Source of the DNA: a virus | Length of the DNA: 32,742 nt | Strand: one strand, 5' to 3' | Virus record (IMG/VR): IMGVR_UViG_3300024256_000034 | Coordinates: 1-32,742 of that record | Part shown: positions 1 through 32,742 of the stretch, in pieces | How the letters are laid out: the number at the start of each line of letters is the position of its first letter | Numbering within the stretch: position 1 is the stretch's first letter | Program-made: the position numbers and the translations under genes | The notes under the pieces: generated by a model | Seen by the model: only the letters and a program-made list of their open reading frames with translations | The model's database searches: none | What the model was told of the DNA's origin: nothing

Positions 1-3000
1 CAAACAATACGATTATGAATTGTTATTACGGTATACGATTGAATTATAGTTCGTTTAACGCTACTATTCAAAATAATATTATAGTAGATTGTACAAATGA
101 TTACTATGAAGATACAATTCCTAAAAATCCTACTTTTATAGGTAATATTTTTAGTGATGATGATATAGTTTCTTATGGTTATGACATGTCTAAGAATCAT
201 GTTTTAACAGATCCAGAACTAATTGATATAGACGGAAATGTCTTTATTCCTAGTTTGAGTTCGTCCGCAAAAAACAAGGGAACATTTGTTAACAGTTCTA
301 TTGACTATTATAATACAGATAGAATTGCTAATGACATTGGAGCCGTAAAGATTTCTGAATTTGAGAGTTCTAATGGAAATAATCTTACACTAGTTTCTGA
401 AATTGATTTTTCAAAAGAAGTATGACAGTATAGAACTTATCCCAGAGAAACAGTTCAAATTAAAAATAATTCTAATTATGAAATAACAAATATAAAAATT
501 ACCATACCTAGTTTAGACTTTATCCTATGAGAGCCAGGAAGCTTGTCGCCAAATGCGACAATACAAAGCGGAGAAAGCTTCCATGTCATGGTAGATTTTA
601 GACCACAAAGTATAGGCTTAATAACAGGAAGCATTCAAATTAGTTATGATATAGACGATTTGAGTTTTACAGAAGCTGTTTCGAACTGTATGCGAGGAAC
701 CGGCATAGCTATACCAGAAGCCGATTATTATGTGAGTACTACAGGTTCAAACGCAAATTCAGGAACCGAACTTTTTCCACTACAAACAATGAACGAAGCT
801 TTTGCTCAAGCAACTGCAGGCGATATGATTTTTGTTAGAGAAGGTATTTATGATGAAACTATAACTGGTAATATCAATAATTCTACTGCTAATAATTGAG
901 ATGATGCAATTCGTATGGTTGCTTATCCTGGCGAAGAGGTCGTAATAAGTCCATCTGGTGATGATAGATATTGTGCATATTTTACTGCAGCAGATGATAA
1001 ATATTTCTCATTAGAAGATCTTATCCTTGATGGCTCAAGAGTTTCTTATACGGATCTTTACTATACATCAGTTAAAGCTTTTGCTATTAGTAACAGAGCT
1101 ACCAACGGCAGGTTGTGGAACTGTGAAGTTAAGAACTATTATGTAGACGGGCTTTCTGCAGCAAGTATTGACGAGCCTGTTACGCTTGGTGGAAGTATAG
1201 GCTCATCTGGATGTGAAATCTTGTATTGTGATATTCATGATGTTTCAAGATATGGACTTTATCTCAGTTCGTATGATCACGGTTCTTACACTCGTCAAGC
1301 AAGCGCTTGTACATTTAAAGGAAATTATTTCCATCATTTAGGAAGAGGAACTTCTTCTGGATATAAATCGTATTCTTCATACGGCTTTCACTGCAATAAT
1401 GAAAATAACGGTTTGGATCTGAACAATAATGAATTTAGTGATAACCTAATTGATCATATTGGCAGCGCTGGAATTGTTTTGGCGGGTTTAACAAACTCAA
1501 AAATTTGAAATAACATTTTTATCAACTCTAAAGGTGGTATTTGGGCCAATTACGTCACATCCTTAAATAATGAAGTTTATAACAACACTATTATTAACTG
1601 CTATCAAGGAATTCGCATTAACAGTACTTCAACCGGAGATCTTTTCTACAATAATATTATTCAGTTTGGATCAGATTCTAGTTATGACATTTATGATCAA
1701 GGCGCCATCAGTGCAGATATAAAGTATAATATATACAGTGTGAGTCATGGCGTTTCTAGTATTTCTGCTGATAACTTTGCTGGAAATACCGGAATACATT
1801 CGTCTAATTATAGTTATAATAAATACGGAATATCTACTTATTATGGCACTCCCGTTACATTGGACTCAGGATTTACTAATTTCAACGGCGCATGAGTTAA
1901 CAGATTATCTGTTGACTTCTTTGGAATAGGAAGAACGTTAATGGATTTAGGCGCTGTTGATAGTTTCCATTCCGTTGACACTGGCGGAATTGATGGCGGT
2001 AGTAACGGAGGTAATCCTAAAAGTATAGAAGATTTGGAAAAAGATGAGATACAAGTATCAGAGATAGGCCTTTATGTCGAAAAGGTTCAGAACTATACTA
2101 ATTTTGGTCTCTATGATTTATATTATTCAGAGTATGAAGCTTTAGAATCACCGGTTGAATATTTAGAATTTTTCCCAGATATGGAGTATTATCAACATTA
2201 TTTTTTCATGCCCGGTCTTATTGACCACAAGTGGTATATTGGATCAGATAAGTTATCTGCCCCATGGGCATATAATTGAGAAGGTGAATTAGTCTTGGGG
2301 TCACATGCACCGGTATGAGTACATTTTGGAGCATTACATTATAACCAATTTTATGATAATATGTTTCTGGATATTGCGAATCAATTTTCAAGTATTTCTA
2401 AAATCGTAAATGCTTATAATGTGGAGGCTGTTCATAGTGATACAAAAACAAATTTAGATAATTTATGAGAAAATTATATTGAATATGAAAAGTCTATTTT
2501 AGATTCTTTAGAAAAAAATCATAAAGATTCCGAGACATTACTTCAGAAGTTGAATGAAATAAATAGTTTTAGACCAAAAATAAATACTATAAAAAATATC
2601 TATAACCTAGATACAGACCTAGTTTCTGCCTATTTAATAAATTCTAAAACAAAAAATACATTTGATATTTCTGAAAGTGTGTCGTTTGATAATGATTTAT
2701 GAAAATTAAAATTAGACCCTATTAAAAATATAATTCCAGATTATAAACTATCTTTAAAAGATAAATTTAAAATTGTAATTATGTCTACGGGAATAACGCT
2801 ATCTGAATTTGAATATCTTAATAGAATGGGTATTAAATTAAATTTAAGTGACATAGATTCCGATCCTAATATTTTAATAAATAATATTGTAAACGCGGAA
2901 ATAGTTTTTGATAAGAAATATATTATCGAAAATTATATTTTAGACGGAGAAGAACTATCAATCTTTTTTAATAAAAAAATGTTAAAAAAAGAAATTAAAA

Positions 3001-3218
3001 ATGTAACAGAATGCATAATATATCCAAATTATTTTGAAAAGATTTATATTGATATATCATTTTCTGTTTTACACGATTATTTAAAAACTAATTTACCTAT
3101 GGGAAAGGAAATGCGAGAAAACTTTGTCGGCACAAAGCAACTCGGTTCGATATATAAGAAGAGTGCAATTACGGTCGTTGAACCTAATACAACTTCAAAG
3201 AAAGAGGAAATTTGATAA
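1..3218 (+). CDS. Tailspike-like protein with two right-handed beta-helix units (5' partial, TGA=Trp)
   Basis: The gene is open from the left edge (first full codon at base 3) to TAA at 3216, about 1072 residues, with TGA read as Trp at several sites (e.g. 423, 528, 897, 1506, 2277, 3213). The window opens in the last turns of one parallel beta-helix, ending in the usual 'DP.L.D.DG..F.P...S.A.N.G ... DIGAV' pattern. An Ig-like segment follows (about 480-715; PGSLSPN, VDFRPQSIG, GTGIA) of the ASH/choice-of-anchor-D type. Next comes a second beta-helix that begins YYVSTTGSNANSGTE and ends in DLGAVDSF near 1970. The C-terminal third (2000-3215) is unlike these and partly helical. The family acts as a surface-exposed receptor-binding spike, often on polysaccharide; no catalytic residues can be assigned here. 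It overlaps the next start by one base (TAATG). The fold is well supported; the enzymatic role is not. Confidence 0.8.
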
Positions 3219-4408
3219 TGCCAGATAATATTAGCGAAGCAACAAAACAGAACTTTATTCAGCTTAAAAATTATATGCATACATATAAACCGCTATATTC
3301 TAAAATTATCGGAAAAGGAGAAGCTTTATTCGCTTCGATTACGGGAGATGATTTAGAAGATACCGTAAAAGAATCTATTTTTGAAGGGTTTTATAAAGCA
3401 AAGGAATGATATAATTTTTATTCTGTTCTGGAAGAAAAATTTAACTTATCTTCGGATATAGATTTGACTGAAAATACGGGTATTAAAGCGCTTTTGGGTT
3501 CTTTAGAATTCTCAATTCGAGGCCTAAAAGATCAAACGAAGAATCTATTAGAAACGGTCTCTGCTGTAACATATAGTCTTTCTTCGAATTCTTTTTGAGG
3601 CTTTGAGATGCAGAGTGACATGTGATTAGATAATTTGTATGATCAAATAAGTTTATTAGATGAATTGTATGGGGAGCAGATTAATAAAAATATTTTAGAT
3701 ACCCTCTCTGCTATTTCAGCGAATACGGTTCAATTAGAAGAAATTTATGATAATTTAAATTCTTTAAAACTTACACAAAGTTTTGGAATCTATAAATCAA
3801 ATAAAAATATAGATAAAGATAGAATCATTATTAATTTAGTTTCTTTAAATGCCACAACGCCTATTGATGCAGATGTTACAGAAAATTTAGAATTTAAAAA
3901 CGGTCTATCCCAGCTATCATTCGACGACGGTCTTCCTGAGGGAAATTACTTATTAAGTTTTTCAAATAAAAATACAATTGAATTATCTAATATGATTTCA
4001 TTAGAAGACGGAAGATATAGCGTTCGGAAGGTTGATAGAAATATTATTGGTTGATTGATTAATTATGAGTATCCGATAATTCGATTTGAGTCGGGAGAAT
4101 CTCGCGATATTATTACAATTGGTAATAGTTTTGATGTTTTTTTTAATAGTAGTTTAAACTTTGCGGCATATGATTACTACATAGAGCCTTTCTCTGTTTT
4201 TATGGAAGCTAAAATAAATAAAGCAGATGCTATTTATGACTTCTTCTATGGCGACTATATAGATGAACTAGTTGACGAATCGGATGAAAAAACCATATAT
4301 AATAGAAAGATATATGACGTTGATGACAAATTATTAGCGATATATAAAATGACCGTAAGAAAAAACGAAAATGGTATTCCAGACATTCAATACGAGAAGA
4401 TACAATAA
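3218..4408 (+). CDS. Unknown 396-aa probable virion protein
   Basis: It starts at ATG 3218, which shares its A with the TAA of the tailspike gene, so the two are probably translationally coupled. It ends at TAA 4406. In-frame TGA (Trp) codons occur at 3407, about 3597, 3623 and 4052. The first half looks alpha-helical (a Leu, Glu and Asn-rich stretch around residues 110-190). The second half looks beta-rich, with motifs such as LPEGNYLLSFSN and RFESGESRDIITIGNSF. I do not recognise a family. Its position between a tailspike and a giant tail or baseplate protein, three bases before the latter, suggests a virion component, perhaps a connector or chaperone for the spike. Confidence 0.75.
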
Positions 4409-4411
4409 ATT

Positions 4412-7400
4412 ATGCCAATAAATAATACTTTTACAATTGATTCATTATCCGCTTATGATTCTTTATTAAAGCAGAAAAATAAAAATGTATTACAGCAAGA
4501 TTTAAAATCTATAAAAAAACACATTGATTATTCTGACTTTAATAATTGAGTTCAATTTGGCAGTTCTCAATTGGAAGTTAATTCTGCTATTGTTGATATT
4601 GTACAAGATTATCCAGACTATGAAGAATATTTTAATGATGACACAGAATATATTATTAATGAAAATGGGGAGTGGTCTGGCTTTTTTGATAATAATCAAA
4701 TCGAATGAACTATTGATAGTATTACATCAGAAGCCGCAGACCATCATGCTTATTTTTGAGATGATGCTTATGTATTAACAAATGTATATGGTATAGGTAG
4801 TAATACTATCGAAACAGAAGTGGATAATCCATTTTCGTTATTGGGAGCAGGAGCTTATTCTTGACGTTCTAAAAATACAAATAATGGTGTAAATTTTCAC
4901 ATATATTACCCTCATTATAATGATGTTTCTACAAAACAAACAATTGATCATACAGATAAAGACGCTTTTTATAGGTATACAGTCTTTGTAAAATCTAATT
5001 TTGATTATGATCCAGGATCTATCACTGCTGCTCCGGGATTTCATTTTAAGACTCATCATTATAATAAACAATATAATGCATTAATGAAAAATTATAGTAC
5101 AGAAACTTATATAACTCCTTCTGATACTTATGGCGGGCACAATCAAAGTTTCTTTAAATATGTTAATTTTAGCAATCTCGAGCACGATTCTATGTCATCA
5201 CTGTCTGCGCATAGATGATATTTATTTGTTGGATATTATTGTCCTCGCGGTTATGATTTTTCTGATAAATCGGTTTCTAGTTGTATTTATGATGTTGCAG
5301 AAAAATATAAATTTGGCGATATTCATGGTATAGACATTAGAGATATCGCGCCATTATCGGAAGACGAAGAAAATGAAATTTATGATTACGGCTGTTTAAA
5401 TACTTATTTTGCAGGAGAAGCTATTACGTCAACAGGTGATCTTTCTGTTTGAAATCCACGAGTTGATAAGCTTGATGGGAATGAACCTAGTATTGATGAT
5501 ATTTTAGATAATAAATTTTATCCAAAAAATTATTGAGAAAAAAATGATGATGTGGAACTTTTATGGGATATTAATCAAGAAGAAGATAAACTATCATTAA
5601 CCTCGTTAAATACATCGAATTATGGCGGAGTTTGATATAATTTTTCAAATTCTAATTCGCCTTTAAAGAAAAATACGGAATATCAGATAAGTTTGTCTAT
5701 CAGTTCTTATACTGGTAATTGGAATCTTTATTTAAATCAAAGACAAGATGGGACTTTAGCGTTACCAATTAGCGGAGCGACTACGCAAATAACAATAGGC
5801 AGTGATATAACTACCGGAGATTATTCTTGAACGTTTATCACTCCGGACTTAGATTTATTAGAACTAGATCCGGGGAATACTACTTATCCTACGCCTATTT
5901 CTAATTATAATCTACATTTAAATAGTGCGATTGCGACACAAAATGAAATTATTATAGATAATATTTCTATAAAAGAGCTTTCAACAACCGCTTCTGACCA
6001 TAATAAATTAAATGTAGTAACAAATGAAAATTTTATTTCAGAGTATCTTGGATGGCGGGAATCTTCTTCTCATTATAGTGATTATGTTTTAAGAAATGAA
6101 TTATCGGTTTCTTCTATAACAGCCACTATTACGGGGACAACATATGGTAATAGTACCAGCGGAACTGAATATACAGTAGTTATACCTTATTTAGAACGGT
6201 TAACAAACGAATTCGGAACTAATTCTTTATTAAGACCAGAAGACATCGCTGTTTTAGAAGAATTGTTGACTAATGCATCAAACTTTGATAATGCAAATGC
6301 AAATTCGGTAGTTAATTCTATACCAACTGTCGTTTCAGAAGTTAATGACGAGCTAGATAGCTTGCTAAAAATAATTGGGCATGGTTTTGATAATTTCTTA
6401 ATAGCATTAAATGATTATAAGAAGATGTATAATTTTTCTTATAAAATGGACGAGATGCCAAATATAACCGTTCTCGACGCTTTAATTAAAAATATGGGCT
6501 TTGATAATATAGTCAATAATCTTAACTATAATATTATTCAAAAAGAAATTTTCTTTGATGGTAATTCATACTCAAAAACGGATTTAGAAAAACTAATAAA
6601 GATGTTTTTTGTTAATAATATTATTTATATTCTTAAATCAAAAGGCACGCGAGAAAGTATTAGATCATTTATTAGATTGCTTGGTTGACCCGAGAATTTA
6701 ATTTCTATTACGGAGCATATGGAGCTAGCAGAAAATATATCAGATTTAGAATATATTTATGATGAATTATATTTTAAAAAATATCCAATTTATTCAAACG
6801 GTGAAATAAAAGATATTAGCAGAACAAGTGCAGCCGGTAATAATATGATATATCACTTCGGTTTGTCTAACGTGGCCGGTATTAAAGACGGGACTTGTGA
6901 CGATTACGAAATTTTATCAGTAGACCACATAGGGTCGCAGGATATTAAGTTGAGTGTGAGCGCTAGCATTAGTAGTTTAGTTGTCAGTTATGATACTATT
7001 CCTATTTATTATACTTTTCCTTTGACGAGTAATGATTGAAGTCTTATAGATGATTATGAGCCTTTGTGCTTGATGTTTACAAGAGTTTCGAATAAGAATT
7101 ATATCTCTTTAAGTTATGTTATGCCCCAAATGAAATTAATAAATAGTGATAATTATACAAGCTTAACTGCGTATAATTACAGGGACAATATTTTAAATAC
7201 GACATATGAATTTGTGGTGTCAGTCGATTATAATTTTATGAATCTTAATCTAACTTGCGGCGATGCCGCGGCATCATCGAGTTTAGCTCATTACGCTTTA
7301 AAATTTATAGATGAACCTAACATTACAGAATTTAATTCGTTGTCTGCGGGCTTTATTAAAAATTTAGATTTATTAAAGTGAGATGCGACGAATAATTTTT

Positions 7401-9409
7401 CAGATATTTATATGTTTAGAAGTTATGCAGCAGAAGTTGAAGGCTTAGAAATTTTAAATAGTATTCCACTGAGAGACTCTTTAACGAGTTCTAGTACAGG
7501 AAGTATCGTATTAAAAGATATCCAATTTATTAAACAGCATAAACTATCTTTGAATTCTGGAATTATGCCGAGTTTCGAGGGCATTTTTATTGATGATATA
7601 AATAATGATTTTGCAGAGAATAAAATCAGAGCGAATGATTTATTAAAAATAAATATTAATCCTACAGATGTAATTAATCAGTTTATCGACGGCGTCTTAG
7701 CAGCTTCTTATAATATAGAAAACCTAGACGCGGTTTATGCAAAAGCATCAGATATGTATTCAGGACGTTGAAGCGAGCTCAGAACTTTAAAAGATAGAAT
7801 AACATTGTTTTTAAATACATATGAAGATTCTATAGATGTAAATACTTTTTTCGATGTAGTTTCAAAGGGCTATTCTAACAATATTTTTACTTTGATTAAA
7901 AATCTATTGGTTCCAGCCAAAGCAAATTTAGAATTTGGTTTGGTAGTAGAGAATGATAAATTATATGATAAAAAATATGCTTGAAAAGAATTAGAAAATT
8001 CTCAAGAAGTAAAAACATCTACTACAGAACATGGCATTTCGCATGAATCAGAAGATGTATTATTGGACGGCGAAGTCATAAGCGAAGTAAATACAGATTC
8101 AAATTTATTTACAGATAAAGCTGATATTAATTTGACAATCGAATCTACTACCGGCCTTGCCTTAAACTTGTCTAGTAATTTTATTTATAATATAAATGGA
8201 TCAGAAGGTACAAATAATTATCTTGCAAACGGAGAAGACGATATTTATAATGTAATCCGAGGAGAAGGATTGGTTATTAATATTGATGACGGAGATGCAA
8301 CAAGATTAATAACTTTTAATACAGAATACGAAACCTATGATAATATTTATATCGATTTAAACAAATGATGTTTAAGCAAGAAAATCTTTCAAGGTAATGA
8401 AAAGCAAATGATAGAGCTTGAATATTATTATAAGTATGATGGGGCAGAATTTGTTTTATTTTCCACTACGGCTTCTCTGAGCCCTCGATATGGAACTAAT
8501 ACGTGGGATTCGCCTAGTATTAAATGAAATATTTCTGCTGATAATATTATAGAAAATCCAGCTCATAAAGAATATTCTAAATTGGTTGTTAATAATGATA
8601 GTAATGAACTATTGGGTATTTCAGACGAAAATATATTAGAAATAGGTTTGGATAGATTTGGATTTAGCCTTCCTTATAGTAATGTTAATATGACGATTCC
8701 TTTTGGAGATGTTGATCTTCTTGAACCTGCTATAAATATTTTAAATCTGAGCGCCGATGATATTTCTAATAATAATGCAACAAATATTACAGTTAAATTA
8801 GATGAATATGGAAGACGTACTTTAACGTATAAAATTAATGATAATATCAATCTAAGCGCAGATGAAACTGTCATTCAAGCTAATGGCTCTTTAAATTTTG
8901 GAGATTCGCTTGGTAGTAGTGGAGACGAAGAAATTATTATAAGTATTTTTGCTTCGGATTCATACGAAGGAGAAAAAGGTAACGGATTAAAATTCGGTAT
9001 TGAATATGATAATAATATTGCAGGTTATGCAATTTCTGAGGTAGACAAAAATAAAAATGTTACAGTAAAAGTAGCAGAAGTTCCCTATACTTTATGAAAA
9101 ATTAGAGATTGTTTAGATAATAAGCAAATTGATAATGTTTTAAATATAACTTCTCTAAAAACTTCTTTAGATGGCATTATAGATTCAGGAATAACAGCTG
9201 ATGAATATTGACAATCTTATTTGCTTGGTGAGGTTTACTTAAAAAATGGATCAGGCAAGAATAAACAATCGAACAAAGTTTATAAAATCAAAATCAATAA
9301 TATATATAATTTAGACGATAGTATAGAATTACCTATACTATTTAAAGAAAAATCTAATATTATTGATGAAAATATTACGTTTGAAGAAAATCAAAAAAAT
9401 AATAAATAA
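4412..9409 (+). CDS. Giant 1665-aa tail/baseplate structural protein with jelly-roll carbohydrate-binding-like domain
   Basis: One frame is open from ATG 4412 to TAA 9407 when TGA is Trp; I read it codon by codon from 4412 to about 6270. Residues about 400-520 resemble a jelly-roll carbohydrate-binding module of the type common in phage tail proteins (NYGGVWYNF at the start, IIIDNISIKEL at the end). Around residues 740-759, ILKSKGTRESIRSFIRLLGW matches the 'SKGT..S...L..L.G' motif seen in large tail or baseplate proteins of T4-like and other myophages. Near the C-terminus (about residues 1520-1600), GEKGNGLKFGIEYDN followed by VTVKVAE resembles the G.GN.I.V...T...I repeats of tail sheath-like and adhesin domains. 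The exact virion location is inferred from these motifs and the neighbours. It is too large and too divergent to match to a named T4 gene product. Confidence 0.8.
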
Positions 9410-9423
9410 TTGGAGAATAAATA

Positions 9424-10038
9424 ATGGCTTTTTTATCAAGTACTGATAACATTATCGACGCCGTTTTGACAAGAAAAGGTCGCGAGCTTTTAGCTAAAGG
9501 TGAATTCAAGATTACAAAATATGCGTTTTCTGATGATGCCATTAATTATGCATTATATGATGCAAACGCCGGCTCAGACGCAGATGCAGATATTTTAAGT
9601 CTGCCTATTTTAGAGCCAAGTACTAACGATGGAGCTTTGCATTCATTATTAGTCACTATGCCGGCAGGAAGTCATATAATGTCTTGGATCCAAGTAAATC
9701 CGGTCGCAGCTTCTATTACCAAAGATGGTTCAGGAGCCGATACTTTTTCGCTTTTCGTAAAGTCAATGAATACAGATTTTGTAGAAGAAGATTACACAAT
9801 AATTGATGTTAGTAACTCTGAGAGTTTTGCTGAAAATATTTGATTTAAAGTTCAAGGCGCTGACGGAGTTTCAGGAAGATATATCGGATTTGGATATAAA
9901 GGCGATGTAAATATCATAAGCGATATTACGTATACTTTTAAGGTGCAAGGTATTTCTTCAGGATTAATTTCCGATGAGATTACCCTTTCTGTTGCAGCTT
10001 TTGCTGGTAGCACTCAACCCGTTCAACCAACATCATAA
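9424..10038 (+). CDS. Conserved phage structural protein (TRKGRELLAKG family)
   Basis: It starts at ATG 9424 behind TTGGAG at 9411-9416, which serves as the ribosome binding site, and ends at TAA 10036 (204 aa). TGA at 9841 is read as Trp. The N-terminus (STDNIIDAVLTRKGRELLAK, then FKITKYAFSDDAINYALYD) is a conserved signature I associate with a tail or virion protein of large myophages and marine T4-like phages. The second half is beta-rich (YIGFGYKGDVNII, ITYTFKVQGISSG). It is the first of six consecutive small structural genes. Its exact place in the virion is not known to me. Confidence 0.8.
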
Positions 10039-10060
10039 TTAGAGCTTAAGGAAGAAAATA

Positions 10061-10828
10061 ATGGCTTATACATACAAAAAGTTTGTTAGTGATACGGATA
10101 CCAAGATAAAAGAAAATCAGAGAGTACTTACAGAATTTACTACTGATACTTCTACTGTCGATGGATCAACTAGCGCTTTAATTAATACTATTGCAGATTT
10201 TGGCTCTACTAGCGCAGATGATGCATGAGTTGGCGGTCCAACTAAGGGAAATTTATATAATTATCTTGCTGCAAAATTTTATGACGGCAGTAATATTTTA
10301 GATTCTGGTGGCAATGCAATTACAATAGCAGGAATTTCAATTCTTGATAGCAGTGTCTTTTCAGATAAAGTAGCTTGTAATTCAACATTCGATTGCGCCG
10401 GATCATATACATTAAGTGCTTCTGATGGATCTAGTGATCCAAACACTTGTTTGATTATTAATGCGGCTTCTGTAACCGGGTCTGCTTTCTTGGATTACGG
10501 ATTGTTTGTCTTTGATCTTAGTACGAATAATCTTGGAGCTACTGTAACAGGAGACGCTTCTGAATATGTAACATCATATATTTATTTTTGTAGAGCACAT
10601 ATGGATGAATACAATTATTCGCTTAATAGTACCTTTTCCACTTCGGCAGATGCACACGCAGGAACATATAGGATAAATGACGATTTAGCTGGCGATCCAA
10701 GAACTTATATTACTGGCGTAGGCTTGTATAATGATTCTGGAGATTTATTAGCCGTCGCAAAGACTAACGTTCCTAGACTTAAAAATGATGAAAACGAGAC
10801 TTTATTTAGAATTAAAGTATCTATTTAA
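10061..10828 (+). CDS. Structural protein with C-terminal TYITGVGLYND motif (paralogous array member)
   Basis: ATG 10061 lies behind AAGGAAG (10048-10054) and the gene ends at TAA 10826 (255 aa). One TGA is read as Trp near 10226. The first half is Ser, Thr, Asp and Gly-rich and beta-like. The C-terminus reads DPRTYITGVGLYNDSGDLLA, then VAKTNVPRL, and ends FRIKVSI. The same C-terminal block recurs in the genes ending at 11993 and 14755, so these three proteins share at least one domain. The role is inferred: virion (tail or baseplate) protein. The shared block may be a docking or oligomerisation element; there is no direct evidence for that. Confidence 0.78.
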
Positions 10829-10862
10829 TATTTAGAACATTGAATTATGGTAATAAATAAAT

Positions 10863-11993
10863 ATGCCAAAGATAAACGGATCTGATATAAATTATGATGC
10901 AATTACAAATCTAAACGATTTATACAACGTTAATAAAAAAAATGTTTTATTAACAGACGTTACTTATAATAAATTAGAAGAAATTTTTGAAGAGACTTCG
11001 CAAGAGGTCTCTTTTATTAATAATGATGCAGATAATGGCCCAAAATTTATAGACGCCTTCACTCTTAAATCTGATGCAGATTGGAGTGTAACTTCTCATA
11101 ATTTACTTACGGAAGATGCGGAAACGTTTTCTGAGTTTTCTTCTTCGTCTTTATGATTTGCTTTTCATTCTATGTTTTTTTCAGATAGAGACCCTTCTTT
11201 GTCCGGAACAATTAAGCACCCTTGAAAGACATCGACCGTAAGTACCATCCATTGTGTTCATTTGTCTAATGAATTATTCAAAGACTATTTGATTGGATTC
11301 GAAAATGAATTAATTTTTTCTTTAACGGGCGAGTTATCTGATGAAACTTTTGGTATTTTAGGGTTTTCGCCATATGAATACGAAGAACTTGTGTTTACAG
11401 ATGAATTAACTCAAGCCATTTTTCCAACTCATTTTGGAGAGAATCAAATAGCTATAGAAAAATATGAGAAATTATCTATTTCTTATTCAATCGTATCGGC
11501 AAGATTTTATTATGGTACTGGATTGGAAGATTACGAGATAGCAAGAGGTATTTTATTTAATGATTATGGCTTTTTAGCATTTTTTGATTTAGAAACGTCG
11601 GTCCATATTACAAATTGGGACGATATGAGAGTCGGTGCCGCAAATTCAAGCGTTACTGGATCAGAAAATATTCCCGCATTATATCTAAATAATAATAGTA
11701 TATTGTATAAAAAATATTATTATGATAATAAATTTGATATAACATGCCCTTGATATGATTGCAATTATACATCTAATTCGACTGCTATCTCCGGAGAAAG
11801 CTATATGTTTTCAACAATAGATAAAATAAACGATTTAGCTCTATTAGATGAGACTTCGAGGCCTAGGACTTATATTAATAATATTTTATTGTTTGATGAT
11901 TATAATAATTTATTAGCAAAATGTTCCTTGCCTGTTCCGATTAAAAAAGATTATCTAAATGAATATAAGTTTAAATTAAAGGTAAGAAGATAA
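10863..11993 (+). CDS. Structural protein with RTYINNILLFDD C-terminal motif (paralogous array member)
   Basis: It runs from ATG 10863 to TAA 11991 (376 aa). TGA is read as Trp at 11154, 11223 and about 11751, which joins three shorter open stretches in the same frame. The C-terminus RPRTYINNILLFDDYNNLLA, followed by a VPIKKD..NEYKFKLKV tail, is the same block as in the 255-aa upstream gene and the 297-aa gene ending at 14755. The central part (ELVFTDELTQAIFPTHFGEN, ARGILFNDYGFLAFFDLET) also looks like a phage structural domain. The stop TAA directly abuts the next ATG at 11994. No enzymatic motif is visible. Confidence 0.76.
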
Positions 11994-12941
11994 ATGGCGC
12001 TTATTTCATCCCCAACTAGTATCGCTACGGGCGAAGCCTTAAGCGCAGATCAAGTTCGTGATATTTATACGCAACTTACTGATGGTGCAGGCTGAGTGTC
12101 GTTATATGGTATTTCTGCGACAACCTTATCTTCTACCGAAGAAAGTATAAATATCCAGTTCGCGCAACTACAAATGGTACCTATGTGCGGCTTAGATGAT
12201 TACCATATCTTAAATCATAACGATACACGCCCTCGGGATGTTATTGCAAGATATTCTGAGCTTGATGACTCTATGGTTTTTTCTTCGGTTTCGGGATCAT
12301 CTAGATTGGTTTTAGTTACTCATATAGAAAGAAATACGGATAAATATTATCAGAAACTAGTATTCAAACATAAATATACGGATACTTATAATTATAATGT
12401 AATTTGCCAACCACCTTACTTTACAACAGAAAATCTTTATTCAAAGAAGGTCTTTATGTGAGAAACGCTGGGGCTGTCCATACTAGCAGAGTATCCGACT
12501 TTCAAAACTTCATCGGGTTCAATTACATCGCTTGTCGACGCGGATAGCACTGAGACATCTTATGCTGCTCACGCATTAAATATATATGATCAGTTAAGGG
12601 ATGGAAATTATAATATTAATGTAGACCTTGCGTCTCAATACAATTTATTTATAGACAAGCAAATTGATAAAAATACAAAAATTAATACAATAGAATATTT
12701 AAGGCTCAGTGATGTGAATTCTTTTTTATATGGTTTAGATATAGATTTAATATTAAAAAAGAATGAATATTATCCAAACGATTATAAATATAATATTTTC
12801 TTTGCAACAGGAAAATACAATCAATTACTTGGGCTATTTTATCATTATTGTTGTAAAATAATAAGTTTAAAAGTAAATGATACTGAATTTAAATGATACG
12901 CGGTAGGCAATATTCAAACTTGAACGACAGAAAGTGGATAA
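11994..12941 (+). CDS. Structural protein, MALISSPTSI type
   Basis: ATG 11994 immediately follows the previous TAA, so coupling is likely. The gene ends at TAA 12939 (315 aa) and needs TGA=Trp at about 12093, 12459, 12894 and 12921. Its N-terminus (MALISSPTSIATGEALS...IYTQLTDG) resembles that of the next gene (MGLITAPSSLVDGYKPL...IYKSLTAG), so the two are probably related at the N-terminal end. It lacks the TYIxxxxLY C-terminal block of its neighbours. A cluster of Cys (YHYCCKI) lies near the C-terminus, with no clear metal-site pattern. Probable virion protein; family unknown to me. Confidence 0.74.
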
Positions 12942-12944
12942 ATA

Positions 12945-13850
12945 ATGGGATTAATTACAGCACCTTCTTCGCTTGTTGATGGCTATAAACCATTAACGAC
13001 AGCTTTCAAACAAATTTATAAATCTCTTACAGCAGGCGAAGAAGATATATATATTCATACTTTAAATACGAATCAAAATATTATTAATACAACAGGAATA
13101 GCGGCAGGATATTTATCGACTCGTACTTTATGATTTAATGAAACTTTATCAAGTGCATCAGGTGGGCATTCGGACGGTTATCATTACAGATATATTTATA
13201 GTTTAGAAAAGTACAAAGAGCCTGATCACTTAATATCTTTGGATTCTGGATTAATCTCGTTGACGGCTTCTAGCAACCAATGAAGCGATAAGTGACTAAC
13301 ACATCAAATAAGTGTTTCGGGGTCATTAGAACCTTCTATAAGCGGCATCATGCATGCTACAAACTATATAACAAGTTGATCTAGTCATAGTTTTGATGGC
13401 CTTTCGACTATGGGAATGTCCGGACAGGTTTATGATTTAGATTTAAGTGCAAATATAGGCTCAGGAGCTTATATTCAACACGCACTGTCTGCCGATGGTT
13501 TTGCAGGAGCAACAGAAGCACATTGCACGGTATTTGACACAAATTCAATTAGCGGTATAGTCAAACTAGGGGCGATATATGACATAGATGATATTATAAT
13601 TTGAAGATTTAAAGTGACGGAAGACTTACAAGGTTTAGTAAATTATAGCGCGAGTGCTTGATTTGAATATAACGATGAAGTTGGAATTGGTGGTTTTGAT
13701 CTATCTTTATCAGCAGATCTAGTCACAGGCGAAAGAAGCTCAGAAATAGTTTCGATAACAAGTAGCCAGTATGCGCATTCTTTATTAGTTGCTGATGGAA
13801 CATATGGTTGAGACGTAATAGATGGTGTATATACTATAGAAATAACATAA
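12945..13850 (+). CDS. Structural protein, MGLITAPSSL type
   Basis: ATG 12945 lies three bases after the previous stop and the gene ends at TAA 13848 (301 aa). TGA is read as Trp at 13131, 13281, 13293, 13377, 13602, 13659 and 13809. The N-terminus matches that of the upstream gene. The remainder is Ser, Gly and Ala-rich with alternating hydrophobic positions (VYDLDLSANIGSGAYIQHAL, GIGGFDLSLSADLVTGE), as expected of a beta-sandwich virion protein. No enzymatic motif is visible. The role is inferred from composition and context only. Confidence 0.75.
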
Positions 13851-13861
13851 TGGAATAACAA

Positions 13862-14755
13862 ATGACTTATAATTTTATACAAAAATCAAGATTAGAAAAT
13901 TATTCTACTACTGCAAAAAGTAATATGTATTCTCCATTTATTGAATTAGAAGCTGATAAATCCGTTCAGAAAAAAATAATCAGCGGTATAGAGCTTATAA
14001 ATAACCAAACTTATGCATCCTTAACTTCTGAAAATACAATTCAATACTTTTCTTCTGCCATATCTTTATCTTTTTTGCCGTATAAAAATATGTTAGACCA
14101 TTTATTTGGCGGTTTATTAGATTTATCTTGATTAGATACGGACATTCCAGTAACTATTTTAAATATTCAAGAAATTGGTGATGGGATGAAGCATAATTCG
14201 TTAACTATCGATACTATAAGCAAAAGTCTTACGGATGCGCCTTATACAAATAAGTCTAGAAACCTGGGTTATGTTCTAGAGTCTGGTTCTCCATATGATT
14301 TTGCAGGTTATATTCTTTATAATTACGGAGTTATTGTTTTAAGCGGCGCCCCGTTTAGTATCTCAAATTCGGATTGGAATGATAGTGATAGTTATATTCA
14401 ACATTCGATAAATATAGATAATTATACTTTTAAATATGATTGCTATATTTCCGAGGAGACTAATTTGGCATCTATTAATATGTCTTATTATTCTGAAATA
14501 GATGAGGCGAATGAAACTATAACAGCCGCTCTTACTTCTTTTTGAGCAGGTTACAGCGAGTGATCAAACCTTACAATTACAGATAATGCTTCGGATTGAT
14601 TTAATATTAATGATACTTCCGATTCCAACTTATACATTACTCAGCTAGGCTTATATAATGAAAATAACGAATGTCTAGCTGTTGCTGCATTAAATAGGCC
14701 GTTTAAGCTATATGACGGAATAGATTTAACCTTTAAATTAGAATTAAATATATAA
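13862..14755 (+). CDS. Structural protein with LYITQLGLYNE C-terminal motif (paralogous array member)
   Basis: It runs from ATG 13862 to TAA 14753 (297 aa), with TGA as Trp at 14129, 14543, 14561 and 14597. The C-terminal block SNLYITQLGLYNENNECLAV, followed by AALNRPF and ending LTFKLELNI, aligns with the ends of the 255-aa and 376-aa proteins upstream. The N-terminal half is mixed, including a helical stretch (KNMLDHLFGGLLDLSWLDTD). It is the last gene of the structural run; DNA metabolism genes begin 28 bases later. Probable tail or baseplate protein, inferred from the shared block and context. Confidence 0.76.
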
Positions 14756-14758
14756 ATA
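14751..14758 (+). promoter_or_regulatory. Candidate T4-type late promoter element TATAAATA
   Basis: An exact match to the T4 late promoter core TATAAATA lies in the short gap between the structural run and the RuvC-like gene, 25 bases before ATG 14784. It overlaps the upstream stop codon. The same octamer also occurs by chance inside genes of this AT-rich genome, so position is the only real support. Confidence 0.25.
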
Positions 14759-14783
14759 TATATTTAAAAATAGAGGGGAAAAT

Positions 14784-15329
14784 ATGTCAATTGTTTTGGG
14801 TCTCGATATTTCTACATCTCATGTAGGAGTTTGTGTTTACGATAATAAAGAAAATAAAATTTTAAAAATAGATAATATATTGCTTTCTAAATTAGTAAAA
14901 GATGGCGATATCTTTAAAAAAACCGCGATTTTTAAAGAAGAAATAGAAAAAGTATTCGAGGAATTTCAAATCAATAAAACAATTATTGAAAAACCTTTAG
15001 ATGCATTTTCTATGGGCAGATCTTCGGCAGGCACTATTATTAAGTTACATAACTTTAATATTTTATGTCAGTATATTTTAAATGAAATGAACGTTAAATT
15101 TGAATCATTTGCTAGAACTACTATTCTGAAGAAAGTAACCGGTCGCGGAAGAAAGCCAAAGAAGTATACGAATATAGATACTAAAGAATGATTGGCTGTT
15201 TATTTTATTGCAGAGCAACCTGGCATCGAGTTGAAGTATTATAGCCGCGGAAAAAATGAAGGAAAACTTCACGCAGAATCTTACGATATGATTGATGCAT
15301 GAGCTTGTTGTAAATTTGTAAAGCCATAA
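14784..15329 (+). CDS. RuvC-like Holliday junction resolvase / RNase H-fold nuclease
   Basis: ATG 14784 lies behind a strong AGAGGGG ribosome binding site (14772-14778); the gene ends at TAA 15327 (181 aa). Two TGA are read as Trp (15189, and DAWACC near the end). The protein starts LGLDISTSHVGV, the first beta strand and catalytic Asp (D8) of the RuvC/RNase H fold. IIEKPL carries the second acid (E69), and ESYDMIDAW at residues 165-173 supplies the C-terminal acid (D168 or D171). The length is near that of bacterial RuvC (about 170 aa). It would resolve branched DNA during recombination-dependent replication or before packaging, where T4 uses endonuclease VII. It lies just upstream of the primase and the Mre11-Rad50 gene. 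Confidence 0.75.
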
Positions 15330-15503
15330 GTGGACAGTAAGTTTAAAAATTTTTATAGTTTGCTCATTTTTAAAAAAAATTAAGCCATTGTTATTTATAA
15401 GCTTAAAAAAAAGTTAATTATTTTAAAAATATTTATTTTAATTAAGAAAAACATGCCTATATATTATTAATTATAATATTTTAATATTATTATTTGGTCC
15501 TGT

Positions 15504-15565
15504 TTCAAAAGGGAAGCTTGCTTCCATTGTTTTAAGCGTTAGCGAAAAACAATTAATACAATGTT
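15504..15565 (+). repeat. 62-bp direct repeat, copy 1
   Basis: Identical over all 62 bases to 15619-15680. It contains a GC-rich hairpin GGAAGC-TT-GCTTCC (15512-15517 with 15520-15525), which in RNA has a CUUG tetraloop closed by G-C. A second potential stem follows, ATTGTTTT (15526-15533) with AAAACAAT (15546-15553). CATTGT (15525-15530) could instead pair with ACAATG (15558-15563), so the two pairings exclude each other. The first stem followed by ATTGTTTT also resembles an intrinsic terminator. Confidence 0.9.
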
Positions 15566-15618
15566 TAATAATAATAATAATAATTTACAATTTTAATTAT
15601 TATATTGTAATCAATAAA

Positions 15619-15680
15619 TTCAAAAGGGAAGCTTGCTTCCATTGTTTTAAGCGTTAGCGAAAAACAATTAATACAATGTT
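15619..15680 (+). repeat. 62-bp direct repeat, copy 2
   Basis: Exact copy of 15504-15565, offset by 115 bp. Hairpin arms are at 15627-15632/15635-15640 and 15641-15648/15661-15668. It ends three bases before the AAGAGG ribosome binding site and 12 bases before the primase ATG, so folding of this copy in mRNA could affect initiation of primase translation. Exact identity in an otherwise drifting AT-rich gap points to selection or recent duplication. Confidence 0.9.
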
Positions 15681-15692
15681 ATAAGAGGTAAT

Positions 15693-16610
15693 ATGTTAGA
15701 AAACATTAAAGATTTACTAGAAGACAAATTAGGTTCTTCAGATGGAAATGAAAATCAATTAAAATTTCATTGTCCTTATTGCGATCATCATAATAAAAAA
15801 TTAGAAGTAAGTATAGAAAAAAGTGTATTTCATTGCTGAATTTGTGATACTTCGGGAAGTTTGTCTAAGTTATTTAAAAAATTAGATATAAAATCCGATA
15901 TATTAAAATCGGAAAAGAGTCTAACAGAAGATCTATTAGCTCAAGCTATATCTGAGTTATCTGAAACATCAACCGATAATAAAAGTTATTCTACTATACC
16001 AAATACTTATAAACCAATTAGGTTTGCAGATAAAACAAATAACTATAAGCAAGCATATAGTTATTTATTTAAACGTAAACTTAAGTTATACGATATGATT
16101 AAGTATAATATTCATTACGATACAGAACATTACAATATTTTAATTCCGTCCTATGATTCCAAAGGTAAAGTAAATTATACTTTTGAAAGAAGTACCAATA
16201 CAAGTTTTAAAAAGAATCCAAGCGTATCAAAAAAAGATATTGTTTTTAACGAACTTTTTATAGATTGAAAAGAAGCTATAACTTTGGTAGAAGGTCCTTT
16301 CGATGCAATATCTGCTGGTAATAATAGCGTGCCTCTCCTTGGCTCCACTCTAGATGATGATTATTATTTATTTAAACAATTAATAAAACATAAACCTTGT
16401 ATATATATTGCGTTAGATTATGACGCAAGAAAGAAGCAAGAGAAAATAGCGAATTTATTATATTCATATGGATTACAAGTTTATACAATAGATCTGCCTA
16501 AAGACTTAGATATCAACGAATTAGGTATGTTTAAATTTAATAAGTATAAACAAAATGCAAAATTATATACAGAAATGACAACGTTATTAACGGCATTAGA
16601 AACCTTATAG
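15693..16610 (+). CDS. DNA primase, DnaG-type (zinc ribbon + Toprim)
   Basis: It runs from ATG 15693, behind AAGAGG, to TAG 16608 (305 aa). It synthesises RNA primers for lagging-strand replication, the role of gp61 in T4. The zinc ribbon is CPYC (C27, C30) and CWIC (C48, C51). The Trp between the last two Cys is TGA (15837), a position often Trp in CHC2-type fingers. The Toprim domain shows LVEGPFDA (E200) and ALDYDARKK (D242, D244), the metal-binding acids. Another TGA (16266) precedes the Toprim. It is shorter than bacterial DnaG (about 600 aa) and lacks a visible helicase-binding domain, as usual for phage primases. The Mre11-Rad50 gene starts nine bases downstream. Confidence 0.88.
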
Positions 16611-16618
16611 AGGGAATA

Positions 16619-19600
16619 TTGAAAAAGAAAATAGTTTTTATATCAGACCTACACATACGAAACGTTTCAAGATTTAAAGAATACGCAAAAGCCTTTACCG
16701 AAACCGTTAAAGAAATTAAAAAAATTAAACCAGATTATATCGTCAATGGCGGCGATACCTTCCACCAAAAATTAACATTATCTCCAGAAAGTGTTTATTT
16801 AGCTAGAATATTTTTTACGAATTTAGGCAAAATCTGTCCTGTTTACTCTATCGTTGGCAATCACGATTGTAATATGAATAATTTAAATCGAATGGATGCT
16901 ATATCTTCCGCACTAAAAGATATACCAAATAACATCGTCTTGAAGCATTCTGATATTTATAAAATAGATGAAGATCTAAATATCGGTTTGTGTTCTATCT
17001 TAGATAGTCCTTCTAAATGACCTTTCGATAAGTTAGATAAGACTAAAATAAATATAGCGGTATATCATGGCCCATTAATCGGAGCAGTAAATGATCAGAA
17101 TTTTAAGCTAGAAAATTCAACTTTGAAACCTTCTTTATTTAAAAATTATGATTTTGTATTTGCGGGAGACATACATTCTAATTTTGCTTACGATAAGCTA
17201 AATAAAACTCCTAGAATATGATCTATAGGTAATTTAATTCAGCAAAATTTCGGCGAATCAGATATAAAAGGCTTCTTACTTTTAGATATTAAAAGTAAAG
17301 ATGATTTTAATCTAGAATTTAAACAAATTAAAAATGATTACAATTATTTGACTATAAATTTAATAGAAGAAGATTTGGAGAATAATAAAAAAACAATCAA
17401 TAAAGAATTAAAAAAACTTCATATAACCAAGCATACAAACTTACGCATTATATTTCATACTGAAAAAATAATAAGCGAAGATCACAAAAACAATATTAAG
17501 CATTTTATAGCAGATAAATATGGAATCGATGTTGCTTTTTCTGAAAAGAGCATAGTTGTCAATAGTAATGAAGAGTTACAGGATTTAGAGAACAAAACAT
17601 TAAATTTTAATAACGTGACAGTACAAAATAAATTATTAGAAAACTACATCAAACATAAAGATGGCTATAAAAATATTTTAAATGACAAAGAAAAATTATT
17701 CAAACTAAATGAAAATATAAATGAAAGCTTAGGAAACGTTGATTCGGAACAAGATAATACAGATTGAACTATAGAAAGTCTGGCGTTTCAAAATATTTTC
17801 TGTTTTAAAGAAAACAATTTCATAGACTTTAATAATTTAAAAGGCGTCATAGGCCTCTATGGTCCGAATGCCTCGGGCAAAAGCAGTATTTTTAATATAA
17901 TAACGTTTGTAATTTTTGGTAAGACCTTAAAAAAAACAAATATGCTAAACGTATTAAATCATGATTCAAATTCTGGTTTTATTAAAATTATACTTAAAAA
18001 AGGTGAAAAAAAATATAGAATTACTAGAATATTAAATTCTAATAAAAAAGCCTCGGCAGTTAAAGCTATTGTTAATTTTGAAGACTGGCGTAATGATGAA
18101 TGAAAATCGTTAAACGAGGAAACACTTCCTCTTACAAATAAAAAAATTACAGATTTTTTTGGAGATTTAAATGAATTTTTAATGACGTCTATGAGCACAC
18201 AAGATAATTATAATATTTTTATTGATCTTGGAAACACAGATAGAAAAGAAATAATTATGAGATATTTAGGATTGGGTATCTTTAATAAATTACATGAAAA
18301 AACGACAGAACAAATCAAAGAAGTAAAAGCGGTAATAGCATCTATTGATAATTTTGAAGAAGACTTGACAGAATTAAAAATCTATAAGAGAAAGTTGAAA
18401 GATTTAAAGTTAGAAGACGCATCAAATAAAAAGCAAATTAAAAAATTAATAAAAGAGATAATAGAGCATGAATCTGATAAGCTAAAAACCAAACAAAAAA
18501 TTACTTCTATAATTATGCCAGTAGGTGGCACGGCCTCTTGTGATGATGGTATAATTCGTTTAAGTAGGCTCAAAAGCGAGATCTCTACAAAATTATCGCA
18601 AGCCGTGAATATAGCTAAAAATTTAAAGAATGAAAAAAATATAGATATTAAATTAGAACAAAAGCTGAAAGCTGATTATAAAAGATTAAACGAATCAAAA
18701 ATAAGTTTTGAGACAGAACTCAAATTACTGAAAAAAGAAGTTTTAAATAATGATAATTTAGATATAGATTGCGATGTTATTTCATGTAAATTATTAATAG
18801 ATCATAAAAAGAAAAAAGACGTCAAAGAACAGATTTTAGAAATAGAAAAGCATTTATTAGAATTACGCGCAGATATGGATAAAATAAAATCTAAGTTATT
18901 TAATATAAATGATTTACGGTCTAAAAAAGAAAATATTATTTCTTTAAAAGATTCACTTACACAAACTAAGAAAAAATTGGAAGAATTTAACGAAAACAAA
19001 AAGCTTTTAGAGAAGAATAAAGAGACGATTAAAAAGAATATTGTAATAGAAAAAGAAGTCGAATTATTAAACAATAAAATAAATACGGCGAAGATAGCTC
19101 AGAGTAGAAGCGAAACGGAAATGAGATCTAATAAAGTACTCAAAAAAGAATACGAAGCAAGAATAGAAGTCGTTGACGCAAATTTAGAAAACGTATCCAA
19201 GATGAAGAAAGAATACGAGATATTAGATACCTATAGGAATATAATCAATCCAAATGCGTTACCTAATACTTTGCTCCATAATTATTTAAATAAGTTTGAA
19301 ACAGAAGTCAATAGAATACTTAATGATTCTACGAATCTATTTATTAAAACAGAATTAATTCGTAAAAAGAATAACAAGTCAGTTGATTTGGATATTCAAT
19401 ATAAAAGCAAATCTAGCTCTAAATTTTTGCCTATCGAATTAGCCTCCGGGGCAGAGAAGTTATTTTTGTCCATAGCAATTCGAGTAGGTTTAATTAAACT
19501 AACCTCTTTGCAAAAAACAGATACATTAATTATTGATGAAGGATTCTCGTCATTACATGCTTCAAATATAAGTAAATTAGGGCCTTATTTTGATACAATT

Positions 19601-19717
19601 AAAGATAATTTTAAAAGAATAATATTAGTGACCCACATCGAACAAATTCAAGATTTACCGGATACTATCATAAATATTAAGAAAAATGATAAAGGCGAGA
19701 CACATATTAATATTTAA
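16619..19717 (+). CDS. Mre11-Rad50 (SbcD-SbcC; T4 gp47-gp46) fusion protein
   Basis: A single frame of 1032 aa runs from TTG 16619 (ribosome binding site GAGGG four bases upstream) to TAA 19715. Residues 1-300 are an Mre11/SbcD calcineurin-type nuclease: SDLH (D10, H12), GGDTFH (D46, H49), GNHD (N81-D83), YHG (H150), AGDIH (D184, H186) and IGNLIQQNFGE. A linker follows. The Rad50/SbcC ATPase then begins at about residue 384: Walker A GPNASGKSS (K421), a long coiled coil (about 560-880), signature ASGAEKLFLSIA (942-953), Walker B LIIDEGFSSL, and THIEQ. In T4 and bacteria the two subunits are separate genes. The junction codon is TGA (17765, residue 383) with no ATG, GTG or TTG start or ribosome binding site at the ATPase start, so with TGA=Trp this is one protein. 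The role is end resection for recombination-dependent replication. The hook apex lacks CxxC and shows C718-x4-C723. Confidence 0.9.
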
Positions 19718-19730
19718 GTAAAAAAATATA

Positions 19731-19738
19731 TATAAGTA
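19731..19738 (+). promoter_or_regulatory. Candidate late-type promoter element TATAAGTA
   Basis: A one-mismatch relative of the T4 late core TATAAATA, 29 bases before the bS21 start, in the 50-bp gap after the Mre11-Rad50 gene. Support is positional only; such octamers are common in this AT-rich sequence. Confidence 0.2.
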
Positions 19739-19767
19739 ATATAAAAGTTGTAATAAAGGAGCATTTA

Positions 19768-20046
19768 ATGTCAAGCAAGAGTAATAATTTTAGCGTAGAG
19801 TTAAATTCAAAAGATAGAGATCAAACGGCGGCAACGGAAAAAATGATTCGTCTCTTTAATAAAAAATATAGAGAATCTGGTTTATTATATGAATTACGAG
19901 AAAATGATTTTTATGAGAAGCCTTCTGACACAAAACGTAGAATTAAGTCAAAGAAGAAGAAGATTCAAAAAATATATAAATTAATTAGAGCCGGAAAGCT
20001 TAAGGCAAAGAATAAACGTCTGCAACAAGAAGTAATGGATTCATAA
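19768..20046 (+). CDS. rpsU: Ribosomal protein bS21 homologue
   Basis: ATG 19768 lies behind AAAGGAG (19755-19761); the gene ends at TAA 20044 (92 aa). Residues 25-70 carry the bS21 signature: a basic helix with IRLFNKKYRESGLLYELREN, then DFYEKPSDTKRRIKSKKKK, which parallels the 'F....ESG.L.E.R.R.FYEKPS..RKRK' pattern of bacterial S21. bS21 binds the 30S platform near the anti-Shine-Dalgarno region and takes part in initiation. Phage copies are known in some large phages and are thought to compete with the host protein to bias translation. The protein is longer than typical bacterial S21 (about 70 aa), with a 24-residue N-terminal extension. It sits between the recombination genes and small virion-like genes. 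The family call is strong; the effect on host ribosomes is inference. Confidence 0.85.
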   Translation: MSSKSNNFSVELNSKDRDQTAATEKMIRLFNKKYRESGLLYELRENDFYEKPSDTKRRIKSKKKKIQKIYKLIRAGKLKAKNKRLQQEVMDS

Positions 20047-20057
20047 AGGGTAATATT

Positions 20058-20372
20058 ATGATTAGAAATTTTAAAGATATAACAATAAGTAATGGCACTT
20101 ATGGAACCTCGTTAACTTTTGAGATATACGACGCAAATCAAGCCGATGAAGATTTAAGTCAATATAGTTCGGTAAAAGCTAAATTTTATACTTTGACAAA
20201 CTCGCGTACGGAAAAATTCGGCGGCGCCTGTTCCATAGATGGTAATTTAGCGATGTATACTTTTCAAAAAAACGACTTAGTAGAAAATGGTATTTATAAG
20301 ATAAAATTGGAATTGTTAAAGTCTGATTATAGAAACATTGTTGATATTGAATATAGTTTAATAGTAGAATAA
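20058..20372 (+). CDS. Small beta-sandwich protein (BppU/Ig-like), unknown role
   Basis: It runs from ATG 20058, behind AAGGG, to TAA 20370 (104 aa) with no TGA. The pattern of a short N-terminal strand, TSLTFEIYDANQADEDLSQY, VKAKFYTL, then strands ending IYKIKLELL and IEYSLIVE resembles the N-terminal Ig-like domain of baseplate upper proteins (BppU) and related small phage decoration or attachment domains. No catalytic residues are seen. Its place between bS21 and a glycosyltransferase does not define a role. The family call is tentative. Confidence 0.7.
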   Translation: MIRNFKDITISNGTYGTSLTFEIYDANQADEDLSQYSSVKAKFYTLTNSRTEKFGGACSIDGNLAMYTFQKNDLVENGIYKIKLELLKSDYRNIVDIEYSLIVE

Positions 20373-20383
20373 AAGGTTTAGAA

Positions 20384-21709
20384 ATGGATTTAAATAAGTT
20401 AACAAACTTCGAAAAAGAAAATAGAGATAATATACTTCGTATTGAAGAATTAATGGAAACAGCCGATGATAGAAAAACAATAGAAAATTTCTTTCAAAAG
20501 CAATGAGATAATTTAGACTATAAAAATGAAACTAGACCGGTAATAGTATTTTCTACGCCTTCCCAAACAGGAACTGATTGATTTAGATTGAGAGTTCCTC
20601 TTTTTAATTTATGGAAGAAACACGCCGATAAATATTATATCATCTATACAGACGATATTAATTTTAATATGTTAAAGTTTGCAGATATTGTTGTGCAACA
20701 TCGGGCTGGAGCAAAACATATTATGATTAATGATATTATAGATAATTGACCCACAGGATTTAAGAGGCCGGTTATTATTCATGATGTTGATGATAATGAG
20801 CACAACTTGCCAGATTCGCATCCTTTAAAGAAAATGTGAATCGAAACCGGAAAAGATAAAATGTCAATGGGGCAAATTGTTCGAGCAGATAAGATCACAA
20901 CTACTGGAAGAATTTTAAAGCGAGAATTTTCTAAATTAACAAATCAGAGTAAGATTGATATTTTACCGAATGCATTTAGATGGTCTGCTAAACAGTGACA
21001 AAAAGAAAATGAAGCAAAGCCTATTGAAGCTAAAAATAAAGTTACAGTAGGCTGATCGGGTTTGACATCGCATTTTCCGGACCTTATTAAAATGCTTAAA
21101 CCTTTAAAAGAAGTTAAAAAGAACCTAGAAGAAGATGCCCATTTTATCATATCTGGCATGCCAATAGTAGATAAAATCAATGTCAAAAATCCAAAAACAG
21201 GACAAATATCGCAAAAAGATTCTCCAGAAAATAAGACTTATAAATATAGGCTTCGAAAAGGTTTTGATAGTTTCCCAGGATACGAGAAAGAATTGGGCGA
21301 AGAAAATTGCACATTCCAAGACGTAAAAGGCCTAGAAAATTATGGTGAATTTTATCATCAATATGATATTAATTTAGCTTATTTGGGCGAAAAGTCCACT
21401 TTTAATAGATCTAAATCTGCTATTAAAATTATAGAAGGTTTTGCCGTAGGAGCAATTAGTATTTGAACAAATTGGGGAGGCTATGAAGATTTCTTATATA
21501 ACCTGCCCACAGATTTAAAAGAAGTCGCCGAAAAGCATATGGCCTCAAATAATGATGAAGAATTTTCTAAAAACATACTTTATTGAATACATAATGATAA
21601 AGAACGCAAGGTCTGATCGAAAAAATTTCAAGATTATGTTTTAGATGAATTTAATATTGAAAAAGTAACAGATCTTCGTGCTGAATATTTTGATAAATTA
21701 TTAAATTAG
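20384..21709 (+). CDS. Glycosyltransferase, GT-B type (GT4-like)
   Basis: ATG 20384 lies behind AAGG (20373-20376); the gene ends at TAG 21707 (441 aa). TGA is read as Trp at many sites, including GWSG (21053) and IWTNWGG. The order of motifs fits a GT-B glycosyltransferase: VIIHDVDDNEHNLP, DILPNAFRW (usual 'vlPNgid'), VGWSGLTSHFPDL (residues 222-234; usual 'IGWtGs.tH..Dl'), and YDINLAYLGEKSTFNRSKSA followed by IKIIEGFAVGA (usual 'lapL....FN..KS..K.lE..a.G'). It would move a sugar from a nucleotide sugar to an acceptor. In a phage this could be modified DNA, a virion protein, or the host surface to block superinfection. The acceptor cannot be read from the sequence. Confidence 0.8.
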
Positions 21710-21719
21710 GACATATATT

Positions 21720-22079
21720 ATGAAAATGAGAATGGCAAAAGCAGACTTTGACGAATTACTTATAGAAAGTCAATTTGAATTAGGTCTGATTACAGAAGAG
21801 AGCAGTGTGGATATGTCCCAACGGGAGCTATTAGCTTTAAAGGCCCAGGCAATTAAAGAAGGCCTTACTGATTTTTTTAAGAATTTTAAGATTTCTGACG
21901 ACCAAGTACAACTTAAAGCCGGTAATAAAGCTATTATTTCGGATGGAACGGGCACTTCATACCTTTTAAAATTTGAGGTAAACGCTTGGAATCCACCAAC
22001 TGTTGGTGTAAAAGAATTTAAACGAATTGAATTACAAGATGAAGGATCGGAAGAACAGGAAGCTCAAGAAGAGCTTTAA
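21720..22079 (+). CDS. Unknown 119-aa protein
   Basis: It runs from ATG 21720 to TAA 22077 with no TGA. The N-terminus is helical and acidic (DFDELLIESQFELGLITEES), the middle holds a beta-like segment (AIISDGTGTSYLLKFEVNAW), and the tail is rich in Glu and Gln. A nearby in-frame ATG at 21726 is an alternative start. I do not recognise it. It opens a tightly packed set (gaps or overlaps under 15 bases) leading to the terminase, so it is probably co-transcribed with it. Confidence 0.65.
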   Translation: MKMRMAKADFDELLIESQFELGLITEESSVDMSQRELLALKAQAIKEGLTDFFKNFKISDDQVQLKAGNKAIISDGTGTSYLLKFEVNAWNPPTVGVKEFKRIELQDEGSEEQEAQEEL

Positions 22080-22085
22080 ACTAAA

Positions 22086-22664
22086 ATGATAAAGCTTTCC
22101 ATACAAGAAATCCTAGAAGAATTAACAGCACAAGAACTATCATACGGGCAAGGTAGTGACGGAGCTCTTATTGATAGTAAAGCGGAAGACGTAAAGTTTT
22201 CCGTTTTGCCTTTACAATATGATGAAGATAGTGGAACAATTAGATTTAAAATAAGTTCGATATCAAGATCGGGAATGCAACATAATACCTTATTCCAAAT
22301 GGTTAATATGTATGATATTAAAACCGAAATTAAAAATTTAATTAATGAAGGCAAATTTATGATGGAAAACCTGTCAACTTTTGTTTCAAGGGCCATTTTA
22401 GGCAACATAAAATTACATTGTACATGCGAGTCTTATCAATATTATAGAAGCTATCAGCTAAGTCAGTTAGATGCCGCCGTTTATCCAGAAACAAGACCCC
22501 CAAAGAAAACAGATCCAAATTTGCAAAGAGTTCATCTTTGCCATCATCTTTTGGCGACAATTAGATACGTTCTTAAGGACGTTTCAAGAATGACGGATTT
22601 TATTATAGCTAATGATAATTTTCTTGGAAACATAAAGGAAACAAATCAAAATGAAGAAATTTAA
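22086..22664 (+). CDS. SWIM-like zinc-finger protein, unknown role
   Basis: It runs from ATG 22086 to TAA 22662 (192 aa), overlapping the next gene by 14 bases. The segment GNIKLHCTCESYQYY (C112, C114), followed about 38 residues later by HLCHHLL (C152, H154), gives a CxC...CxH metal-site pattern like the SWIM zinc finger. SWIM domains bind DNA or protein in many contexts. Similar small proteins occur near packaging genes in T4-like phages, but I know of no assigned role. The N-terminal 100 residues include a beta-rich part (DVKFSVLPLQYDEDSGTIRF). The zinc-site call rests on residue spacing alone. Confidence 0.7.
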   Translation: MIKLSIQEILEELTAQELSYGQGSDGALIDSKAEDVKFSVLPLQYDEDSGTIRFKISSISRSGMQHNTLFQMVNMYDIKTEIKNLINEGKFMMENLSTFVSRAILGNIKLHCTCESYQYYRSYQLSQLDAAVYPETRPPKKTDPNLQRVHLCHHLLATIRYVLKDVSRMTDFIIANDNFLGNIKETNQNEEI

Positions 22665-23130
22665 TGTAGAAATAGATTTTGATCAAATTTTAGCGGAAGT
22701 AAAAAATATTATCAAAGAGGGCGATGAGTTTTCAGGTGAAGATTTTAACGGAAGAGATCCTCTTGCCAGAACACCAGGAGAGGCAACGTTAATCAATGCC
22801 GTAACTGAATATTGTAATCAAACTGGCAAAGAATTATATAAAAATGATTTAGTTGCCATTATAGTTGGAATAGCGCAAGATTTTGATTCTACTGAAAAAA
22901 TTGAACAATTAAAACGTTTTGTGAAATCATCAATTAATAGCAAGCAGCATGTGCGTGAGCCAGAAGGCGTTGAAAATTTAGAAGCCCCTGATGAAAGTCT
23001 GGCTGATGAACCTAACTTTGAAGATGACGAGCCAGAAGCTGAAGAAGGTTTCGAGAATATCGACGATGAAGATATGGAAGCTGTTGAAGAAGTTAGCGAA
23101 GGTGAAGACGAAGAAGACGTACTCAAATAA
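22651..23130 (+). CDS. Acidic protein directly upstream of terminase (small-terminase candidate)
   Basis: The ATG at 22651 lies inside the end of the upstream gene and the gene ends at TAA 23128, abutting the terminase ATG (159 aa, no TGA). Residues 1-105 look helical (FDQILAEVKNIIKEGDEF, LINAVTEYCNQTGKELYKND). The last 55 residues are highly acidic (EDDEPEAEEG, GEDEEDVLK). T4 places its small terminase gene (gp16) directly before gp17, and the size is similar. However, no helix-turn-helix or coiled-coil signature of small terminases is obvious. An acidic adaptor for DNA-binding partners is an alternative. Confidence 0.65.
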   Translation: MKKFNVEIDFDQILAEVKNIIKEGDEFSGEDFNGRDPLARTPGEATLINAVTEYCNQTGKELYKNDLVAIIVGIAQDFDSTEKIEQLKRFVKSSINSKQHVREPEGVENLEAPDESLADEPNFEDDEPEAEEGFENIDDEDMEAVEEVSEGEDEEDVLK

Positions 23131-24819
23131 ATGAATTTAAATAGAAGACTATCAAAAGAAGAACTTTTTGTTGTAAGTGAATTAACAAGATGTCGTAATT
23201 CTGTGCATTATTTTCTTGAACGATATTGCAAAGTTATTACAGATAAACCTGTCCCGCAGCCATTTATTTTATACCCCTTCCAAAAAACAAAATGTTTAAA
23301 TAGTTGGCTTAAGAATGAAAGACAAATTATCGTAAAGGGCCGACAGACAGGTGTATCAACTGTAGCGGCAGGCTATGCCTTATGAAAAATGATCTTTGAA
23401 GAATATTTCTTAACATTAACTATCGCATATGATCAGGACTCAGCGGCAAATATTATTGCCAAGATGCAATTAATGATCGACAATATTCCAAAATTTATTT
23501 TACCAAAGCAAACTATCCAAAATAAGCTATCAGTGGGTTTTGAGAATGGCTCTGAGGCGAGAGCTTTAGCGCACGGTACTAAGAAAGGCAGATCCTTCGC
23601 TCCAAAACTCCTTATATTTGATGAGGGAGCTTTTATTGAAGGATTAGAAAAGCTTTATATAGCATCATCCCCTGGATTATCAAAAACAAAGGGCCAGCTT
23701 ATAGTTATAAGTACGCCAAATGGATATGGTAATTGATATGCGAATACTTATTTTGGAGCTCCAGAAAATGGGTTTGTATCTGAAAAAATTATGTGGTATG
23801 AAATGCCAGAGAGAGACGAAGCATGAGCGACAAAAGAACGTATGCGTTTAGGCGATAGAGCCTTTGCTCAAGAATATGAGTGTTCGTTCTTACAGTCTGG
23901 AAATACCGTAATAGAAATGAAAGATATTTTAAAGCAGGAAGACGATAATGTAAGGCCTCCGGAACAAAAATTAAATATAACAGATAAAAACTTTATAGAA
24001 TTAAATCATGAAGAAGAAATGTGAGTATGAGAAGATCCGCTGCCAGAAGCTGCTTATATCATCGCAGCAGATGTTGCAAGAGGTGATGGATTAGATAACT
24101 CTGCCTTTTCTGTCTGAAAAATACCTTCTGATTTAAGTTTTGATGTGGAAAGTGAAGCTGCCCCTGCGATACAAGTCGCAGAATTTTATGCTAAAATAAA
24201 AACAAATGATTACGGCAACCTTTTAAATATTATGGGTGAGAGATATAATAACGCAATAGTAATAGTTGAAAACAATGCAATTGGTATAGCCACATTAAAT
24301 ACTTTAACTGAATTAGAATATCCAAGATTATATCATACAGATAAGGCGGCGAAAAGAGTTGTTACATTAGACGAAGGTTTGAATGTAGCAGAAGATAAAA
24401 TCCCAGGATTCACAATGTCGATGCGAACAAGAGCTGCAGTAATCGACAGTTTAGAAACTTTATGACGAATTGGTGCAATTACAATTAGAAGTAAAAGGCT
24501 GATCAATGAAGCAAAAACTTGAATTTGAAAGAATGGAAGAGCGGATCACAGCGAAGGAAATCATGATGACCTTATTATGTCTTCCGCTATATTTGCCTAT
24601 CTATATAACACTTCGTTTAGACTGCGTGCAAAATTTGATAGAAAAATTGAAGCAACCCTTGATGTAATCCATAATAGAAATAAAAATTCGAACATAAAAA
24701 CTCAATTTAAAAAATCGACCGTAAGAAATTCAAATCCATGAATTCTACAATACGGCGATCAAAATAAAGGATCTGAAGCTGATTCTTGAGATTTGAAAGA
24801 ATTGATAAATAACAAGTAA
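23131..24819 (+). CDS. Large terminase subunit (T4 gp17-like)
   Basis: It runs from ATG 23131 to TAA 24817 (562 aa), with eleven TGA Trp codons (23383, 23734, 23824, 24022, 24028 and others) against two TGG. It is the packaging motor ATPase and headful nuclease. The ATPase domain shows a deviant Walker A, IVKGRQTGVST (Lys 69 before the loop instead of GK[ST], as in lambda gpA), Walker B LLIFDEGAF, and coupling motif VISTPNG. The nuclease domain shows AADVARGDGLDNSAFSVWK, VENNAIG and GNHDDLIMS with the metal-binding acids. The Trp codons in SVWK, the IWKNGRADHSEG segment and LETLW are TGA at positions where terminases of this family carry Trp. The gene abuts its acidic upstream neighbour and precedes the portal, as in the T4 17-20 order. 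Confidence 0.93.
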
Positions 24820-24882
24820 ATGCAAATAAAAGCAATCTTCTATATATAATTACACTATGATAAAAATAAGGTATTGATAGAA

Positions 24883-27800
24883 ATGGCAAAAAATAGCAAA
24901 AGTTATAAGGCAGAAAAAATTCTGCCAGACGAAAATAAATATGTTGCCGACGTAAAAACCGAGCCCAAAACATCGAATCTATATAATCAATATAGTAAAG
25001 ACACTATAAAAGCCTCGTTCCCTAAAAATACTCCAAAAGCAAAAGAAAATTTACATTTATCCCCTTCTATTCGAGATGAAAAAAAGTTATTCAAAAAACT
25101 TAAGAAGATGATTACCGGCCCAGATATTTTACCTAATTTAGATAAATATATTCAAGGTAAAATGACTCGTAAACAGGCGGAAAAAGTTGCAAGATATGAA
25201 GAATACTTTAAAAAAATTCAAAGTATGACATATTTTGGAGTTATGCAGAATGATGGTGATCGTAGACTTCGTTATATGGAATATGATCGAATGGAATGGA
25301 TGTCCCCGGAAGTAGGAAGAGCCCTAGATGCATTAGCCTCTGATGCCACAACTTTGAACGAAGAAAATCAGGTTGTAAAGGTTATGTCGAAGCATGGCAA
25401 AATAACAGAAGAAGCCAATGATTTATTTAATAATATATTAGATATCAAATCAAATTTATTTTATTGAATAAGAGATACGCTAAAGTACGGAGATAGTTTC
25501 TTTACTTTACATATAGACGCCCATGACGGGATTAAAAAAGCAGTGCCAGCGCCAGTTGAGCAATGTGAAAGAGAAGTTGGATATGATGAGCAAAATCCAT
25601 TCGCGCATAGGTTTAAAATTGCTGGTTTAGGTGAAGAATATTTGCAACCATATGAGGTTGCTCATTTTAGATTGAAAGCTTCTGTAGATTTTGGTGAATA
25701 TGGAAAATCAGTTCTAGAAAATGCAAGGCGTATTTGAAGGCAATTAATTACAATTGAAGATAGTATGCTTATTTACCGTCTTGTCAGAGCGCCCGAAAGA
25801 AGAATCTTTTATTTTGACGTAGGTAATTTAAGTCCAGAATCCGTAGAAGCTGCGATTAACAAATACTCTTCTGAAATGAAGAAAGAAAAAATCTATGATA
25901 CAGAAGGTAATATAGATTATCGTATGAGCCTTCAGCCGCTTCATAAAGACACAAAAGTACCTTTATTGGATAATAGAATTTTAACATTAGAAGAATTAGC
26001 AAAAGAATATGAAGAAGGCAAAGTTAATTGAACATATTCGATTGACGATAAAACCCATAAGCTAAAGCCAGGCAAGATTAAGTGAGCTGGGAAAAACTAC
26101 AGCGACGCTAAGATCTTAAAAGTAGAATTAGATAATGGTAGTTATGTCCTATCGCATCCTTCACACCCTTTTATTCTTAGAGATGGTAGTTCGCTAGCCG
26201 CAGAGGATTTAAAGCCTTATATGAGCTTAATGCCGTTCTATTCGAAGATAAATAATAGCGGTTACGAAGAGACGTATGAGCCTGGGACTAATAAAACAAA
26301 AATGACGCATACATTTGTCGCGCGGGATACTTATAACGATGAATTTAAAGTTTTAGACGAGAATCACGAAACGAATGATAGAAAAAAGAAGAGTGTCCCA
26401 ATCGTGCATCACAAAGGAATCACGGGTTGAAAAAATAATAAGCTAAATAATAGTCCCGAAAATTTAATTCCAATGAATTGGGAAGAGCACGCGACTTGAC
26501 ATAAAATTCAATGTAATTTGACGTTAAATAACCCCGAAGCTTTAGAAAAGCGTAAGAAAAGATTAATAGAGTATAATAAAACTAAAGCAAATAGTGATAA
26601 TACAATCTATTATAATAAATTATATAAAAAAGCAGAACATATGGGAGAGATTTATAATAATTCTGAATTGCATAAATTTCATAATATAATTCGTAGAAAA
26701 GCTATGAAAGATCATTGAAAAAATGGAGGCCATAAAATCCCATCTGTGATTTTCGATAAGTATATTTGAAATAGTCTGAATGACGCCATAAATACTAATA
26801 AGATAATAAGTCAAAAGTCCGCAGTAGATTTTATTAATAATAATTTAATTGACTATTTAATTAAATTAAATCCAGCTTGTACGAAATTAATAAATAATAA
26901 AAAAATATCAAAAATATTAATAAAAGCAAAAATACAAGAATTAGGATTTAAAGATTTTGAAGATTATCATAAAAATAATATAATAAATCATAAAGTTAAA
27001 TCTATTTCCGTATGGCACGAAACGGAAGATGTTTATTGTATGACAATTATAGGTGATAATGGCCAGAATGATAGACATAACTTTGCTATTATACCTGAAA
27101 ATTGTATGGAAAATGATAAATCGAGCCCTTATAAGATGACCAGACATTCAGGTTTATTCGTAAAAAACTCGGTGGAAGAAGATATTTTTGTACCAACTCG
27201 TGGTGGACATTCTAATACTAAGATCGAAACCCTGCCTGCTCAGCAATGGGCCGTAATTGACGACGTTAAATATCTTCATGATAAGTTTATCGCAGCCTTA
27301 GCTGTACCAAATGATTATCTTGGCTACGAGAACTCAATGGGAAGCACAACGACACTGGGAAACCAAGATATTAGATATTCAAAGTTTGTTGAAAGAATTC
27401 AAAGATCTATTTTAGAAACGCTTAATGATATTTTAATGATTCATCTTTATATTAAAGGATATAAGAGCCTGGATCTATCTGAAATTGAATTAAGTTTAAC
27501 TAACCCTTCGCATATAAATGAATTGCAACAACTTGAAATTTTAGCATCAAGATTCGACTTATATCAAAATGCAAAAGAAAATGGTATTTATAGCTCTTAT
27601 TGATTAAAGAAAAATATTTTAGATTTAACTGACGAAGAAATCGAGCAAGAAGAATTAAATGTATTAAGAGATAATATTGTAGACTTTACAAAGATGCAGG
27701 CGCAAGAAGGTGTTTTATTAACTGTTAAAGATGTATTAGATTATAACAATACTCAAAATCAAGCTGCAGCTAATGCGATGGGTATGGACGCTGGAATGCC

Positions 27801-27966
27801 AGGCGGCGCCGGCGGAATGAGTGACTTTGGCCCTAGCGATGACTTCGGAGACATGGGAGGCGCAGATATAGGCGGTATAGAACCAGATATAGATACTTCT
27901 ATGGGAGATGCCGAAGATCTAGCTGACGAAGTTGAAGACATTGATTTAGCAACTCCGGAAATTTAA
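24883..27966 (+). CDS. Portal protein (T4 gp20-like) interrupted by an HNH intein
   Basis: It runs from ATG 24883, with AAGG 11 bases upstream, to TAA 27964: 1027 aa of precursor and about 616 aa after removal of the intein (residues 352-762). The portal forms the dodecameric packaging vertex. The exteins carry T4-type portal features: RYMEYDRMEWMSPEVGRALD, VAHFRLKASVDFGEYGKSVL, RAPERRIFYFDVGNLS and NIDYRMSLQ before the insertion, and SVEEDIFVPTRGG, IETLPAQQ and LAVPNDYLGYE after it. The C-terminus is Gly, Asp and Met-rich. An alternative TTG start at 24874 is possible but worse placed. The splice residues are odd (Pro at intein position 1), so efficient splicing needs testing. The gene follows the terminase by 63 bases and abuts the nucleotidyltransferase-domain gene. 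Confidence 0.9.
25936..27168 (+). mobile_element. 411-aa intein with HNH homing endonuclease, inserted in the portal
   Basis: The N-terminal splicing block reads PLHKDTKVPLLDNRILTLEE, matching phage inteins that start CLxxDTKIPLLDGRTLT but with Pro in place of Cys1. WTYSIDD, KPGKIKWAGKNY and VELDNGSYVLSHPSHPFILR follow (block B; Thr of TxxH is His here). Block F is VYCMTII...DRHNFAI and block G is SGLFVKN, followed by extein Ser. The penultimate residue is Lys rather than His. An alternative C-terminus at PEN|C (27102) is less likely, because SGLFVKN|S matches block G and restores a portal-like SVEEDIFVP. Removal joins YRMSLQ to SVEEDIF. Boundaries are inferred from these blocks. The element would home into intein-less portal alleles. 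Confidence 0.82.
26404..26505 (+). other. HNH endonuclease motif inside the intein
   Basis: VHHKGITG (intein residues 158-159 are HH), then KLNNSPENLIPMNWEEHATW and the following HK, give the H-H...N...H pattern of HNH homing nucleases. These commonly show 'HH.d..kLNNsP.NL..m...eH...H'. The key His, Asn and His residues are present, so the nuclease looks intact although the splicing blocks are atypical. Downstream helical segments (26600-26990) are probably its DNA-recognition region. Confidence 0.8.
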
Positions 27967-27967
27967 A

Positions 27968-29935
27968 ATGAATAATTTAAAAGAAAAATTAAATAAGCTG
28001 GACAGCAATCCTATAATAAAACACGCAAAGATTAATAAAACTTTACATCCAGATATATGAAAAGATGGCAAATTAGACCCTGAAGTCTGCGAAAAATTAG
28101 TGGGCATTGTAGGTTTCTTTTTGGCAGAAATGAATATTGAAGAATTTGAAAATTTTAAATTGGAAGATGTCATTTTTACCGGCTCGTTAGCTAATTATAC
28201 ATATACAGACTATAGCGATTTAGACTTGCATCTTATATATTCATTTAGCGGAGATAGCGAAGCCGAGGATATTTTTATTGATTTAATGCTTGCAAAAAAG
28301 ACAATTTGAAATTTAAAGAATGATATAAATATTAAAAATTTTGAAGTTGAAATATATACGCAAACTATGGATGAAGATCATTTCTCTTCAGGTGTATATA
28401 GTATATTAGATAATAAGTGAATTATTCGTCCCGTAAAAAGAGAAGAAAGCAATATAGATATAAATAAATTATATCAAAAAGTAGAAATTTTGTCTAATAT
28501 GATCGATAAGGCTGTAGAAAATAATAACGAGTTAGAATTAGAAAAAGTTTTTGATAAAATTAAAAAGCTTAGAAAGCAAAGCTTAGAAGAAGAAGGCGCT
28601 TTTTCTTCTGGTAATATGGTTTTTAAAGTTTTAAGATCTATGAAAAAAATAAAAAAAATAGTCTTGGCAATTAGTAGGATAAAGGTTGAAAAGCATTCAC
28701 TAGTAGAAAAAACTGCGAGCCAGAAGAAAAAAGGTTTAAAAGAGCAGAAGCATCTGCAAAATAAATTAAATAATCTTGAAAAGAAGCGGGGAGCAGAAGA
28801 AGAAAAAGAATTATCAAAAAATAGAAGCGGGATAAGCCAACAATTAAAAAAAGACAAAGAAGATCAATGATTAGATAATTTAAATTTCAAAGCCGAACAC
28901 GAAGATTTAGAACCGTTTAAAAAAGCTGAAGATCCTTCGAACGCGATATCAAAGTTAGACTGAGATAAAGAAGAATCGAATTTAAGTTTATTAGATAAAG
29001 AAGATTTTTACGAAGAAGATAAAGAAGAATTAGAGCAAGAACTAGATCCCGATCTGGAAGACAGCGAAGAATCTAATCAAGAATCTAATCAAGAATCAAG
29101 CAAATATGCTTCTGAAATTTTTAGGATTATCGACGCAATAGTAGATACTATTGATAAAATTGGAAACGAAATATCTCCAGATTCTATGAATGTAGGCGAT
29201 AATTATTTTTATAAGAAAAATGATGGAGAAATTTCCAAAGTTCAAATCACAAAGCTTCAAAAAGATTCAGAAAAGGCTTTGATTAAAATTATTGAATCTG
29301 TAAACATAAAAGTTGTAAATGAAGATTTTGCCGTATTAAAACCAGACTTATATAAAACGCAAGCTGACGCAGAAAAGCAAGAGGCGTTGTTTGACGCTGA
29401 TAATTTGGAAGATCTTTTAAATAAAATTAAACAAAGTTTTGGGCCTTTAAAAAATTGGTATAAATCATTTGATATGATTCTACAAAATCAGCCTGTAAAG
29501 AAAGCTGTAAAAGAAAATTTAAAGATAAAATTTAATAATTTAAATGAAACCGTTACAGATATGATTGCAAAAATACCGATTTTTAGCACTACTGTTTCTA
29601 TAATTGTTGACTTTTTATCAGATTTATATAAGCTATTTAGAACCTTAATAAATGTTGCACCAATTAGCTTACTTAAAAGACTAGTCTTATTGTTAGAAGA
29701 ATTAATTAATAGTATTAAAAAATTTAATGCTTATGCTGCAAAATCAAACAAAAACGTTGAAGAAATTTTAGAGACAAGTAAAGAATATGCGCAGAAGTTG
29801 ATTGGGTTAAAAGAAAATCTGGTAAATCTAATTCAAGAGCACGAAGAAAAGCTTCAAGAATTAAAGCAACGCCATAAAAATAGACGCGAGTATACAGATG
29901 CCGCTTATTTAAAAAATAACAAATCTGATAATTAA
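27968..29935 (+). CDS. Nucleotidyltransferase-domain protein with long helical C-terminal region
   Basis: ATG 27968 lies one base after the portal stop; the gene ends at TAA 29933 (655 aa). TGA is read as Trp at 28058, 28307, 28418, 28868 and 28961. Residues 68-90, VIFTGSLANYTYTDYSDLDL, match the minimal nucleotidyltransferase motif GS...DxD (G72-S73, D84, D86). Related proteins lie beside the portal in many T4-like phages; their target is not known to me. The rest is charged and helical: a Lys-rich coil (about 190-300), an acidic linker with repeated ESNQ, and a C-terminal helical part (residues 400-640) with hydrophobic stretches (FSTTVSIIVDFLSDLYKLF, SLLKRLVLLLEEL) that might touch membranes or pack as coiled coil. 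Fusion of the small domain to such a long tail is unusual. Confidence 0.78.
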
Positions 29936-29956
29936 TAAAATAAATGATTTTATATA

Positions 29957-29964
29957 TATAAATA
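29957..29964 (+). promoter_or_regulatory. Candidate T4-type late promoter element TATAAATA
   Basis: An exact TATAAATA lies in the 51-bp gap before the 290-aa gene, 23 bases upstream of its ATG and followed by an AAGGA ribosome binding site. The octamer also occurs inside several genes (for example near 28329, 28457 and 30113), so the match alone is weak. Confidence 0.25.
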
Positions 29965-29986
29965 TATAATAAATAAGGACGATAAT

Positions 29987-30859
29987 ATGCGCCATAACAA
30001 GAAAACCAATATATATTTAATTTATAATAGTTTAATTCGAACTATTTCAAAGGCTATGACTTTTGAAAATATTGAAAATAGTAAAGATGCAATAATCGCT
30101 AAAGAAATATTATATAAATATTTTAAAAAAGGCGTATTAAAAGAATATATTCATGTCGGTAATATTATTAATAATAGTAATTTTTCTAAAACAGAAAAGC
30201 TTTTAGCCGTCGAAATGTTAAAAGAAACGGAAGGTTTTGTTCAGGCATTTGATACAGAAGATTATAGAACCGAAAAAATTAATTTACTCAAAGAGGTTAA
30301 AAAGTTTTTTAATCTTGATAAATTATTAGAATATAAGTTTATTAATTATAAGACGTTAGCTTCGATTCATATGTTTATTGAGCATAGTATGGGCGAAAAA
30401 AATATTTTTTCTATAGAAAATCAAGTAAAGATTCGATATACTTTAGCTGAAAATATGCTCAAAACGACAAAAAAGACAAATCAAGATGCATTGAATTATA
30501 TTAAAGCTAATAAAATAGATGATTATACCCTAAAGCTTGCTAATACCGCTTTTGCTAAAAACTTAGAAAAGTTAAACGAAAGTGACAAAGTAATAATTAA
30601 TAGCTATTTGAACGAAGACTTGCATTCTTATATAGCTAATGTAAGAAAAGCAATAAACAAGAATAGAAAACTAATAGAAGAATTTAATATTTATAATGAC
30701 AATATTGAATTAAAAAAGAGACTGAATACAGTTCTAAAAGAAACTTTTAATATTAAAATAGATGAAGAAAATATTAATCAAATAACTGAAAAGTTATTCG
30801 ATTTAAACGAGATAGTTACAGTTATAACAAAAAATACTAAGGAGTCTTATCATGAGTAA
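29987..30859 (+). CDS. Unknown 290-aa helical protein
   Basis: ATG 29987 lies behind AAGGAC; the gene ends at TAA 30857. It uses no Trp codon at all, neither TGA nor TGG. The protein is Lys, Asn and Ile-rich and predicted mostly alpha-helical (for example NLLKEVKKFFNLDKLLEYKF, YIANVRKAINKNRKLIEEFN). I do not recognise a family. In T4 the interval between portal and protease carries small head-core genes (67, 68); a head-core role is possible by position only. It overlaps the next start by eight bases. Confidence 0.72.
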   Translation: MRHNKKTNIYLIYNSLIRTISKAMTFENIENSKDAIIAKEILYKYFKKGVLKEYIHVGNIINNSNFSKTEKLLAVEMLKETEGFVQAFDTEDYRTEKINLLKEVKKFFNLDKLLEYKFINYKTLASIHMFIEHSMGEKNIFSIENQVKIRYTLAENMLKTTKKTNQDALNYIKANKIDDYTLKLANTAFAKNLEKLNESDKVIINSYLNEDLHSYIANVRKAINKNRKLIEEFNIYNDNIELKKRLNTVLKETFNIKIDEENINQITEKLFDLNEIVTVITKNTKESYHE

Positions 30860-31193
30860 CAAAAATGTTTTTGAAAATATCATCGAAGATATGCAAAGTA
30901 AAATCGAAGAGTTAAAAGCGATCGAAGATTGGAATCTAGAATCGGTTAAGCTAGTATGGGAAATCATTCTAGGTATTATTGAACGAGTCGAATTCTATTC
31001 AGAAGAATTAGAAACTATGACAGCCGAAGAGAAGAAAGATATGGCCGCAGAAGTTTTAAATAAACTAATTGATATTCCTTATGTTCCAGAATTTTTAGAA
31101 GAGAAGCTTTTTGATTTCGCAATTGACGGTCTTGTTCATGTATTAAATAACTTGTTTGGTCATAAATGGCTACAAAACGTAGAAATTAAATAA
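30852..31193 (+). CDS. Unknown 113-aa acidic helical protein
   Basis: The ATG at 30852, behind AAGGAG inside the end of the upstream gene, leads to TAA 31191. Its three Trp are all TGG. The protein is acidic and helical (NIIEDMQSKIEELKAIEDWN, VWEIILGIIERVEFYSEELE). It lies directly before the prohead protease, where T4 carries small head-core components, but there is no recognisable motif. The overlap and good ribosome binding site support a real gene. Confidence 0.7.
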   Translation: MSNKNVFENIIEDMQSKIEELKAIEDWNLESVKLVWEIILGIIERVEFYSEELETMTAEEKKDMAAEVLNKLIDIPYVPEFLEEKLFDFAIDGLVHVLNNLFGHKWLQNVEIK

Positions 31194-31213
31194 TACAAAT
31201 TTGGAAAACTAAT

Positions 31214-31924
31214 ATGCAGAAAAATGATAGTCGAATCTTATTAATAGAATCACCAATAGGTAATTCAAATTTAATAGAATTTAATAATAAAATAGTAACA
31301 GAAGCTTTTGGTAATATTAATTTACCAGAAGGTGTCAAAGATACATCTATTTTAATAAAAGGGCCTGTTCAGAGGGCCAATATTCAGAATAGAAACGGCA
31401 GAATTTATCCGTATAAAGTTTTAGATAGAGAATTAGGAAGACTTCAAGAAATTATTAATGTAAATGGTGGAATTCTTGGAGAGCTTGATCATCCTTCCGA
31501 GCCTGTTGTAGAAATGCAACGGGTTCCGATGGCTATACGAAAATTATGGTGAGATGACAAAGAAAAGAATGATATGATGGCCATTGCCGAAATATTAGAT
31601 CCCGCTCTGAATCCTAATGCTGGAATAGCATTGTCTATATTAAATGCTGGTTTGCCACTGGGAATTTCTTCCAGAGGGCTTGGTAGTGTTGAATATCGAG
31701 ATGGAATAGATGTTGTTTGTGAAGATTATGAAATGGTAACATGAGACCTTGTTTCTGACCCGTCAACGCACGGCGCAGTAATGAAACATTATAAAGCCAA
31801 TAAAATTAATGAAGAAAAACGATCAGATATTCATTCTGATATAGTTAAAGAAATCAAACACCAGGGATTCGAAAATAAAATCGAACAAGAACTAGAATCT
31901 CTTTTAAACAAATTAATTTGGTAA
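31214..31924 (+). CDS. Prohead core protease (T4 gp21-like)
   Basis: It runs from ATG 31214 to TAA 31922 (236 aa), with TGA Trp at 31550 and 31742. It is the serine protease of the prohead core that matures T4-type capsids. The family signatures are present: IKGPVQRANIQNRNGRIYPY, GELDHPSE (catalytic His 93), LGISSRGLGS (catalytic Ser at 152-153) and WDLVSDPSTHGAV, whose Trp is TGA. The length matches T4 gp21 (212 aa). The portal-to-protease order follows T4. A leading segment (residues 1-45) before the core may be a propeptide or part of the fold. The scaffold gene that usually follows is not clearly seen before the window ends. Confidence 0.9.
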
Positions 31925-31949
31925 ATAAAATTTAAAAGGAATTCCTATA

Positions 31950-32609
31950 ATGACGAAAAGTCTATCAGAAATAAAAGATGAGTTAGTGAATAATATTTCT
32001 CTGGCCACAACGAATGATTTAGTAAACTATTATGATATAATTTCAGGATCAAATTTTTCTGAAAAAATACAATCAAGATTCGTTAATGAAAACAAATATT
32101 TGGATAAAAAAATTCGAATGGCAATTTTTCAATTGATTAGAGAATGTTCAAAAGATCAAATAGAAATTCTTTATGAAGTTGTATTAGGCGAAGATGTTGA
32201 AACAGTTAGAACCCCAGAAAAAAAATCGTATCAGCCAAAAATAGATGCTATTATTAAAGAAATTGATAAAGAATATAATCTAAATGATTATGAATATAAT
32301 ATTTCTGTTGGTATACTATCTTTAGATATTGCTGAGACTCCTGAACATCCTTGGATGGATATCATGGATTTTATTTATGAACGCTTTATTGATGCCGAAG
32401 ATGCAAATTGAAAATATATGGGTCATAGCGGCGGTGTATTAAATTTACAACTTATTTTTGATAAAACTACAAAAGAAGAAACACAAAAAGAGATTACAGA
32501 CGATATAGAATATGATAGTTACAATGATGATATGGAAAAAACAAAGGATCTAAAAGAAAAAGATTTTAAAGATCCAAACGAACAACCAAAAGATGAGGTT
32601 AATAAATAA
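31950..32609 (+). CDS. Unknown 219-aa protein downstream of prohead protease
   Basis: ATG 31950 lies behind AAGGAATT; the gene ends at TAA 32607. One TGA Trp at 32409 joins a helical N-terminal part (SEIKDELVNNISLATTNDL, KIRMAIFQLIRECSKDQIEI) to a charged C-terminal part rich in Lys, Asp and Glu (DMEKTKDLKEKDFKDPNEQP). In T4 the scaffold gene (22) follows the protease, but no long scaffold-type coiled coil is evident, so I leave it unnamed. Confidence 0.72.
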
Positions 32610-32611
32610 TA

Positions 32612-32704
32612 ATGAAGATGTCTGAATTAAACAAATTAATTGAAAAGCAAGTAACTAAGATCTTAGATGAATATTCAAATGATCTAGCAGATGTTATTAA
32701 CTAA
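32612..32704 (+). CDS. Short 30-aa ORF, uncertain
   Basis: ATG 32612 lies two bases after the previous stop and reads MKMSELNKLIEKQVTKILDE, then YSNDLADVIN, to TAA 32702. It is helix-like, and Shine-Dalgarno support is weak. After the TAA the same frame stays open to the window end (AIDIKLSKMLLK), so this could be a true tiny gene, the start of a gene broken by TAA, or a chance ORF. Confidence 0.35.
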   Translation: MKMSELNKLIEKQVTKILDEYSNDLADVIN

Positions 32705-32742
32705 GCCATAGATATTAAATTAAGTAAAATGCTATTAAAAGA

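Follow-up and report, generated by a model that had tools for sequence, protein, structure and literature searches.

Two identical 62-nt structured repeats before the primase gene of an uncultured T4-like phage, tentatively read as a duplicated weak terminator/attenuator cassette

Two identical, structured repeats of 62 nt lie directly in front of the primase gene on a virus fragment of 32,742 bases (IMGVR_UViG_3300024256_000034), and the question is what they do there. The fragment comes from an uncultured T4-like phage and was analysed over its whole length, here called the window. The original prediction offered a two-state RNA leader, a tandem attenuator or terminator, or a replication-origin element. 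Our tentative answer, to which we give a probability of about 0.42, is that the 62-nt block arose by recent duplication of a weak terminator/attenuator cassette and stands where the primase transcription unit begins.

Results

The main genes of the fragment all lie on the + strand. TGA encodes tryptophan, for without that reading stop codons would interrupt the frames of the terminase, primase, resolvase and SbcCD-like genes; the terminase gene has 11 TGA codons read as W. T4-type genes in the window include a prohead protease and a portal gene with an intein, beside the terminase. The intein, in the portal gene at 24874-27966, matches Pfam Intein_splicing over residues 363-727 (E 3.8e-11). 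On the tail side, a frame of 1665 residues at 4412-9409 has no Pfam match. The last gene upstream of the repeats encodes a RuvC-like Holliday junction resolvase (14784-15329, + strand; PHROG 159, E 1.1e-13), and the DNA primase, with zinc ribbon and Toprim domains and TGA read as W, follows at 15693-16610 on the same strand. Next comes a fused SbcD/SbcC-like protein (16619-19717). The closest relative that spans the locus is contig G003/L005, with 42% identity in the primase, and L005 alone among 127 primase loci has in-frame TGA. The closest relative by terminase, L003 (98%), a contig of 4.5 kb, lacks the RuvC–primase locus. Neither the window nor L003, L004, L005, L131 or L132 yielded a tRNA or tmRNA gene.

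Between the resolvase and primase genes lies a non-coding gap of 363 nt (15330-15692, + strand). With TGA read as W throughout, the second-longest gap of the fragment is 54 nt, which bears out the claim that this is the only long non-coding gap. It also holds the lowest-GC stretches of 100, 150 and 300 nt in the fragment. Alignment confirms that the two + strand copies, at 15504-15565 and 15619-15680, are identical at 62/62 positions, which is certainly beyond chance. The copies start 115 nt apart; the unit has 32% GC, and the spacer between them (15566-15618, + strand), with 5.7% GC, can itself form a weak hairpin (–5.5 kcal/mol). The last base of copy 2 is 15680, and the primase ribosome binding site, AGAGG by inspection, occupies 15684-15688 on the + strand, so that the predicted distance of three bases is correct. 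Short open frames crossing the repeats are present.

The flanks of the two copies are distinct. Exact identity despite unrelated flanks points to a recent duplication or gene conversion. Tandem duplication of the unit plus spacer is unsupported, as 359 of 1000 simulated flanks align equally well, and a mini-CRISPR was judged a poor fit, given repeats of 62 nt and a spacer of 5.7% GC. The related DNA that was fetched, 2.47 Mb in all, has exact repeats of at least 40 nt lying 60-500 nt apart at two loci, both within open frames (899 and 112 codons); no other non-coding pair of this kind was found there.

Folding predicts two abutting hairpins in each copy. Hairpin 1 (15512-15525 in copy 1, 15627-15640 in copy 2, + strand) corresponds to the predicted GGAAGC-TT-GCTTCC hairpin and folds as 5 bp closed by a CUUG loop; ATTGTTTT follows it. 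Hairpin 2 (15526-15553 and 15641-15668, + strand) is the predicted ATTGTTTT/AAAACAAT stem, which forms with a pair probability of 0.70-1.00 in both copies when the leader 15470-15740 is folded. The competing CATTGT/ACAATG pairing, in contrast, has a probability of 0.00 in both copies of that leader. The unit as a whole folds at –13.8 kcal/mol (z –2.4), a value equalled by 6 of 200 shuffles, and taken alone the hairpins reach –4.2 and –7.6 kcal/mol. About 3% of simulated 62-mers contain both stems, and the predicted hairpins therefore provide only modest evidence beyond chance. The fold of the unit as single-stranded DNA is similar to that of the RNA.

A different alternative structure emerges when both copies are present. 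When 15470-15740 is folded as a leader, pairing between the copies (probability 0.9-1.0) displaces hairpin 1 in both, and over 15504-15692 the copy–copy structure is favoured by 7.2 kcal/mol over the local hairpins (–34.8 against –27.6 kcal/mol). Of the predicted two-state leader, the particular CATTGT/ACAATG switch finds no support; an alternative state of another kind, copy against copy, is energetically favoured. Such pairing is a by-product of duplicating a palindrome and is by itself no evidence of function. The whole gap folds better than 100 of 100 shuffles. Hairpin 2 is not seen to sequester the ribosome binding site in the ensemble, where parts of the site are paired with other bases.

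Further copies were sought in several collections. A scan of the genome, as the original prediction had proposed, finds no third or diverged copy within the 32.7-kb fragment, and the scattered copies expected of a simple mobile repeat are excluded within that same fragment. The best hit of an unfiltered structure-model search of the fragment beyond the two copies has 16.2 bits and is the palindrome on the opposite strand. Parts of the element of 53, 19 and 21 bases have no exact match in viral contigs, nor does a part of 20 bases in bacterial genomes. With blastn, the region has no match in phages, the 62-nt unit has short weak matches in phages (best E 0.1 among the matches listed), and plasmids give a single weak match (E 0.5). 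In 46 sources, structure-model searches return only the two copies and a weak match (E 4.5) to the opposite strand of the palindrome; another 80 loci (best E 1.5) and 15 whole records (best E 2.97) yield no convincing match. Rfam gives no gathering-level match for the element; a hit to BsrC (E 3.2) on the opposite strand is put down to chance. No relative carrying the 62-nt element was found among the sources, loci and records searched, and viral contigs searched with RuvC gave no relative either.

The position before primase can nevertheless be compared between phages. A crude frame test was applied to 128 loci, and 124 remained after setting aside one locus with no match and three lacking a measurable gap; none of the 124 has a gap of at least 200 nt before primase by this test, which swallows some real gaps, and the longest is 152 nt. 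Strong terminators, defined as a hairpin with a U-run that lies within 200 nt of primase and is at least as stable as –8 kcal/mol, occur in 7/124 relatives against 9/635 random stretches (p 0.008), counts that are not independent because some relatives resemble one another (L031 and L032 are 97% alike). Six of them, at –11 to –17 kcal/mol, start 52-72 nt before primase (L033 72, L020 66, L046 68, L031 69, L032 69 and L213 52 nt), and the seventh, in L164, lies 183 nt before it. Both isolates examined, phages immuto (61 nt) and Mel-JY01 (67 nt), also have a terminator that starts in the 52-72 nt range. In five relatives (L033, L020, L046, L031 and L032) U-run and sigma-70-type promoter form one fused element; promoters of this type are also overrepresented upstream of primase (33/124 against 21/620). 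The primase start is thus a possible recurrent gene-boundary slot across related phages.

In the window, the two hairpins are the sole + strand terminator-like sites outside genes, and in copy 2 hairpin 1 begins 66 nt upstream of the primase start codon. The terminator score of this hairpin is –52; relatives score between –19 and +51. A promoter scan that covers hosts with sigma-70-type promoters gives a score of 0 for the 100 nt upstream of primase.

A promoter-like box, TATATATTA (15458-15466, + strand), lies upstream of both copies. It is of the kind found in the other gaps of at least 40 nt, and its promoter function is putative. TATATA is present in 5/9 window gaps of at least 20 nt, including 4/4 of at least 40 nt, and in 8/10 hand-picked gaps of contig G003; simulation gives an expectation of 1.4 of 5 and 1.0 of 10 gaps. 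TATATA-type boxes in the longer intergenic gaps lie at 14757, 15458, 19727, 24841 and 29951, and are perhaps phage late promoters. Elsewhere the distance from box to gap end is 23-54 nt, whereas the box at 15458 lies 234 nt before the gap end, so that both copies fall between box and primase. In G003, three gaps contain terminator hairpins followed by TATATA boxes.

Discussion

We favour a boundary cassette because terminators of some relatives start 52-72 nt before primase and the hairpin of copy 2 falls within that range. The block lies at the junction where the transcription unit of the tail genes and RuvC would give way to the primase unit. In the RNA of each copy, a short GC-rich hairpin would be followed by a U-rich stretch that adjoins a second, AT-rich hairpin. 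The tandem copies would act as weak terminators or attenuators and lower the read-through that reaches primase from two sources, the tail genes and the 15458 TATATA-type box. We infer that the copies are transcribed, stop polymerase and set the primase level. Several observations weigh against a cassette. Hairpin 1 is far weaker than the terminators of relatives (–4.2 against –11 to –17 kcal/mol), no sigma-70 promoter follows it and the promoter-like box lies upstream of both copies instead. Moreover, 117/124 relatives lack a strong terminator before primase, the L005 gap is a bare 29 nt, and the unit is not known to be conserved. The predicted tandem attenuator or terminator is thus favoured by the terminators at the same distance in relatives and disfavoured by the poor terminator score of the hairpin itself.

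A further reading, which uses the predicted copy–copy pairing, is a tandem RNA switch that interacts with itself: copy 1 alone would fold and attenuate, and copy 2, once made, would pair with copy 1, undo both short hairpins and let polymerase enter primase. We consider this highly improbable. If it were true, one duplicated element would be both terminator and antiterminator, and copies that regulate each other would form a very compact RNA switch built by duplication.

The same pairing enters a reading in which the repeats belong to a structured 5′ leader of primase mRNA that starts near the 15458 box, and in which the copies, by mutual pairing or by an effect on RNA polymerase like that of HK022 put RNA, tune transcription or translation. 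The boxes in all four window gaps of at least 40 nt, the long distance that places both copies in the leader here, the 7.2 kcal/mol gained by copy–copy pairing and the fold of the whole gap all speak for it. Yet mutual pairing follows from duplication of a palindrome, Rfam has no match for the element and the boxes are putative promoters, and we hold such a leader to be rather unlikely. Less probable still is that the repeats have no function and reflect either a recent duplication that is neutral or a mistake in assembly. This would agree with a structure that is modest, with the failure to find a copy elsewhere in the collections searched and with the lack of a relative with the gap among the loci tested; against it stand the distinct flanks of each copy, the position in a regulatory slot and the fact that the 2.47 Mb of fetched DNA contain no other such non-coding repeat.

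An AT-skew step, from about 0.02 up to about 0.17, coincides with the gap at about 15-16 kb; it is absent at 4-fold sites and therefore probably comes from protein composition. ACAAT/ATTGT iterons number 6 against 1.1 expected, a count that some 5-mer attains in 92 of 500 simulations. These observations bear on a replication origin, in which transcription from the 15458 box would open the AT-rich stretch or an initiator would bind the repeats. The predicted origin element keeps its AT-richness, since the lowest-GC stretches of 100-300 nt adjoin primase, and T4 oriF and oriG consist of a promoter and an AT-rich unwinding element (PMC3016281). A skew change, an iteron array and a strand switch were not found in the fragment: GC skew does not turn, the AT-skew step is missing at 4-fold sites, the main genes are all on one strand and ACAAT loses its significance after correction for the choice of 5-mer. 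We regard an origin as quite improbable. That the copies are two DNA operators, with dyads for a protein dimer on the same helix face, is about equally improbable; each copy has two adjacent dyads and 115 bp correspond to 10.95 turns at 10.5 bp, although a single spacing is weak evidence and no regulator gene was recognised among the scanned proteins. Both the origin and a put-like RNA are less likely than the terminator/attenuator cassette.

The duplication is real, exact, rare and in an expected regulatory slot, while the function of the element is probably ordinary. The block marks where this recoded uncultured T4-like phage probably divides its tail genes from its replication genes.

Three known systems resemble parts of this arrangement. 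The HK022 put RNAs are described in PMC9378689 as about 60-70 nt long with two stem-loops and in two copies per phage, one downstream of each early promoter, where the RNA binds RNA polymerase and suppresses termination. The size of 62 nt, the two predicted hairpins and the two copies are alike, whereas both copies here stand in tandem in one leader, and the only candidate for a put-type early promoter upstream of them is the promoter-like box at 15458. The present locus resembles the T4 origins oriE, oriF and oriG in its direct repeats and in an AT-rich stretch, a candidate unwinding element, after the promoter-like box. According to PMC3016281, oriE consists of iterons, a cluster of 12-nt repeats; here there are two 62-nt repeats instead, and motif enrichment is not significant. 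Unlike an R-loop origin of the oriF/oriG type, the locus has no strand switch or skew turn.

The PeSL promoter-terminator cassettes of T4-like phages, reportedly described by Arbiol in 2010 and Comeau in 2014, are the third system. A PeSL cassette has an intrinsic terminator stem-loop, an adjacent early promoter, several dispersed copies in the genome and an intergenic place at a module boundary. The block shares this last feature, being intergenic between RuvC and primase, and, like PeSL, it marks a gene boundary in a T4-like phage with a stem-loop that has a U-rich tail. Terminator-promoter composites occupy this same slot before primase in several relatives. It differs in that the hairpin is too weak for an intrinsic terminator (–4.2 kcal/mol, score –52), in that no recognisable promoter follows it (sigma-70 score 0) and in that two identical copies lie side by side, with none elsewhere in 32.7 kb. 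These cassettes are treated in PMC4503421 and PMC3950731. Because its terminator and promoter features were tested and differ from those of PeSL, we do not file the 62-nt element under that name, though it may well work like one.

Follow-up and report, generated by a model that had tools for sequence, protein, structure and literature searches.

The fusion of Mre11 and Rad50 (MR) in a single polypeptide has been described before. Yoshida, Claverie and Ogata, 2011 identified R555 of Mimivirus as an Mre11-Rad50 fusion and listed twelve further fusions from bacteria, plasmids, eukaryotes and the Bacillus phage 0305phi8-36, in which a predicted linker of 9-12 residues, reaching over about 28 angstrom, was deemed sufficient (PMC3175470). 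Aquatic viral metagenomes are rich in homologues of R555, in part on scaffolds with phage-type primases, and in R555 itself the third position of motif II is histidine and Pyrococcus His206 is replaced by aspartate (PMC3175470). The earlier note on the DNA studied here had taken the known systems to be separate subunits encoded by adjacent genes. This is correct for T4 and S-SSM7 in so far as their genes are separate and near each other; however, small ORFs lie between them, and the fusions published in 2011 contradict the general statement. Biochemical work on the fused form seems scarce: a partial literature search brought up the 2011 study of sequences but no enzymology on any naturally occurring MR fusion.

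The window that we analysed is a virus record of 32,742 bases, with a T4-like head block comprising a terminase, a T4-type portal and an S77 prohead protease. Positions 16619-19717 (+) form a single code-4 open frame of 1032 codons with a TAA stop; table 11 breaks this frame, which contains four in-frame TGA codons, at residues 134, 201, 383 and 495. The TTG start, at a position where relatives have ATG, lies directly past the primase stop, and GAGGG at 16610-16614 (+), with a 4-base spacing to the TTG, is its probable ribosome binding site. Pfam places Metallophos at residues 4-187 (E 4e-13) and AAA_23 at residues 388-619 (E 1e-13), and together with the motifs this upholds the description in the earlier note of one 1032-codon frame with the nuclease motifs followed by the full Rad50 set. 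The PHROG profiles phrog_77 and phrog_100 match segments crossing both halves, though these profiles may themselves contain fusions. Full-length homologues exist, and homology is far beyond chance: tblastn matches cover residues 3-1022 with E-values, relative to the candidate stretches, down to 1e-107. It is confirmed that the Mre11/SbcD and Rad50/SbcC halves encoded by the window are both complete and are joined in one frame. We consider it highly probable that the product is a covalently joined Mre11-Rad50 (SbcD-SbcC) end-processing enzyme from a tailed phage related to T4, in which TGA is read as tryptophan, likely with M2R2 composition and serving recombination-dependent replication.

Prediction of the full chain with AlphaFold2, from an input alignment of 39 relatives, gave a model with a mean pLDDT of 80.5 and a pTM of 0.48. 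All Mre11 and Rad50 domains appear in it, in the order nuclease (residues 3-236), cap (243-310), helix-loop-helix (HLH; 333-346 and 351-371), a Rad50 strand from residue 382, the coil and the second half of the ATPase (881-1022); about 10 residues link the HLH to the Rad50 strand. Since the pTM is only 0.48, the mutual placing of the Mre11 and Rad50 halves is not fixed by this model. In VIA-align the Rad50 part superposes on E. coli SbcC in SbcCD with a Z of 33.3 (4.1 angstrom over 352 residues) and on archaeal and Thermotoga Rad50 with a Z of about 31, and in Foldseek the Mre11 part matches SbcD of Staphylococcus aureus and Mre11 of Methanocaldococcus jannaschii (MjMre11) and Thermotoga. The top BFVD matches in Foldseek are fusion-sized proteins of giant viruses, namely Tupanvirus (1379 aa), Yasminevirus and Harvfovirus, the best of them being Tupanvirus A0A6N1NVE8 with 21% identity over 1332 columns; next come similarly sized phage proteins from Listeria LMTA-57 and Tenacibaculum pT24 and PTm1. 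The LMTA-57 entry (A0A068CB47) is a 1009-aa 'recombination exonuclease', and Listeria LP-048 has two genes; the LMTA-57 protein is either a recent fusion or the result of an annotation that joined two frames.

The Mre11 nuclease domain spans residues 1-236 (16619-17326, +), as judged by Pfam (PF00149), the model, a Foldseek match to SbcD (7dog) and conservation in 133 fused proteins, which comprise the window protein, 130 distinct standard-code homologues and the proteins of two code-4 contigs. The motifs D10/H12, D46/H49, N81/H82, H150 and G183-D184-I185-H186 are all present and are conserved in the fusion family. Compared against the residues named in PMC3175470, they reproduce the R555-type set of metal ligands: D, H, D with the motif II His, N-H, H, Asp for His206, and H. 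Asp184, the counterpart of the second-metal ligand His206 of Pyrococcus, is invariant in all 133 fused proteins, and the four split phage homologues (T4, S-SSM7, Listeria LP-048 and Stenotrophomonas ANB28) keep GHxH without the Asp. Since it is invariant across the family, we believe that Asp184 is likely functional. Whether covalent linkage and the altered second metal site together make the phage fusions an MR enzyme class that is functionally distinct and would cut differently from SbcCD or gp46/gp47 is a tentative suggestion that we regard as more doubtful than probable. The predicted capping domain follows at residues ~243-310 (17345-17548, +), where Foldseek matches the nuclease and capping domain of SbcD 7dog, and the C-terminal HLH at residues 333-346 and 351-371 (17615-17731, +) would be the Rad50-binding element, given its modelled position, which is that of the HLH in the fusions of PMC3175470.

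The N-terminal ATPase half of Rad50 (residues 383-552; 17765-18274, +) contains the Walker A motif GPNASGKS at residues 415-422 with K421 (17861-17884, +), as well as the Q-loop Q528. The C-terminal half (residues 881-1032; 19259-19714, +), supported by the model, VIA-align and phmmer matches to Rad50 chains, contains the ABC signature ASGAEK at residues 942-947 with S943-G-A-E946 (19442-19459, +), the Walker B motif at residues 969-976 with D973/E974 (19523-19546, +) and the H-loop H1006, and all of these elements are conserved in the family. Between the halves, the model predicts a coiled coil of two antiparallel arms at residues 553-875 (18275-19243, +), built from helices 553-710 and 726-875. 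Its apex (18746-18805, +), a low-confidence loop in the model, has C718-x4-C723 (18770-18787) in the place of the CxxC zinc hook; no CxxC is present. In an alignment of 41 fused proteins, 30 have CxxC in register and 11, including the window protein, do not; several of the other ten carry PCG-x4/5-C. As the head domains show Rad50 ancestry, the altered hook is compatible with such ancestry. The D-loop residue 980 (19556-19558) is histidine in the window protein only, and aspartate in 131 of the 133 proteins.

Given that Asp184 replaces His206, that residue 980 is histidine and that the hook is C-x4-C, the activity of the window protein could be altered. Taken further, the same three features would fit a fused MR relative that is no longer catalytic and serves solely to tether or scaffold DNA. 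However, the remaining nuclease and ATPase residues are intact, Asp184 does not vary within the family, and R555 carries the same Asp substitution (PMC3175470). We therefore consider the loss of catalysis improbable and favour an active end-processing enzyme.

The 25 main frames of the window contain 97 in-frame TGA codons and end in TAA (23) or TAG (2). Of 35 TGA columns aligned to standard-code homologues, 16 are mostly tryptophan and none is mostly glycine; in the primase, two such columns are tryptophan in 156 of 156 and in 153 of 157 homologues. Since the aligned columns are mostly tryptophan and in no case mostly glycine, TGA is read as tryptophan in the window phage, and reading as glycine (code 25) was ruled out on the latter ground. 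A tRNA search of the window found no suppressor tRNA, which says little for a fragment. Two further viral contigs with TGA as tryptophan, L187 and L178, have a fused MR frame; these were found by a pattern search demanding TGA at the junction, and their proteins are ~31% and 34% identical to the window protein over the parts that these contigs contain.

The junction itself lies at TGA 17765-17767 (+), which, as the earlier note had proposed, encodes a tryptophan; this Trp383 is in the first Rad50 strand. Tryptophan occupies this position in 131 of the 133 fused proteins, and the codon is TGA in L187 and L178 as well. A pairwise count had given 48 lysines at residue 383; these are most likely alignment slips beside a conserved Trp-Lys and were set aside in favour of the multiple alignment. 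Across the 133 fused proteins, Q336 and W383 are 44-52 residues apart (median 46). An acidic linker had been suggested here. The covalent single chain stands, but in the model most of this region is the Mre11 C-terminal domain, with the HLH at 333-371, so that only about 10 residues would act as a link: residues 372-382 (17732-17764, +), of which 374-378 are of low confidence. With the HLH ending at 371 and the first Rad50 strand predicted at 382, this agrees with the 9-12 residues expected from PMC3175470.

If TGA 17765 were a true or partly used stop, free Mre11 would be made, with Rad50 or the fusion arising by re-initiation or read-through as a regulated switch. Such a reading draws on the position of the codon exactly at the domain boundary and on the fact that some recoded-stop phages infect standard-code hosts (PMC11210395 and others). 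However, residue 383 is inside open standard-code frames in 130 proteins, and three more TGA codons in the fusion gene, like the 97 of the window gene set, are at columns that are tryptophan in relatives. Furthermore, there is no in-frame ATG, GTG or TTG past the junction: in agreement with the earlier note, none occurs at residues 341-440, which contain only the weak codons ATT, ATA, ATC and CTG. Because of the conserved Trp383, the near-fixed spacing from Q336 and the TGA at the same place in L187 and L178, we believe that a stop at 17765 is very unlikely and that the gene is translated through the junction as one chain.

Scanned with the window protein, viral contigs yielded 352 stretches that encode relatives; with an alignment as the query they yielded at least 579. 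The whole fusion is a single table-11 open frame in 152 of the loci kept, of which 130 are distinct in sequence. Open reading frames counted in the homologues with codes 4 and 15 were discarded, being the same genes extended past their own stop. A search for the nuclease and SbcC domains in one ORF, suggested in the earlier note, has thus yielded 130 distinct standard-code fusions and two code-4 contigs. That the fusion might be an assembly or sequencing artefact of what is a single metagenome contig is scarcely credible: we found nothing in support of it, and it is refuted by the same architecture in 130 distinct proteins encoded on independent contigs, in a cultured phage and in the two code-4 contigs. 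Across a large group of phages related to T4, most of them aquatic and TGA-as-tryptophan lineages included, the fused form is the standard one. In a maximum-likelihood tree of the Mre11 part, which covers 43 fused proteins and the four split phage homologues as outgroups, the fused proteins group together against the split ones (99/98); because the split homologues are on long branches, this is a limited test of the fused group, reaching only as far as these four outgroups. The three code-4 fusions are on separate branches, which weakly hints at several independent code changes. The fusion is not tied to the altered code, as the standard code is used by most members; it is ancestral to the window gene rather than a product of recoding. 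In TGA-as-tryptophan lineages, ordinary annotation would split such a gene into pieces.

The earlier note had considered a single-chain MR complex unusual. Given that fusions were published in 2011 (PMC3175470), that they are common in the phages scanned here and that the top BFVD matches are fusion-sized, this claim of novelty fails, and the window gene is a sound but ordinary instance of an already described fusion. What makes it of interest is chiefly how widespread the family is among phages and that the Asp at the second-metal position does not vary. Like R555, the window protein is a single chain with Mre11 first, a short linker after the HLH, and the residues H49 and D184. In contrast to R555, it has 1032 rather than 1351 aa, with a shorter coil, and a TGA-encoded tryptophan, and its host would be a bacterium rather than an amoeba. 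The phage fusions are either related to the R555 type, known here from its description in PMC3175470, or functionally like it.

Among cultured phages, Microcystis phage Mel-JY01 encodes a fusion, WWT39521.1, annotated 'AAA domain containing protein', which has the same architecture over residues 3-1022 and is the single place in that genome matching the fusion. Its portal, terminase and protease are related to those of the window. However, the Mel-JY01 fusion uses the standard code, is 29% identical, and has a canonical CxxC hook and the D-loop Asp. T4 gp47/gp46 and their counterparts in cyanophage, Listeria and Stenotrophomonas phages share the two activities and, by the gp46/gp47 annotation, the phage role; these differ in being two separate genes, in having GHxH instead of the GDIH of the window, and in grouping apart in the tree. 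E. coli SbcCD (6s6v, 6s85, 7yzo) shares the fold of the Rad50 head, with the same domain order implied, but has two chains and a far longer coil (SbcC, 1048 aa). With its roughly 1030 residues and fairly short coil, a natural single-chain MR of this kind would lend itself well to structural studies of the complex.

Based on these comparisons, we propose the following model. Two chains would pair through their Mre11 and Rad50 parts, most likely as a homodimer with an SbcCD-like M2R2 composition. The HLH would sit at the base of the coiled coil, with the linker running from there to the beginning of the ATPase. Driven by ATP, the Rad50 heads would open and close and so gate the access of DNA to the nuclease, which would trim or cut ends. 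For this end processing, T4 gp46/47 provide the role model (record annotation; PMC3175470). The fusion may thereby make 3' ends that feed recombination-dependent replication, alongside the neighbouring DnaG-type primase (15693-16610, +) and a RuvC-like resolvase of the same recombination block (14784-15329, +). The primase is a conserved upstream neighbour, with primase followed by fusion in Mel-JY01 (L082) and in the 484-kb metagenomic phage LR756508 (L083). The order RuvC-like resolvase, primase and MR fusion is common to the window and LR756508, whose ORF at that place is RuvC-like judging by its sequence. The window is a 32.7 kb fragment, and separate Mre11 or Rad50 genes may lie elsewhere in the genome.

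Several other features of these genomes were observed. In LR756508.1, about 1 kb (2565-3600) interrupts the Mre11 half and contains an ORF of 305 aa (2668-3585) with a zinc-finger-like and endonuclease-like appearance. This insert may be an intron or an intein with a homing endonuclease; Rfam gave no match in the window, L082 or L083, and no intron at the insert. The T4-type portal gene of the window (24874-27966) is split by an intein, with Pfam Intein_splicing at residues 363-727, flanked on either side by portal matches. A homologue of ribosomal protein S21 is encoded at 19768-20046, immediately behind the fusion gene; an S21 protein is annotated in Mel-JY01 too, at another place in that genome. 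Finally, a 4.5-kb viral contig (L085) encodes a terminase 98% identical to that of the window, and the window virus has therefore been assembled in a second sample.
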